From the NCBI RefSeq assembly GCF_014192055.1, contig NZ_JACHXM010000007.1, forward strand, positions 1 through 64,000: a stretch of DNA of 64,000 bases, in the 5' to 3' direction. The notes beneath the pieces are model-generated. The model was not told the DNA's origin, did not search any database, and was given only the letters and a program-made list of their open reading frames with translations. This document shows, piece after piece, positions 1-64,000 of the stretch. The position numbers and the translations under genes are program-made. Numbering within the stretch: the first letter of the stretch is position 1; each line of letters begins with the position of its first letter. Source of the DNA: Halomonas organivorans (GTDB taxonomy: Bacteria > Pseudomonadota > Gammaproteobacteria > Pseudomonadales > Halomonadaceae).

Positions 1-84
1 AGCTGGAAGCTGGAAGCTGGAAGCTGGAAGCTGGAAGCTGGAAGCTGGAAGCTGGAAGCTGGAAGCTGGAAGCTGGAAGCTGGA
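1..84 (+). repeat. AGCTGGA heptamer tandem array, copy 1
   Basis: Twelve uninterrupted copies of the 7-base unit AGCTGGA start at the first base of the window, so the array probably continues to the left. The same array with the same downstream sequence occurs at 31954-32051. It is intergenic, next to the 3' end of the clsB-like gene. The unit is 7 bases and stop codons follow immediately, so it is not a protein repeat. Confidence 0.95.
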
Positions 85-168
85 AGACAGCATGAGCCCC
101 GACACCATGGGGTCAAGCGTTTTCTCCCAGCTTCAAGCTGATAACTTACAGCTCCGGGCGAAGCCCGG
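85..168 (+). repeat. Conserved tail of the AGCTGGA element, copy 1
   Basis: This 84-base segment follows the heptamer array and aligns without gaps to 32052-32135, with about 10 mismatches counted by eye. It contains CCCAGCTTC, nearly the reverse complement of the array unit, and ends in a hairpin (CCGGGC-GAA-GCCCGG, 154-168). A second GAA-loop hairpin (GGCGC-GAA-GCGCC, 177-189) lies just outside the shared part. It looks like a dispersed non-coding intergenic element. No function is known to me. Confidence 0.85.
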
Positions 169-224
169 CTCTTCCAGGCGCGAAGCGCCGATCTTCTCTC
201 TTCAGCGGCGCAGCCCGGGCTGGG

Positions 225-1346
225 TCAGCGTAACCGCGTCAGCAGCCCGTCGAGGGTGCCGTAGAGCCACTCCCGGCAGCGCTGCCAACGCGAGCGACGG
301 GCCCAGTCCTCGCGGTGAATCTCTTGGCTGGCGGCGAAATTCCGCTGGAAGAGCTCGGCCACTTCGGCGGCGAAACGGGCATCTTCCACCTCCTGGTTGG
401 CTTCCAGGTTCCACTGCAGGCTCCAGTGATCGAAGTTGCACGACCCCAGGCTGACCCAGTCGTCGGCCAGGGTGAACTTGGCATGGATGAAGGACGGCTG
501 GAACTCGAAGATTCGCACCCCGGCCCGCAGCAGCCGTCCGTAGAAGCGCTGTCCGGCATAGCGGACTCCGGGATGGTCGTGGCTGTCGCCGGGCAGCAGC
601 AGGCACACTTCCACGCCCCGTCGCGCGGCCCGCAGCAGCCGCCGACGCAGCGTCAGGGTCGGCACGAAATAGGGCGTACAGATCCAGATGCGTCGCCGGG
701 CACCGCTAACCTGACGCTGCAGGGAATGGCGAATGGCCTGATAACGATAGCCTTGTCCCCATACCACCCGACCGCGCATGCCCCGATAGCCTGGCCCCAT
801 GGCGGAGGCCTCTTCCAGACCATGTACCAGCGCCGCGGCTCCCTCGCCGCGGCTCATTGGCGAATCCCATAGACTCGAGAACAGCCGTATCCAATCGGCC
901 ACCACCGGTCCCTCGATGCGTACCGCCACCTCGTACCAGGCTTCCAGGAACTCGTCGACCACGCCGAATCCGCCGGTGAAGGCCACTGCGCCGTCCACCA
1001 CCACCAGCTTGCGATGGTCACGGGTCAGGTTCCGCGCCAGCGAATGCAGGCCCAGGGGATTGAACCAGCGCAGCGCCACGCCGGCCGCCTCCAGCCGTCG
1101 ACGATCCTCGGCGGCAAGCCCCATGGCACCGTAACCGTCGAGCAGCAGCAGGACCGCCACGCCGCGGTCCGCGGCTCGGCTCAGCACCTCGATCACCTCG
1201 CTGGCCAGGCGCCCCGACTCCATCAGGTAGAGCTCGATCAGCACCGAGTGCCGGGCACCGTCCACGGCCTCGAACATGGCCGGCAGGAAGCGTGCCGCCT
1301 CGGGCAGCAGCTCGAAATGGTTACCGTCCCGCCACATGCCGTGCAT
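225..1346 (-). CDS. clsB: Cardiolipin synthase B-like phospholipase D family protein
   Basis: Predicted 373-residue cardiolipin synthase or phosphatidyltransferase acting at the inner membrane. Two HKD motifs define the phospholipase D fold: H111-x-K113-x4-D118 and H288-x-K290-x4-D295. There is no N-terminal transmembrane pair, so it resembles E. coli ClsB (about 413 residues) more than ClsA. The start at 1346 is the furthest upstream ATG; an in-frame ATG three codons later is equally possible. It is divergent from plsB, another phospholipid gene, across 181 bases. The exact substrate (phosphatidylglycerol or phosphatidylethanolamine as donor) cannot be read from the sequence. Confidence 0.82.
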   Translation of the reverse strand: MHGMWRDGNHFELLPEAARFLPAMFEAVDGARHSVLIELYLMESGRLASEVIEVLSRAADRGVAVLLLLDGYGAMGLAAEDRRRLEAAGVALRWFNPLGLHSLARNLTRDHRKLVVVDGAVAFTGGFGVVDEFLEAWYEVAVRIEGPVVADWIRLFSSLWDSPMSRGEGAAALVHGLEEASAMGPGYRGMRGRVVWGQGYRYQAIRHSLQRQVSGARRRIWICTPYFVPTLTLRRRLLRAARRGVEVCLLLPGDSHDHPGVRYAGQRFYGRLLRAGVRIFEFQPSFIHAKFTLADDWVSLGSCNFDHWSLQWNLEANQEVEDARFAAEVAELFQRNFAASQEIHREDWARRSRWQRCREWLYGTLDGLLTRLR

Positions 1347-1527
1347 GGCACCTCCCTGGCCGCGATCACAGCATTCATTGACGCATGTTTTCCTGACAGG
1401 AGAAAGCCGGCCATCCTGTCACGTGCCCTCCGTTCGGCTCAGCCGCCGGGCAGGGCCATCGGCGCCCCTGCCCCAACTCTCAGGGCATGCGTATACTGGC
1501 CGCACATGCGACTACACAGGCAACCGG

Positions 1528-3981
1528 ATGGCCTTCTCGTCTCTAGCATGGCGTCGCCCGCTGCGCCGGCTTCTTGCCGCCTGGGTCCGGGTACGGCGTA
1601 TCGAGCCGTCGCCCGAGACGCTGGGCCTCCCCTCCGATATCCCGACGTTCTACGTGCTACCCAGGCCTGCGCTATCGGATGCCTTGCTGCTGGAAGACCT
1701 GACCGAACGCCACGCCCTGCCATCCGCCGCGGCCAGCCACTCGCTGGGCGCGCATGGCGTCCGGACGCTGATCGCCCTGCCCGCTCCTCGCCGCCGGCGA
1801 CGCCCCACGGCGCTGCGGCAACTGATCGACAGCGGCCAGGATGTACAGCTAGTGCCGGTCAGCGTGTTCTGGGGGCGCGCTCCGGGCAAGCGCTTCGGTG
1901 TCTGGCACCTGCTGGCCGCCGATGGCTGGCGACTCACCGGCCGCCTGCGCCGACTGCTGGCAGTGCTGGTCAACGGACGCGACCTGGAGGTGCACTTCGG
2001 CGCGCCACTGCGGCTCTCGGAGCTCATCGACGGCCGCGACGCCGCCGTCATCGAGCGCAAGGCCGCACGCCTGTTGCGGGTCCATTTTCGTCGCGTCCGC
2101 AGCCGCGTGCTGGGGCCCGACCTCTCCCATCGCCGAACCCTCATCGAGGGCGTAGTGTCGAGTCCCGAGGTCGAGCGGACCATCGTCGGGCTGGCCGGCG
2201 ACGCCCCGGCGACCCAGGCTCGGCTACGCCGCCGGGCGAGGCGCTATGGCCGGGAGATCGCCGCCAACATGAGCTACCCGGTGCTGCGTTTTCTCGACGG
2301 CCTGCTCGGGCGGCTATGGAACCGGCTCTACGACGGCGTCGACGTAAACGGCATCGAGCGCGTCACCGCCCTGGCCGGTCGCCATACCCTGGTCTACGTG
2401 CCCTGCCATCGCAGCCACATCGATTACCTGCTGCTCTCTTACGTGCTCTATTCGCAAGGATTGATGCCACCGCACATCGCCGCCGGCCGCAATCTGAACA
2501 TGCCGCTGATCGGTCCCCTGCTACGCCGCGGGGGGGCTTTCTTCATGCGCCGCAGCTTTCGCGACCAGCCGCTCTATGCCCGGGTCTTCGACGAATACCT
2601 GCACCGCCTGCTGTCGCGTGGCCACAGCCTTGAATACTTCATCGAGGGAGGGCGCTCGCGCAGCGGCCGCCTGCTGACGCCTCGCCCAGGGATGCTGGCC
2701 ATGACCCTGGGCTCCTTCCTGCGTCGCCCGGCAAGCGACGGTCGCCCGCTGTCGTTCGTTCCGGTCTACATCGGCTACGAACGGATCCTCGAGGAGGCCA
2801 GCTACCAGCGCGAGCTGGGCGGCGGCGCCAAGCGCAAGGAGAGCCCGCTGGCGCTGCTCGGCGTGCTGGGTCGCCTGAAGCAGCCCTACGGGCGGGTCAT
2901 GGTGAACGTCGGCGAGCCGCTGGCTCTCGACGCCTTCCTGGACGAAGTCCAGCCCGACTGGCGGCAGGCCCTCGGCGAGCCTCGTCCGGCGTGGCGCACG
3001 CAGGCGGTATCGCGACTCGGCCGTACCCTGTCGCGGCGCATCAACGCCGCCGCCAGCCTCAACCCGGTCAACCTGGTCGCCCTGAGCCTGCTGGCCACGC
3101 CCCATCGGGCCATCGAGGCGGAGCTGCTCGAACGCCAGCTGGCACTGCTCGCCGATCTCAGGCGCCCCCGTCCGGGCGACGAGGGCCAGCGTCTCCCCGA
3201 CGGCACGCCGCGGGAATGGATCGATCATGCCCGCTCCCTCGGCCTGCTGGCCTACCGCCCCCATCCGCTGGGTGACCTGGTGACCGTCGACGAGCGCCAG
3301 GCCGTCCGGCTCAGCTGGTACCGCAACAATGTGCTGCACCTGTTTGCCCTGACCGGGCTGGTCGCCTTCGCCTTCCGCCACCATGTCCGCCACCATGTCC
3401 GCCACCGGCGCGACGCTCTGGAATCCCTGTTGGCACCGGGCTGGCCGGTGCTGGTAAACGAACTCTCGATCGAGCCGCCGGCCGCGTTCGGCGCGGCGCT
3501 GGACGCGACCCTCGAGCGGCTCGCCGAGGTCGGGCTGCTGGTCGCCGACGGCCACGGCTGGAAGCGCGCCGAGGATCTGGCCAAGGCCGAGCAGCTGCGC
3601 ATGCTGGGGCGGCTGATGCGTCCATCGCTGGAACGAGGCTATCTGCTGGTCGCCGCCCTGCTCGGCGAGGCACCGGGCCACTTCGACCACGTCGAGCTGG
3701 CGAATCACGCCCGCCAGCTCGCCGAACGCCTGGCGCAGCTGACCGGTCGCGACGCCCCGGAGTTCTTCGATCCGCGGCTGTTCGACGGCCTGGTGGAGAG
3801 CCTGGAACACGAGGGGTGGCTGTCGGTCCACGACGATCATCGCCTGCACTACGACGAGAGCCTGCGCGAGGCGGCGCGTCGCAGCCGGACGCTGTTCGAC
3901 CCGGCGCTGCGACATCGGCTGGAAAGAATTGCCGCCCGAGGCGGCGACTCCGGGAAGGACGAGGCGACGCTGGGCAACTAG
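1528..3981 (+). CDS. plsB: Glycerol-3-phosphate 1-O-acyltransferase PlsB
   Basis: Membrane-associated enzyme that puts the first acyl chain on sn-glycerol-3-phosphate, from acyl-CoA or acyl-ACP. At 817 residues it is close to E. coli PlsB (807). The four acyltransferase blocks are visible: H294-x4-D299 (catalytic), the GRNLNMP...GAFFMRR block, the EGGRSRSGR block, and VPVYIGYE. The frame is open further upstream, but the ATG at 1528 gives the family N-terminus (MAFSSLAWRRPLRRLL). It ends 6 bases from the convergent rsmJ stop. An in-frame 12-base tandem duplication near 3379-3402 encodes a His-rich HHVRHHVR stretch. Confidence 0.95.
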   Translation: MAFSSLAWRRPLRRLLAAWVRVRRIEPSPETLGLPSDIPTFYVLPRPALSDALLLEDLTERHALPSAAASHSLGAHGVRTLIALPAPRRRRRPTALRQLIDSGQDVQLVPVSVFWGRAPGKRFGVWHLLAADGWRLTGRLRRLLAVLVNGRDLEVHFGAPLRLSELIDGRDAAVIERKAARLLRVHFRRVRSRVLGPDLSHRRTLIEGVVSSPEVERTIVGLAGDAPATQARLRRRARRYGREIAANMSYPVLRFLDGLLGRLWNRLYDGVDVNGIERVTALAGRHTLVYVPCHRSHIDYLLLSYVLYSQGLMPPHIAAGRNLNMPLIGPLLRRGGAFFMRRSFRDQPLYARVFDEYLHRLLSRGHSLEYFIEGGRSRSGRLLTPRPGMLAMTLGSFLRRPASDGRPLSFVPVYIGYERILEEASYQRELGGGAKRKESPLALLGVLGRLKQPYGRVMVNVGEPLALDAFLDEVQPDWRQALGEPRPAWRTQAVSRLGRTLSRRINAAASLNPVNLVALSLLATPHRAIEAELLERQLALLADLRRPRPGDEGQRLPDGTPREWIDHARSLGLLAYRPHPLGDLVTVDERQAVRLSWYRNNVLHLFALTGLVAFAFRHHVRHHVRHRRDALESLLAPGWPVLVNELSIEPPAAFGAALDATLERLAEVGLLVADGHGWKRAEDLAKAEQLRMLGRLMRPSLERGYLLVAALLGEAPGHFDHVELANHARQLAERLAQLTGRDAPEFFDPRLFDGLVESLEHEGWLSVHDDHRLHYDESLREAARRSRTLFDPALRHRLERIAARGGDSGKDEATLGN

Positions 3982-3987
3982 CGGGAA

Positions 3988-4752
3988 TCAGTCGTTGAGG
4001 GAGCGGTGGACGTAGAGATCGTATCGGCTGGTCTTGCCTTCCAGCACATGGCGGGGGGGCGGGCCGTCGATGGGCGGCGCCTTGCGCGGGCGCTTGACCA
4101 CCACCCGATGAGTCGCCACGTCCAACGCCGCCTCCAGCAGCCGAGGCGCGTCGGCATCGTCGCCGGCGAGCTCGCGGAACAGCCGCATCTCCTTCTTGAC
4201 CAGCGCCGACTTCTCGCGATGGGGAAACATGGGGTCCAGGTGGATGACCTGGGGCGCGATGCCGGCCTCCGCCACCAGGGTGGCGAGCTGGCGGCTCGCA
4301 TCGCCATGGGCCAGATGCAGGCGAGCGGCGATCCCGGCAGTGTCGACATCCGCCCGGGCGCGGGCCAGGCCGTCATCGAGCAGGGCCGCGATGGCCGCCA
4401 CCCGCTCTACCATCAGCACCTCGGCGCCGAGCGTGGCCAGCACGAAGGCATCGCGGCCGAGTCCGGCGGTGGCGTCTACCACCGTAGGCGTCGCGCCCTT
4501 GCCGAACCCACAGGCCTTGGCGATCAGTTGCCCGCGACCGCCGCCGAAGCGACGCCGATGGGCCGCGCGGCCCTCGACGAAATCCACCGCCAGCGGCTTG
4601 CCGTAGACCTTGGCGTCGCCGGCCAGCACCAGTCGGTCATCCTCGCGGCGCAGCGTCAGCGGCGGCACCTCGCCCGACGACAACGCGTCGAGGCCGGGCA
4701 GCCCCCAGCGCGCGGCCAGCGCCGCGTCATCCGCCACGGCCACTGCGCTCAT
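3988..4752 (-). CDS. rsmJ: 16S rRNA (guanine1516-N2)-methyltransferase RsmJ
   Basis: A 254-residue SAM-dependent methyltransferase for G1516 of 16S rRNA. Visible family features are the [18 protein letters not shown]-binding loop, the following LMVER acidic strand, and the [13 protein letters not shown] catalytic-type motif, which is very characteristic of RsmJ (YhiQ). The ATG at 4752 overlaps the tsaB stop by four bases (ATGA), which fixes the start and suggests translational coupling. The gene is convergent with plsB. Confidence 0.92.
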
Positions 4753-5453
4753 CGGCTCTTCTGCCAGGCGACCCGATCGCGCAGATAGACCGGCTGAACC
4801 TCGGCGGCGGGGCGCCCCTCCCCGGCGGCAAAGGCCTCGGCGGCGAGCAGCGCCATGTCCTCGGCGGCGGCGTCCAGGTCGGGCAGGCACTGTCCGAGCC
4901 CCGCCTGCACCTCGGCGGGCATGTCATCCCAAAGCGTCCAGCCGGAGCCCACGCCAACCCAGTCATGATCATCATGACCGGCGGGCAGGCGCAGTCGCTC
5001 GGGCGGCAGCACCGCCTCCTCGGCCAGGCACTCGACCCGCCCCCGCTGGCATTGCCAGGCGGCGGCATAGACCTCGCCCATGCGCGCGTCCAGGGCGGTG
5101 ATCAGGTAGCGGAAGTGGTGGCGGCGATGGGCGCCCAGCGCCAGCGCCTGAAGGGTCGAGACGCCTAGCAGCGGACGGTCGAGGCCGAAGGCCAGGCCCT
5201 GGGCGGTGCCGGCGGCGATGCGCAGGCCGGTGAAGGAGCCCGGACCACGCCCGTAGGCCACCGCGTCCAGATCGGCCGGCGCCATGCCGGCCTCGGCCAG
5301 CACCTCGTCGACCATCGGCAGCAGCCGGCGGGTGTGGGCACGGGGGGTGAGTTCGAAGCGGGAGATCAACTCGTCGTCGGCGCCCTCGCGACGCCGCAGC
5401 AGGGCGGCGGAACAGGCGCTCGAGGAGGCATCCAGGGCCAGCAGGATCGGCAT
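4749..5453 (-). CDS. tsaB: tRNA threonylcarbamoyladenosine synthesis protein TsaB
   Basis: TsaB (YeaZ) is the partner and activator of TsaD in making t6A at position 37 of ANN-decoding tRNAs. The 234-residue protein begins with the ASKHA-type [15 protein letters not shown] segment and contains the hallmark [12 protein letters not shown] motif near residues 69-80. Its length fits the family (about 231). It is followed by rsmJ with a four-base overlap. TrmO at 13728 methylates the t6A product, so two steps on the same nucleotide are encoded in this window. Confidence 0.94.
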
Positions 5454-5486
5454 GGGTCTCTAACACGGTGCGGAAAGTGTCGGGGC

Positions 5487-5492
5487 ATTATA
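5487..5492 (-). promoter_or_regulatory. Possible -10 element for tsaB-rsmJ
   Basis: A perfect TATAAT on the minus strand lies 33 bases upstream of the tsaB start and just after the adk terminator hairpin. No good -35 is seen at 17 bases (it would fall inside the hairpin), so this is a weak call. Confidence 0.35.
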
Positions 5493-5496
5493 CGAC

Positions 5497-5521
5497 AACG
5501 GCCCGCGCAATGCGGGCCGTT
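5497..5521 (-). terminator. Terminator hairpin after adk
   Basis: Perfect 10-bp arms AACGGCCCGC / GCGGGCCGTT with a 5-base loop, about 100 bases after the adk stop and before tsaB. There is no clear U-tract, only a short T-containing stretch, so it may need Rho or act as a boundary. Confidence 0.6.
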
Positions 5522-5619
5522 ACCGGGATGCAGAAAAGCGTGGGATTCCATCGCGAGCAACGACAGGTGGGGCGCCTAGCCTGCCCGCCGCCGGAGCACA
5601 GAAACCGCTTGGCCTTTTC

Positions 5620-6411
<792 letters not shown>

Positions 6412-6459
6412 TCAAGGGGCTGTCCGGTCTAGCACTTTGGTCTTCCCCGGACACAAACG

Positions 6460-6485
6460 CCGACGGCGCCTCGCGGCGCCGTCGG
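6460..6485 (-). terminator. Terminator hairpin after aceEF
   Basis: Perfect 11-bp arms CCGACGGCGCC / GGCGCCGTCGG around a TCGC loop, 21 bases beyond the aceF stop. On the minus strand it is followed by CGTTTGTGT, a weak T-rich tail. Confidence 0.65.
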
Positions 6486-6506
6486 TCGTGGCTCACCTTG
6501 CCTCGA

Positions 6507-8501
6507 TCAGAGCAGCAGGCGACGGATGTCCGTCAGCACCTGGCCGAGGAAGGCAGTGAAGCGCGCCGCGTCGGCGCCGTTGACCGCCCGGTGGTCGTAG
6601 GACAGCGACAGCGGCATGGTCAGCCGCGGCTGGAAGGCCGCACCGTCCCACACCGGCTTCATCGACGCCTTGGAGACACCGAGGATGGCGACCTCCGGGG
6701 CATTGACGATGGGCGTGAAGGCGGTGCCGCCGATCGAGCCCAGGCTGGAGATGGTGAAGCAGCCACCGGTCATCTCCTCGCGCTTGAGCTTCTTCGACTG
6801 CGCCTTGCCGGCCAGCTCGACGGATTCCTTGGCCAGCTCGATCAGCGACTTCTGGTCGGCGTTTCGGATCACCGGCACCATCAGCCCATCCGGCGTGTCC
6901 ACGGCGATGCCGATGTGCACGTACTTCTTGTGCACCAGGGTCTCGCCGTCGCTCTTCAGGCTGACGTTGAACTGCGGGAACTTCTGCAGCGCAAAGGCAC
7001 AGGCCTTGATCAGGAACGGCAGCGGCGTGAGCTTGGCGCCCTGGGCCTCGGCCTCGGCCTTCATCGACTTGCGGAAGGCCTCGAGCTCGGTGATGTCGGC
7101 CTCGTCGAACTGGGTGACGTGCGGCACGTTGAGCCAGCTGCGATGCAGATTGGTGGCGCCCATCTTCATCAGGCGGCCCATCGGCTTCTCTTCCACCTCG
7201 CCGAACTGGCTGAAGTCCTGGTCGGGAATCGGCGGAATGCCCATGCCGCCCTCGGCCGCGGCAGGCGCTGCCGCCGGCGCCTTGGCCTGCCCCGCCATCA
7301 CCTGCTTGACGTAGGCGTGGACGTCGTCCTTGAGCACCCGCTCCTTGGGGCCGCTGGGCTTGACCAGCCCCAGGTCGACGCCGAGCTCGCGGGCCAGCAT
7401 GCGCACTGCAGGCCCTGCGTGCACCAGCTTGCCGTCACGCGGCTTGTGGGCAGCCATCTGCGCTTCCGGGCTGGGGCTGCCGCCGGCGGGCTTGCTGGCG
7501 GCCGGCTTCTCGGCCGGGGCTTCGCGGCTGGCCGCGCCCTGCTGCGGCGCCGCCTGGGGAGCGGGCGCCTCGCCGGCGGTCTCGATATAGCCGATCAGGT
7601 CGCCCTCGGAGACGGTATCGCCCTCCTTGACGCTGAGCTCGACCAGCTTGCCCTTGTAGGGGCTCGGCACGTCCATGGAGGCCTTGTCGGACTCCAGGGT
7701 GATCAGCGGCTCCTCCTCGTCGACCTCGCTGCCCGCGCTCACGCTGACCTCGATGATCGGCACGTCGCTGGCACCGCCCAGGTCCGGCACCCGCACCTCG
7801 CGGCGCTGCGGCTCGCCGCTGGCAGCGGGCTGAGGCGCCGCTTCGGGCTCGGCGGCTGCAGCCGGCTCGCTGGCAGGCTCGGCAGCGCTGGCCTCGGCCG
7901 ACGCCTCGTCGCCGCCGCCAGCGACCTGCATGGTGCCGATGACGTCGCCCTCGGAGACGGTGTCACCTTCCTTGACGGTGAACGTGACGATCTTGCCGGC
8001 CTGGGGGCTCGGCACGTCCATGGAGGCCTTGTCGGACTCCAGGGTGATCAGGGGATCTTCCTCGGCCACCTCGTCGCCCTCGGCGACCGCCACCTCGATG
8101 ATCTCCACGTCGCTGGCACCGCCCAGGTCGGGCACCTTGATCTCGATGGTCTGGCTACCGCCGGCGGCGGGCTTGGCGGCCGGCTCGGGCTTGGACTCGG
8201 GCGCCGGTGCAGGCTGCTCTGCCGGGGCCTCGGCGGGCTGCTCGGGCGCGGCGTCGCCGCCCCCTTCGGCCTCCAGTTCGACGATGTCGTCACCCTCGGA
8301 GACGGTATCGCCCTCCTTGACCAGCACCTTGAGGACCTTGCCGCCCTTGGGAGCCGGCACGTCCATGGAGGCCTTGTCGGATTCCAGGGTGATCAGGGTG
8401 TCTTCGGGCTCGATGACGTCGCCTTCCGACACCGCGATCTCGATGATTTCGACATCGGTATCGCCACCGATGTCAGGCACTTTGATGATTTCGCTACTCA
8501 A
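6507..8501 (-). CDS. aceF: Pyruvate dehydrogenase E2, dihydrolipoamide acetyltransferase
   Basis: Core acetyltransferase of the pyruvate dehydrogenase complex, 664 residues. Three lipoyl domains are visible, each with ESDKASMDVP; the lipoyl lysines are K43, K158 and K273. They are joined by Ala/Pro/Glu-rich swinging linkers. An E1/E3-binding domain (about 350-395) and the catalytic domain (about 425-664) follow. The active-site motif near H637 reads DHRAVNG, with Asn641 where E. coli has Asp; to my recollection Azotobacter and Pseudomonas E2p also have Asn there. The gene lies 71 bases downstream of aceE in the same operon. No lpd (E3) gene is present in the window. Confidence 0.96.
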   Translation of the reverse strand: MSSEIIKVPDIGGDTDVEIIEIAVSEGDVIEPEDTLITLESDKASMDVPAPKGGKVLKVLVKEGDTVSEGDDIVELEAEGGGDAAPEQPAEAPAEQPAPAPESKPEPAAKPAAGGSQTIEIKVPDLGGASDVEIIEVAVAEGDEVAEEDPLITLESDKASMDVPSPQAGKIVTFTVKEGDTVSEGDVIGTMQVAGGGDEASAEASAAEPASEPAAAAEPEAAPQPAASGEPQRREVRVPDLGGASDVPIIEVSVSAGSEVDEEEPLITLESDKASMDVPSPYKGKLVELSVKEGDTVSEGDLIGYIETAGEAPAPQAAPQQGAASREAPAEKPAASKPAGGSPSPEAQMAAHKPRDGKLVHAGPAVRMLARELGVDLGLVKPSGPKERVLKDDVHAYVKQVMAGQAKAPAAAPAAAEGGMGIPPIPDQDFSQFGEVEEKPMGRLMKMGATNLHRSWLNVPHVTQFDEADITELEAFRKSMKAEAEAQGAKLTPLPFLIKACAFALQKFPQFNVSLKSDGETLVHKKYVHIGIAVDTPDGLMVPVIRNADQKSLIELAKESVELAGKAQSKKLKREEMTGGCFTISSLGSIGGTAFTPIVNAPEVAILGVSKASMKPVWDGAAFQPRLTMPLSLSYDHRAVNGADAARFTAFLGQVLTDIRRLLL

Positions 8502-8572
8502 GGTCGCGCTCCTTCAAACTCTTGACGGGGGCGGGCCAACCGGGCCCGCCATGCCACCGGTCGATCGACGCC

Positions 8573-11251
8573 TCACACCTCGAGCGGGTTGGGCTTGTTG
8601 GGGTCGATGCCATACTTCTCGATGGCCTCGCCAACGACCTTGCGATCGATCTCGCCGCGGTCGGCCAGCGCCTTGAGCGCAGCCACGGTGACGAAGTAGC
8701 GGTTGACCTCGAAGAAGTGACGCAGCTTCTCGCGGGTATCGGAGCGGCCGTAGCCGTCGGTCCCGAGTACATGGTAGTCGGTCGGCACCCAGGCGCGGAC
8801 CTGGTCGGCGAACAGCTTCATGTAATCGGTGGAGACGATGGCCGGGCCCTGGCGGCCCTCCAGGCAGGCGGTGACGTGGGGCTTGCCCGGTTCCTCGGTC
8901 GGCTTGAGGAACGCCTGGCGATCGATCTCCAGGGCCTCGCGACGCAGCTCGTTGAAGCTGGTGACGCTCCAGATGTCGGCGCCCACGCCCCACTCCTCGC
9001 TGAGCAGTTCGGCGGCAGCCTCGACCTCACGCAGGATGGTGCCGCAGCCCATCAACTGGACGCGCGCCTTCTTGCCTTCGGTCTCGCGCAGCAGGTACAT
9101 GCCCTTGATGATGTCGTCGGCAGGCACTTCCTCGAGGGCCGGCTGCTCGTAGTTCTCGTTCATCACCGTCAGGTAGTAGAAGCAGTTCTCCTTGTCGGCG
9201 AACATGCGCTTCAGACCGTCCTGGATAATGACCGCCACCTCGTGGGCATAGGTCGGATCATAGCTGCGGCAGTTGGGGATCATCGAGGCCTGGAGGTGGC
9301 TATGACCATCCTGGTGCTGCAGGCCCTCGCCGTTGAGGGTGGTGCGACCGGCGGTGCCGCCGACCAGGAAGCCACGAGCCTGCATGTCGCCGGCGGCCCA
9401 GGCCAGGTCACCGATGCGCTGGAAGCCGAACATCGAGTAGTAGATGTAGAACGGCAGCAGCGGCAGCCCGTGGTTGCTGTAGGAGGTGGCAGCGGCGATC
9501 CACGAGGACATGGCGCCCGCCTCGGTGATGCCCTCTTCGAGCACCTGGCCGGCCTTGTCCTCGCGATAGAACATCAGCTGGCCCTTGTCCATGGGCTCGT
9601 ACTTCTGGCCCTCGGAGGTATAGATGCCGAGCTGGCGGAACATGCCTTCCATGCCGAAGGTACGCGCCTCGTCGGGCACGATCGGCACTACCTGCTTGCC
9701 GAAGCCCTTGTGCTTGACCAGGCCGGTCAGGATGCGCACGAAGGCCATGGTGGTGGAGACTTCACGCCCCTTGGAACCGCCGGTCTGGGAAGAGAATATC
9801 TTGTCGTCGAGGCCCGGGATGTCCAGTGCCTGGAAGTCCGGGTTACGCGCCGGCAGGTAGCCACCCAGGCGCTCGCGCTGGAGATGCATGTACTTCATCT
9901 CAGGCGAGTCGTCCGACGGCTTGTAGTACGGCATCTCGTTCTCGATCGCCTCGTCGGACACCGGAATGCCGAAGCGGTCGCGGAACTTCTTCAACACGTC
10001 CTGATCGTCGATCGACTTGACCTGGTGGGCCTCGTTGTCGGCCTCACCGCCGGCGGCGCCCAACCCATAGCCCTTGACGGTATGCGCCAGGATCACGGTG
10101 GGACGGCCGTTGGCATTGTGGAAGGCCTCATGATAGGCCGCATAGACCTTGAACGGGTCGTGGCCGCCGCGATTGAGCTTCCAGATGTCCTCGTCGGACA
10201 GGTCCTCGACCATCTTGGCGGTCTCGGGATACTTGCCGAAGAAGTGCTCGCGAGTATAAGCGCCACCGTTGGCCTTGCAGTTCTGGTACTCGCCGTCGAC
10301 GGTCTCGTCCATCAGCTTCTGCAGGACGCCCTTGTTGTCCTTCTCGAACAGCGGATCCCACAGGCGGCCCCAGACCACCTTGATGACGTTCCAGCCGGCG
10401 CCGCGGAACACGCCCTCGAGCTCGTCCATGATCCGCGAGTTGCCGCGCACCGGACCGTCGAGACGCTGCAGGTTGCAGTTGATGACGAAATTGAGGTTGT
10501 CGAGCTTCTCGCGGCTGGCCAGGTGAATGGCCCCCAGCGTCTCGGGCTCGTCACACTCGCCGTCGCCCAGGAAGGCCCAGACCTTGCGGTCGTGCATGGG
10601 CTGCAGGCCACGCTGATCCAGGTACTTCATGACGTGGGCCTGATAGATCGCCATGATCGGGCCCAGGCCCATGGACACGGTCGGCAGCTGCCAGTAGTCC
10701 GGCATCAGCCAGGGGTGCGGATAGGACGACAGGCCGTCACCGTCCACCTCCTGGCGGTACTTGTCCATCTGATCTTCGGTGAGGCGGCCTTCCAGGAAGG
10801 AGCGTGCATAGATGCCCGGCGAGCTGTGGCCCTGGATGAACACCAGGTCGCCCTGGAAGTCGCCGTTGGCCGCGCGGAAGAAGTGGTTGAAGCCCACGTC
10901 ATAGAGTGTCGCCGAGGACATGAAGCTGGCCAGGTGACCGCCGATGCCCTTGTTCGCCTTGTTGGCGCGGGTGACCATGGCGGCCATGTTCCAGCGGATC
11001 AGCGAGCGGATGCGACGTTCCATGAAGAGATCGCCCGGCATCGGCGCCTCGCGGTGCACCGGAATGGTGTTGCGATGCGGCGTCGTGACCGAGAAAGGTA
11101 CCTGCATACCGTCGCGGCGGTAGCGATCCGCCAGGCGAGTCATCAGGTACCGGGCGCGTTCCTCGCCCTCGTGATCCAGAACCGATTCCAGGGAATCCAG
11201 CCATTCCTGGGTTTCGACCGGATCGAGATCTTCTCTTGTCTCAAGACTCAT
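8573..11251 (-). CDS. aceE: Pyruvate dehydrogenase E1 component, homodimeric type
   Basis: Thiamine-diphosphate-dependent decarboxylase that passes the acetyl group to AceF, 892 residues (E. coli 887). The ThDP motif GDGECDEPET...NCN is clear near residues 230-262, and the family N-terminus SLETREDLDPVETQEWLDSL is present. The start at 11251 was chosen because GGAGAG lies 8 bases upstream. The frame stays open for 34 further codons with no second ribosome site I trust. It is the first gene of the aceE-aceF operon and has a 341-base leader and intergenic region upstream. Confidence 0.97.
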   Translation of the reverse strand: MSLETREDLDPVETQEWLDSLESVLDHEGEERARYLMTRLADRYRRDGMQVPFSVTTPHRNTIPVHREAPMPGDLFMERRIRSLIRWNMAAMVTRANKANKGIGGHLASFMSSATLYDVGFNHFFRAANGDFQGDLVFIQGHSSPGIYARSFLEGRLTEDQMDKYRQEVDGDGLSSYPHPWLMPDYWQLPTVSMGLGPIMAIYQAHVMKYLDQRGLQPMHDRKVWAFLGDGECDEPETLGAIHLASREKLDNLNFVINCNLQRLDGPVRGNSRIMDELEGVFRGAGWNVIKVVWGRLWDPLFEKDNKGVLQKLMDETVDGEYQNCKANGGAYTREHFFGKYPETAKMVEDLSDEDIWKLNRGGHDPFKVYAAYHEAFHNANGRPTVILAHTVKGYGLGAAGGEADNEAHQVKSIDDQDVLKKFRDRFGIPVSDEAIENEMPYYKPSDDSPEMKYMHLQRERLGGYLPARNPDFQALDIPGLDDKIFSSQTGGSKGREVSTTMAFVRILTGLVKHKGFGKQVVPIVPDEARTFGMEGMFRQLGIYTSEGQKYEPMDKGQLMFYREDKAGQVLEEGITEAGAMSSWIAAATSYSNHGLPLLPFYIYYSMFGFQRIGDLAWAAGDMQARGFLVGGTAGRTTLNGEGLQHQDGHSHLQASMIPNCRSYDPTYAHEVAVIIQDGLKRMFADKENCFYYLTVMNENYEQPALEEVPADDIIKGMYLLRETEGKKARVQLMGCGTILREVEAAAELLSEEWGVGADIWSVTSFNELRREALEIDRQAFLKPTEEPGKPHVTACLEGRQGPAIVSTDYMKLFADQVRAWVPTDYHVLGTDGYGRSDTREKLRHFFEVNRYFVTVAALKALADRGEIDRKVVGEAIEKYGIDPNKPNPLEV

Positions 11252-11592
11252 AGACGTCTCTCCGAATGACGTTGGGGGCAACAGCCCCGCAGCAAGGGGG
11301 TGTGGCGCTTGAGTGGCGGTCATGGAAGGATCACCTCCATGCCGGTTTTCCAAGGTTGTAGTCGTTTTACAAGTCAGCGCGACCGTTATCGTCGGGTGCG
11401 CTGACGATACCGCAAACGCTGGCGGCTGCCAATTGAAGCAGAACTGGAAAACATTTTCAAAACCAAATATCGGCCCGACATGCCCGACTCCGGGGCTATG
11501 GCGACATGATCGACGGCGATGCCCGCCGCAAGAGCTCTGTGATTCACCTCATCGGTCACAGCGACGTCGCTGGATACCATAAAAACGTTTTA
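11252..11592. other. Gene-free interval between ampD and aceE
   Basis: This 341-base interval holds no gene I can support. It contains a candidate aceE promoter (11404-11432), an A/T-rich stretch with GAAAACATTTTC near 11448-11460, and a small AAAACGTTTT palindrome next to the ampD stop. I see no clear PdhR-type operator (AATTGGT...ACCAATT). The short frames in it lack ribosome sites and recognisable content. Confidence 0.7.
11404..11432 (-). promoter_or_regulatory. Candidate sigma-70 promoter of aceEF
   Basis: On the minus strand TTGGCA (11432-11427) and TATCGT (11409-11404) are exactly 17 bases apart, predicting a leader of about 145 bases before aceE. The -35 is strong and the -10 moderate. 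The long leader leaves room for regulation. Confidence 0.45.
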
Positions 11593-12162
11593 TTACGCAG
11601 AAATGTCCATCGACGACAGCCACTGACGGAAATAGGCCCAGTCGAAGGCCGGCCCCGGATCGGTCTTGCGTAGTGGCGCAACATGGGCATGGCTGGTGAT
11701 CCGCTCGTGCGTCAAGCGCGGATAGGCGTCCAGCAGCGCCCGGGTGGCGCGTGCCAGGGTCCGGTACTGGGCCGCCGTGTAGGGCGATACCTCGTCACCC
11801 TCGAGCTCGATGCCGACCGCAAAATCGTTGAGGCCGGTGCGCTCGACGCCGCCATCGCGCCAGCGCGAGCGTCCGGCATGCCAGGCCCGGCCGTGGAAGG
11901 GCACGAACTGCACGCACTCGCCGTCGCGGCGAATCAAGAGATGCGCCGAGACCCGCAGGTCGGCGATCTCGGCGAAGAAAGGATGCCCGGCTGGATCCAG
12001 GCGATTGGTGAACAGCCGCTCGATGGCATCACCGCCGAACTCTCCCGGCGGCAGGCTGATGGAGTGCAGCACCAGCAGCGAGACCTCGCCGTCCGGTCGC
12101 GCATTGTGATTGGGTGACGGCACCCGGCGGGCTCCCGCGAGCCAGCCCTCTTGAATCGGCAT
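11593..12162 (-). CDS. ampD: 1,6-anhydro-N-acetylmuramyl-L-alanine amidase AmpD
   Basis: Cytoplasmic zinc amidase that removes the peptide from anhydro-muropeptides during cell-wall recycling. Its loss induces AmpC beta-lactamase in species that have the ampR/ampC system. The 189-residue length matches the family. Zinc ligands fit H33, H158 and D168 (in KTDPGPAFDW), with catalytic-type E120 in GIELEG. The ATG at 12162 is preceded by GGGGGAAAG. It is divergent from nadC across 77 bases, an arrangement conserved in many gammaproteobacteria. No ampE follows. Confidence 0.94.
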   Translation of the reverse strand: MPIQEGWLAGARRVPSPNHNARPDGEVSLLVLHSISLPPGEFGGDAIERLFTNRLDPAGHPFFAEIADLRVSAHLLIRRDGECVQFVPFHGRAWHAGRSRWRDGGVERTGLNDFAVGIELEGDEVSPYTAAQYRTLARATRALLDAYPRLTHERITSHAHVAPLRKTDPGPAFDWAYFRQWLSSMDISA

Positions 12163-12170
12163 CTTTCCCC

Positions 12171-12201
12171 CTGACGTCGGCCCTGGCGTTTCCCCTATAA
12201 T
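12171..12201 (+). promoter_or_regulatory. Candidate nadC promoter
   Basis: A perfect -10 TATAAT (12196-12201) has CTGACG at 12171-12176 as a -35, 19 bases upstream, which is slightly long. It lies about 40 bases before the nadC start, in the shared ampD/nadC intergenic region. Confidence 0.45.
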
Positions 12202-12203
12202 GA

Positions 12204-13091
<888 letters not shown>

Positions 13092-13095
13092 GGGT

Positions 13096-13635
13096 TCAGG
13101 CGTCGCGTAGCGCCAGCGGCTTCTCGAGGTGGCGACGCTGCAGCCGCTGGCCGCCACGCTCGACCCACTCCTCTCGCACCCGCGCCCAGCCCTTCCGCTC
13201 GAGGCCGTCGGCCATCACCAGGCTGGCGTCGATGCTCATCCGCTCGGCGCCCCGCTCGCGAAGCAGCCGTTCGGCATGCCCGAGCAGGGCGCTGCCGATA
13301 CCGCGGCGCGCCAGCGACGGCCAGACGTACAGCGACTCCACGTAGTCTCGGGGCTCATCCAGTTCGAGGAAGGCCACGCAGCGGCCGTCGCAGGTCGCCA
13401 CCAGCGTCGTGTAGAGGGCCTGGCGGGCGACCCAGGCGCTGCCCTCCCGGGGCAGTACCGCCGCCCAAGCCTCCCGGGCGGACAGCTCATAGTGGCCCAT
13501 GGCGCCCTGCATGACGGCGTGGTGAAAGACCTCGGCCTGGTCGGCGCCGTCCTGGCACCGAGCCTCGCGGTAGAGGATGCGCGGTGTCCTGGCGGTGGCA
13601 GGGGCTTCCCCGCGTGCGGTGTCGATATGACCCAT
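13096..13635 (-). CDS. GNAT-family N-acetyltransferase
   Basis: A 179-residue acetyltransferase of unknown substrate. The acetyl-CoA binding core is visible as YVESLYVWPSLARRGIGSAL (about residues 112-131), the R/Q-x-x-G-x-G/A signature, followed by an amphipathic helix. The C-terminal half has a YJdJ-like layout typical of stand-alone GNATs. The ATG at 13635 has AGGAAG upstream. It is convergent with nadC (4-base gap) and divergent from trmO. I do not recognise a specific subfamily. Confidence 0.85.
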   Translation of the reverse strand: MGHIDTARGEAPATARTPRILYREARCQDGADQAEVFHHAVMQGAMGHYELSAREAWAAVLPREGSAWVARQALYTTLVATCDGRCVAFLELDEPRDYVESLYVWPSLARRGIGSALLGHAERLLRERGAERMSIDASLVMADGLERKGWARVREEWVERGGQRLQRRHLEKPLALRDA

Positions 13636-13727
13636 GAAGGACTTCCTGCGATGATGAAGACGCCAAGAGACTACCGAAGCGGCGCTGCCGCGCCAATGCC
13701 TTACCGCGACAGCCACCGGATTCCCGC

Positions 13728-14450
13728 ATGAACGACACCTCCGACGCCTTCGCCCTGACGCCGGTTGGGCACATCGAGAGCGACTACCCCGACAAGTTCG
13801 GGATTCCCCGCCAGCCGGGGCTCGCCGACGCCGCGCGAGCCCGCCTGGTGCTGCTGTCGCCCTTCGACGACCCGCTGGCAGTGCGCGGTCTGGAAGCCTT
13901 CAGCCACCTGTGGCTGACCTTCGTCTTCCACCTGAGTCCCGAGCGCTGGACGCCGCTGGTGCGCCCGCCACGCCTGGGCGGCAACGCCAAGGTCGGAGTG
14001 TTCGCCAGCCGCAGCACCCATCGCCCCAATCGCCTGGGGCTGTCGCTGGTCGAGCTCGAGAACATCGATACACGGGACGGCGTTTGCCTGACGCTGCGCG
14101 GCGCCGACCTGGTCGACGGCACCCCGGTGCTCGACATCAAGCCCTACCTGCCCTGGGCGGAAGCCCGCCCCGAAGCCCGCGCCGGCTTCGCCCCAGCCGC
14201 TCCGACCGCCCTGCCCGTAAGCCTCGCCCCGGCCGCCGAAGCGGCCCTGTGCGCCCGTCCCGACGGCGACTCGCTGCGCGCACTTATCCATCAGGTGCTG
14301 GCCCAGGACCCCCGCCCCGCCTATCGAAAGGGCGCCGAGGAGCGCGTCTATGGGGTGCGTCTGCGCGACGTGGACGTGCGCTTCCGGGCCGTGGTTGAAG
14401 GAAGTGGCATCGTGCAGCTACGAGTGCTTACGGTGGTCCCCTGCGAATAA
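13728..14450 (+). CDS. trmO: tRNA (t6A37-N6)-methyltransferase TrmO
   Basis: TrmO (YaeB, TsaA family) adds a methyl group to t6A37 to give m6t6A in tRNA-Thr, using SAM bound in a beta-barrel fold. The 240-residue protein shows HIESDYPDKFGIPRQPGL at residues 13-30, LEAFSHLWLTFVFH, and GVFASRSTHRPNRLGLS, all diagnostic of the family. The C-terminal YGVRLRDVDVRFR region is also typical. It lies convergent with the AraC-type gene, with a 39-base gap. Confidence 0.94.
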   Translation: MNDTSDAFALTPVGHIESDYPDKFGIPRQPGLADAARARLVLLSPFDDPLAVRGLEAFSHLWLTFVFHLSPERWTPLVRPPRLGGNAKVGVFASRSTHRPNRLGLSLVELENIDTRDGVCLTLRGADLVDGTPVLDIKPYLPWAEARPEARAGFAPAAPTALPVSLAPAAEAALCARPDGDSLRALIHQVLAQDPRPAYRKGAEERVYGVRLRDVDVRFRAVVEGSGIVQLRVLTVVPCE

Positions 14451-14489
14451 TGCCTTAGGGCGTCGTCATTCTCTGCATTCTCGGGTGGC

Positions 14490-15350
14490 TCATGATACAC
14501 GGGCAGAATAGTCATCGATCGCCTTCTGGTACTGGCTGGGCGAGGCCCCGATATGGCGGCGAAAGAAGCGCGTGAAGTGGCCCTGCTCAGAAAATCCCAA
14601 GGTTTCAGACAAGTTACCCAGGGTGCCGGAGCGATTGTCGGATAGACCGCGAAACGCCATCTGCATCTTGCCGATATTGGCAAACATCTGCGGCGTCATG
14701 CCGGTGTTCTTCTTGAACAGGGTAAAGAAATGTGCGCGGGAAAGGCCGCACTGGCGGGCAATGCCCTCCATGTCGAGTTCCCCCTGGGGGTGGTCGAGGA
14801 TGAACTGGCTTGCCTGGCGAATTCTTGCATCGTAGAAGTCGCTGGCAACCCCCACCCTCAGCCTGGCCAAGTGGCGCCAGTCGGAATGTTTCTCGGTGAT
14901 GCCGATCATCAAATCACAAAGCAACTCTTCCAGCCTGTCCTGAGGCACCAGACCGAAACAGAACATGGCGTCGACCAGCAGGTCGGCATGGTGTCGCATG
15001 CGAGGCGAGAGTTCGATGCAGGGGGTGGAGAAGAAATCGGGTCGGCCACTTAATGCCAATCCCCGCTGCAAGGCCGCCAACCAACTCGGCTCGATATACA
15101 GCGCCAGGATCAGGGTATCGGCGGCACCACGCTGGTGGTCGTAGAAGTGAGGCTCCCAGGCGTTGATAAGCACCGCCGTCCTGTTGGTCAGCGGCAACCT
15201 GCGGTCACGCACCGAGAAGTAGGTATCCTCTCCGGAGACCTTGAGCAGTACATGGCATTCGGAATGGGCGTGGGGCACCAGCGAGTCGTCCATGTCCAGC
15301 AGGGCAACGCGACCAAACTCGCCATGCAAAATGCGATGGGCACTCGACAT
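14490..15350 (-). CDS. AraC-family transcriptional regulator, probable regulator of the furoate cluster
   Basis: A 286-residue regulator. The N-terminal half is cupin-like (HAHSECHVLLKVSGED). The C-terminal part (about 190-286) is an AraC double helix-turn-helix, with ARQCGLSRAHFFTLFKKNTG and LGFSEQGHFTRFFRRHIGASPSQYQ. The ATG at 15350 is preceded by GAGGAC. It is the last gene of the minus-strand catabolic cluster, 137 bases after xdhC, and could have its own promoter there. Its role as furoate-responsive activator is inferred from position only; the family usually senses small molecules through the cupin domain. Confidence 0.85.
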   Translation of the reverse strand: MSSAHRILHGEFGRVALLDMDDSLVPHAHSECHVLLKVSGEDTYFSVRDRRLPLTNRTAVLINAWEPHFYDHQRGAADTLILALYIEPSWLAALQRGLALSGRPDFFSTPCIELSPRMRHHADLLVDAMFCFGLVPQDRLEELLCDLMIGITEKHSDWRHLARLRVGVASDFYDARIRQASQFILDHPQGELDMEGIARQCGLSRAHFFTLFKKNTGMTPQMFANIGKMQMAFRGLSDNRSGTLGNLSETLGFSEQGHFTRFFRRHIGASPSQYQKAIDDYSARVS

Positions 15351-15487
15351 GACGTCCTCGTCAGTAGAATTGTAGGGTTGCTGGTTTAAGCCAGCGTACC
15401 ATCTCTTCTCAGCCCCCCGGTCACAGCCAGACCAAAGTCGCACAATGAGCGGCCTGGCCTGCCGCCAATGCCAAGGCAACGACGCCG

Positions 15488-16462
15488 TCAGAGCGCATCA
15501 CGCGATTTCCCGTGGTAGACCCGTACGATATCCGCTACCACGGCCAGGGCGATCTCGGCCGGGGTCTTGCTGCCAATGGCGAGGCCGATAGGCATATGGA
15601 TCCGCTCGATCTCTACCTGGGACAGCCCTCCCGAGCGCATCAGCCGTGTGGCACGGGCATCCGAGGTCCGCTGTGAACCCATCACGCCGATGTAGAAGGC
15701 CTCAGTACGCACCGCCTCGATCATCGCCAGATCGTCGAGGCGAGGATCATGGGTCAGGGCCACCACGGCCGTCGCGGCATGGCATCCCCCCGCCGCGATG
15801 TAGGCCGAAGGCAATTGCGGTACAACCGTCACGCTCTCGACGTGGAACCCTTCGCGTGCCTCCGCGCGGGGGTCACAAACGATGACCTCATGACCCAACA
15901 TCTTGGCGAAGCCGGCACAGGCCTCGGCCACCGGCGAGATGCCGGCCAGCAGCAAGCGCAACACGGGCCCGATACGGATGTCGACCGCCCCGGGGTGCCG
16001 TGCCACGCTCGGCCCTCCAGGCTCCTCATCATTATCGGCCCGAATGGTGCCGGACTCGAGATCGACCCGACGCTTCAGCCGGCGCTGTCCCGACAGAGCC
16101 AGTTGCAGCGCCTCGAGATGCGCCAGCCAGGCATCGTCGGCAGCGTGGTGCTCGATCAGCACCTCCAGTACCCCACCACAGGGCAGGGCGAGGCGTCGGC
16201 TCTCCTCGCGACTTTCGCCGTAGCGACGAAGGGTCACCGGTCGCTTGAAGTCGCCGGCGACGACTTCCTCGAGGAAGGCCTCCTCGACACAGCCACCGGA
16301 TAGCGAGCCGACATACTGACCGTCGCGACGCGCCACTAGCATGGAGCCCGGCCCACGGGGCGCCGAGCCATAGGTCGAGAGCACGGTGCATAGCCAGATG
16401 GGGTGGCCATCACGGACCCAGGCCAGCGCCTGGGTGATCACCTGGGTATCGAGGTCGTGCAT
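15488..16462 (-). CDS. XdhC/CoxI-family molybdenum hydroxylase maturation factor
   Basis: XdhC-family proteins bind molybdenum cofactor and help insert its sulfurated form into xanthine-dehydrogenase-type enzymes. The 324-residue protein has the N-terminal XdhC_CoxI signature LSTYGSAPRGPGSMLV...GSLSGGCVE and a C-terminal Rossmann-like domain (about 165 onward) with VICDPR-type and IGVMGS segments. The ATG at 16462 is preferred over a GTG seven codons upstream because GGAGGGGGGAG precedes it. It lies 26 bases after the transporter and presumably serves the molybdoenzyme encoded at 20161-24504. Confidence 0.9.
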   Translation of the reverse strand: MHDLDTQVITQALAWVRDGHPIWLCTVLSTYGSAPRGPGSMLVARRDGQYVGSLSGGCVEEAFLEEVVAGDFKRPVTLRRYGESREESRRLALPCGGVLEVLIEHHAADDAWLAHLEALQLALSGQRRLKRRVDLESGTIRADNDEEPGGPSVARHPGAVDIRIGPVLRLLLAGISPVAEACAGFAKMLGHEVIVCDPRAEAREGFHVESVTVVPQLPSAYIAAGGCHAATAVVALTHDPRLDDLAMIEAVRTEAFYIGVMGSQRTSDARATRLMRSGGLSQVEIERIHMPIGLAIGSKTPAEIALAVVADIVRVYHGKSRDAL

Positions 16463-16488
16463 CACTCCCCCCTCCTGCTCCACCGCTC

Positions 16489-17766
16489 TCAGTCTGCGAC
16501 CTGGGTCTTCTCTGCCTCGGGATCGAGCGTCTTCTCGCCCAGTAGCAGGGAGACCGCAATCCCACAGACCAGTGCCCAGAAAGGAGCGCTGATTCCCAGC
16601 AGGGTGATGTTACTCATCGCCACCACCAGCGCCACAAAGGCACCGATCTGATGGCCACGATGTCGGGAGAAGGCATGCTGAAAGGCCGCCAACAGCACGC
16701 CGATCATCGCCAGGCCGGCCACGCTGCCGATCAGGGCGCTGGGCAACGCCAGGATGACGGGCACCGCCGCACCGGCAAACAGGCCGAAGGCACAGAACAG
16801 CACGCCGTTCACCAGGGTGGCACCATAGCGCGCACTCTTGTCATCGCCGGCCTGCTCGGAGGAGCAGATGGCCGTCATTGGTCCGGCGATGTTGGCGTTA
16901 TGCCCACCGAGGAGTCCCGCGAGCATGCCGCCGATACCGCTGATGATGGTCATGGCATTGACCGGGGGACGGTAAGACTCGGCCAGCAGCACCCCGGTGG
17001 CCTGGGCATTCTCGGCCCCGATCACTAGTGCTGCCAGCGGTACGGAGATCGCCAGGAAGGCCCCCAGAGTAAAGCTCGGTGCGGTGAACTGCGGCGCGAC
17101 GAAGGCGATATCCACGTCGGCGGGTTGCACGGCGCCCATCGCCACCGCGACGCCGAGGCCGACCACCGCCGCCACCAGCATCGGTGGCACCACCTTGATG
17201 AAGCGCGAGCTGAGGAAGAAGGTCACCACCGCCGTACCGGCGATCCACGGGGCTGCGCCCACCGAGTTCACCGCGCCGATGCCGAAGCGGATCAAGGCGC
17301 CAGCGATCATCGCCATGACGATGGGCATCGGCAGCCAGCGCATGATGCGCCCGACTACCCCGCTCACGCCTAGCGCCAGCACGATCGCCCCGCTCATGAT
17401 GAAGGCGCCGACCGCCTCGCTGAAGGGAATCGTCGCCAGGGCGGTGATCATGATCGCCGCCCCGGGAATCGAGTAGGCGCCGGTGATCGGCTGACGATAG
17501 CGCAAGGCCATGATCAGGCTGATCAGGCCACCCAGGAAGTAGATGGCGAACAGCCAGGCCACGGTCTGGCCATTGCTCAGGTTGCCGGCCTCGGCGGCAC
17601 TGATCACGATCAGCGCCGGCCCCGAGCAACCGAACAGCGCCGCGACGATGCCCGCGCTGATCGACTTGGCGGTGAAGGCCCGTCCCAGGTCCTCCAATAG
17701 TAGGCGTTTGCTGGAGGGAGTGGCCGCTGACGTGGGGCCTGCCCGATTATCGTCGTGTACTTGCAT
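16489..17766 (-). CDS. BenE-family transporter, probable furoate importer
   Basis: A 425-residue inner-membrane protein with about 11-12 hydrophobic segments. It has the BenE (benzoate:H+ symporter) layout, including LLGGHNANIAGPMTAICSSE around residues 286-305 and the early PALIVISAAEAGNLS segment. BenE proteins carry aromatic carboxylates. The location inside a furoyl-CoA pathway operon (42 bases after the hydrolase gene, 26 before xdhC) suggests 2-furoate, a small heteroaromatic carboxylate, as substrate. That substrate is inferred. Confidence 0.82.
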   Translation of the reverse strand: MQVHDDNRAGPTSAATPSSKRLLLEDLGRAFTAKSISAGIVAALFGCSGPALIVISAAEAGNLSNGQTVAWLFAIYFLGGLISLIMALRYRQPITGAYSIPGAAIMITALATIPFSEAVGAFIMSGAIVLALGVSGVVGRIMRWLPMPIVMAMIAGALIRFGIGAVNSVGAAPWIAGTAVVTFFLSSRFIKVVPPMLVAAVVGLGVAVAMGAVQPADVDIAFVAPQFTAPSFTLGAFLAISVPLAALVIGAENAQATGVLLAESYRPPVNAMTIISGIGGMLAGLLGGHNANIAGPMTAICSSEQAGDDKSARYGATLVNGVLFCAFGLFAGAAVPVILALPSALIGSVAGLAMIGVLLAAFQHAFSRHRGHQIGAFVALVVAMSNITLLGISAPFWALVCGIAVSLLLGEKTLDPEAEKTQVAD

Positions 17767-17808
17767 GCGATATCTCCAAGAGGTTGTTGTTGTATCACGG
17801 ACCGACGA

Positions 17809-18612
17809 TCACTCTCCGGTGAACACGGCCTTGCGCTTGCCATGGAAGGCTTCGACACCTTCACGGAAGTCGCGGGAGGAGCGCAGCCGGCTGTAGCAGT
17901 GGCCTTCCATCTCGATCGCCACCGAAAGCGGCGCATCCTCGTTGTCGTTGATCAGGCGCTTGGCGGTGCGCTGGGCAAGCGGCGAGAAGCCACGCAGTTC
18001 ATCCACCAGGGCCTGGGTGGCACTTTCGAGTTGATCGTCGGGGACGCACTCGGTGGCGATACCCCATTCCAGCGCTTGGTGACCGCTAATACGTTTGGCG
18101 CGCATCACCATGTGCTTGGTACGGGCGATGCCGATGATCTTCTGCAATCGGGCCGAGCCACCGGACCCAGGGATCTGTCCCAGTTTCTGCTCCGGCAGCG
18201 CGTAGAGCGTGGTCTCGGAGGCGATGCGGAAATCGCAGGCCAGCGACAGTTCGAAGCCGACGCCGAAGGTGTAGCCACGGTTGGCGACGATCACCGGCTT
18301 CGAGCAGCGCGCGGGAGCGGCCACGTTGTCGGCAAGCTTCGAGACATGCTCCGGTGAGGCCTCGAGGAACCCCTTGATGTCGCCGCCGCTGGAGAAGTGC
18401 TCGCCCTCGGCACGCAGCACGATCACACGCACGCCGTCATGTGCATCCAGCGCCTCGAACACGCGGCGCAACTCGTCGCGCTGGGGCATCGAGATCACGT
18501 TGAGCGGTGGATGGCCGAGGATGATGTCGGCACGCTCGGCCTCGGCGTCGACCTGGACCCTGAAGCCGTCGAAGTCGCTGGCCAGGATGGTGTTCACGTC
18601 GGTGATAGTCAT
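17809..18612 (-). CDS. hmfE: Crotonase-family hydrolase, probable 2-oxoglutaryl-CoA hydrolase
   Basis: A 267-residue enoyl-CoA hydratase/isomerase-fold protein. The oxyanion-hole segments are visible: EGEHFSSGGDIKGF (about 70-83) and NRGYTFGVGFELSLACDFRIA. In the 2-furoate pathway HmfE acts last, releasing CoA from 2-oxoglutaryl-CoA formed after ring opening. The position directly after the CoA ligase (26 bases) matches hmfD-hmfE order. From the sequence alone it could equally be a hydratase or isomerase; the assignment depends on context. Confidence 0.7.
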   Translation of the reverse strand: MTITDVNTILASDFDGFRVQVDAEAERADIILGHPPLNVISMPQRDELRRVFEALDAHDGVRVIVLRAEGEHFSSGGDIKGFLEASPEHVSKLADNVAAPARCSKPVIVANRGYTFGVGFELSLACDFRIASETTLYALPEQKLGQIPGSGGSARLQKIIGIARTKHMVMRAKRISGHQALEWGIATECVPDDQLESATQALVDELRGFSPLAQRTAKRLINDNEDAPLSVAIEMEGHCYSRLRSSRDFREGVEAFHGKRKAVFTGE

Positions 18613-18638
18613 GTCTTGGTTCCTTGTCGGTTTGCTGA

Positions 18639-20168
18639 TTAGTGGGGTTGTGCGCTGGGGGTATCCTGTGCGCGCAGCACGCGGCGCAGGATCTTGCCCA
18701 CCGGGGACTTGGGAATCTCGTCGACGAAGACGTAGCGCCGCGGGCGCTTGAAGCGCGCCAGGCCGGAATCGACGCAGTGCCGGTCGAGTTCGCCCTCGTC
18801 GATGGCTTGCCGGGCTTTGACGAAGGCGGTGACCACCTCACCCCACTGCTCGTCGGCCAGCCCCACCACCACGACCTCTTCCACCTGAGGGTGCACCGAG
18901 AGCACATTCTCGATCTCCACCGGGCTGACGTTCTCGCCGCCGGTGATGATCAGATCATCGACCCGGCCGGTGACGAAGAGGTCGCCATCGGCGTCGAAGT
19001 AACCGGTGTCGCTGGTGAAGTACCAGCCCTCCTTGAGCGCCTTGCGGTCGGCATCGGGGCGGTGCCAGTAGCCCTGGAAGGCCTCGTCGCCGGCCATATC
19101 GGCGATGATTTCGCCCTCTTCCCCCACGCCCAGGATCTCGTCCGGCGACTCGGCGCCCACCCGGACCACCCGGATGCGTTGGTTGAGCGCAGGCCGACCC
19201 GATGACCCCGGCTTGTCACTGGTCCGCTGGTCGATGGTGAAGGTATAGATCTCGGAGCTGCCGTAGTGGTTGACGAACAGGCTGGGCTTAAAGGCTTCCT
19301 GAACACGGGCCATCAGCCCCGCACTCATCGGCGCGCCGGCGAAGCCCAGCTTGTCGACGCTGGCTACCCGTGATGGCGAGAACTCGGGGTGCTCGATGAG
19401 CATGTGATACAGGGTCGGCACCAGATAGAGGTTGGTGACGCCCTCACGCTCGATGGCGTCCAGCGTTGCCGCAGGATCGAACTTCGGCACGCAGACGAAG
19501 TGGCCGTCGATCAGCGCCATCGACAGCAGCGAGCGCACGCCCATGGTGTGATAGAGCGGCATCACGCCGAGGGTGCACTCGTCATGGCGATAGAGGTTCT
19601 GGGCCACATGGGCCAGCGCTGCGGTGCGCTCGGCGCGATGCAAGCGTGGCACGCCCTTGGGCTTGCCGCTGGTGCCCGAGGTGTAAAGCATCAGCGAGAC
19701 ATCCTCGGCGCCGGCACGTAGCACCAGCTCACCTTCCACACCGAGCAGGGCGTCGAAGTCATGAGCGCCGATGTCCTCGACCTCTCCGGCAATGATGCGC
19801 GGCAGCCGCTGCGCCTCGGGACAGCTGTTCACCGCTTCGGCCACCGAAGCGTCATAGGCGACTGCCTTGACCTCGGCATCCTCGATGCAGTAACTCAGAT
19901 CCCGGGCCGTGGATCGCCAGTTGAGGGGGGTGACCACGATCCCGGCGAACTGGCAGGCCCAGTGCAGGGTCGCCATCTGCCAGCGATTCTGCATCACCAC
20001 CAGCAGGCGATCCCCCTTGGCCAGGCCAATCGCCTCAAGGCTCCTGGCGACACTCTGGATATCGGCGAACCACTCGGCATAGGTCTTGCGAAACTCGCCA
20101 TCGGACATGGCGATCGCCCGAGGGCGACGTTCCACCGAGGCAAGAAAACTGCGACCAAGATCAAACAT
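18639..20168 (-). CDS. hmfD: AMP-dependent acyl-CoA ligase, probable 2-furoyl-CoA synthetase
   Basis: A 509-residue ANL-superfamily ligase that would activate 2-furoate with ATP and CoA. The P-loop-like motif LYTSGTSGKPKGVPRLH (about 158-174), the NHYGSSEIYTF motif, the TGRVDDLIITGGENVSP hinge and the C-terminal SPVGKILRR lysine loop are all present. The longer open frame upstream is ignored: the ATG at 20168 overlaps the stop of the 2Fe-2S gene by 8 bases and gives a normal N-terminus. Related ligases use benzoates, so the substrate call rests on the neighbouring hydroxylase and hydrolase. Confidence 0.75.
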   Translation of the reverse strand: MFDLGRSFLASVERRPRAIAMSDGEFRKTYAEWFADIQSVARSLEAIGLAKGDRLLVVMQNRWQMATLHWACQFAGIVVTPLNWRSTARDLSYCIEDAEVKAVAYDASVAEAVNSCPEAQRLPRIIAGEVEDIGAHDFDALLGVEGELVLRAGAEDVSLMLYTSGTSGKPKGVPRLHRAERTAALAHVAQNLYRHDECTLGVMPLYHTMGVRSLLSMALIDGHFVCVPKFDPAATLDAIEREGVTNLYLVPTLYHMLIEHPEFSPSRVASVDKLGFAGAPMSAGLMARVQEAFKPSLFVNHYGSSEIYTFTIDQRTSDKPGSSGRPALNQRIRVVRVGAESPDEILGVGEEGEIIADMAGDEAFQGYWHRPDADRKALKEGWYFTSDTGYFDADGDLFVTGRVDDLIITGGENVSPVEIENVLSVHPQVEEVVVVGLADEQWGEVVTAFVKARQAIDEGELDRHCVDSGLARFKRPRRYVFVDEIPKSPVGKILRRVLRAQDTPSAQPH

Positions 20169-20688
20169 CGTTGTTCTCCAGTTGACTGTCGGGCACGGCC
20201 GCCTCGCGGCGCGTCCGAGCCACTTCGAGTACCGCCTGGACCATGCCGGTATAGCCGGTGCAACGGCACAGATGACCCGACAGCATGTCGCGCACCTGGG
20301 CCTCGCTGGGGTCGGCCACACGGTCCAGGAACTCCTCGCAGGACATCAGAATGCCTGCGGTGCAGAAGCCGCACTGCAGGGCGTGATGACGCCGGAACGC
20401 CTGTTGCAGATCGGAAAGGCCCTCCTCTCCTGCCAGCGACTCGACGGTGTCGAGCCGCCGCCCCTCGGCCTGTACCGCGAGCATCAGGCAGCTGCGGCTG
20501 GCGCGACTATCGACGCGCACCGTGCAGGCCCCGCACACGCCGTGCTCGCACCCCACGTGCGTGCCGGTGGCCCCCAGTTCGTGGCGCAGGAAGTCACACA
20601 GCTGGGTACGGGGCTCGGCGTAGCCGCTGCGCTCGCGGCCATTGAGAGTCAGGGTCACGCGAATGCGCTGGTCAGCCTTGGCGTGCAT
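20161..20688 (-). CDS. hmfC: Molybdenum hydroxylase 2Fe-2S subunit, probable 2-furoyl-CoA dehydrogenase small subunit
   Basis: A 175-residue subunit with two [2Fe-2S] clusters. The N-terminal plant-ferredoxin-type domain has GCEHGVCGACTV plus a later Cys. The C-terminal helical domain has CGFCTAGI and CRCTGY, the arrangement of xanthine dehydrogenase/CODH small subunits. It relays electrons from the molybdenum site to FAD. The ATG at 20688 has GAGGAGAT upstream and starts inside the 3' end of the FAD-subunit gene (17-base overlap). Its stop overlaps the ligase start by 8 bases. Confidence 0.85.
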   Translation of the reverse strand: MHAKADQRIRVTLTLNGRERSGYAEPRTQLCDFLRHELGATGTHVGCEHGVCGACTVRVDSRASRSCLMLAVQAEGRRLDTVESLAGEEGLSDLQQAFRRHHALQCGFCTAGILMSCEEFLDRVADPSEAQVRDMLSGHLCRCTGYTGMVQAVLEVARTRREAAVPDSQLENNDV

Positions 20689-21517
20689 GGGCGATCTCCT
20701 CGTCACCTGGCCCACCGGCGATCAACTGCCGGCCGAGCTCACGGATCAACTGGCGGCGATAGGCCGCCGTGGCATGGGCATCGTCCTCGGCGCCCAAGGA
20801 CCAGGCGAGGGTGTTTAGGGCCTCACCCGGGTCCTCGTGGCGGGCGAGCTCGCGACACACTGGACGGTCGGCGACGCCGCCCACGCCGAGGACGACTCGG
20901 TCGCTGTCGACCACCCCCGCCAGCGCGACGATTGCGAAATCGCCATGGCGCATGGCCACTTCCTGGAAGCGGTACTCCGCGTCCGGCCTCGCCAGGGGGA
21001 AACGCACCTCGGTGATCAGCTCGTCCTGACGGCGATCGGTGGTCAGTACGCCCTGGAAGAAGTCTCGGGCCAGGACTCGGCGCGACTTGCCGCGTCGGTT
21101 CTCGAGCACCACCTCACCACCCAGGGTGGCCAGACACAGCGGCAACTCGGCGCTGGGATCGGCGTGGGCGATCGAACCGCATACCGTGCCGCGGTTACGG
21201 GTCTGCCAATGGCCGATCCAGGGCATTGCCTGCGCCAGCAACGGGACCGCTTCGGCGAGGCCGAGGTACTCGAGTAGTTCGGCCTGAGTCACCCCGGCGC
21301 CCACCGCTAGATGATCGTCACGCCGCTCGATGTAGTGCAGGTCCTCGATACCGGCGATATCGATCAGCCACTTAGGCTGCGCCAGGCGCATGTTGAGCAC
21401 CGCCATCAGCGACTGCCCCCCGGCGATCAGTCGAGCATCGTCCCCGGCCTCATGCAGTCGTTCGCAGGCCTCGCGACGGCTTGACGGGCGCAGATAATCG
21501 AAAGCAGCAGGTTTCAT
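20672..21517 (-). CDS. hmfB: Molybdenum hydroxylase FAD subunit, probable 2-furoyl-CoA dehydrogenase medium subunit
   Basis: A 281-residue CoxM/XdhB-type FAD protein. The two FAD-binding signatures are visible: AGGQSLMAVLNMRLAQP (about 32-48) and TRNRGTVCGSIAHADPSAELP (about 106-126). The ATG at 21517 overlaps the large-subunit stop by four bases (ATGA) and is preceded by GGGGAGGT, so translation is probably coupled. Electrons from the iron-sulfur subunit would leave here; the final acceptor is unknown. Confidence 0.83.
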   Translation of the reverse strand: MKPAAFDYLRPSSRREACERLHEAGDDARLIAGGQSLMAVLNMRLAQPKWLIDIAGIEDLHYIERRDDHLAVGAGVTQAELLEYLGLAEAVPLLAQAMPWIGHWQTRNRGTVCGSIAHADPSAELPLCLATLGGEVVLENRRGKSRRVLARDFFQGVLTTDRRQDELITEVRFPLARPDAEYRFQEVAMRHGDFAIVALAGVVDSDRVVLGVGGVADRPVCRELARHEDPGEALNTLAWSLGAEDDAHATAAYRRQLIRELGRQLIAGGPGDEEIAHARQG

Positions 21518-24504
21518 GAGCGACCTCCCCGGCCGGTGAGCAGGATCTTGAGGCGCTGCCACAGCGACGGCCGTGGTGCGGCGCCGCCCATGCGCTGGGC
21601 CAGGCGCGCGAAAATCTGGCCAATGATCATCCTCGAGGCGCTTTGCAGCATGCGCCCGCCCACCGAGGCAACCTTGCCGCCCACGGTGGCGTCGTAGTCA
21701 TAGTCGAGTCGCGTCTGGCCGCCCTCGATCTCGGTCAGCCGAATCCGCGCACTGCCCTCTGCCGAGCCCATGGCGCTGGTGCCGGCCCCGGAGAGCCGCA
21801 GGCCGTGCGGGGGGTCGAGGTCGGAGAGCGCCACCCGCGCATCGAAACGCGCCCGGATCATCCCCACGCCGACGGTGACATCGGCGCGGTAGGCGTTCTC
21901 GCCGGTAAGTTCCAAGGCATGGCAGCCAGGAATGATCGCCTGCAGGGTCTCGGGATCGAGCAGGGTGTCGAAGACCGCCTGAGGGCTGCCCGGCAGCGTC
22001 ACCGAGTCGCTGGCGGTGAGCCGCGAGCCGCCACCGGCTGCGGGCGCCATCTGATCCTCGCCCACTCCTTGGGGCCGCGGAGGCTCCTCGATGCCGATCA
22101 GAGTGCGCACCTTGGACGGCGTCAGCGGCAGCTCGATGTCCGCGATACCCAGCGCGTCGGCCACGGCATTGGCGATGCACACCGGGGTGCTCATGTTGTT
22201 GCCCTCGCCGACCCCCTTGGCACCCAGCGGGGTGAACGGCGACGGCGTCTCCCTGTGCAGGATCAGTGGTTCAGGCACCTCGACGCTGGTCGGGACCAGG
22301 TAGTCGGCGAAGGTGCCGGATTGGAAGCTGCCATCGTCGCCGTAGGCAAACTCCTCCATCAGTGCCGCACCGAGTCCCTGAGCGAAGGCTCCGCGCACCT
22401 GGCCATCGACCAGGTCCGGATTGAGCAGGCGGCCGGCGTCATGCAGGGTGACGTAACGATCGAGGGTCACCCTGCCGGTGATGCGGTCGACCTCCACGCC
22501 GCAGTAGTCGAAGATGAAGCCGTAGCAGAGCGAGCTGTTGATACGATCGTCATCGTCCGGCGCTTCGAGCTGAGGCGGCGACCAGAAGGCCGTCTCGCGC
22601 AACCCGCCCGGCTCGCCCTCGGGCAGGGTGCCCGGCGCCCAGTGCGTGGCGCCGGCCAGGCGGCCGAAGGGCATCGTCAACTCGCTACCGTCCACCCTCA
22701 CCTGTCCTTCGGCGAAGCGGATGCGTGCGGCCTCCACCTGCCACTGGGCGGCGGCGATGCCGGCCAGGCGATCGCGCACCTTCATCGCCGCCTGGTAGAC
22801 GGCGCCGGCCACGGCGCCGGAGAAGCGGCTGGAGTAGTTGCCCGAGGCGATCGACCAGGCATCCTTGCCGGTATCGAGCTCGACGTTGACGCGGATCGAC
22901 TCCAGCGGCACCCCGAGCACCTCGGCGATCACCTGGGCGACCACAGTGCGGTGCCCCTGCCCTTGGGGTGTCGAGGAGACATGGGCGCTGACGTCGCCTA
23001 GCGGACCGACGCTGATCGTGGCGGTGCTTACCGCCCCGTTCTTGGGGCCGGCCTTGCGCCGTTCCTCGGGCGTCATGGCGGTGGTGATGTAGCCCATGTT
23101 GGAGATCGACGGCTCCACCGCCACGGTGTAGCCGATGCCGTAGAGTCGACCTCCACGTCGTGCTGCATCGCGGCGCGCCAACAGCTCGTCCAACCCGCCG
23201 TCACGAACGCCTTGCTCTACCGAGGCGGGATAGTCGCCTGAGTCGAGCAACGCCCCGGCCGCGGCACGGTAGGGGAAGCTCCCGGACGGCACCAGGTTGC
23301 GGCGGATCACCTCGAGAGGGTCCAGCTCGAGCTCCACGGCGATGCGCTGCATCAGCCGCTCGAGGGCGAAGTAAATCTGGGGGCCACCGAAGCCACGGTT
23401 GAGGCCGGTGGGCGTCTTGTTGGTCAGCGCCACCCGGTTGCGCACCTGGAGATGTTCGATGGCGTAGGCACCTGTCAGGTTGCCGTGCATGCGATAGAAA
23501 GTCGCCGGCTCCGGTGCCCGCAGGTAAGCGCCACAGTCATCGATCTGGTCCCAACGCATCGCGGTGACCCGGCCATCACCGGTCACCGCCGCCTCGATCT
23601 CGGTGACGCGATTGGTGGCCGAGGAGGCCCCCTGGAGATGCTCGAGACGATCCTCCACCCACTTGACCGGAGCGCCTGCCTTGCGCGCGGCCAGGCCCAT
23701 CATCACCACATAGGGGAAGACCCCCTGCTTGATGCCGAAGCTGCCACCGGAGTCCGGTGGGGTGCGCAAGCGAAGACGGTTGCCGGGCACATTGAGTGCA
23801 CGTGCCATCACCGAGTGCAGTGCGTAGGGGCCCTGAAAGTTGGAGAGCACGTCATAACTGGCACTGGCCGGTTCATACTCGGCGAGGACTGCATAGCACT
23901 CCATCGGCGTGCAGGAGCTGCGCGGCACGCATACCTTGAGCGAGACCCGATGCTCGGCCTCGGCAAAGGCCCGCTCGGGATCGCCATAGCGGAAGTGGCG
24001 CTCGCTGACCACGTTGCTTCCCACTGACTCGTGGAGCAGTGGAGCGTCTTCGGCGACGGCCATTTCGGTGTCCACCGCGACAGGCAAGATCTCGTACTCG
24101 ACGCGTATGGCCTCCAGGGCATCCTCGGCAAGGTAACGGCTCTCGGCCATCACAACGGCAACCGGCTCGCCGACATGGCGCACCTTGTCGACCGCCAGGC
24201 ACCAGTGCTCCATGGGCTGGCGCACACCAACCGGAAACGGCCGCGCCCAGCGCTTGATGTCTTCTCCGGTGAGCACCTCGTGCACGCCACTCATGGCCAG
24301 CGCGGCTGACGCATCCACCTGGAGCAGGCGTGCATGGGCATGGGGCGAGCGCAATACCGCGGCGTGCAGAGTGCCTGGCGCCACCGCCAGGTCGTCGGCA
24401 TATCGGCCGTGCCCACGCAGCAGAGCATCGTCCTCGACACGCTGCTGCCGCCGGCCAATCCGGCCCGACTGCCCCTCCCATCTGGTCGGCTCGAAAGTGT
24501 TCAT
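21514..24504 (-). CDS. hmfA: Molybdenum hydroxylase large subunit fused to a CoxG-like domain, probable 2-furoyl-CoA dehydrogenase large subunit
   Basis: This 996-residue molybdopterin subunit would hydroxylate the furan ring of 2-furoyl-CoA at C5. Residues 1 to about 780 are a xanthine-dehydrogenase-type large subunit, with GRYADDL near 34, PPDSGGSFG, and GLNRGFGGPQ in place of the CODH AYRCSFR active-site loop. The final ~170 residues form a separate SRPBCC/CoxG domain (VTLPGSPQAVFDTLLDPE onward), usually a stand-alone maturation or membrane-anchoring protein in CODH clusters. It is the first gene of the operon, with GGAGAGGTG before the ATG. The motifs rule out CO dehydrogenase, but a different aromatic acyl-CoA substrate remains possible. 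Confidence 0.78.
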   Translation of the reverse strand: MNTFEPTRWEGQSGRIGRRQQRVEDDALLRGHGRYADDLAVAPGTLHAAVLRSPHAHARLLQVDASAALAMSGVHEVLTGEDIKRWARPFPVGVRQPMEHWCLAVDKVRHVGEPVAVVMAESRYLAEDALEAIRVEYEILPVAVDTEMAVAEDAPLLHESVGSNVVSERHFRYGDPERAFAEAEHRVSLKVCVPRSSCTPMECYAVLAEYEPASASYDVLSNFQGPYALHSVMARALNVPGNRLRLRTPPDSGGSFGIKQGVFPYVVMMGLAARKAGAPVKWVEDRLEHLQGASSATNRVTEIEAAVTGDGRVTAMRWDQIDDCGAYLRAPEPATFYRMHGNLTGAYAIEHLQVRNRVALTNKTPTGLNRGFGGPQIYFALERLMQRIAVELELDPLEVIRRNLVPSGSFPYRAAAGALLDSGDYPASVEQGVRDGGLDELLARRDAARRGGRLYGIGYTVAVEPSISNMGYITTAMTPEERRKAGPKNGAVSTATISVGPLGDVSAHVSSTPQGQGHRTVVAQVIAEVLGVPLESIRVNVELDTGKDAWSIASGNYSSRFSGAVAGAVYQAAMKVRDRLAGIAAAQWQVEAARIRFAEGQVRVDGSELTMPFGRLAGATHWAPGTLPEGEPGGLRETAFWSPPQLEAPDDDDRINSSLCYGFIFDYCGVEVDRITGRVTLDRYVTLHDAGRLLNPDLVDGQVRGAFAQGLGAALMEEFAYGDDGSFQSGTFADYLVPTSVEVPEPLILHRETPSPFTPLGAKGVGEGNNMSTPVCIANAVADALGIADIELPLTPSKVRTLIGIEEPPRPQGVGEDQMAPAAGGGSRLTASDSVTLPGSPQAVFDTLLDPETLQAIIPGCHALELTGENAYRADVTVGVGMIRARFDARVALSDLDPPHGLRLSGAGTSAMGSAEGSARIRLTEIEGGQTRLDYDYDATVGGKVASVGGRMLQSASRMIIGQIFARLAQRMGGAAPRPSLWQRLKILLTGRGGRS

Positions 24505-24691
24505 TCACCTCTCCACGATGGCCTTGTCGGATTCGGTTGCCATCTGGAGAGGAGTCTAAGGAGCTATGCATCACTCGGCCTTGCCCGACGGGCTGGAGTT
24601 TGGCCCGAGCATCGGCTGATTTACCCGAGAGTCTGAATTGCGACCAAAGAATAAGAGGCTGGAACCGGCCTGCAGACACCGTCAGAACGCA

Positions 24692-24717
24692 GGAAGGCGG
24701 CCCGAGGGCCGCCTTCC
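24692..24717 (-). terminator. Terminator hairpin after purC
   Basis: Perfect 12-bp arms GGAAGGCGGCCC / GGGCCGCCTTCC with a 2-base centre, 35 bases past the purC stop and before the hmf promoter region. There is no U-tract. It separates purC from the catabolic operon that reads in the same direction. Confidence 0.6.
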
Positions 24718-24751
24718 CATGACCGCTTCGCGAACTCGCGAACTCGCGAAT

Positions 24752-25465
24752 TCAGTCGAAGTCGACGCCGATCCGCTTGCCCACTTCTTCATAGGCCTCG
24801 ATCACGCCGCCCAGGCCCTGGCGGAAGCGATCCTTGTCGAGCTTCTCGCGGGTCTCGGCGTCCCACAGGCGACAGCCATCCGGGGAGAATTCGTCACCCA
24901 GCACGATCTGGCCCTTGAACAGTCCGAACTCGAGCTTGTAGTCGACCAGCAGCAGGTTGCCGTCGGCGAACAGTTGCTTGAGCACCTCGTTGACCTTGAA
25001 GGTCAGCGCCTTCATCTCGGCCAACTGCTCCGGCGTCGCCCAGCCGAAGGTCTCGGCCAGGGATTCGTTGATCATCGGATCGTGGAGGGCGTCGTTCTTG
25101 AGGAACAGCTCGAAGGTCGGCGGATTGAGCTCGCTGCCCTCCTCCACGCCGAGGCGCTTGACCAGGCCCCCGGCAGCGATGTTACGCACCACGCACTCCA
25201 CCGGCAGCATGTCCATGTTCTTGACCACGCATTCGGTATCGGAGCGCAGTCCCTCGAAGTGGGTCGGGATGCCCGCGGCCTCGAGCTTGCCCATGATGAA
25301 GGCGTTGAAGCGGTTGTTGACCTTGCCCTTGCGCGCCAGCGACTCCATGCGCTCGCCGTCGAAGGCGCTGGTGTCATCGCGGAAGTGCAGGATCAGGCGA
25401 TCCGGGTCGTCGGTGGCGAAGACGGACTTGGCCTTGCCGGCGTAGAGTTCTTGACGCTTTTCCAT
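24752..25465 (-). CDS. purC: SAICAR synthase (phosphoribosylaminoimidazole-succinocarboxamide synthase)
   Basis: Joins CAIR and aspartate using ATP in purine synthesis; 237 residues, same as E. coli. Family features are [15 protein letters not shown] at residues 6-20, [24 protein letters not shown], and LVDYKLEFG...[14 protein letters not shown]. It follows the metallo-hydrolase gene by 42 bases, at the end of the conserved dapA-bamC-MBL-purC run. Confidence 0.97.
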
Positions 25466-25507
25466 GGGGAGCCTCCACAGGCAACTGTCAGATGGAATTC
25501 TGGAATC

Positions 25508-26308
25508 TCAGGTGATCGCCTGCCAGTCCAGCCCCTGGTCCTGGGCCGCCACCGTCAGGCGTGAATCGTCGCCATCGAGCAGGGGCGACAGGGCCGCCAG
25601 CGCCAGCTCGGGGCGATTGTTGTGTTCGGAAAGGTGCGAGCAGACGATGTGCTGCAGGCGATCCAGCCCCAGGCGCTGCAGCAGCCAGGCGGACTGGCCA
25701 TTGGCCAGGTGCCCCCAGCGGCCGCCGACGCGCCGCTTGAGGCTGGGCGGATAGGGGCCGGTCTCGAGCAGGTGAACGTCGTGGTTGCACTCGAGGATCA
25801 GGGCATCGCACCCCTGGAAGGCCTCGACGACATGCTCGCTGGGGTGACCCAGGTCGGTGAGCAGGCCCAGCCGGCGCCCGGCGGCGCCCAGGCGGAACTG
25901 CACCGGCTCGCGAGCATCGTGGGGCACGGTGACCGGATCGATCTCGATGCCCTTGACGCTGAAGCGCGCCTGGGGCGTGATCCAGTGCCGGTGGGGCACC
26001 TCGCCGAGCTTGCCCGCCAGCCAGGTGCCGGGCGTGAGATACACCGGCACGCCATGTCGCCGCGCCAGGGGACCGACCCCACGCACATGGTCACCGTGCT
26101 CGTGGGTCACCAGCACGGCGTCGAGCTGGCGGGGATGGAGATCGAAGCGGGCCAGGCGACGCTCGGTCTCCTTGAGGCCGAAGCCGCAGTCGACCAGCAG
26201 CCGCGTCTCGCCATCGCTGACCAGGGTGGCATTGCCCTTGCTGCCGCTGCCCAGGGAGGCGAAATGCAGCCGCCCCGGAGGGACCTCCCTGGCCGAGACC
26301 TCCGTCAT
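25508..26308 (-). CDS. Metallo-beta-lactamase-fold hydrolase (YycJ/WalJ-like)
   Basis: A 266-residue MBL-fold protein with GSGSKGNATLV at the N-terminus and the zinc motif THEHGDHVRGV (about 85-95). Further metal-type residues follow in LTDLGHPSE, ECNHD and SHLSEHN. The start overlaps the bamC stop by one base (TGATG). Homologues in this exact dapA-bamC-X-purC position are widespread in gammaproteobacteria, but their substrate is not established. YycJ-type proteins have been linked to DNA repair or cell-wall coordination. The frame continues upstream inside bamC, but that part is a shadow. Confidence 0.85.
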   Translation of the reverse strand: MTEVSAREVPPGRLHFASLGSGSKGNATLVSDGETRLLVDCGFGLKETERRLARFDLHPRQLDAVLVTHEHGDHVRGVGPLARRHGVPVYLTPGTWLAGKLGEVPHRHWITPQARFSVKGIEIDPVTVPHDAREPVQFRLGAAGRRLGLLTDLGHPSEHVVEAFQGCDALILECNHDVHLLETGPYPPSLKRRVGGRWGHLANGQSAWLLQRLGLDRLQHIVCSHLSEHNNRPELALAALSPLLDGDDSRLTVAAQDQGLDWQAIT

Positions 26309-27267
26309 CAGCCCAGCAGGCCCGCCAGCCGCTCGAGCAGCTCGCGCCGATCCTCGGCGGTGAGCTCGCGATCGTCCGCGGAGCGGGCATGCAGCACGGT
26401 ACGCTCGGGCCCCACGGCCTCCAGCGACAGACGGATGCGCTGGGGATCCTCGCCGCCGAAGCTGGTCAGGGTCTCCCACATGCCCTCGCTGCGCGCGCTC
26501 AGCGTCAGGTAGTCGACCAGGAAGACATGCGCGTCGACATCCTGCTCGAGCAGCTCGCGGCGTCCTTCCAATGCGAAATCCGCTTCGAGCTGATAGCTGA
26601 GCTCGGCCCAGGTGCGTTCCAGGTCGAAGGGCAGCTCCAGGCGCCATTCGCCGGCCTGCTGGGTGAGCAGGGGACGGGGACGATCCTCGGGGCGCTGAAC
26701 TGCCAGCGAGGAAGCACTGGCGGTGGCGCCGCGTGCCTCGAAGCGACGCTGCAGGGCGCGCAGGCAGCCTTCCTGGGGGCCCCCGCCCTGCTCGCAGCGC
26801 AGCTCGCTGGCACCGCTCTGCAATCCGGGGCGAACGCTGAAGCGTGCCTGGTCGGTGACCAGCAGCCCGGCATCGGCGTCGCGGCGAGTCACCGCCAGGT
26901 TGCGCTCGGCCACGAAATCCTCGAGCTCCGACCACACCACGCCGGGTTCGGCGCCCACCACCAGCCAACGCTGGTTGCCGACTTCGCGCATGGCGACACC
27001 GCCGGCTTCCACGCCGCTGCCGGCGCCCATGGCACGAGGCGGCGGCACCCGAAACTCATCGCCCTGTGAGACGAAGGCGCCCTGCGCCTTGGGCACCGGC
27101 ATGGCATCGCGATAGCGACGGTTATCACGGCTATCGGGCAATACCAGGGGCGCGCTCGGCTCGGCCTCGGCGTAATCGACGCCTCGGTCGTCGTAATAGC
27201 CATCGCGGGCACAGCCGGCCAGGGCCAGCGCCGCCACGAGCGGCATCCATTTCAGCGCAGAGCTCAT
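26308..27267 (-). CDS. bamC: Outer membrane assembly lipoprotein BamC
   Basis: Lipoprotein of the BAM complex that inserts beta-barrel proteins in the outer membrane; 319 residues (E. coli 344). A lipoprotein signal ends in LALAGC, with lipidated C19. An unstructured N-terminal segment with the BamC-type PLVLPDSRDNRRYRDAMPVP stretch is followed by two helix-grip domains (about 95-190 and 205-300). It lies 46 bases after dapA and overlaps the next gene by one base. Confidence 0.9.
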   Translation of the reverse strand: MSSALKWMPLVAALALAGCARDGYYDDRGVDYAEAEPSAPLVLPDSRDNRRYRDAMPVPKAQGAFVSQGDEFRVPPPRAMGAGSGVEAGGVAMREVGNQRWLVVGAEPGVVWSELEDFVAERNLAVTRRDADAGLLVTDQARFSVRPGLQSGASELRCEQGGGPQEGCLRALQRRFEARGATASASSLAVQRPEDRPRPLLTQQAGEWRLELPFDLERTWAELSYQLEADFALEGRRELLEQDVDAHVFLVDYLTLSARSEGMWETLTSFGGEDPQRIRLSLEAVGPERTVLHARSADDRELTAEDRRELLERLAGLLG

Positions 27268-27313
27268 GCGTCCACCTTGCTCAAGTTGTCCAGGTTGCGG
27301 CGCCGTGCACCGC

Positions 27314-28198
27314 TCAATCGTCGATCACACCGGCCAGCTGCAGGGCCTCGCTGACGGTGGAGTGGTATTTCTCGGAGAGCCAGGTCAGCGGCAGGCGAAT
27401 GCCCGCCTCGGCCAGCCCCATGCGGTTGAGGGCCCACTTGACGGGAATCGGGTTGGCCTCGATGCCCAGGTTGGTGTGCAGCGGCATCAGGCGAGTATTG
27501 ATCTGGTGAGCCTTGTCGGCTTCACCGGCGACCGCGGCGGCGCACAGCTCGTGCATGGCGCGGGGAGCGACGTTGGCCGTCACCGAGATATCGCCGTGGC
27601 CGCCCATCAGCATGAAGTCGCAGGCGGTGCCGTCGTCGCCGGAATAGAGCATGAAGTCGCTGCCCTTGAGTCGGGCGATCAGGTCCTCTGCCCGCTCCAG
27701 GTTGCCGGTGGCATCCTTGAGGCCGACGATATTATCCACCTCGGCCAGCCGCAGCACGGTCTCGTTGTAAAGATCCGAGCAGGTGCGTCCCGGCACGTTG
27801 TAGAGAATCACCGGCAGGTTGCTGCCCTCGGCCACGGCCTTGAAGTGCTGGTAGAGGCCTTCCTGGGTGGGCTTGTTGTAGTAGGGGCAGACCGACAGGC
27901 AGTAGTCCGCCCCCACCTCGCTGGCGTAACGCGCCAGTTCCACCGCCTCGGAGGTGGCATTGGCGCCGGTGCCGGCGATCACCGGGATGCGCCCGCCGAC
28001 CTCCTCGACCACGGCACGGATCACGTCGAAGTGCTCGGCGAACGACATGGTGGTCGGCTCGCCGGTAGTGCCCGCCGCGACGATGGCATCGGTGCCGTTG
28101 TCCAGATGGAAGTTGACCAGGGCCCGCAGGGCCTCCCAGTCGATATCGCCATTGACCTTCATCGGTGTCGCCAGCGCGACGATGCTACCCGTGATCAT
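27314..28198 (-). CDS. dapA: 4-hydroxy-tetrahydrodipicolinate synthase
   Basis: Condenses pyruvate with aspartate semialdehyde, the first committed step to lysine and diaminopimelate. In the 294-residue TIM-barrel the catalytic set is intact: T44 and T45 in AAGTTGE, Y133 in LYNVPGRT and the Schiff-base K161 in GLKDATGN, with numbering identical to E. coli. It is first in the dapA-bamC-MBL-purC run and divergent from bcp. The gcvR-like gene that sits between dapA and bcp in Pseudomonas is missing here. Confidence 0.97.
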
Positions 28199-28324
28199 CC
28201 TCTTCTTGTCCTCTCGCTACCTGCCGGACGACCGCAGCGCCTCGGTCGCCATGGGATACCCGCTTTCACCCGCGGGCTCGATGCCAAGGGTCAAATGGTA
28301 CTCAGGGCTCGAGAGCCTGTACAG

Positions 28325-28344
28325 CGGCGACTTTACAGTCGCCG
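28325..28344. promoter_or_regulatory. Inverted repeat in the dapA/bcp intergenic region
   Basis: CGGCGACT-TTAC-AGTCGCCG forms a perfect 8-bp hairpin about 50 bases upstream of bcp in the 197-base divergent region. It could be an operator or part of the bcp leader. No regulator can be named. Confidence 0.4.
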
Positions 28345-28395
28345 GCGGGTTGCGTGTAATCGTTCCCTTCATTCCCCCCGATTGGAGACATGCCC

Positions 28396-28872
28396 ATGAG
28401 CGTCAGCCTCGGCCAGCCGGTGCCCGACTTCACCGCCACCGCCACCGGCGATACCACCCTGAGCCTCTCGGAACTGCGCGGTCGCCAGGTAGTGGTCTAT
28501 TTCTATCCCAAGGCCAGCACGCCCGGCTGTACCACCGAGGGCGGCGACTTCCGCGACCGCAAGGATGACTTCGACGCCGCCAACACGGTGATCGTCGGCG
28601 TCTCCCGGGACGGCATCCGCGCCCAGGAGAACTTCAAGGCCAAGCAATCCTTCAACTTCACCCTGCTCTCCGACAAGGACGAGGTGGTGTGCAAGCTGTT
28701 CGACGTGATCAAGCTCAAGAAGCTCTACGGCAAGGAGCACCTGGGGATCGAGCGCAGCACCTTCCTGATCGACGCCGACGGCAAGCTGGCTCGCGAATGG
28801 CGCAAGGTGAAGGTCAAGGGGCACGCCGACGAGGTGCTGGCGGCCGCCCAGGCGCTGCACGGCGGCCAGTGA
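28396..28872 (+). CDS. bcp: Thioredoxin-dependent peroxiredoxin Bcp, apparently lacking the usual resolving cysteine
   Basis: A 158-residue Bcp/PrxQ peroxiredoxin that reduces hydroperoxides in the cytosol. The peroxidatic cysteine is C45 in ASTPGCTTEGGDFRD. The resolving cysteine usually found five residues later is Gly50 here, so it may work as a 1-Cys enzyme or use C99. The ATG at 28396 is preferred to the one six bases earlier because GGAG is then 8 bases upstream. It is convergent with perM. Confidence 0.93.
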   Translation: MSVSLGQPVPDFTATATGDTTLSLSELRGRQVVVYFYPKASTPGCTTEGGDFRDRKDDFDAANTVIVGVSRDGIRAQENFKAKQSFNFTLLSDKDEVVCKLFDVIKLKKLYGKEHLGIERSTFLIDADGKLAREWRKVKVKGHADEVLAAAQALHGGQ

Positions 28873-28911
28873 GGCACGACGCACGGCAGGCATGAGCGCC
28901 CGCCGGCGGAC

Positions 28912-28940
28912 CCTGAGGCCGCCGACATGGCGGCCTCAGG
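28912..28940. terminator. Bidirectional terminator between bcp and perM
   Basis: Perfect 12-bp arms CCTGAGGCCGCC / GGCGGCCTCAGG with a 5-base loop lie between the convergent genes. The right arm contains the perM stop codon (28936-28938), so the hairpin starts inside the perM coding end. Confidence 0.65.
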
Positions 28941-30045
28941 ACTCTTCCATCGCCTCGGGCTGGGTGGCCGCCTCCTCCTGGCGATGCTGCTGGATGCCCC
29001 GGGGCCAGGCGTAGACCAGCGCCTTGAGCAGGGTAGCCAGCGGGATGGCGAAGAAGATCCCCCAGAATCCCCAGACGCCACCGAAGAACAGCACCGCCAG
29101 GATGATCGACACCGGATGCAGGTTCACCGCCTCGGAGAACAGCACCGGTACCAGGACGTTGCCATCCAGCGCCTGGATCACGCCGTAGGCGATCAGCACA
29201 TAGAGGAACTGCTCGCCTACACCGAAGTGGAAACCGGCCACCGCCGCTACCGGCACCGTCGCCACCGCGGCGCCGATGTAGGGCACCAGCACCGACAGCC
29301 CTACCAGCACCGCCAACAGCGCCGAATAGGGCAGGCCGAAGAAGGCGAAGGTGAAGAACGCCACGGTACCGACGATCACGATCTCGGTAACCTTGCCGCG
29401 CACGTAGTTGGCGATCTGGGCGTCCATCTCCTGCCACACCCGCGTCATCAGCCCGCGCCGGCGCGGCAGCAGCGACACCGCGAAGCCCACCAGCCGATCC
29501 CGATCCTTGAGCATGAAGAACACCAGGATCGGCACCAGCACCAGGTAGACGATCAGCCCCACGATATTGCCCAGCGAGGCCAGCGACAGCGACAGCGCCC
29601 GCTGGCCGAGCTGGGTCACCTCGCGGCCGGCCATGCCCACCCAGTTCTGGATCTGGTCCGGGGTGATCAACTGCGGATAGCGGGTCTGGAGGTTGTCGAG
29701 CAACTGCTGGCCGCTGGCGAACATCCTCGGCGTCTCCTGCACCAGGTTGACCAGCTGGGTCCAGATCAGCGGCAGCAGGATCAGCGCCATGGCCAGCAGC
29801 ACGCCGATGAAGGCCAGGTAGACCAGCATCACCGCCAGGAAATGCGGCACGCGGCGGCGGGTCAAGGCATTGACCCCGCCCTGCAGCAGGAAGGCGATGA
29901 CCAGGGCAGTGAGGAACGGCGCGAGCATCCTGCCCAGCCAGATCACCACCGCGAAGCCCACCACCAGGACCACCAGCAGGATCACCGCCTCCTCGTCGGA
30001 GAGGTAATGGTCGACCCAGCCGCGCAGTACCGATCTCAGCGTCAT
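28936..30045 (-). CDS. perM: AI-2E/PerM-family membrane protein
   Basis: A 369-residue inner-membrane protein with about seven to eight transmembrane segments in the PerM/TqsA (AI-2 exporter) layout. Two helices lie near residues 20-70, a soluble helical stretch follows at 95-150, and conserved pore-like segments include VPYIGAAVATVPV and WGFWGIFFAIPLATLLKAL near the C-terminus. The ATG at 30045 overlaps the TusA-like stop by four bases. The transported substrate of PerM homologues is uncertain, so AI-2 export should not be assumed. Confidence 0.88.
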   Translation of the reverse strand: MTLRSVLRGWVDHYLSDEEAVILLVVLVVGFAVVIWLGRMLAPFLTALVIAFLLQGGVNALTRRRVPHFLAVMLVYLAFIGVLLAMALILLPLIWTQLVNLVQETPRMFASGQQLLDNLQTRYPQLITPDQIQNWVGMAGREVTQLGQRALSLSLASLGNIVGLIVYLVLVPILVFFMLKDRDRLVGFAVSLLPRRRGLMTRVWQEMDAQIANYVRGKVTEIVIVGTVAFFTFAFFGLPYSALLAVLVGLSVLVPYIGAAVATVPVAAVAGFHFGVGEQFLYVLIAYGVIQALDGNVLVPVLFSEAVNLHPVSIILAVLFFGGVWGFWGIFFAIPLATLLKALVYAWPRGIQQHRQEEAATQPEAMEES

Positions 30046-30290
30046 CGGGACGCCTCCCCAGCCTTGAGGATCCAGTAATGGTAGACCTCGCCCCGCTCCT
30101 CTCTGGCCGGCATTTCGTGCCCGCTCTGGGCGATGAAGGTTTCGAAGTCGCGCCAGGAGCCGGCATCGGTGGCCATCACCTCCAGCACCTGGCCGGGGGC
30201 AAGGCGCGACAGCGCCTGCTTGGCCTTGAGCAAAGGCAGCGGACAGGGAAGTCCCCGTGCATCGAGGACGTCGTCGGGTTGCACAGCCAT
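30042..30290 (-). CDS. TusA-family sulfur-carrier protein
   Basis: An 82-residue TusA/SirA-fold protein with the signature LDARGLPCPLPLLKAKQAL; C16 is the persulfide-carrying cysteine. The ATG at 30290 has GGGAGAC upstream. It is coupled to perM by a four-base overlap and divergent from bepA. In Pseudomonas aeruginosa the gene in the same place (PA1006) has been reported to matter for molybdenum homeostasis. A role in molybdenum-cofactor sulfuration here is therefore more likely than classical tRNA thiolation, but unproven. Confidence 0.88.
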   Translation of the reverse strand: MAVQPDDVLDARGLPCPLPLLKAKQALSRLAPGQVLEVMATDAGSWRDFETFIAQSGHEMPAREERGEVYHYWILKAGEASR

Positions 30291-30432
30291 GATGTCTCCC
30301 GGGAGAATGCCTGAGGCATGCCGACGCGGCAGTCGCCGCATGTGGCATGATTGCCTGCGATTTAAAGGCACTTTCCCCCCCGAATCAATGTCGGAGGGAT
30401 TCCGCTCCCGCTCGCGCCCGACGAGGATGACC

Positions 30433-31938
30433 ATGCTGCGTCGACTCCTGCCCTGCCTGCCCGCCCTCGCTCTATGCCAGGCATTGAGCGCTTCGGCCTT
30501 CGACCAGGAGCTGGCACTCGATCTCCCCAACCGGGCGACGACCACCTCGGCCTTCGACGAGCAGCCGACCTTCGAGCTACCGAGCCTGGTCAGCGGCAGC
30601 ACCCAGGCGGTGAGCGGCGAGGAGGTCCGGCTGGGCCGGGCCTGGCTGCGCCAGTTCCGCGCCCACGCCCCGCTATGGCAGGATCCCATCGCCGCCGACT
30701 ACCTGGCCTCGCTGGTGGCGCGACTACTGCCCTACAGTCACGTCGGCGGCATCGACCCGGTGATCACTCTGGTCGCCAGCGAGCGCCTCAACGCCTTCGC
30801 CGTGCCCGGCGGCGTGATCGGCGTCAATGCGGGGCTGTTCGCCTTCGCCGAGGGCGAGGCCCCGCTGGCCTCGGTGCTCGCCCACGAACTCGGCCATCTT
30901 TCTCAGCGCCACTTCGCCCGCGGCCAGGCGCGCGCCGAGCAGACCCGCATCCCGGCCATGGCGGCCATGCTCGCCGGCATGCTGATCGCCGCAGGCGGCG
31001 GCGGCGACGCCGGTATCGCCGCCGCCATGGGCTCGCAGGCCGCGCTCGTGCAGGATCAACTGGCCTATTCGCGACGCTTCGAACGCGAGGCCGACCGGCT
31101 GGGCCTGCAGACCCTGGCCGACGCCGGCTACGACCCCCAGGCCATGGTCGAGATGTTTCGCACCATGCAGCACATGGTCGCCCTGCAGGGCGGTAATCCG
31201 CCGGAATTCCTGCTCACCCACCCGATGACCGAATCGCGTATCAGCGACGCCCAGGCGCGGGTAGCCCAGCTCTCCGTCACCTCGCCGCGGCACGACGACA
31301 TCGAATTCCAGCTGGTGCGTGCCCGGGCCCTGCTGGCCATCCACGATCAGGCCCCCCGTCAGGCGCAGACAAGACTGGCCCGAGGCGGCGCGCCGGAGTC
31401 GGCCCGGCGCTACCTGACGGCGCTGATCGATGCCCAGGAAGGCCGCACCGATGCCGCGCTCTCGACCCTGGACGCCCTGGCCTCGCAGCTGCCGGATCTG
31501 GCCCTGATCCCGGCATCCGCCGCCAAGGTGGCGCTTGACGCAGGACGAGTGGACGACGCTATCGATCGCAGCCGACACCAGCTGCGGCTGATGCCCGGCT
31601 ACGTCCCGGCCAGCCTGCTGCTGGGCGAGGCCCTGCTGCAGCGCGATCCCGACGACGCCTACCGGATACTGCGTGAGCTGGCCGCCCGGCGACCGGAGGA
31701 TCCGCAGGTGTTCACGCTGCTGGCCGAGGCCGCCGGGCGCAGCGGCCACCGTGCCTGGGGACACCTGGCCCGCGCCGAACAGCTGCAGCTGACCGGCCAC
31801 ATCGACCGCGGCATCGAGCAGCTCGACGTGGCCAAGGAGGTCGCCGAGGAAAGCGGCGATGCCAACGCCCTGGCCAAGGTCGAGCAGCGCCGCGAGGCCT
31901 TCGTCGGCTATCGGGAGACGATGGAGGACTTTCGCTGA
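30433..31938 (+). CDS. bepA: Periplasmic M48 metalloprotease with TPR repeats (BepA-like)
   Basis: A 501-residue protease/chaperone for outer-membrane protein quality control (E. coli BepA 487). It has a signal peptide (about 1-19, LPALALCQALSASA), an M48 domain with zinc site H151-E-x-x-H155 and third ligand E219, then TPR helices from about 310 to the end. The ATG at 30433 was chosen since GAGG lies 6 bases before it; an ATG two codons upstream is possible. The stop codon TGA is the first three bases of a TGACAGC repeat. Confidence 0.92.
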   Translation: MLRRLLPCLPALALCQALSASAFDQELALDLPNRATTTSAFDEQPTFELPSLVSGSTQAVSGEEVRLGRAWLRQFRAHAPLWQDPIAADYLASLVARLLPYSHVGGIDPVITLVASERLNAFAVPGGVIGVNAGLFAFAEGEAPLASVLAHELGHLSQRHFARGQARAEQTRIPAMAAMLAGMLIAAGGGGDAGIAAAMGSQAALVQDQLAYSRRFEREADRLGLQTLADAGYDPQAMVEMFRTMQHMVALQGGNPPEFLLTHPMTESRISDAQARVAQLSVTSPRHDDIEFQLVRARALLAIHDQAPRQAQTRLARGGAPESARRYLTALIDAQEGRTDAALSTLDALASQLPDLALIPASAAKVALDAGRVDDAIDRSRHQLRLMPGYVPASLLLGEALLQRDPDDAYRILRELAARRPEDPQVFTLLAEAAGRSGHRAWGHLARAEQLQLTGHIDRGIEQLDVAKEVAEESGDANALAKVEQRREAFVGYRETMEDFR

Positions 31939-31956
31939 CAGCTGACAGCTGACAGC
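31936..31956 (+). repeat. TGACAGC triplicate at the bepA stop
   Basis: Three tandem copies of TGACAGC begin with the bepA stop codon and run straight into the AGCTGGA array, with the last AGC shared. Confidence 0.9.
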
Positions 31957-32051
31957 TGGAAGCTGGAAGCTGGAAGCTGGAAGCTGGAAGCTGGAAGCTG
32001 GAAGCTGGAAGCTGGAAGCTGGAAGCTGGAAGCTGGAAGCTGGAAGCTGGA
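31954..32051 (+). repeat. AGCTGGA heptamer tandem array, copy 2
   Basis: Fourteen perfect copies of AGCTGGA in the convergent interval between bepA and nadA. Same unit, orientation and downstream sequence as 1-84. Copy number differs (14 here, at least 12 there), as expected if it varies by slippage. Confidence 0.95.
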
Positions 32052-32135
32052 AGACAGCATGAACCCCGCCATCATCGGGTCAAGGGTTTTCTTCCAGCTT
32101 CAAGCTTATGACTTCAAGCTCCGGGCGAAGCCCGG
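32052..32135 (+). repeat. Conserved tail of the AGCTGGA element, copy 2
   Basis: 84 bases nearly identical to 85-168. It contains CTTCCAGCTTC, the reverse complement of the array sequence, and ends with the CCGGGC-GAA-GCCCGG hairpin (32121-32135). A further CTCTTCCAGCT follows just outside it. Transcripts through it could fold back on the array. It lies between the 3' ends of bepA and nadA and may act as a transcription barrier. Confidence 0.85.
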
Positions 32136-32163
32136 CGGGCGCTCTTCCAGCTCCCGGCGACGC

Positions 32164-33192
32164 CTAGCGATTGAACTCGAGCATCCGCGTGAGCGGCTTG
32201 AGCGCCGCCTGACGCAGCTCGTCGCCAACGTGGATCTCACCTTCGCCCTCGCGCAGCGCGCTGGCCAGGTTGTCCAGGGCATTCATCGCCATCCACGGGC
32301 AGTGGGCGCAGCTCCTGCAGGTGGCACCGTTGCCGGCAGTGGGCGCCTCGAACAGGGTCTTCTCGGGCACCGCCTGCTGCATCTTGAAGAAGATGCCGCG
32401 GTCGGTGGCCACGATCAGTTCCTCGTTGGGCAGCGCCTTGGCGGCATTGATCAGCTGCGAGGTAGAGCCCGCGACGTCGGCCAGCTCGACCACCGAGGCC
32501 GGCGACTCGGGATGCACCAGCACCGCGGCATCGGGATACAGGCCCTTGAGGTCCTCGACGCCCTTGGCCTTGAACTCCTCGTGAACGATGCAGGCCCCGT
32601 CCCACAGCAGCATGTCGGCACCGGTCTGCTTCTGGATATAGCCGCCAAGATGCTTGTCCGGCGCCCACAGGATCTTCTCGCCGCGTGCCTTCAGGTGCTC
32701 GATCACGTCCACCGCAATCGACGAAGTCACCACCCAGTCGGCACGCGCCTTCACCGCCGCCGAGGTATTGGCGTAGACCACCACGGTGCGGTCGGGATGC
32801 TGGTCGCAAAAGGCACTGAACTCGTCGGCCGGGCAGCCCACGTCCAGCGAGCAGGTCGCCTCCAGGGTGGGCATCAGCACGCGCTTCTCCGGCGAGAGGA
32901 TCTTGGCCGTCTCGCCCATGAAGCGTACGCCCGCCACCACCAGGGTGTCGGCGGGATGACGGGCGCCGAAGCGCGCCATCTCCAGCGAATCCGCCACGCA
33001 GCCGCCGGTTTCCTCGGCGAGCTGCTGGATGGCATCGTCGGTGTAATAGTGGGCCACCAGCACGGCGTTGTTGGCCGCGAGCAGACGCTTGATCTCCTCG
33101 ATGCGGGCCTGATCCTCGGCGGGAATACGCGTGGGGCAATAGGAACGTGCCAGCTGCTCACGCAGCTCGGCGCGGGAAGTCATGATCGTCAT
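32164..33192 (-). CDS. nadA: Quinolinate synthase A
   Basis: [4Fe-4S] enzyme that condenses iminoaspartate with dihydroxyacetone phosphate to quinolinate. About 342 residues (E. coli 347). Cluster-ligand cysteines are in [21 protein letters not shown] and [15 protein letters not shown]; the [11 protein letters not shown] and [11 protein letters not shown] substrate segments are present. The start is uncertain: ATGs at 33192 and 33183 both have weak ribosome sites. No nadB is nearby. NadC, the next enzyme, is at 12240. Confidence 0.96.
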
Positions 33193-33446
33193 CGTGTCTA
33201 CCACTGTGACCGGCAGGGGCTCCCCCTGCATTGCACCAGGTGCCAACGCACGTGCGCTCCGCACGCCGCGACACACCCGTGGGTCAACCGTCGCGTCTAC
33301 CGCCGTGGCCGACCCGTCTCCATTCTAGCCGGAACGCGCGCGCCGCGCCCGCACCGTGCAAGAAAAATGACAGCCCTCGATCATGACGCCGTCATGATCC
33401 CCTTGCAAGGCCCGCGGCCGGCCGAGTCGTCGACCGCTCACGCATG

Positions 33447-33480
33447 AAAAACGCCCCTGCCTCGGGGAGGCAGGGGCGTC
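33447..33480 (-). terminator. Intrinsic terminator after the tRNA-Lys genes
   Basis: On the minus strand a perfect 13-bp stem ACGCCCCTGCCTC / GAGGCAGGGGCGT with a 3-base loop is followed by TTTTT. It lies 6 bases past the 3' end of the second tRNA gene, a textbook Rho-independent terminator. Confidence 0.93.
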
Positions 33481-33485
33481 GAATC

Positions 33486-33561
33486 TGGTGGGTCGTGTAG
33501 GATTCGAACCTACGACCAATTGGTTAAAAGCCAACTGCTCTACCAACTGAGCTAACGACCC
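33486..33561 (-). tRNA. tRNA-Lys (anticodon TTT), downstream copy
   Basis: A 76-base cloverleaf including encoded CCA. Acceptor arms are GGGTCGT/ACGACCC, the D-arm contains AGCTCAGTTGGTAGAGC, the anticodon loop CTTTTAA has TTT, and the T-arm contains GTTCGAATC. Sequence is identical to the copy at 33603-33678. Confidence 0.97.
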
Positions 33562-33602
33562 GTGATGCATGGCGGCTCAGTCGCCATGAATCCAGGTTCG
33601 GA

Positions 33603-33678
33603 TGGTGGGTCGTGTAGGATTCGAACCTACGACCAATTGGTTAAAAGCCAACTGCTCTACCAACTGAGCTAACGACCC
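33603..33678 (-). tRNA. tRNA-Lys (anticodon TTT), promoter-proximal copy
   Basis: A 76-base tRNA with encoded CCA, identical to the following copy and separated from it by 41 bases. Both are transcribed from the promoter at 33695-33723 and end at the terminator at 33447-33480. Confidence 0.97.
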
Positions 33679-33694
33679 CTCCGAACGGGTGCAG

Positions 33695-33723
33695 ATAATA
33701 CGGATATGCCCCCGGCCTGGCAA
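33695..33723 (-). promoter_or_regulatory. Promoter of the tRNA-Lys operon
   Basis: On the minus strand TTGCCA (-35) and TATTAT (-10) are separated by exactly 17 bases, with transcription expected to start about 10 bases before the first tRNA. The region after the -10 (CTGCACCCG) is GC-rich, as in stringently controlled stable-RNA promoters. Confidence 0.75.
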
Positions 33724-33817
33724 GGACTTTTTTGCCTTTGATCGACTTTCCCGGCAGCAGGACCGGCGGTGCTCGTGCTTGCCGTCAGCACGAGCACCGA
33801 CAGCGCCACCCTCAGGC

Positions 33818-34669
33818 TCAGCGACGCGACTTGGGCTTGCGCATCGCCTGCACCGGACGGCGCTTGTGCTTGTCGCGACTCCAGCGGTTCTTCTCGTCGG
33901 GCGTCAGCTCAGGCACCTTGCGCGATGGCAGTCCGGCCATTTCGGCCAGGTCGTCGACCTCCTCCTGGCTGAGCTCCACCCATTCGCTGGCCTTGGCCCG
34001 CTTGTCGAGGAAGATGTTGCCGTAGCGCACTCGCTTGAGGCGGCTGACGGTCAGGCCCTGCGACTCCCACAGCCGGCGCACCTCGCGATTGCGCCCCTCC
34101 ATGATCACCACATGGAACCAGGTGTTGATGCCTTCGCCGCCGAACTCCTGAACGTCGGTAAAGCGCGCCGGGCCATCGTCGAGCATCACCCCCTCGACCA
34201 TGGCCTTGACGTTCTGCGGCTGGACCTCACCCATTACCCGCACGGCGTACTCACGCTCGATCTGGGTCGAGGGATGCATCAGCCGGTTGGCCAGCTCGCC
34301 GTCGGTGGTGAACAGCAGCAGGCCGCTGGTGTTGATGTCGAGGCGGCCGATGGCGATCCAGCGCTCCCCCTTTAGGCGTGGCAGGCGATCGAAGACGGTG
34401 CGTCGCCCTTCCGGGTCCTTGCGGGTGCACAGCTCGCCTTCCGGCTTGTTGTACATGATCACCCGCCGCGGCACTTCCTCGGCGGCGCGCAGGGTCACCG
34501 GGCGATCGTCGAAGGCAACCTTGTCGCGGGTCTCGATGCGATCACCCAGGGTCGCCACCTGGCCGTTGACCTTGACCCGGCCATCGGCGATGGCGGCTTC
34601 CATCTCGCGGCGCGAGCCCAGGCCGGCCCTGGCCAGGACCTTTTGCAGTTTCTCGGTGGTGGTGCTCAT
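33818..34669 (-). CDS. rluB: 23S rRNA pseudouridine(2605) synthase RluB
   Basis: A 283-residue RsuA-family pseudouridine synthase. An S4 RNA-binding domain covers residues 1-60 ([20 protein letters not shown]). The catalytic motif [14 protein letters not shown] has nucleophile D111. The C-terminal tail is basic. RluB rather than RluE or RluF is chosen from the scpA-scpB-rluB context and length. The start overlaps the scpB stop by one base (TGATG). Confidence 0.93.
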
Positions 34670-35586
34670 CAGTCGTCTGTCTCACTGGTAGTGGGTTCCG
34701 CCCCCGGAGCAGCGTCATCGTCGACGCGGCCCCGGGCACGTTCGGACAGGCGAGCTTCCAGGTCGGCGAAGCTCAACCCCGTCCGCTCGGACGCCGTCCC
34801 GGCGTGGTCATCGTCAGCCGTCCCGGCTGTCGTCTTGCCGGCCGCCTCACCCGGCTTGGGCGTCGAGGCGGCCCTGGTCGCGTCGAGGAGGTGATCCTGT
34901 GCGATATCGTCGGCGGTATCATTCCCCTCCGTCTCGCCTTCGCTCTGGGCCTCTTCGACCCGCTCATCCTGCCCGGGCTCATCCGCCTGGGCCAGCAGCT
35001 CATGCTGGGGCGGCGGCGGAGTGTCCTCGAGCGATTCCTCCGGCTCGGCGAATTCCTTGAGTTCGTGCATCGGCGGCAGCTCGTCGAGGGTCTTGAGCCC
35101 GAAGTCGTCGAGAAAGGCCCGGGTCGTGGCGTAGACCGCCGGGCGCCCCGGCACGTCGCGATGCCCCACCACCCTCACCCAGCCGCGCTCGACCAGGGTG
35201 CGCATGATCGAGCCGCTGACCGTGACGCCGCGCACCTCCTCGATATCGCCGCGGGTCACCGGCTGACGATAGGCGATCAGTGCCAGGGTCTCCAGCAGCG
35301 CCCGGGAGTAGCGCTGGGGGCGCTCGTCCCACAGCCGCGATACCCAGCTCGACAAGCGCGGACGGATGCGCAGCTGGTAGCCCGAGGCGGTCTCCAGCAG
35401 CTCCATGGCGCCGCGCTCGTGGCGCACCTCGAGCCGTCCGAGCGCCTCACGCAGTGCCCGACGCGGCGGGCGCTCGTGGTCATCGAACAGCCCTTCCAGG
35501 CGATCCAGCGACAGCGGCTCTCCGGCCGCCAGCAGCGCGGCCTCGAGGATCTCGTCCAGGGTATCGGGGAATTCCATGGCGGTCAT
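34669..35586 (-). CDS. scpB: Chromosome segregation/condensation protein ScpB with a long acidic tail
   Basis: ScpB dimerises through winged-helix domains and binds ScpA in the SMC-ScpAB condensin. Residues 1 to about 185 are the two winged helices ([49 protein letters not shown]). Residues about 185-305 are a low-complexity tail rich in Glu, Asp, Thr, Ala and Pro, so the protein is far longer than the core ScpB (about 190-200). The four-base overlap with scpA sets the start. Confidence 0.93.
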
Positions 35587-36626
35587 GGCGACTCGCTCCC
35601 TTGGTCGTCGTCATCCGCGAAGGGGCTCTCCCCTTCAACCTCGTCGTCAGCGTAGGCCTCTTCTTCCTCATCGTCCTGCGCTCCACCGCGGGCCCGCACG
35701 TGGATCGGCGACAGCGGGGCGTTCTGCACGATCTCGATCATCGCCTCCTTGGCCAGCTCGAGGATGGCCATGAAGGTGACCACCACCCCGGCACGGCCCT
35801 CTTCAAGGGTGAACAGCGCCTCGAAGGCGGTGTAGCGCTCGTGGTGCAGCTTGTCCATGATCGCCAGCATGCGCTCCCGGGTCGACAGCGCCTCGCGGCT
35901 GACCTGGTGGGCCTGGTTGAGCTCGGCACGGCGCAGGATGCCGGCCAGCGCCCCGAGCAGCTCGTCGAGCTCGACGTCCGGATGCACGACCCGGGACTCC
36001 AGCGGCGGCAGCCCGGCCCGGGCCGGAAACCAGTCGCGGCCCAGCCGCGGCAGCTCGGCCAGGGCCTCGGCGGCATGCTTGAGCCGCTCATACTCCTGCA
36101 GGCGACGGATCAGCTCGGCGCGCGGATCCTCTTCTTCGTCGTCACCGCCCTCTTTCGGCGGCTTGGGCAGCAGGGTGCGCGACTTGATCTCGGCCAGCAT
36201 GGCCGCCATCAGCAGGTACTCGCCGGCCAGCTCGATCTCCATGGCCTTCATCAGCTCCACGTACTCGATGTACTGGTGGGTGATGGCCGCCACGTCGATG
36301 GCCAGGATATCCAGGTTCTGACGGCGAATCAGATAGAGCAGCAGATCGAGCGGCCCCTCGAAGGCCTCGAGGAAGACCTTGAGCGCCTCCGGCGGAATGT
36401 ACAGATCCTCCGGCAACTGGGTGATCGGCTCGTCGAACAGCCGCCCGAGCACCTCGGCGCTCTGGGAGATCGCCTCGCGCTCGGCGTCGCTTTCCCCGGC
36501 CCCGTCGGCGACGGGCGGGTCGGCGGGGCTACCCGGGTCGTCGTCGGGTGTGTCGATGGACGGGGGCGTCTCGCTCACGCGGGGGCTGGCCTCCGGGCTG
36601 GTGGGGCGGCGAATGATCGACCGCAC
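35583..36626 (-). CDS. scpA: Segregation and condensation protein ScpA (kleisin)
   Basis: Kleisin subunit that bridges SMC heads. The core (about 80-315 of 347) has FEGPLDLLLYLIRRQNLDILAIDVAAITHQY and EYLLMAAMLAEIKSRTLLP, diagnostic of ScpA. The N-terminus (1-75) and C-terminus are acidic extensions. The start codon at 36626 is GTG with no convincing ribosome site, and another GTG lies 16 codons further in, so the N-terminus is uncertain. It follows radD by 37 bases. No smc gene is present here. Confidence 0.92.
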   Translation of the reverse strand: MRSIIRRPTSPEASPRVSETPPSIDTPDDDPGSPADPPVADGAGESDAEREAISQSAEVLGRLFDEPITQLPEDLYIPPEALKVFLEAFEGPLDLLLYLIRRQNLDILAIDVAAITHQYIEYVELMKAMEIELAGEYLLMAAMLAEIKSRTLLPKPPKEGGDDEEEDPRAELIRRLQEYERLKHAAEALAELPRLGRDWFPARAGLPPLESRVVHPDVELDELLGALAGILRRAELNQAHQVSREALSTRERMLAIMDKLHHERYTAFEALFTLEEGRAGVVVTFMAILELAKEAMIEIVQNAPLSPIHVRARGGAQDDEEEEAYADDEVEGESPFADDDDQGSESP

Positions 36627-36663
36627 AGTCTACCAAGGGGCGCGTCCCAGGGTAAGCCGCGAC

Positions 36664-38496
36664 TTACCCCGCCTCGGCGGCGAGGCGATAGCGTCCGGTG
36701 TAGTCGAACAGCTTGCGCCGCACCTGCCAGTGTCGCCCCACCTTGCGGCCGATCACGAAGTCCGGCGCGCGCAGCCGGCGCTGCTCGCGGATCACCTCCT
36801 CCGGCGTGGTCGGCGACCAGCGCGTGCCAGGAGCGCGCAGATGGTCACGCAGGAAGACCGCGGCGAAGGCGCCGCGCTGGGCCGGCGTCTCCAGGGCGAA
36901 CCATTCGGCCAGGGTGGCACCGTCCTCGTCGTGATAGACGACCTTGAGCCGCGGCAGCCCCCGGCCGTTGACGGTGGCCTCGAGCTGCATGCCCGAGACG
37001 CGCAGCACCCGGGCGTCGCGTAATTTCAGCGCCTCGCGCAGCTTGTCGTCGGCATCCACCAGCAGCACCTCGCAGCCGTGGCAGCGCCGCGCCGCGGTGT
37101 CGTTCTCGGCGCCGCACTGATCGCAGACCTTGAAGCGAAAGCGGAACGAACATTGCTCCATCGCCAGCGCTTCCCTGGTGGATCTTGTGCTCTTCGCGTG
37201 GGGGCGGGCGCGTTCAACAAGCCCCTGACAGCGGCGGCCGAAGTGCTCGATGACGATCTCGCCGTCGCGCCGCCCCCAGAACAGGTTGGCGTGGCCGCAC
37301 TGCGGGCACTCGACCTGCACCGGCTCGGTATCGCCCGCAGGCCTGGGGCTGCCCACCTCCGGCGCGTAGAGGTCCCAGGGATTGCCGGCGTAATCGAGGA
37401 TCAGGCAATCGGACTTGCCCGGCGCCAGGCGCAGGCCGCGGCCGACGATCTGCTGGTAGAGGCCCACCGACTCGGTAGGTCGCAGTATCGCGATCAGGTC
37501 CACGTGGGGCGCATCGAAGCCGGTGGTCAGCACCGCCACGTTGACCAGGTACTTGAGCTCACGGGCCTTGAAGGCGGCGATGATCGCCTCGCGCTCGGCG
37601 GCGGGCGTGGCGCCGGTGATCAGCGCCGCCTCCTCGGCGGGCAAGTAGCCGAGGATCTCCTCGGCGTGGGCCCGGCTTGCGGCGAACAGCATCACCCCGG
37701 CGCGCTCGGCGGCGTGGCCGATCACCTCCTCGACGATGCCCGGGGTCGCCCGGTTGCCGGCCGCCACCCGGTTCAACTCCGCCTCCTGGAAGAGGCCACC
37801 GCTGCCTGGCTCGAGCGCCGAGAAGTCGTAGCGCTCCACGGCCGCATCGACCAGTCGCGGCTCGGCCAGATAGCCCTGCTTGACCATCAGCCGCAGCGGC
37901 TGCTCGAAGACACAGTCGCGAAAGAAACAGTCGTCATTGCCGCGCACCATGCCGTGATAGTGGCGGTGATAGAGGAACCCTTGGCCCAACCGATAGGGCG
38001 TGGCGGTCAGGCCCAGCACCTTGAGCCGCGGATTGTGCTCGCGCAGGCGGGCGATCACCCGCCGATAGCTCGAGTCCTCGTCCAGCGAGACCCGGTGGCA
38101 CTCATCGATCACCAACAGCGTGAAGTCGCCCCGCCCCTCGGAGGAAGCGCCGAAGCGCTCGAGGTTGCGTACCACCGACTGTACCGAGCCGAACACCACC
38201 TGGCGCCCGGCCTCCTTGCGACCCAGTCCAGCGCTGAAGATGTCGGCCTCCAGCCCATAGGCCAGGTACTTGGCATGGTTCTGCTCGACCAGCTCGCGCA
38301 CGTGCGCCAGCACCAGCACGCGGCCGCGGGCCAGGCGCGCCAGCTCGGCGATCACCAGCGACTTGCCGCTGCCGGTGGGCAGCACCACCACGGCGGGGTC
38401 GTCCGTCTGGCGAAAGTGCTCCACCACCCGGGTAACGGCCTGCCGCTGATAGGGGCGAAGCTCGGGAGGTGAGACGCTTGGGGATGCTGCCTGCAT
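36664..38496 (-). CDS. radD: RadD-like DEAD/DEAH-box helicase
   Basis: A 610-residue superfamily 2 helicase similar to E. coli RadD (YejH, 586 residues), which acts in recombination and double-strand-break repair. The Walker A motif is LPTGSGKS (K45) and the Walker B motif is D131-E-C-H134. Other motifs are GLTATPYR and the motif VI segment [15 protein letters not shown]-terminal zinc region has [11 protein letters not shown] and [18 protein letters not shown]. It lies downstream of bcsG on the same strand (67 bases) and upstream of scpA. Confidence 0.88.
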
Positions 38497-38563
38497 GGGA
38501 GTTCGCCATCGAAGTGCTGATGCATGATACCCAGGCGAAGCGCCTCACCCAAGCCGCTTCGGA

Positions 38564-40216
38564 TTACTGTGGATAAGGCATCCAACCCTGTCCCTCGAGA
38601 CGGATATAGGGCTCCTCCCCGAACGGCATCATCACCACTCCCTCGTTTTCCGAGATCGGCTGCGTCACGGGCAGATCGGCCACCAGCGTCGACCAATCCA
38701 GCCGCGGTTGGCCGAACACGTCGTTGGCGACCAGCCGTGAAGTCAGCTCCGACAGCGCCAGGTAGCTGCTCGGGGCGGTGACGTGAAGCGGTTCGCCATG
38801 GCGTGGCGAGTCCAGGCCGATCAGCTTGACCCCCACCGGCACGTGAGTGATCAGCGGATTGGGAATCTCGCGCATGCCCGGGAACTGCATGCGATCCCCC
38901 CGCAGGGCAGCGCCATGCTCCGGCACCACGAATACGGCAACCCGTCTCTCCTCTGCCTCGAGTTGCTGCAGGAATGTCAGCAGGTCATCGAACAGCTGAC
39001 GAAGACGAACGTCATAATCGGCGAAGCCGCGCTGCCCGACGAAGCGGTTGCCATCGTGGAGCGTCACCGTGTTATAGAACACCGCATTGGCCCCCTGGGC
39101 ATCCTGCTCGTCCCATCGCTGCAGCATGGTGAGGTCGCGATATACGGGGGAATCATCGAAAGCCACCATCGGCGCTTGCAATCCAGACAAGGACAGCATG
39201 GGCACGTCCAATCCGCCCTCACGCTGCAGCAAGGCCAGGTAATCATCGAAATGCCCATCGTGGTTCAGCACCAGTGACGGCTCGAATCCCAGCTCGGCCA
39301 GGTTCTCGAACAGATGGCATCGCGCGGGGACGTCGTTGTAGAGCGCTGCGTGGGATCGCTGCCCGCAGCTGGCCTGGAGCAGGCGCAGCCCAGCCGGGCC
39401 ACTGTAGGAAGTCGCCGAATTGAAATCGTCGAAGACAACGTCCAGGTAGTCGAGCAGCGGATGATCCTCCAGCCCGGCCACGGCGATATCATCCCACGAC
39501 AGCGAACAGATGTTGAGAAACAGGATATCGAAGGGCACCGCCCCGGCAGGCCGCGCCGAGAACGTCGTGTAGCGCTCACGCTCACTGGCATAGAAGGATT
39601 GCAGGCGGTCATCGAGGACGCTGTCGCTGGCCTCTTCGGCCGGGGCGGGAATGACCGTTTCCTCACGCGTCGCGGTACGCTCTGTGCCTGCCGGCACATC
39701 TGACGATACCGCCTGGCCAGGGCGAACCGGCACCGACGCGCCCTGCGAAAGCAGCGGTGCCACCCCCAGCCAGACGAGCGCCAGCACCACGGGAACGGTC
39801 ACCCGAAACCAGGGGGCGACGAAGCCATATCCCACCGCGAGCACGAAGAACACCCCCAACCACTGCCAGTCGACAACGCGACTGGCAAGCTCGAGCAGGT
39901 AGGCCGGACTCATGGCACCGACCTGGGACGACTGGGCGATCAGACGCTCGAATGGCGGCAACCAGGTATCGTGGTAGAAGAGCGCCACCCCGATCGGAAT
40001 CGCTACCAGATGTCGCAGGCGGTGCAGCCAGCGTGGCGGCAGTGGCAGCAGCAGGAAGGCGGCGAACACCAGGTTGGCCAAGGCATCGAAATCGATCGCA
40101 CCTCGCCAGTAAAGCGCCAGCTTGAAGATGAAGTACAGGTTCCAGAGCCCGAACCCGCGCCAGTAGCGACTGACCGGGAAGGGCGATGTAGCGGCGATCG
40201 ATTCAGAGTGACTCAT
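38564..40216 (-). CDS. bcsG: Cellulose phosphoethanolamine transferase BcsG
   Basis: Inner-membrane enzyme with a periplasmic alkaline-phosphatase-fold domain that moves phosphoethanolamine from lipid to glucose residues of cellulose. About 550 residues, four to five N-terminal membrane segments, then a variable linker. The catalytic domain has NICSLSWDDI, the serine-rich NSATSYSGPAGLRLLQASCGQ segment (matching the nucleophile Ser278 region of E. coli) and VVPEHGAALRGDRM. The C-terminus WMPYPQ closely matches E. coli. Start 40216 overlaps bcsF by 14 bases; an ATG at 40228 is an alternative. Confidence 0.95.
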   Translation of the reverse strand: MSHSESIAATSPFPVSRYWRGFGLWNLYFIFKLALYWRGAIDFDALANLVFAAFLLLPLPPRWLHRLRHLVAIPIGVALFYHDTWLPPFERLIAQSSQVGAMSPAYLLELASRVVDWQWLGVFFVLAVGYGFVAPWFRVTVPVVLALVWLGVAPLLSQGASVPVRPGQAVSSDVPAGTERTATREETVIPAPAEEASDSVLDDRLQSFYASERERYTTFSARPAGAVPFDILFLNICSLSWDDIAVAGLEDHPLLDYLDVVFDDFNSATSYSGPAGLRLLQASCGQRSHAALYNDVPARCHLFENLAELGFEPSLVLNHDGHFDDYLALLQREGGLDVPMLSLSGLQAPMVAFDDSPVYRDLTMLQRWDEQDAQGANAVFYNTVTLHDGNRFVGQRGFADYDVRLRQLFDDLLTFLQQLEAEERRVAVFVVPEHGAALRGDRMQFPGMREIPNPLITHVPVGVKLIGLDSPRHGEPLHVTAPSSYLALSELTSRLVANDVFGQPRLDWSTLVADLPVTQPISENEGVVMMPFGEEPYIRLEGQGWMPYPQ

Positions 40217-40379
40217 GCCGGGACGCATCCTTGACGACCGAAGGACGCCGTCTCACTCCCTGACGCACCAGGAGACGCGGACGGCGTGAAGAAAACGCGA
40301 AGATGAGCCGCAGGCAGGGTCTCGCGGCCAATCCGATGACGATACCCGCCAGGCCGGCCAGCGCGATGGTCCAGGTCAT
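40203..40379 (-). CDS. bcsF: Small membrane protein BcsF
   Basis: A 58-residue peptide read directly from the sequence. It has one N-terminal transmembrane helix (TIALAGLAGIVIGLAA) followed by a strongly basic tail (SRRPRLLVRQGVRRR), like the 63-residue E. coli BcsF. It overlaps the bcsE stop by four bases (ATGA) and the bcsG start. In E. coli BcsF links membrane-bound BcsE and BcsG to the synthase. Sequence identity is low; the assignment rests on size, topology and exact position. Confidence 0.85.
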   Translation of the reverse strand: MTWTIALAGLAGIVIGLAARPCLRLIFAFSSRRPRLLVRQGVRRRPSVVKDASRHESL

Positions 40380-42001
40380 GAACGGGGCCCCTCCGGTGCG
40401 GCATCAGCACGCAGGAGGAGCGCGAGGGGACGCGGAGAGGCGGCGTCATGATCGCGGGTTGGCTCCTGCTCTGCCACGGCCATCGGCGCCGAAGTGACAA
40501 ACGTCTGACTCACGCCATCCCAGCCTCGCCCGATCAAACGATGCACTTCGATCGCCACCGCCTCGGGGTCATCGAAAACGTCATGCGACTCGAACAGCGC
40601 CGCGTCGGGCAATCCGAACAAGCGCTTCAGTGCGGGCTCGAGATCGGTCGATCGACAGCCGAACAGGAAAAGATAGAGCCGCCCCTCCATGAGCGTGGCC
40701 ATGTCACCGTATCGGCTCAGGCGGCACTGGTGCAGCGCCTGCTCGGGCGACAGCCCGCCGGCCGGCTGCAGGGCCACCATCAGGCTGCTGACGGCCTCGG
40801 CAGCCGAGCTGTCCAGCCACTGCTCGATACGGTCGAGAAAGGTCGCCGACGACACCGCGCCTCCGGGCGTGACCGGATGCAGGGAAGCGACGACCCCCTC
40901 GAAATCGAGGCTGATCTGGCGCGTGAAACGCTGTCCCTGGATCCCGTCGAGGCGACTCAAGAACCGCGATAGCGGTACTGCCGCGCCGATCACCAGCGTC
41001 ACACCGCACAGTGACAGCAGACGTTCGTCTCGATAGCGTAGGCAGGGCACCAGCTCACGAACGACCAGCTTGATGGCGTTGCCGCGCTGGACCCTCAAGC
41101 CGTGCATCCAGCGCGCCACCGCCTCGATCTCGTCGGCATGCTCCAGCCCCAGGACAACCGTCGCGGCCTGGGCGTTGACTGCCTGGGCCACCACTGCGCG
41201 TGCCGAGTCATGCACATGCCAGTGCTCGGACAACGCCGGCGCACCCTCCAGCACACAGCGCTGCACCAGGTATTCATGGTCATCGCTGCCCACGATCTCG
41301 TCCTGCGTCATCGAGGACAGCAGCTGCCAGCCGAGCCCCCTGGCCGTCAGGGTCAGGTCTCGTCCCCCGCACACCAGCAGATCACTTCGCCAGTGGAGAA
41401 CGAGGAAACGCCCCTCATCGCCGATAGGCTGCAGATGCGCCAGGCCATCCAGCGCATCGTTGAACGGGTGCAGGCGACCCCGCAGCGCCAGCCCACGCGA
41501 TCCATGGCTGACGATCATCACGCAGACCCGATGCGCCACGGCCCAATCACGCCATTGCCGACACCACAGGGCGAGTTCTTCGTCATCACTCAGCGCACCA
41601 TCGAGATCAGGCGTTTCGATCTCCACAATGAGCATGCGGGATGACTGGCGCCTCCAGCGGCGCCCACGGGCGAGCTCCCCGGGCAGACGAAGCCAGGCCT
41701 CGGCGTTCATGATCTCGGGCAGTGCGAAGAAAGTCAGCCGCCCAGGCCCCCGTTCAGGAGGCAGGCGCGCCGCGGTCTGGCGGGCATGGTCCACGGCGGC
41801 GACCCAGTCGACTCGCATCTCTGGCGCAGCGCTCGCCAGCATGCCGAGAATCAAGGCATCGGCATGCCCGGCTCGGTCGGCCAGCAGCCAATAGACGCCG
41901 GGGCAGCGCAAAGCAGCGAACTCCGGCCACAGCCCCTCGATGCCCAGTGAGTAGTGGAGACGCTCGGTGCGCATGGGCGACGGATCCGACGAGATCGACA
42001 T
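40376..42001 (-). CDS. bcsE: Cellulose biosynthesis c-di-GMP-binding protein BcsE
   Basis: A 541-residue cytosolic regulator that binds c-di-GMP and assembles with BcsR, BcsQ and BcsA. A degenerate N-terminal NTPase-like/REC-like region is followed by the C-terminal GIL domain, whose RxGD motif is R430-Y-G-D433 in CRLSRYGDMATLMEGRLYLFLF. The ATG at 42001 has AAGGAAGTG upstream. It is first in bcsE-F-G, divergent from bcsRQABZC across a 160-base A/T-rich region. Confidence 0.93.
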   Translation of the reverse strand: MSISSDPSPMRTERLHYSLGIEGLWPEFAALRCPGVYWLLADRAGHADALILGMLASAAPEMRVDWVAAVDHARQTAARLPPERGPGRLTFFALPEIMNAEAWLRLPGELARGRRWRRQSSRMLIVEIETPDLDGALSDDEELALWCRQWRDWAVAHRVCVMIVSHGSRGLALRGRLHPFNDALDGLAHLQPIGDEGRFLVLHWRSDLLVCGGRDLTLTARGLGWQLLSSMTQDEIVGSDDHEYLVQRCVLEGAPALSEHWHVHDSARAVVAQAVNAQAATVVLGLEHADEIEAVARWMHGLRVQRGNAIKLVVRELVPCLRYRDERLLSLCGVTLVIGAAVPLSRFLSRLDGIQGQRFTRQISLDFEGVVASLHPVTPGGAVSSATFLDRIEQWLDSSAAEAVSSLMVALQPAGGLSPEQALHQCRLSRYGDMATLMEGRLYLFLFGCRSTDLEPALKRLFGLPDAALFESHDVFDDPEAVAIEVHRLIGRGWDGVSQTFVTSAPMAVAEQEPTRDHDAASPRPLALLLRADAAPEGPRS

Positions 42002-42161
42002 TAAGCACTTCCTTTGATATGACGGATCAATTCCCTAGCCTGAACGCATGCCATGGCTGTTACTTTTCATACTCATATTATAATAAGCTTATCATATTAA
42101 AGTATTGATTCTCTGCTGCTCTGGACTCGCCACGTCACACCGCCAGCCACCAAGGTAATGC
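42002..42161. promoter_or_regulatory. Divergent bcsE/bcsR promoter region
   Basis: The stretch 42058-42112 is strikingly A/T-rich against the GC-rich surroundings. It contains TATAAT on the plus strand (42079-42084) and on the minus strand (42082-42077), the two overlapping as TTATAATA. No convincing -35 is seen for either. Such A/T islands before cellulose genes are plausible binding sites for H-NS-like or CsgD-like regulators, but no operator is recognisable. Confidence 0.6.
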
Positions 42162-42365
42162 ATGTCGACCCACGATCTGATCATTCCGCATCATGCCCCC
42201 GTCGCACCGCGCTACGACGATGACATCCAAGCGCTACTCCACAAGGCTGGGCTGACCGGATTTCCCTACCGCAACATTGCCGAGCAGGAGCAACTGGCCG
42301 CCGACCTGGCCCGTTGGCCGCTGCTGGTCGAAACAACGCAGGCCCGCTCGGAGCACGGTACTTGA
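42162..42365 (+). CDS. bcsR: Cellulose biosynthesis protein BcsR
   Basis: A 67-residue protein matching E. coli BcsR (YhjR, 62 residues): a DDDIQALLHKAGL-type helix and the closing motif REQLA-x-DL-x-RWPLL, seen here as EQEQLAADLARWPLL. BcsR supports folding of BcsQ and synthase assembly. AAGG lies 6 bases before the ATG. The stop codon overlaps the bcsQ start codon. Confidence 0.9.
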   Translation: MSTHDLIIPHHAPVAPRYDDDIQALLHKAGLTGFPYRNIAEQEQLAADLARWPLLVETTQARSEHGT

Positions 42366-43096
42366 ACGTCGTCGCCGTGCAAGGACTCCGAGGCGGAACT
42401 GGCGCCAGCTCGGTAGTAGCCGGCCTGGCCGAAGCCTTGTCCCAGGCCGGCGAAGCCGTGCTGTGCATCGACATGGACCCGCGCAACCTGTTGCGCCTGC
42501 ATTTCAACCATGCCTGGGAGGACACTCGTGGATGGGCAAGGGCCCGACAAGAGGGAGACGCCTGGCACGAACCCGCCTTCGTGCTGGGTTCGCAGTTACA
42601 TTTTCTCCCCCACGGCCTGCTAGACGCGACCGATCACCAGCAGTGCGACTCGCGCGACGACGATCCCGGGATCTGGCAGCAACGACTGGCGGCCCTCGAG
42701 GCCGATGCCTATCGCTGGGTACTGATCGACGTGCCCGCCCACGCCCATGACACGCAACGCCAGGCTCGCCGTGCGGCGGACACCTGGCTGGTGGTCGCCC
42801 AGGCGGATCCTGCCTGCCATGCCCTGCTCGAGGCACATACCGTCAGCGTCGGCGAGTATCTGCTGATCAATCGGCTCGCGGCCCGCAGCGCCCTTCAAGG
42901 TGATCTGCACGCCCTGTGGCAGAGGCAGCATGGCGACTGGTTGGTGCCTCTCAGCATTCATCGCGACGAAGCCATGTTCGAGGCCTTGGCCCACAAACGC
43001 GGCGTGGTCAGCCATCGCCCCAACAGCCTGGCCAGCCAGGACATCCACCGACTGGCGGCCTGGCTGCTGGCACAGCACGAGGCCTCGCCCTCATGA
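42362..43096 (+). CDS. bcsQ: Cellulose biosynthesis ParA/MinD-like ATPase BcsQ (TTG start)
   Basis: A 244-residue SIMIBI ATPase that helps localise and assemble the synthase. The deviant Walker A is GLRGGTGASSV at residues 8-18, as in E. coli GVRGGVGTT, followed by CIDMDPRNLLRLHFN. The only start giving the family N-terminus is TTG at 42362, overlapping the bcsR stop (TTGA) with GGAG 8 bases upstream. Frames extending further upstream lie inside bcsR. The bcsQ stop overlaps the bcsA start (ATGA). Confidence 0.92.
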   Translation: MNVVAVQGLRGGTGASSVVAGLAEALSQAGEAVLCIDMDPRNLLRLHFNHAWEDTRGWARARQEGDAWHEPAFVLGSQLHFLPHGLLDATDHQQCDSRDDDPGIWQQRLAALEADAYRWVLIDVPAHAHDTQRQARRAADTWLVVAQADPACHALLEAHTVSVGEYLLINRLAARSALQGDLHALWQRQHGDWLVPLSIHRDEAMFEALAHKRGVVSHRPNSLASQDIHRLAAWLLAQHEASPS

Positions 43097-45651
43097 GCCC
43101 TCTGCTGCGCCGCAACTTGATGAGGCCCTTGTCGCATCATTACCGGGCATTACGCCACAAGCGCGGCGCCGGTCCACTGACCGCCTCGCTGCTGACGCTA
43201 CTCTGGCTGCTCGGCTGGGGACTGTTGCGTTTCGAGTCACCGGCCTGGCAAGGACTGTTCGCCAGCCACGGGCACGCCTTTCGCCATTTACACCGGCGCC
43301 GTCCAGGGCTGGCCGATCCCCTGCGCTATCTGATCCAGATCGTCTGGCTGGCCGTGCTGCGCCCGCGTCGCTGCCGCCCCCAGCCGGCAGAGGCCGCCAG
43401 GTCGCGCGCGCCCTCATGGGCGAAGCAGGCTTGGGGCACGTATCGCGAAGCGCTTCGTGCACTCCCCCGGCATCTGATGCCCGCCGCGTCACGCCCCCTC
43501 CAGGCATCCGCCGAGGCATCGTCCTGGCCACTACTGGCCATGGGCACCCTGGCCGCCATGCTGATGCTGCTGGTGATCACCCAGCCCTTCTCGCTCGCGG
43601 CACAGGCCGTGTTCGTCGCGCTGCTCTGGGGGATCGCACTGATCGTGAGGCGCATTCCCGGGCGCTTGGCGACCCTGGTACTGATCGTGCTGTCGGTCAC
43701 CGTGTCGTGCCGCTACCTCTGGTGGCGATACACCTCGACGCTGAACTGGAATGACCCGCTGGACATGACGTGCGGCCTCCTGCTCCTCGGCGCCGAAACC
43801 TATACCTGGCTGATCCTGATTCTCGGCTACTTCCAGACCATCTGGCCGCTCAATCGCCGCCCCGTTCCGCTGCCCGAGGACACGTCGCGCTGGCCCACTA
43901 TCGACCTGATGATTCCCACCTACCACGAACCTCTCGACGTGGTGCGCCCCACGGTGCTGGCCGCACTGGGCATCGACTGGCCAAGCGACAAGCTACGCAT
44001 TCATCTGCTCGATGACGGCCGGCGTGAAGCCCTGCACGACTTCGCCCGATCGGTGGGCATCAACTACATCACCCGCGACGACAATCGCCATGCCAAGGCC
44101 GGCAACCTCAACCACGCGCTAAGCGTCACCGACGGCGAATTCCTGGCCGTCTTCGACTGCGACCACGTGCCACAGCGTTCCTTTCTGCAGATGACGCTGG
44201 GCTGGTTCCTCAAGGAACCACGCCTGGGCATGCTGCAGACGCCGCACCATTTCTTTTCCCCCGACCCGTTCGAGCGCAACCTCGGGCGTTTTCGCGAGAT
44301 GCCCAACGAGGGCACGCTCTTCTACGGACTGGTGCAGGACGGCAACGACCTGTGGGACGCCTCGTTCTTCTGTGGCTCCTGTGCCGTGCTCAGGCGCAGT
44401 GCCCTGGAGGCCATCGGCGGCTTCGCCGTGGAAACAGTCACCGAAGACGCCCACACCTCGCTGCGCCTGCATCGTCACGGCTATACCTCGGCCTATCTGC
44501 GCCTCCCTCAGGCGGCCGGACTCGCCACCGAAAGCCTGTCGGCGCATATCGGCCAGAGAATTCGCTGGGCGCGCGGCATGGTGCAGATCTTCCGCCTCGA
44601 CAACCCCTTGCTGGGGCGCGGACTATCGCTGGGCCAACGCCTGTGCTACGTCAACGCCATGCTGCACTTCCTGGCCGGCATCCCACGGCTGATCTTTCTC
44701 ACAGCCCCACTGGCCTTCCTGCTGCTGCACGCCTACATCATCTACGCGCCAGCGATCGCCATCCTGCTCTACGTCGCACCGCACATGTTTCACTCGGGCA
44801 TGACCAATTCGCGCATCCAGGGACGCTATCGGCACAGTTTCTGGAGCGAGATCTACGACGCCGTGCTCGCCTGGTACATCGCCCGTCCGACCACGATGGC
44901 ACTGATCAATCCGCGCAAGGGCAAGTTCAATGTCACCGCCAAGGGCGGCCTGGTCAGCAGCCGATACTTCGACTGGACGATCTCGCGCCCCTATCTGCTG
45001 CTGATCCTGCTCAACATCGCCGGCGTGGCGGCCGGAGGCTGGCGACTCTACGCCGGGCCGACGGACGAGATCCCCACCGTGCTGGTGAGCCTGGGCTGGA
45101 CGCTCTACAACCTGATGATCCTGGGAGGAGCGGTCGCCGTCGCCGCCGAAGCTCGCCAGGTGCGTCGCCACCATCGCGTGCAAGTGGCCCAGGATGCCGC
45201 CGTGGCACGCGAAGACGGCCATACCTTTCCCTGCATCCTCAACGACTACGCCGAAGCCGGGGTCGGCCTTAGCCTGCCCAGGCCGGGCTTGCTCGAAGCG
45301 GACGAGACCGTCACGCTGCTCCTCCGGCGCGGCCGCCAGGAGCATGCCTTCGAGGCCCGCGTGGTCAACCTTAATGGCACTCGCGCCGGCCTGGCACTGG
45401 CGCCGATGTCACTGCCGCAGCACATCGCCTATATCCAGTGCACCTTCGCCCGCGCCGACACCTGGACGCTGTGGCGCGACGATATCGCTGCGGATCGGCC
45501 GATGCAAAGCCTTCGCGACATACTGGGGCTGGGGCTCGAGGGGTATCGCCGCCTGTTCCTGCACGCCCCGGCGTCGGTTCGCGGCCCCCTCGGCTGGCTG
45601 GGTTCTTTCCTCCCCCGACGGGTGACCATCACCCCTGTCGGGGGGCGCTAA
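43093..45651 (+). CDS. bcsA: Cellulose synthase catalytic subunit BcsA
   Basis: Processive inner-membrane glycosyltransferase (UDP-glucose to beta-1,4-glucan), 852 residues (E. coli 872). The GT2 residues are intact: DDG at about 307, FDCDH, the TED catalytic base D452 and Q488-RIRW. The gating-loop region precedes GKFNVTAKGG. The C-terminal PilZ domain has R691-RHH-R695, but its second motif reads D718-Y-A720-E-A-G723, with Ala where the usual D/N-x-S-x-x-G has Ser. The start overlaps the bcsQ stop by four bases. Confidence 0.97.
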   Translation: MSPLLRRNLMRPLSHHYRALRHKRGAGPLTASLLTLLWLLGWGLLRFESPAWQGLFASHGHAFRHLHRRRPGLADPLRYLIQIVWLAVLRPRRCRPQPAEAARSRAPSWAKQAWGTYREALRALPRHLMPAASRPLQASAEASSWPLLAMGTLAAMLMLLVITQPFSLAAQAVFVALLWGIALIVRRIPGRLATLVLIVLSVTVSCRYLWWRYTSTLNWNDPLDMTCGLLLLGAETYTWLILILGYFQTIWPLNRRPVPLPEDTSRWPTIDLMIPTYHEPLDVVRPTVLAALGIDWPSDKLRIHLLDDGRREALHDFARSVGINYITRDDNRHAKAGNLNHALSVTDGEFLAVFDCDHVPQRSFLQMTLGWFLKEPRLGMLQTPHHFFSPDPFERNLGRFREMPNEGTLFYGLVQDGNDLWDASFFCGSCAVLRRSALEAIGGFAVETVTEDAHTSLRLHRHGYTSAYLRLPQAAGLATESLSAHIGQRIRWARGMVQIFRLDNPLLGRGLSLGQRLCYVNAMLHFLAGIPRLIFLTAPLAFLLLHAYIIYAPAIAILLYVAPHMFHSGMTNSRIQGRYRHSFWSEIYDAVLAWYIARPTTMALINPRKGKFNVTAKGGLVSSRYFDWTISRPYLLLILLNIAGVAAGGWRLYAGPTDEIPTVLVSLGWTLYNLMILGGAVAVAAEARQVRRHHRVQVAQDAAVAREDGHTFPCILNDYAEAGVGLSLPRPGLLEADETVTLLLRRGRQEHAFEARVVNLNGTRAGLALAPMSLPQHIAYIQCTFARADTWTLWRDDIAADRPMQSLRDILGLGLEGYRRLFLHAPASVRGPLGWLGSFLPRRVTITPVGGR

Positions 45652-45677
45652 TACCGTTAGACAAGGATCGTGTTTCG

Positions 45678-47930
45678 ATGCGCCATCGCTGGCTTTTCTC
45701 CCTGCTACTCGCCCTTGCCTTGCCCGCCCAGGCCCAGACGACACCGGTCATGGAGCCTCAGGCATCGCAGGCACCTTCCATGCTCGCCGACGATGCCGCC
45801 CCGGTCACCGAGCGAAGCCTTCGCCTCGAGCACCTTGCCCGAAGCGGGCTCGAGCTGAGCGGACTGAGCCCGGCTCGTCAGCTCGAGTTCGGCGTCCGCG
45901 GCGACCGGCTAGTCACCCGGGCCACCCTGGATCTGCGCTACACGCCCTCCCCGTCCCTGCTCGGGGATGTCTCGCATCTCAAGGTCTATCTCAATGACGA
46001 CCTGATGGGCTCAGTGCCACTGTCATCCACGGCAGCACCAGGCAATGCCCAGCGTGCACGACTCGATCTCGATCCTCGCCTCATCGGCGATTTCAACCGC
46101 CTGCGGCTGGAACTCGTCGGTCACTACACGGATATCTGCGAAGATCCTTCCCATTCCAGCATCTGGCTCGCCTTGGGCAGCGATAGCACGCTGACGCTGG
46201 AAGAGCAGTCACTGCCCCTGGCCAACGATCTGGCACGCCTTCCTCGCCCGTTCTTCTATCCGCGCGACGACGCATCGCTGGAAGTTCCCTTCGTACTGCC
46301 CGCCGAACCGACGCTCGAGATGCAACGCGCCGGCGGCATCATCGCCTCCTGGTTCGGCATCCATGCAGACTGGCGCGGGCAGCATTTCCCGGTGTCCTTC
46401 GATACGCCTCCACGGCGGCACTCGGTGGTATTGGCCACCAATGATCGACGCCCCGACTTCCTCGCCGATTATCCAGCGGTCGACGGCCCGACCCTCGAAC
46501 TGATCAGCCATCCCGAATCGCCCTATGCCAAGATGTTGCTGGTACTGGGCCGCGATGATGACGACCTTGTCGAGGCCGCCCGCGCCCTTGCCCTGGGCGA
46601 CGTGTTGCTGCGCGGACAAAGCGCCAGCGTCGAGGCCCTGGATACCCTGGCCCCCCGCCAGCCCTATGATGCACCAGCCTGGATTCCCACCGACCGCCCC
46701 GTGCGCTTCGACGAGCTGATCGACTATCCCTCCCAGCTCCATGCCGATGGCATGGAGCCCGCACCGCTGAACCTGGCGTTGCGCATTCCCCCGGACCTGT
46801 TCGTCTGGAACGACGAGCAGGTCGACCTCGAACTCGGCTACCGCTATAGCCCGCCGTCAGTGGATGCCGGCTCGCGTCTCGACGTGAGCATCAACGGCGA
46901 GTACCTGCAGTCGTTTCCGCTCAAGACCGATGGCGGCAACGCCGAAACCGATCGTTTCCAGGTGCCGCTGTTGCAGGACTGGCTAGGCGGACAGCGTCGC
47001 GTTGACATCCCCTCTCTCACCCTGGGTGCCCTCAACCAGCTGCGCTTCGATTTCGCCTATGCCAATCGCGTGGGGGGCACGTCCCACGACGAGTGCAGCA
47101 CCGTCTTGCCAGTGGCACACCAGGTCAGCATCGATGAACAGTCGACCATCGACCTCTCGGGCTTCCCCCACTATCTGGCGATGCCGGCACTGCGAACCTT
47201 TGCCAATGCCGGCTTCCCGTTCAGTCGCCTCGCCGACCTGTCGCAGACGTTGGTCGTGATGCCTGCGGCCCCTTCGGCCGATGAATTGTCGGCGCTGTTC
47301 GACAACCTGGGCCGGATCGGCGCCCAGACCGGCTACCCCGGCGTCGCGGTAAGGCTGACCGACGACTGGCACTCCGCCAGTGACATCGACGCCGACATCC
47401 TGGCCATCGGTAGCCTCCCCGACACCCTGGAAGATCCTCAGCCGATCGTGGCCCTCGGCACCGACGCCCGGAGTCGTCTGCGTATCGCCAGCGACGCGAT
47501 GACTCGCGACGGCCTCGGCGCCAAGGAAGTCCAGGCCGACAGCGACGTCAGCGTACGCGCCCACGGCGCCTTGGCCGCCATTCTCGAGATGCCCTCGCCG
47601 TACTTCGATGAGCGCAGCGTTGTCGCCATGCTGGCACCGCAGCCCGCCGACCAGCGCCTGCTCAATGCGGCCCTGAACGACCCGGCACGCATCGCCCAGA
47701 TTCATGGCTCGGTCAGCCTGATCCGCGACTCGGGCGTGAACAGCCAGATGGTGGGCGAACGCTACTACATCGGTCACCTGCCATGGACCACCTGGCTGTG
47801 GTACCACCTGTCCACGCATCCCTGGCTGATCGCCGGCGTGGCCGTGTTCGCCGTGTTGCTGGTCGCCTTCCTGCTATGGCGCATCCTGCGACGCCTCGGC
47901 GCCCGTCGTCTGGCGGCCGGCAGAGAATAG
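45678..47930 (+). CDS. bcsB: Cellulose synthase periplasmic subunit BcsB
   Basis: A 750-residue periplasmic, membrane-anchored partner that guides the glucan from BcsA. It has a signal peptide (1-20, FSLLLALALPAQAQ), alternating carbohydrate-binding and flavodoxin-like domains with the typical HYTDICEDPSHSSIW segment, and a C-terminal anchor helix (WLIAGVAVFAVLLVAFLLW). AAGGAT lies about 9 bases before the ATG. It follows bcsA by 26 bases. Confidence 0.96.
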   Translation: MRHRWLFSLLLALALPAQAQTTPVMEPQASQAPSMLADDAAPVTERSLRLEHLARSGLELSGLSPARQLEFGVRGDRLVTRATLDLRYTPSPSLLGDVSHLKVYLNDDLMGSVPLSSTAAPGNAQRARLDLDPRLIGDFNRLRLELVGHYTDICEDPSHSSIWLALGSDSTLTLEEQSLPLANDLARLPRPFFYPRDDASLEVPFVLPAEPTLEMQRAGGIIASWFGIHADWRGQHFPVSFDTPPRRHSVVLATNDRRPDFLADYPAVDGPTLELISHPESPYAKMLLVLGRDDDDLVEAARALALGDVLLRGQSASVEALDTLAPRQPYDAPAWIPTDRPVRFDELIDYPSQLHADGMEPAPLNLALRIPPDLFVWNDEQVDLELGYRYSPPSVDAGSRLDVSINGEYLQSFPLKTDGGNAETDRFQVPLLQDWLGGQRRVDIPSLTLGALNQLRFDFAYANRVGGTSHDECSTVLPVAHQVSIDEQSTIDLSGFPHYLAMPALRTFANAGFPFSRLADLSQTLVVMPAAPSADELSALFDNLGRIGAQTGYPGVAVRLTDDWHSASDIDADILAIGSLPDTLEDPQPIVALGTDARSRLRIASDAMTRDGLGAKEVQADSDVSVRAHGALAAILEMPSPYFDERSVVAMLAPQPADQRLLNAALNDPARIAQIHGSVSLIRDSGVNSQMVGERYYIGHLPWTTWLWYHLSTHPWLIAGVAVFAVLLVAFLLWRILRRLGARRLAAGRE

Positions 47931-47933
47931 GCC

Positions 47934-49043
47934 ATGCTGCGAACCTTGTTACTGGCAATGAGCATGCAGCTCATGGCGCTTCCGCTCCAGGCCGCCGAGC
48001 ACGACTGGCCCGCCTGGAGCCGCTTCGAGGCTAACCTGATCAGTGAAGACGGGCGCGTCATCGACCCGTCCGATGAGCGCCGGATCACCACCTCGGAAGG
48101 CCAGAGCTACGCGCTGTTATTCGCCCTGGTGGCCGACGATCGCGATACCTTTCAGCGCGTGCTCGACTGGACGCAGAACAACCTGGCCAAGGGCGACCTG
48201 GGGGCAACGCTTCCCGCCTGGCTCTGGGGACGAGGCGACGATGACCGCTGGGGCGTGATCGACGCCAACAGCGCCGCCGACTCCGACCTGTGGCTCGCCT
48301 ACACCTTGCTGGAAGCCGGCCGACTGTGGCAGCGTCGCGATTATCGCGTGCTGGGCCAGCGCCTGGCCGGGCGCATTGCCGAGCAGGAAGTCGCCGAGCT
48401 GCCCGGTTTCGGCAAGATGTTGCTGCCGGGGCGCACGGGATTCGTGGGCGACGCCAGCTGGCGCGTCAATCCCAGTTATCTGCCGCCCCAGCTGCTGACC
48501 CGCCTGAGCGCACTGGGCGGCCCTTGGCCCGAGGTAGCGAAGCTGGTTCCCAAGCTGCTCCTGGGCAGCGCCCCCCGGGGCCTGGCACCGGACTGGGTGG
48601 CCTGGCGGACAGACAGTGGCTGGCAGCCGGACCCCGAGCATGGCGCCGCCGGCGACTACGATGCCATTCGCGTCTACCTGTGGCTGGGCATGCTCGCCCA
48701 CGATGCTCCCTACCGCGAGACGCTGCTCGCGCACTTCCAGCCCATGCGCGACCTGACCGCCTCCCTGGGCGTCCCGCCGGAACACATCGATGCCCGCAGC
48801 GGCGAGTCAACAGGCATCGCCAACGTGAGCTTTTCCGCCGCCCTGTTGCCGTTCCTGGTGGCCACCGCCCAGGATCACGACGCTCCGCTGGCGGCGGCGC
48901 AGCGACGCCGTATCGCTGGCGCCCCTCCCGACGACGACGCCTACTACAGCCAGGTCCTGATGCTGTTCGGCGTCGGCTGGGACCAGGGACGCTACCGCTT
49001 CGCCCCGGACGGTTCGTTGCATCCGGCCTGGGAGGCACCATGA
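47934..49043 (+). CDS. bcsZ: Periplasmic endoglucanase BcsZ (GH8)
   Basis: A 369-residue family-8 glycoside hydrolase that trims cellulose during export. It has a signal peptide (1-20) and catalytic acid E55 in RITTSEGQSYAL, the same number as E. coli. Further motifs are NSAADSDLWLAYTLLEA and the base region GDYDAIRVYLW. It starts 3 bases after bcsB stops and overlaps bcsC by four bases. Confidence 0.96.
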   Translation: MLRTLLLAMSMQLMALPLQAAEHDWPAWSRFEANLISEDGRVIDPSDERRITTSEGQSYALLFALVADDRDTFQRVLDWTQNNLAKGDLGATLPAWLWGRGDDDRWGVIDANSAADSDLWLAYTLLEAGRLWQRRDYRVLGQRLAGRIAEQEVAELPGFGKMLLPGRTGFVGDASWRVNPSYLPPQLLTRLSALGGPWPEVAKLVPKLLLGSAPRGLAPDWVAWRTDSGWQPDPEHGAAGDYDAIRVYLWLGMLAHDAPYRETLLAHFQPMRDLTASLGVPPEHIDARSGESTGIANVSFSAALLPFLVATAQDHDAPLAAAQRRRIAGAPPDDDAYYSQVLMLFGVGWDQGRYRFAPDGSLHPAWEAP

Positions 49044-52000
49044 GAGATACCGACCTGGTGCCCTCCGCCGTGCTGTGTCTCCTGCTGGGTGGCATGGCAT
49101 CGCCCCTGTCGGCACAACCGCTGCCCGACGACGCGCCTCGTGAGACCCGTGTCGCGCCCGCCGCCTGGCTGCTCGAGCAGGTACGCCTCGGCGAGGCACG
49201 GCACAATGAGGCGATCACCGACCAGGCCCTGGAGCGGTTGAGCGCCATCGCCCCGGACGATCCCCGTGTGCTGGAGGCCAGAACCCGACAGGCCCTGCGC
49301 CGCCAGGATGTCGACGAGGCCTCGCGGCTGGTAGAGCGCCTGGGCCGAGTGGCGCCGGACAGCGAGGCGTACCGACTGGCGCGCCTCAATCTGACGCTGG
49401 CACGCCCAGAGGCCCGTAGCGCCCTGGGGCAGGCCCGCCTGCTTGCCACGGCGGGCCGGCTCGCGGAGGCCAAGGATGCCTACGATGCGTTGTTCGCCGA
49501 GGGGCTTCCCACCCTGGCGCTTGCGCTGGAGTACTGGCAGTTGGTGGCACGCCTGCCGGGCGGCGCCAACCGTGCCATCCGTGAACTTCAGTCGCTGGAT
49601 ACACGCTATCCGCAAAGCGCCGAGCTGGAATTCGCCCTGGCACGCCTGATGCTCGCCGAAGGGCGCAACGCCGAGGCCGAGCGTTATCTGTTCCGCCTCT
49701 CCGAGGATTCGGGCTCGCGTCTCGCCGCGGCCCGGCTGTGGCGCGATGCACTACGCGACGCCCCGGCCAGCGACGCCAATGTGGCCGCCTGGGAGCGCTT
49801 TCTCAGCCACTTCGGCAATACCGAATATGCCGACGAGGCACGGCAAACCCTGGCCGAGCAGCGACGCCTGCTGGCCAATCCCGCCTATCGGGCGCGACAG
49901 CGCGGCCTGGCGCGTCTTGCCCAGCAGCAGGGCAGCGCCGGCGAAGCCGATATCCAGCGCGCCTTGGCGGCATATCCCGACGACGTCGAACTGATCGGCG
50001 CGCTGGGTATCATTCGCCTGCGACAGGGCCGTCACAAGGCAGCCCTGGCCCAGTTCGAGCGCGCCCAGGCCCTGGATACCGGCAGCCTGAGCGGCGACAA
50101 ATGGTCCGCGTTGATCGACACCGCCCGCTACTGGCAGCAGATTCGACAAGGCGATGCCGCACTGGCGAACGATGCGCTCGAGCCAGCCGAACAGGCCTAT
50201 CGACGCGCCAGCCAAGTGCTCGTGGACGATCCCCAGGCCTGGCTGGGGCTGGGCGACGTGGCGCAACGGCGAGGCAAGACGGGAGCCGCCGAGCGCGCCT
50301 ACCGCCAGGCCCTGAGTCGGGCTCCCGGCTCGGCCAACGTACTGACGAGGCTGGCCGAGCTTTATGCCTCACAGTCACCACAGCGCGGGGTGGAGTTCAT
50401 CGATGGCCTGCCTGCCGCCCAGCAACGCCTGCTAGCCGACGTTCGCACCCGGCTACGCGTCGCCGCCCTGCGCGCCGAGGGCGATCGGCTGGCCGCCGAA
50501 CGGCGCTGGGAAGCGGCGGCACAACGCTTCACCGAGGCCCGATCCCTGGTACCCGACGACGTCTGGTTGACCTATAGCCTGGCCCAGGCACTGCGACAGC
50601 AGGCACGGACGGCTCGTGCCGACGACGCCTTCGCGGACCTGCTGACGCGCCTCGAGACTCCGGAAGCGATGGCCCAGGGCCACTATGCCCAGGCGCTCTA
50701 CCTGGCCAGCGATGAACGCGATCAGGCAGCCCTGGCCATCCTGGGACGGATTCCGGCAGCCCAGCGCGACGCCGACATGCGCGCCCTGCAGCGGCGTCTC
50801 GCTCTGGCCCAGGTCCTTGCCCGCGCCGACCGCCTGCGCGAGGCCGGTCAAACCGAACAGGCACGACGCCTGCTCTCCGCCCAGCCCGACGACGCCGATA
50901 TCGAGCGACGACTGGGCGACTGGGCGTTGGCCGACGACCAGCCCATGGTGGCCGAGCGTCATTACCGGCAGGCACTGACGCTGGCTCCCGATAGCGTCGC
51001 TGCCCGGCTGGGGCTGGTGGATGCAGCGCTGGCCCAGGGAGATGACGCTGCCGCCAGAACCCTCCTGGCTGGCGTCGATCCTCCCGCCGATGATCTCGAT
51101 GCCCGGCGCCATACTGCCAATGCCTGGGCGGCACTGGGCGAGCTTGACCACGCACAGCGCCAGGCCGACGCCCTCGCCGCGACGTCCGGGGCGAGCGATG
51201 ATGCGCTGCTGTTACGCGATACGGCACGTATCGCGGCCATGGCCGGCGACCACACGACGGCATTGGCGCGCTATCGCCAGGCGCTGGCGGCCGCCGAGCT
51301 GGCCGAGCCGAGCACGCTGTCCAGCGATGCGGGATTCACCCGGGCACTGCGTACTCGGGAAGACGATGACTGGCTGGCCTCAAGCCTGCGCGCGGACGCC
51401 GCAGAGCTGTATCGCTCACGCCACACGCGGGTCCGCGCCGACCGCCTGGTCCAGAACGAGAACGGCACCGACGGCGTCTCTGCATTGACCACCACGACCG
51501 ACATGCTCGACGTCGATACCCCGCTTGGCGAAGGACGCGGCTTCGTACGCTTCGATCGCGTCACGCTGAATGCCGGTCGCCTGGGACGTGACGCCGACGG
51601 CCTCAATCGCGACGAGTTCGGCACCTGCGCCGCCGTGGGCTGTCGAGGCGGCCTAGACCAGCAAGACCGCGGCGTCAGCATCGGCGTGGGCTGGTATGAC
51701 GACACCTGGCGCATCGACGTCGGCACCACTCCGCTGGGCTTCGCCGTGACCGACTGGGTCGGTGGCATCGAATACAGCGGCGAGCTCGGCCCACTCTGGA
51801 CGACAGCCGGCCTCTCACGACGCCCGCTCGCCGACTCGCTGCTCAGCTACGCCGGTACCGAGGACCCCAATACGGGGATCACCTGGGGTGGCGTCCGCAC
51901 CACCGGCGTCGATGTCGGCCTCGGCTACGATCAGGGCGGGCCCAACGGCGTCTGGTCGAACGTCGGCCTTCACCATCTGGACGGCGAGAACGTGCCCGAC

Positions 52001-52540
52001 AACCAACGTGTCCGGCTGATGGGCGGCATCTACCGCAAGCTGATCAACGCGTCCCACGAGCGCCTGAGCATCGGGCTCAATGCCATGGCCATGCACTACC
52101 GCGAGAATCTCGGCGGTTACTCGCTCGGCCAGGGCGGCTACTACAGCCCGCGCCGCTACCTGTCGCTCAGCCTGCCGATCGGCTATCGACAGCGTACATC
52201 CGACTGGAGCTGGTCCCTGGAGGCCGCCGTTTCCCACTCCTGGACCGAGAGCGGCCCCCGCAACCGCTACCCGCTCGACGGTGCTTACTCGGCCTCACTG
52301 CCTGATGCCACAGCCCGAGACGCAAGCAGCCTCGGGGGAGGAACCGGCTTTTCCGCCGCCGCTGCCGTCGAACGCCGCCTCTCCACCCACTGGCGTGTCG
52401 GCCTGGCCCTCGATGCCCAGGAGTCGGAGGGCTATTCTCCGAATGCCGTGCAATTCTATCTGCGGTTTTTCCCTGCCCCTTGGCAAGGCGATCTCGACCT
52501 GCCGCCCACGCCCTTGCCCCCCTATGCAGAGGGAGGATGA
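49040..52540 (+). CDS. bcsC: Cellulose export outer-membrane porin BcsC
   Basis: A 1166-residue export protein (E. coli 1157) with a signal peptide (about 1-25). About 19 TPR-type repeats span roughly residues 30-790 in the periplasm, e.g. AELEFALARLMLAEGRNAEAERYL. A C-terminal 16-strand beta-barrel (about 830-1166) ends with the aromatic FYLRFFPAPWQGDLDLPP region. The start overlaps bcsZ (ATGA) with GGGAGG upstream; the long open frame before it is a shadow of bcsZ. It ends the bcsRQABZC operon. Confidence 0.95.
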   Translation: MRDTDLVPSAVLCLLLGGMASPLSAQPLPDDAPRETRVAPAAWLLEQVRLGEARHNEAITDQALERLSAIAPDDPRVLEARTRQALRRQDVDEASRLVERLGRVAPDSEAYRLARLNLTLARPEARSALGQARLLATAGRLAEAKDAYDALFAEGLPTLALALEYWQLVARLPGGANRAIRELQSLDTRYPQSAELEFALARLMLAEGRNAEAERYLFRLSEDSGSRLAAARLWRDALRDAPASDANVAAWERFLSHFGNTEYADEARQTLAEQRRLLANPAYRARQRGLARLAQQQGSAGEADIQRALAAYPDDVELIGALGIIRLRQGRHKAALAQFERAQALDTGSLSGDKWSALIDTARYWQQIRQGDAALANDALEPAEQAYRRASQVLVDDPQAWLGLGDVAQRRGKTGAAERAYRQALSRAPGSANVLTRLAELYASQSPQRGVEFIDGLPAAQQRLLADVRTRLRVAALRAEGDRLAAERRWEAAAQRFTEARSLVPDDVWLTYSLAQALRQQARTARADDAFADLLTRLETPEAMAQGHYAQALYLASDERDQAALAILGRIPAAQRDADMRALQRRLALAQVLARADRLREAGQTEQARRLLSAQPDDADIERRLGDWALADDQPMVAERHYRQALTLAPDSVAARLGLVDAALAQGDDAAARTLLAGVDPPADDLDARRHTANAWAALGELDHAQRQADALAATSGASDDALLLRDTARIAAMAGDHTTALARYRQALAAAELAEPSTLSSDAGFTRALRTREDDDWLASSLRADAAELYRSRHTRVRADRLVQNENGTDGVSALTTTTDMLDVDTPLGEGRGFVRFDRVTLNAGRLGRDADGLNRDEFGTCAAVGCRGGLDQQDRGVSIGVGWYDDTWRIDVGTTPLGFAVTDWVGGIEYSGELGPLWTTAGLSRRPLADSLLSYAGTEDPNTGITWGGVRTTGVDVGLGYDQGGPNGVWSNVGLHHLDGENVPDNQRVRLMGGIYRKLINASHERLSIGLNAMAMHYRENLGGYSLGQGGYYSPRRYLSLSLPIGYRQRTSDWSWSLEAAVSHSWTESGPRNRYPLDGAYSASLPDATARDASSLGGGTGFSAAAAVERRLSTHWRVGLALDAQESEGYSPNAVQFYLRFFPAPWQGDLDLPPTPLPPYAEGG

Positions 52541-52609
52541 TCCTGGACCTGTGCTCAAGGCACGCCAAGACAGACGATGACCGAGCGTAGAGACAGGGAA
52601 CGCCGGCAC

Positions 52610-53125
52610 TCAGCCAAGCAATCCCTGCAGCAGCAGGTAGCCCGGTACCCAGGCCGTCACCAGACCCTGGGCCAGCGACGCCCGAGCCATCAACGGCTGC
52701 AGGCGCGGGCGATAGCAGAGCATCAGGTAGAAGCCGAACCACAGCGCCGCCCAGGCCAGCCAATTTGCGCCGGACCACCAGCCCCAGATCCCCTCGGCCA
52801 CGGCGAGACGCAGCAGGCCGGTCGGCAGAGCGGTGAGGGCCACGAACAGGCAGAAATAGCCGAGGCCATGGCCGGAACTGCCGTTACGGCGATTGATCGC
52901 CACCCACAGGTAAGTGAAGGCGAACAACAGGGTCATGGCGGCAGTGCGGACGCTGGCCGCATCGGCGCCGGGCCCGAAGGCCGCATAGGCGGCCACGGCG
53001 AGGCTGACCCCGCCAGCGAAGAAGTTGATCACCTGGATCTCGCGGTCCTCGATGCGCCCCGACAGCCACAAACCGTTGAGCACCAGCACCGCCCCCACGT
53101 ACAGCAGACTCAGCCCCTCATGCAT
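52610..53125 (-). CDS. AmiS/UreI-family membrane protein
   Basis: A 171-residue protein with six transmembrane segments. It opens with GLSLLYVGAVLVLNGLWLSG, the signature of AmiS/UreI channels, which pass urea or short-chain amides. AFTYLWVAINRRNG and the WGWWSGANWLAWAALW segment also fit. The ATG at 53125 has GGAG 9 bases upstream. No urease or amidase genes lie nearby, so its substrate here is unknown. It is convergent with bcsC. Confidence 0.82.
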   Translation of the reverse strand: MHEGLSLLYVGAVLVLNGLWLSGRIEDREIQVINFFAGGVSLAVAAYAAFGPGADAASVRTAAMTLLFAFTYLWVAINRRNGSSGHGLGYFCLFVALTALPTGLLRLAVAEGIWGWWSGANWLAWAALWFGFYLMLCYRPRLQPLMARASLAQGLVTAWVPGYLLLQGLLG

Positions 53126-53339
53126 CCTTAACGCGCTCCATCCCGGGCGTTCGGCTCCCATGCCGACGCCTCGAAGCGCTCTTATAGTCCGATGCGGCCC
53201 ACCAGGCAACTACTTGTGGAAATTTTTTCCATTAACTGTCATTCAACCGTCGTGACTTGACCTCATCATGGGCAACCATGATACCTAAAGGACAGTCGCG
53301 CGAACGGATCGCCCATCGCCGAGTAAAGGAGAGCCGCCC

Positions 53340-53552
53340 ATGAAAGTGCAGACCCGCCCCGAATGCCCCAAGTGTGGCAGCCGTGTGAAACGCTTCCCCC
53401 CGGGGCGCGAAGACCAGTATCACGTCTACTGCGACGGATGCGGCCATGATTTCGGCCGCTTCGACTACTTCCAGGCGCAGTTCCGTCATGTTCTCGATGA
53501 GCTCGAAGCCCACCTGAAGGAACACGAGCCCTCGAACAACGGCGCGCCCTGA
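53340..53552 (+). CDS. Small zinc-ribbon protein
   Basis: A 70-residue protein with two CxxC knuckles, CPKCGSR (about 9-12) and CDGCGHDF (about 31-34), then an acidic amphipathic helix (FQAQFRHVLDELEAHLKEHE). AAAGGAGAG about 6 bases before the ATG makes it a convincing gene. I do not recognise a named family and the partner is unknown; the layout resembles small nucleic-acid- or protein-binding zinc ribbons. It is convergent with purL. Confidence 0.8.
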   Translation: MKVQTRPECPKCGSRVKRFPPGREDQYHVYCDGCGHDFGRFDYFQAQFRHVLDELEAHLKEHEPSNNGAP

Positions 53553-53564
53553 TCCACCTCCGGA

Positions 53565-53594
53565 AACGAAAGCGCCCGGGCCATGCCCGGGCGC
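53565..53594 (-). terminator. Terminator after purL
   Basis: Perfect 10-bp arms GCGCCCGGGC / GCCCGGGCGC with a 3-base loop, 22 bases past the purL stop. On the minus strand it is followed by TTTCGTTT. It may also stop the convergent zinc-ribbon transcript. Confidence 0.75.
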
Positions 53595-53615
53595 CTCGCG
53601 TCACGGTATCCGGCC

Positions 53616-56600
53616 TCAGCCGAGCCAGGTCCGGGCGTTGCGGAACAGGCGCATCCAGGCTCCGTCCCGGGTCCACTCGGTGGGGCGCCAGGAGTTGGTC
53701 ACCGCACGCACCACACGCTCAGGGTGCGGCATCATGGCGGTCACGCGGCCGTCCGGCGTGGTCAGCCCGGTAATGCCCGAGGGCGAGCCGTTGGGGTTGG
53801 CCGGATACCGGGTGGTCACCTGGCCATAGTTGTCGGCATAGCGTAGCGCCACCTGGGCGCTGCTCTGGATGTTGCGCAGGTGGGCGCTGTCGCGGAACTC
53901 GGCGCGGCCCTCGCCGTGAGCCACGGCGATCGGCAGCAGCGAGCCCTGCATGCCGGACAACAGGATCGACGGGCTTTCCTCGACGCGCACCATGGCCACG
54001 CGGGCCTCGAACTGCTCGGATTCGTTGCGCACGAAACGCGGCCAAGCCTCGGCGCCGGGGATCAGCTCGCGGAGCTGGGCCAGCATCTGGCAGCCGTTGC
54101 ATACGCCCAGGGCGAAGCTGTCGTCGCGGCCGAAGAAGCCGGCGAACTGCTCGCGGGCCCGGTCGTTGAACAGGATCGACTTGGCCCAGCCGCCGCCGGC
54201 GCCCAGCACGTCGCCGTAGGAGAAGCCGCCACAGGCGACCAGGCCCTTGAAGTCGTCCAGGCCGACGCGCCCTTCCAGGATATCGCTCATGTGCACGTCG
54301 ACGGCTTCGAAGCCGGCGTGGTCGAAGGCCCAGGCCATCTCCAGGTGGCCGTTGACGCCCTGCTCGCGCAGCACCGCCACCGCCGGCCTGGTGGTGTTGA
54401 CGAACGGTGCGGCGATGTCCTCGTTCACGTCGAAGCTCGGCTGGGCGGAGAGGCCCGGGTCGCGGCCGTCGAGCAGGCCGTCGAACTCGCTCTTGGCGCA
54501 CTCGGCGTTGTCGCGCAGCGCCTGCATCCGGTAGCTGGTCTCGCTCCAGGTGCGCTGGGCCAGCAGTCGGGTGGTCTCGAGCAGCGGCTCTTCGAACAGG
54601 GTCACGCGCACCTGGTCGTCGTAACGCGGCCGGGCGATCACACCACAGGTCTCGATCCCGGCGCCGGCGAACTGCGCCAGCACCTCTTCGGTGTGCTCGC
54701 GGGCCACCTGGATCACCGCACCGAGCTCCTCGGCGAACAGCGCGTTGAAGGCCTCGGGAGTCTCGTCGATCAGCCAGTCGAGCTTGATCTCCAGGCCGGC
54801 ATGGGCGGCGAAGGCCATCTCCAGCAGGGTGACCAGCAGGCCGCCGTCGCTGCGATCGTGGTAGGCCAGCAGCTTGCCGTCGGCGTTGAGCCCCTGGATC
54901 ACCGAGAAGAACGCCTTGAGATCCTCCGGATCGTCCAGGTCCGGGCACTCGTCGCCTACCTGCCCGTAGACCTGGGCCAGCGCCGAGCCGCCCAGGCGAT
55001 TCTTGCCGCCGCCCAGGTCGATCAGGATCAGGTCCGATTCGTCCTGCTCCAGGTTGATCTGCGGGGTCAGCGTCTTCATCGCATCGGTGACCGGGGCGAA
55101 GCCGGTGGTCACCAGCGACAGCGGCGCAGTGACGCTCTTCTCCTCGTCTTCACCCTGGTCATTCTCTTGCTGCCAGGCGGTGCGCATGGACATGGAGTCC
55201 TTGCCCACCGGCACGGCGATGCCCAGTGCCGGGCACAGATCCATGCCCACGGCGTGGACGGCGTCGTAAAGCGCCTGGTTCTCGCCCGGGTGGCTGGCCG
55301 CGCTCATCCAGTTGGCGGAGAGCTTGATGTCGCCGAGCTTGGCGATCGGCGCCGCGGCCAGGTTGGTGATGGTCTCGGCCACCGCCAGGCGGGCGCTGGC
55401 CGCCGGGTCGATCAGCGCAACCGGCGGCCGCTCGCCCATGGCCATGGCCTCGCCGGCATGGGTGTCGAAGGTCGCGGTGGTCACCGCCACGTCGGCCACC
55501 GGCACCTGCCAGGGGCCGACCATCTGGTCGCGGGCCACCTGCCCGGTGATCGAGCGGTCGCCGATGGTGATCAGGAAGTTCTTGGAAGCCACCGTGGGCA
55601 GGCTCAGCACCCGGTCCATGGCCTCGCGCAGATCCAGATTGTCGAGCATGATGCCCGGCAGCTCGCGGCTCTCGCGAGTGAACTCGCGGGTCATCTTGGG
55701 CGGCTTGCCGAACAGCACGCTCATCGGCAGGTCGACCGGCCTGGAATCGAAATGGCCGTCGCGGACCTCCAGATGGTGGGCCTCGGTAGCCTCGCCGACC
55801 ACCGAATAGGGGCAGCGCTCACGAGCGCACAGGGCGTCGAAGGTGTCGAGATCCTGCGGGGCCACGGCGAGCACGTAGCGCTCCTGGGCCTCGTTGCACC
55901 AGATCTCCAGCGGGCTCATGCCCGGCTCGGCGTTGGGCACCTCGCGCAGCTCGAAGCGCCCGCCGCGCTCGCCGTCCTTGACCAGTTCCGGCAGCGCGTT
56001 GGACAGCCCGCCGGCGCCCACGTCGTGGATGAAGCGGATCGGGTTGTCGTCACCCAGCGCCCAGCAGCGGTCGATGACCTCCTGGACGCGGCGCTCGATC
56101 TCGGGGTTGTCGCGCTGCACCGAGGCGAAATCCAGGTCGGCGCTGGAGGTGCCCGAGGCCATGGAGGAAGCCGCGCCGCCGCCCAGGCCGATCAGCATCG
56201 CCGGACCGCCCATCACGATCAGCTTGCCGCCCACCGGGATCTCGCCCTTCTGGACGTGCCCCTCGCGGATGTTGCCGTAACCGCCGGCAAGCATGATCGG
56301 CTTGTGGAAGCCGCGGCGCTCGACGCCGTCGGCCCCCAGGGCATCCTGCTCGTAGCTGCGGAAGTAGCCGGCCAGGTTGGGGCGGCCGAACTCGTTGTTG
56401 AAGGCCGCCCCGCCGATCGGCCCCTCGAGCATGATCTCGAGCGCCGAGACGATGCGTTCGGGCTTGCCGTAGTCGAACGCCTCCCAGGGCTGGACGAACT
56501 CGGGGATGCGCAGGTTGGAGACGGTGAAACCGGTCAGGCCGGCCTTGGGCTTGCCGCCGATGCCGGTGGCCCCCTCGTCGCGGATCTCGCCGCCGGCGCC

Positions 56601-57551
56601 GGTGGCCGCACCCGGATGCGGGGCGATCGCCGTCGGGTGGTTGTGGGTCTCCACCTTCATCAGGATGTTGACCGACTCCCGGTGGGTGCCGTAGACGGCC
56701 TTCTCGGCGGCGGCACCGGTCAGCGGCGCGGCGAAGAAGCGCCCCGCCTCGCTGCCGCGGATCACCGCGGCGTTGTCGCTGTAGGCGGAGAGGATGTCGT
56801 CCGGTGAGGCCTCAAAGGTGTTCTTGATCATCTTGAACAGCGAGCGCGGCTGGGCCTCGCCGTCCACCACCCAGTCGGCGTTGAAGATCTTGTGACGACA
56901 GTGCTCGGAGTTCGCCTGGGCGAACATCATCAACTCGACGTCGGTGGGGTTGCGCGCGAGCCCCTGGAACGCCTCGCAGAGATAGTCGATCTCATCCTCG
57001 GCGAGCGCCAGGCCGAGGGCGACGTTGGCCTCCTCCAGCGCCGGACGCCCGCCGCCGAGGATATCCACCTGACCCAGCGGTGCCGGCTGGTGATGGGCAA
57101 ACAGCCGAGCGGCATCGGAGGCGTCGAACAGCACCGTTTCGGTCATGCGATCGTGGAGCGCAGCGACGACGGCCTCATAGGCCTCCTCGGAAAGCTCACC
57201 GGCGAAGCGCACCCGATAGGCGATACCGCGCTCCAGGCGGCGCACCCGAGCAAGGCCGCAGTTGCGGGCGATGTCGGTGGCCTTGGACGACCAGGGGGAC
57301 TGGGTGCCGATGCGCGGCACCACCAGGAACAGGCGACCATCGTCCTGGGCACCGGTGTCATGAGCCGGCCCGTAATCCAGCAGCCGCTCGAGCAGGCGCA
57401 GGTCCTCTCCGCCAAGCTCCCCCTCGTGGTCGACGAAGTGCACATAGTCGGCGCCGAGCGCCTCGACCTGGGGAGCCACGGCGTGCAACGCTTCGAGCAG
57501 CTTGGCATGACGGAAGGCGGATAGGGCGGGCGCGCCACGCAGTTCGAGCAT
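53616..57551 (-). CDS. purL: Phosphoribosylformylglycinamidine synthase PurL
   Basis: Large single-chain FGAM synthase of purine synthesis, 1311 residues (E. coli 1295). The N-terminal linker domain is followed by the two AIRS-like halves, with [14 protein letters not shown] near 225-238 and [20 protein letters not shown]. The C-terminal glutaminase domain has nucleophile C1151 in GVCNGCQML and [14 protein letters not shown] precedes the ATG. It is divergent from mltF, as in E. coli, across 166 bases. Confidence 0.97.
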
Positions 57552-57717
57552 ATCCTGGGGCCTCTGAAACTAGCAGAATGCAGTAAAGACGGGGGCCGCG
57601 GCCGGCGGCAATGAGCGCACATGATACTGGAAAGCGCCGGCCGCGAGAAATCGGCGTGGATGACAGCCGTCGAGGGGCTGGGTAAGGTGGCACCACTCAT
57701 CGCATCCTGACATCACT

Positions 57718-59181
57718 ATGCTGTCATCCTTGCTCGATCACCTCCGTCGCCGGCGGCGAGGCTACGCGGCCCTCTGCGTGCTGCTGGGGCTTTGGCTGTT
57801 TACCGACCGACCGAACCGCACTCCCGGGCCACTGCTCGAGGACGTGCTGGCACGGGATTTCCTGAGCATCCAGACGCGCAACACGCCCACCACCTACTAC
57901 GAGGGCCGCCAGGGCCCGACCGGCTTCGAGTACGAACTGATGCGACGCTTCGCCGACCATCTCGGCGTCAGCCTCAACCTCGACGCCGACCAGAACATCG
58001 ACGAAGTCCTCGAAGCGGTACGCGAGAAAGGCGACCTGGGCGCCGCGGCCTTGCCCCTGGACCCGACCCGTGACGGCTTGATGTACAGCCGGCCGATCAT
58101 GCCGCTGCAGCCCCTGCTGGTCTATCGCCGCGGCCTGCCGCCACCGAGCGAGCTCGACGATCTCGAGGGCCTGGAGATCGGCACGCTGAGCGGCACGGGG
58201 ACCGACCGGGTCATGCGCGAACTGCAGGACGAGCACCCCTGGCTGAGCTGGCAGGAATCCGACGACATCGAGGTCTCGGCGCTGCTTGGCCGGGTGGCCG
58301 ACGGATCGCTGGACGCCGCCGTGGTCTTCGAGCACCAGTTCCGCCTCAACCGGCTGTTCTTTCCTGAAGTCGAGGATGGCTTTCGGCTCGGTCGGCCGCT
58401 ATCGCTGGCCTGGGCCTTCCCCACCGGCCAGGGCCTGGGACTGCTGCGCGAAGCCAACCGCTTCCTCGACGGGCTGCAGGGCAACGGCCTGCTGACCCGC
58501 CTGGAGACCCGCTACCTGGGCCGCGACGACTATCTGGAATACGTCGGCGCCCGCACCTTCATCGGCCACGTCCACGAACGACTGCCGAAGTACGACAGCC
58601 TGTTCCGTGCCGCCGCCCGAGCCAGCGGCTTCGACTGGAAGCTGCTGGCGGCGGTGGGCTACCAGGAGTCCCACTGGCGTCCCGACGCCACCTCGCCTAC
58701 CGGGGTGCGCGGCATGATGATGCTGACCAACGCCACCGCCGCCGACCTCGCCGTCGACAACCGACTCGATCCGGCCCAGAGCATCGACGGCGGCGCCCGC
58801 TACCTGCGCGAGCTGAAGGAACGACTGCCTGCATCGATCACCGGGGAGGACCGTTTGTTCATGGCCTTGGCCGCCTATAACGTGGGCCTGGGCCACCTCT
58901 ATGACGCCCGCCGCATCGCCGAGATGCGCGGCGGCGATCCCGATGCCTGGCGCGATGTCCGCGAGGCTCTGCCGCTGCTGCAACAGCGCGAATGGCACAG
59001 CAAGACCCGCTACGGCTATGCTCGCGGCGGTGAGCCGGTGATCTATGTTCGCAACGTCCGCCGCTACTACGAGATCCTCGCCTATGTGGACCGCAGCCGA
59101 CAGCAATTCCACCAGCTCAACGCCCGGCGATCGCTGTCCGAGGAGGATGGCCTCTTCGACCGGGTCCCGCCGAGCGGTTGA
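57718..59181 (+). CDS. mltF: Membrane-bound lytic murein transglycosylase F
   Basis: A 487-residue two-domain protein that cleaves peptidoglycan to 1,6-anhydro products, which AmpD (11593) later recycles. An N-terminal anchor (about 14-28) is followed by a solute-binding-protein-like regulatory domain (about 45-270) and an SLT domain (about 285-450) with catalytic E317 in [21 protein letters not shown]. The N-terminus has a signal/anchor rather than a lipobox. It is followed 9 bases later by the diguanylate cyclase. Confidence 0.93.
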
Positions 59182-59190
59182 GGGCCGAGC

Positions 59191-62592
<3,402 letters not shown>

Positions 62593-62636
62593 TCACCGGA
62601 ACACCGGCGACTAACGCCCTGCCTACCTTGAAAATA

Positions 62637-62663
62637 GCGGCGACCTTTGCAGACGGTCGCCGC
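62637..62663. promoter_or_regulatory. Hairpin in the tesB to DmdA-like interval
   Basis: GCGGCGACC and GGTCGCCGC pair around a 9-base loop, about 105 bases after tesB and 100 bases before the next gene. It may end the tesB transcript or lie in the leader of the downstream gene. No T-tract follows. Confidence 0.4.
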
Positions 62664-62764
62664 CGCGCGGGTCAGGATCGAGGGTGCCTCGTCGACGGTC
62701 CCGAATGGCCGCCTATCGCCCCTCGCTGCCCCTATGGCAACGAACGGGCGAGGAGTGCCGAGCC

Positions 62765-64000
62765 ATGTCCCATCGAGCGAACGTGAACTACCAGGATTCC
62801 ATCGACCAGAGCGACCGTCTGGTGCCGGTCAACCTGCGCCAGAGCGGCGACCCGGGCATCCAGATGCTGATCTCCAACCGCGTGCGCAAGTCGCCCTACT
62901 GGCACCTCTCGGTCGAAGCCGGCTGCTGGAAGGCCACCGTCTACAACCGCATGTACCATCCACGCGCCTACGTGCGCCCCGAAGACGGCGGGGCCATGGA
63001 GGAATACCGCGCGCTGGTCAACGACGTCACCCTGTGGAACGTCGCCGTCGAGCGACCGATACGCGTCAAGGGGCCCGATGCCGAGGCCTTCTGCAACTAC
63101 GTCTGCACCCGCGACGTGACCCGGGTTCCGCCGATGATGGGACGTTACGTGGTGCTCTGCGACGAGCAGGGCCACGTGCTCAACGACCCGGTGATGCTGC
63201 GCGTGGCCGAGGACGAGTTCTGGTTCACCATCAGCGATTCCGACCTGGCCTACTGGTTCAAGGGCATCAATCACGGGCTGCGCTACGACGTGACCATCGA
63301 CGAGATCGACGTCAGCCCGCTGCAGGTGCAGGGCCCGAAGTCCGAGGACCTGATCGCCGACCTGGTCGGCGAAGCCGTGCGCGAGGTGCCCTACTACGGT
63401 CTGATGGCAGGCACCATCGAGGGGGCCGAGGTGCTGATTTCCCAGACCGGCTTCTCCGGCGAGAAGGGCTACGAGGTCTATGCCTTCGACTCCAGCCTGC
63501 ATGCCGAGACCGTCTGGAACGCCATCCTCGCCAAGGGCGAGAAATACGGCCTCAAGGTCATCGCCCCGGCCCACCACCGGCGCATCGCCGCCGGCATCCT
63601 CTCCTACGGCCAGGATCTGGATCACGAGACCAATCCCTTCCAGTGCAATCTCGGCCACATGGTCCCCAAGGCCAAGGAGGCGGACTATATCGGCCGCGAC
63701 GCCCTGGAGCGTACCCGCGAACTGGTCCAGCAAGGCACACCGCCCTTCACCCACCAACTGGTGGGGCTCAAGCTCGGCGGTCGCCCCATCGAGGACTATG
63801 CGCCGGATTTCTGGCTGGTCGGCCCGGATGCCGATAGCGCCCCCAGCGGATGGATCACCTCGCCCTGGTACTCCCCCGAGCTCGGCACCAACATCGCCAT
63901 GGCCTACGTGCCGGTGGCGTCGGCGGTGGTCGGGACCGTGCTGGTGGCCTGGCTGCCCGACGAGTTCCTCGACATCCCCGGCCAGCCGGTCGACGCCGTG
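62765..64000 (+). CDS. DmdA/GcvT-like tetrahydrofolate-dependent methyltransferase (3'-truncated by window edge)
   Basis: An open frame of 412 codons runs past the right edge without a stop. I translated it from the ATG at 62765 (GAGGAG upstream). It has a GcvT fold with segments shared with dimethylsulfoniopropionate demethylase DmdA: ISNRVRKSPYW, VYNRMYHPRAY, LWNVAVERPIRVKGPDAEAF, LNDPVMLRVAEDEFWFTISDSDL, VSPLQVQGPKS and GFSGEKGYEVY. The likely reaction is transfer of a methyl group to tetrahydrofolate. The substrate could be DMSP, another methylated osmolyte or an aryl methyl ether. Classical GcvT is less likely, given the N-terminal extension. Confidence 0.75.
   Translation, partial: MSHRANVNYQDSIDQSDRLVPVNLRQSGDPGIQMLISNRVRKSPYWHLSVEAGCWKATVYNRMYHPRAYVRPEDGGAMEEYRALVNDVTLWNVAVERPIRVKGPDAEAFCNYVCTRDVTRVPPMMGRYVVLCDEQGHVLNDPVMLRVAEDEFWFTISDSDLAYWFKGINHGLRYDVTIDEIDVSPLQVQGPKSEDLIADLVGEAVREVPYYGLMAGTIEGAEVLISQTGFSGEKGYEVYAFDSSLHAETVWNAILAKGEKYGLKVIAPAHHRRIAAGILSYGQDLDHETNPFQCNLGHMVPKAKEADYIGRDALERTRELVQQGTPPFTHQLVGLKLGGRPIEDYAPDFWLVGPDADSAPSGWITSPWYSPELGTNIAMAYVPVASAVVGTVLVAWLPDEFLDIPGQPVDAV

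Follow-up and report, generated by a model that had tools for sequence, protein, structure and literature searches.

The window analyzed here, a 64,000-nucleotide stretch from Halomonas organivorans (its genome is close to Billgrantia/Halomonas), carries eight genes on its minus strand between positions 14490 and 24504, each with the domain content listed in a preliminary description of the locus. The gene hmfA (21514..24504) encodes the predicted large molybdenum subunit of a 2-furoyl-CoA dehydrogenase (996 aa; Pfam PF02738, PF20256, PF01315, and PF06240, including MoCoBD_1/2 and CoxG), with the CoxG domain fused at the C-terminus (residues 840–972). It is followed by hmfB (20672..21517, FAD subunit, PF00941), hmfC (20161..20688, 2Fe-2S subunit, PF01799 and PF00111), hmfD (18639..20168, a probable AMP-binding 2-furoate–CoA ligase, PF00501 and PF13193), and hmfE (17809..18612, a putative crotonase-fold 2-oxoglutaroyl-CoA hydrolase, PF00378). 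A benE-type transporter gene (16489..17766; PF03594 and NCBIfam TIGR00843, both above cut-off), probably serving furoate uptake, xdhC/psfD (15488..16462, molybdenum cofactor maturation factor, PF13478 and PF02625), and the araC-type regulator gene of the cluster (14490..15350, PF12833 and PF02311) complete the set. The start of the last was re-assigned and probably lies at 15350 rather than at the TTG codon at position 15479. With likely starts, derived from ATG positions and relatives, hmfA/hmfB, hmfB/hmfC, and hmfC/hmfD overlap by 4, 17, and 8 bases, and gaps of 26, 42, and 26 bases separate hmfD/hmfE, hmfE/benE, and benE/xdhC. The tight packing described earlier (most joints overlapping or under 45 bases) is thus borne out, and the sole larger joint, 137 bases between xdhC and araC (15351..15487, minus strand), holds a remnant of a mocA-like nucleotidyltransferase gene, as judged by eye against loci L008 and L005.

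Pseudomonas pseudoalcaligenes CECT 5344, a strain able to grow on furoate, is already known to have the hmfABCDE-benE-psfD(xdhC)-araC arrangement (PMC6678421), so the operon extends a known pathway to a halomonad host. We compared proteins with P. oleovorans L067 as a stand-in for CECT 5344 and Cupriavidus necator L085 as a stand-in for C. basilensis HMF14. The HmfA–E identities between these two (64/59/76/61/81%) lie within one point of those published for the strains they represent (64/59/77/61/80%; PMC6678421). Against L067 and L085, respectively, the window proteins were 77% and 63% (HmfA), 70% and 57% (HmfB), 79% and 80% (HmfC), 72% and 62% (HmfD), and 83% and 76% (HmfE) identical, a range of 57–83% that indicates orthology with the characterized enzymes through their stand-ins. 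The remaining proteins matched L067 at 74% (BenE-type transporter), 63% (XdhC/PsfD), and 57% (AraC regulator). These orthologue-level matches and the published gene order support the furoate cluster proposed in the preliminary description, and the closest characterized homologues did not point to another acyl-CoA. An NCBIfam search of HmfA–E returned no equivalog above cut-off.

The window and CECT 5344 share the relative order of all eight genes and an arginine at AraC position 261, a conserved residue regained in an evolved strain (the paper writes both 261 and L262R), and disruption of araC in CECT 5344 abolished growth on furfural (PMC6678421). The CECT 5344 operon, however, has eight locus tags (BN5_2298 to 2305) ahead of psfD and araC, two genes more than the window, and is flanked by mobile elements (PMC6678421). 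The five enzymes of C. basilensis HMF14 match those of the window in order and function (Koopman 2010, via PMC6678421 and PMC12064950), whereas its stand-in L085 has genes for a LysR regulator, an MFS transporter, UbiD, UbiX, and a GMC protein beside the cluster where the window has BenE and AraC. For Pseudomonas umsongensis GO16, the described lower pathway likewise comprises hmfA–E, psfD, and araC, and the account also lists hyd, hmfF, hmfI, hmfT, psfA, psfB, psfC, and psfG (PMC12064950).

The gene order was conserved well beyond these strains. Counted by hand over loci L005–L088, hmfA-B-C-D-E was contiguous and in the same order in 72/84 loci (one of them, L069, in broken pieces), and the gene arrangement is therefore not a product of chance. 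Among the exceptions, six loci (L019, L022, L073, L074, L080, L084), mostly short or cut stretches, contained only hmfA, hmfA–C, or nothing above thresholds; four (L056, L057, L060, L063) encoded hmfE ~5 kb further on; and hmfE was absent from the stretches of L020 and L023, the latter also without hmfD. Within the family, 23 of 201 genomes encoded an HmfE orthologue, and Glu121 and Glu141 of HmfE were invariant across 76 aligned rows. The large subunit might instead belong to a molybdenum enzyme of the CO dehydrogenase or quinoline oxidoreductase type with unrelated neighbours: its closest solved structures are CoxL and quinoline 2-oxidoreductase, its best NCBIfam match is an aerobic CO dehydrogenase model (below cut-off), and it carries the fused CoxG domain. 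Aerobic CO dehydrogenase is typified by a CysSerPheArg active-site loop. HmfA lacks this loop, and residues 366–376 read TGLNRGFGGPQ; across 83 aligned rows Glu767 is conserved, and so is the RGFGG loop apart from one F-to-Y change. Since CoA ligase and crotonase-fold genes also lie directly downstream in those 72 loci, active-site loop and neighbourhood together led us to reject this assignment, to which we give hardly any weight.

Substrate identity within this enzyme class is less sharply constrained. The main substrate of these enzymes could instead be a different five-ring heteroaromatic acid (thiophene-2-carboxylate or pyrrole-2-carboxylate) or a substituted furoate, with furoate incidental; specificity for the ring atom goes beyond what sequence can fix, and the carrier is of the BenE type, which fits aromatic monocarboxylates in general. 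We nevertheless consider this improbable, as HmfC and HmfE are 76–83% identical to the stand-in proteins and furoate supports growth of the relative that shares this gene order (PMC6678421). The preliminary description of the cluster as "self-contained" was too strong: only a remnant is left of the mocA-like gene adjoining it, no HmfF or HmfH orthologue turned up in the genome, and no ring-opening gene could be assigned here. A mocA-like gene is present elsewhere in the genome (C2:145672–146256). Searched genome-wide with the C. necator query, HmfF gave one partial match (34%). HmfH matched at four loci (38–40% over the N-terminal half, 43–54% over short C-terminal pieces), and these partial matches are generic for the GMC family. 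With neither orthologue found by these HmfF and HmfH searches, we rejected a full HMF upper pathway. We also rejected the alpha/beta hydrolase Hyd as an obligatory ring-opening enzyme because the query, a P. migulae hydrolase presumed to be Hyd, matched in only 19/84 loci (L078 a fragment), always on the opposite strand and all titled Pseudomonas; its best match in the H. organivorans genome was only 34% identical.

The span 14490–24504 given for the system covers its genes but leaves out the promoter/operator region (24505–24660). On the minus strand of this region we found tandem direct half-sites: half-site 1 (ATTCAGACTCTCGGGTAAAT, 24619..24638), whose first base lies 134 bases upstream of the hmfA start; half-site 2 (24599..24618), at an exact 20-base step; and a weaker half-site 3 (GGCAAGG, 24579..24598), overlapping the expected −35 position. 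That overlap is inferred from a candidate −10 hexamer (TAGACT, 24553..24558) at an offset of 80 from the first base of half-site 1. A sigma-70 consensus scan found no promoter at hmfA and did not pick up this hexamer. Operators of the AraC/XylS type comprise tandem direct half-sites ~20–21 bases apart, the proximal one overlapping the −35 box. The layout in the window corresponds to this, with a 20-base step and the proximal half-site over the inferred −35. Half-site 1 also has the two-part layout of the MarA/SoxS marsox box (AYnGCACnnWnnRYYAAAY; PMC3709825), agreeing by eye at 10 of 14 specified positions, although the window has two or three such half-sites in tandem every 20 bases. The sources available to our literature search yielded no described operator for the hmf AraC regulator.

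At ≤2 mismatches to a consensus read from the same 84 regions on which it was scored, the element occurred in 66/84 hmfA upstream regions versus 3/5025 background 300-base segments (plus strand). Half-site 1 was the only site at this threshold in the window and the only exact pattern site in the 4.8 Mb genome, where four others had 2 mismatches (5 sites in total versus 4 for the reversed control). With a stricter pattern, 15 of 19 exact matches across the 201 family genomes lay 6.0–6.5 kb upstream of hmfE, just before hmfA. In a class-wide sample a strict pattern, which does not match the H. organivorans site itself, was found in 10/369 genomes (reversed control 3/369), and none of the ten ~3 kb loci around these matches encoded hmf proteins; taken by itself, the element also turns up by chance. 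At the limit applied, hmfA was present in only 2/369 genomes of this sample, one of them H. organivorans, and the site sequence of the second (L150) is the same as that of L050, so it is not an independent case. The third half-site was present in 26/28 gammaproteobacterial versus 0/6 beta- and alphaproteobacterial representatives, and a −10-like hexamer in 13/26 three-site and 5/8 other representatives.

We read the upstream element as the putative operator of the cluster's AraC regulator, given how the two co-occur. Counted irrespective of kinship among loci, the element was found in 63/75 upstream regions with an AraC orthologue versus 1/18 without at ≤2 mismatches, in 68/75 versus 1/18 at ≤3, and in 71/75 versus 3/18 at ≤4. 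It was absent at 3 mismatches from ten plasmid clusters without AraC on the sequence record, nine of which have a LysR gene, and in Rhizobiaceae it diverges along with an AraC of 44–46% identity. L067, which stands in for the strain studied experimentally, had only a weak match to the element (3 mismatches), as did its relatives L037, L039, L040, and L042 (3–4). Alternatively, the element may be another promoter feature, such as a leader element of the transcript or a site bound by a different regulator. Shared inheritance alone could account for the pairing of element and regulator, binding is a prediction, and P. mandelii L020 has the element without an AraC match at 1e-30. However, direct 20-base half-sites over the −35 box that resemble a MarA/SoxS box (PMC3709825) fit an AraC/XylS protein, the element follows the regulator in the plasmid and Rhizobiaceae clusters, and Rfam returned nothing at the gathering threshold; we regard a non-AraC function as a minority prospect. 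We rejected the idea that araC is autoregulated through this element, as the 160 bases upstream of araC contained no site in the window or in four other loci.

Taken as a whole, we favor an inducible 2-furoate catabolic operon under an AraC-type activator on tandem half-sites (probability roughly 0.87). Following the pathway steps and the AraC requirement reported for relatives, BenE would import furoate, and HmfD would convert it to 2-furoyl-CoA. Ring carbon 5 would then be hydroxylated by HmfABC, a molybdenum hydroxylase that XdhC/PsfD matures, the lactone tautomer would open spontaneously or through an activity without an assigned gene, and HmfE would act on 2-oxoglutaroyl-CoA to supply the TCA cycle with 2-oxoglutarate. 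Presumably responding to furoate or an early intermediate, the AraC-family protein would bind the tandem 20-base half-sites upstream of hmfA, and the overlap of the start-proximal half-site with the −35 box suggests that it acts as a direct activator. A broader joint reading, which we hold with somewhat better than even confidence, takes the element as a furoate-responsive AraC operator of modular 20-base half-sites and a marker across classes. As parts of it, the −10 box would move by one 20-base module, and the CoxG domain fused to HmfA, going by the role generally ascribed to CoxG, may hand furoyl-CoA-derived electrons to membrane quinone.

Furoate arises when plant biomass is processed, and halomonads attract interest for cultivation on pretreated biomass that is saline. 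New here are the candidate cis element and its half-site rule, common to distantly related bacteria with the same genes; the rule predicts which furoate clusters are AraC-controlled. If true, the element marks AraC-controlled furoate operons across classes, apart from LysR-controlled ones, and, as a small candidate furoate-inducible promoter, would together with its regulator make a ready-made furoate sensor.

Open reading frames and domain searches placed eight genes on the minus strand, from 24504 to 14490, in the order hmfA, hmfB, hmfC, hmfD, hmfE, benE, xdhC (psfD), and araC. The first three encode the subunits of a molybdenum hydroxylase (large, FAD, and 2Fe-2S), hmfD an AMP-forming CoA ligase, and hmfE a crotonase-fold protein. 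When the likely start codons are used, neighbouring genes overlap by 4, 17, and 8 bases at three joints and are 26–42 bases apart at three more, and only the xdhC–araC joint is longer (137 bases), confirming the gene content, order, and tight joints (six overlapping or ≤42 bases) of the preliminary description. The upstream neighbour, a SAICAR synthetase gene (24752–25465, domain search), is unrelated to the furoate pathway; a tandem pair of tRNA-Lys (TTT) genes lies at 33486–33678, minus strand. A 2019 paper on Pseudomonas pseudoalcaligenes CECT 5344 describes the genes of this cluster: hmfABCDE, benE downstream, psfD (an XdhC-type maturation factor), and araC (PMC6678421). There, an evolved mutant grew on furfuryl alcohol, furfural, and furoate, araC disruption abolished growth on furfural, and HmfA–E were 64, 59, 77, 61, and 80% identical to those of Cupriavidus basilensis HMF14. 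We used Pseudomonas oleovorans DSM 1045 and Cupriavidus necator NH9 as stand-ins for these two strains (64, 59, 76, 61, and 81% identical to each other across HmfA–E). Window HmfA–E were 77, 70, 79, 72, and 83% identical to P. oleovorans and 63, 57, 80, 62, and 76% to C. necator, and BenE, XdhC, and AraC were 74, 63, and 57% identical to P. oleovorans. These identities (57–83% for HmfA–E), with the matching CECT 5344 cluster (PMC6678421), uphold the hmf assignment, and a second paper gives the hmf genes of Pseudomonas umsongensis GO16 the same functions (PMC12064950). The nearest named HmfA relatives were Billgrantia and Halomonas records (88–94% identity). Judged by its sequence, the cluster is a real, ordinary furoate operon with an already published equivalent.

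The HmfA loop RGFGG (370–374; one F-to-Y exception) and Glu767 were kept across 83 aligned rows, and HmfE Glu121 and Glu141 were invariant across 76, rows below 50% identity or under coverage limits being excluded. We take these glutamates to be the two catalytic ones of enoyl-CoA hydratase; given their invariance, HmfE could carry out a hydratase-like step and might even open the ring itself. The HmfA C-terminus is a CoxG domain, which the Cupriavidus alignment also spans; alignments to six homologues from alphaproteobacterial MAGs stop at residues 803–811.

The cluster had also been called self-contained, which is too strong: HmfF and HmfH orthologues were not found in the organism's own genome (4.8 Mb), and a mocA-like gene is reduced to a remnant. 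HmfF gave a single partial match there (34%). HmfH matched at four places (38–40% in the N-terminal half, 43–54% in short C-terminal pieces), partial matches that we read as generic GMC oxidoreductases. A presumed "hyd" hydrolase, encoded on the opposite strand in 19/84 hmf loci, had only a 34% relative in this genome. Of 12 close halomonad loci, 10 have a mocA-like gene (molybdopterin nucleotidyltransferase) between xdhC and araC (L005–L013, L061); the other two (L052, L054) lack it, and their joint sequences differ. In the window, as judged by eye, it is reduced to its beginning, adjoining the downstream flank (15351–15487). Another contig carries a 49% identical mocA-like gene beside another molybdenum enzyme and XdhC; besides the hmf locus, the genome has two molybdenum hydroxylase loci (L119, L120), and one of these includes both an XdhC and a mocA-like gene.

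Alignment of 13 halomonad upstream regions revealed a conserved block before hmfA. When 72 other upstream regions were scanned with a matrix built on 12 of the 13, the block lay 96–151 bases before hmfA in 39 of the 40 best-scoring ones; 39 of these 40 scores were unequalled in 100 simple letter shuffles each, and L028 was equalled by one. The consensus, AATCAGAC-N5-GGYAAAT, occurred at ≤2 mismatches in 66/84 upstream regions versus 3/5025 background segments, counts that are descriptive since it was derived from those very regions. The window holds a single site (24619–24638, one mismatch to the consensus; 2/100 shuffles contained one), and the own genome one exact site of the pattern, at that position, plus four with two mismatches (reversed control, four). 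The copy in P. oleovorans, stand-in for the laboratory-studied strain, is weak (three mismatches), which weakens the operator reading. No description of such an array upstream of hmfA was found in the literature searched, including the available portions of PMC6678421 and PMC12064950. The array is well conserved and operator-like.

Among 34 representatives drawn from regions with the element (<70% identical over 140 bases), the half-site core averaged 10.5 matches out of 11 at offset 0 (by construction), against 8.3 at +20 and 5.7 at +40; none of the remaining offsets, of 121 in all, exceeded 5.0, and the mean excluding 0 and +20 was 2.9. A third half-site was recognised in 26/34, namely 26/28 gammaproteobacteria and 0/6 others, with classes taken from record titles and general knowledge. 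A simple −10-like pattern occurred in 13 of these 26, always at offset 79–81; among the eight without a third half-site it lay at 60 in four (two also at 54), at 80 in L005, and nowhere in three. From these offsets, the −10 seems to shift by one 20-base module according to half-site number. Tandem half-sites with such −10 placement match the layout expected for an AraC/XylS-type activator. Compared by eye with the MarA/SoxS box, half-site 1 matches 10/14 specified positions (consensus from PMC3709825).

The element also tracked the regulator. Adding 12 plasmid loci and dropping L080 (hmfA start missing) gave 96 upstream regions in total. AraC, scored locally at ≥34% identity over 60% and elsewhere in 45 genomes or records at 1e-30, was present for 75 and absent for 18 (for 10 of which the search covered the plasmid record only), with L019, L022, and L134 outside the test; of the matches elsewhere, three are interrupted by a stop codon and a fourth is split in two. 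At ≤3 mismatches the element accompanied 68/75 loci with AraC versus 1/18 without (Fisher's P = 3e-12, ignoring relatedness among loci), compared with 63/75 versus 1/18 at ≤2 and 71/75 versus 3/18 at ≤4. The exception with the element but without AraC at 1e-30, Pseudomonas mandelii RIT-562, has hmfA–D, HmfE was not found in its locus, and it is perhaps a decaying cluster. Seven AraC-positive loci missed the element at ≤3 mismatches: L040, L042, and L079 carry it at four; in Halomonas alkalisoli (L010) it sits farther upstream, past a duplicated hmfA piece (~8867–9462) lying between the operator-like site and full hmfA; and in L135–L137 the block reads TTTGAGACTCCTCGGTAAG(G/A), with AraC 44–46% identical. 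L056 has the element, AraC in the genome, and a LysR gene as well.

Across 201 family genomes a stricter pattern gave 19 sites (reversed control, 2). This set probably includes species already represented among the loci behind the element's discovery. Fifteen of the sites lay 6,026–6,071 (once 6,487) bases upstream of an hmfE match, corresponding by hand comparison to the hmfA promoter; the other four were unlinked, including one in a genome that carries hmf, and an exact match linked to hmfE was missing from 8/23 hmf genomes. A class-wide scan found the element in 10/369 genomes, none near hmf genes, so the element alone arises by chance too. Additional copies with 1–2 mismatches occur upstream of an hmfF-like gene (L012, 19788), before xdhC (L039, 14457), right behind araC (L065, 20139), and in L005 (6205), possibly reflecting a wider regulon in other genera. 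Contiguous hmfABCDE was found in 72/84 loci, and the adjoining transporter varies across 96 loci (the plasmid loci and window included): BenE type in 42, MFS type in 25, and neither seen nearby in 29, many of whose stretches end early. HmfE matched at 1e-90 in 23/201 family genomes, own genome counted, indicating that the furoate trait is patchy in the family.
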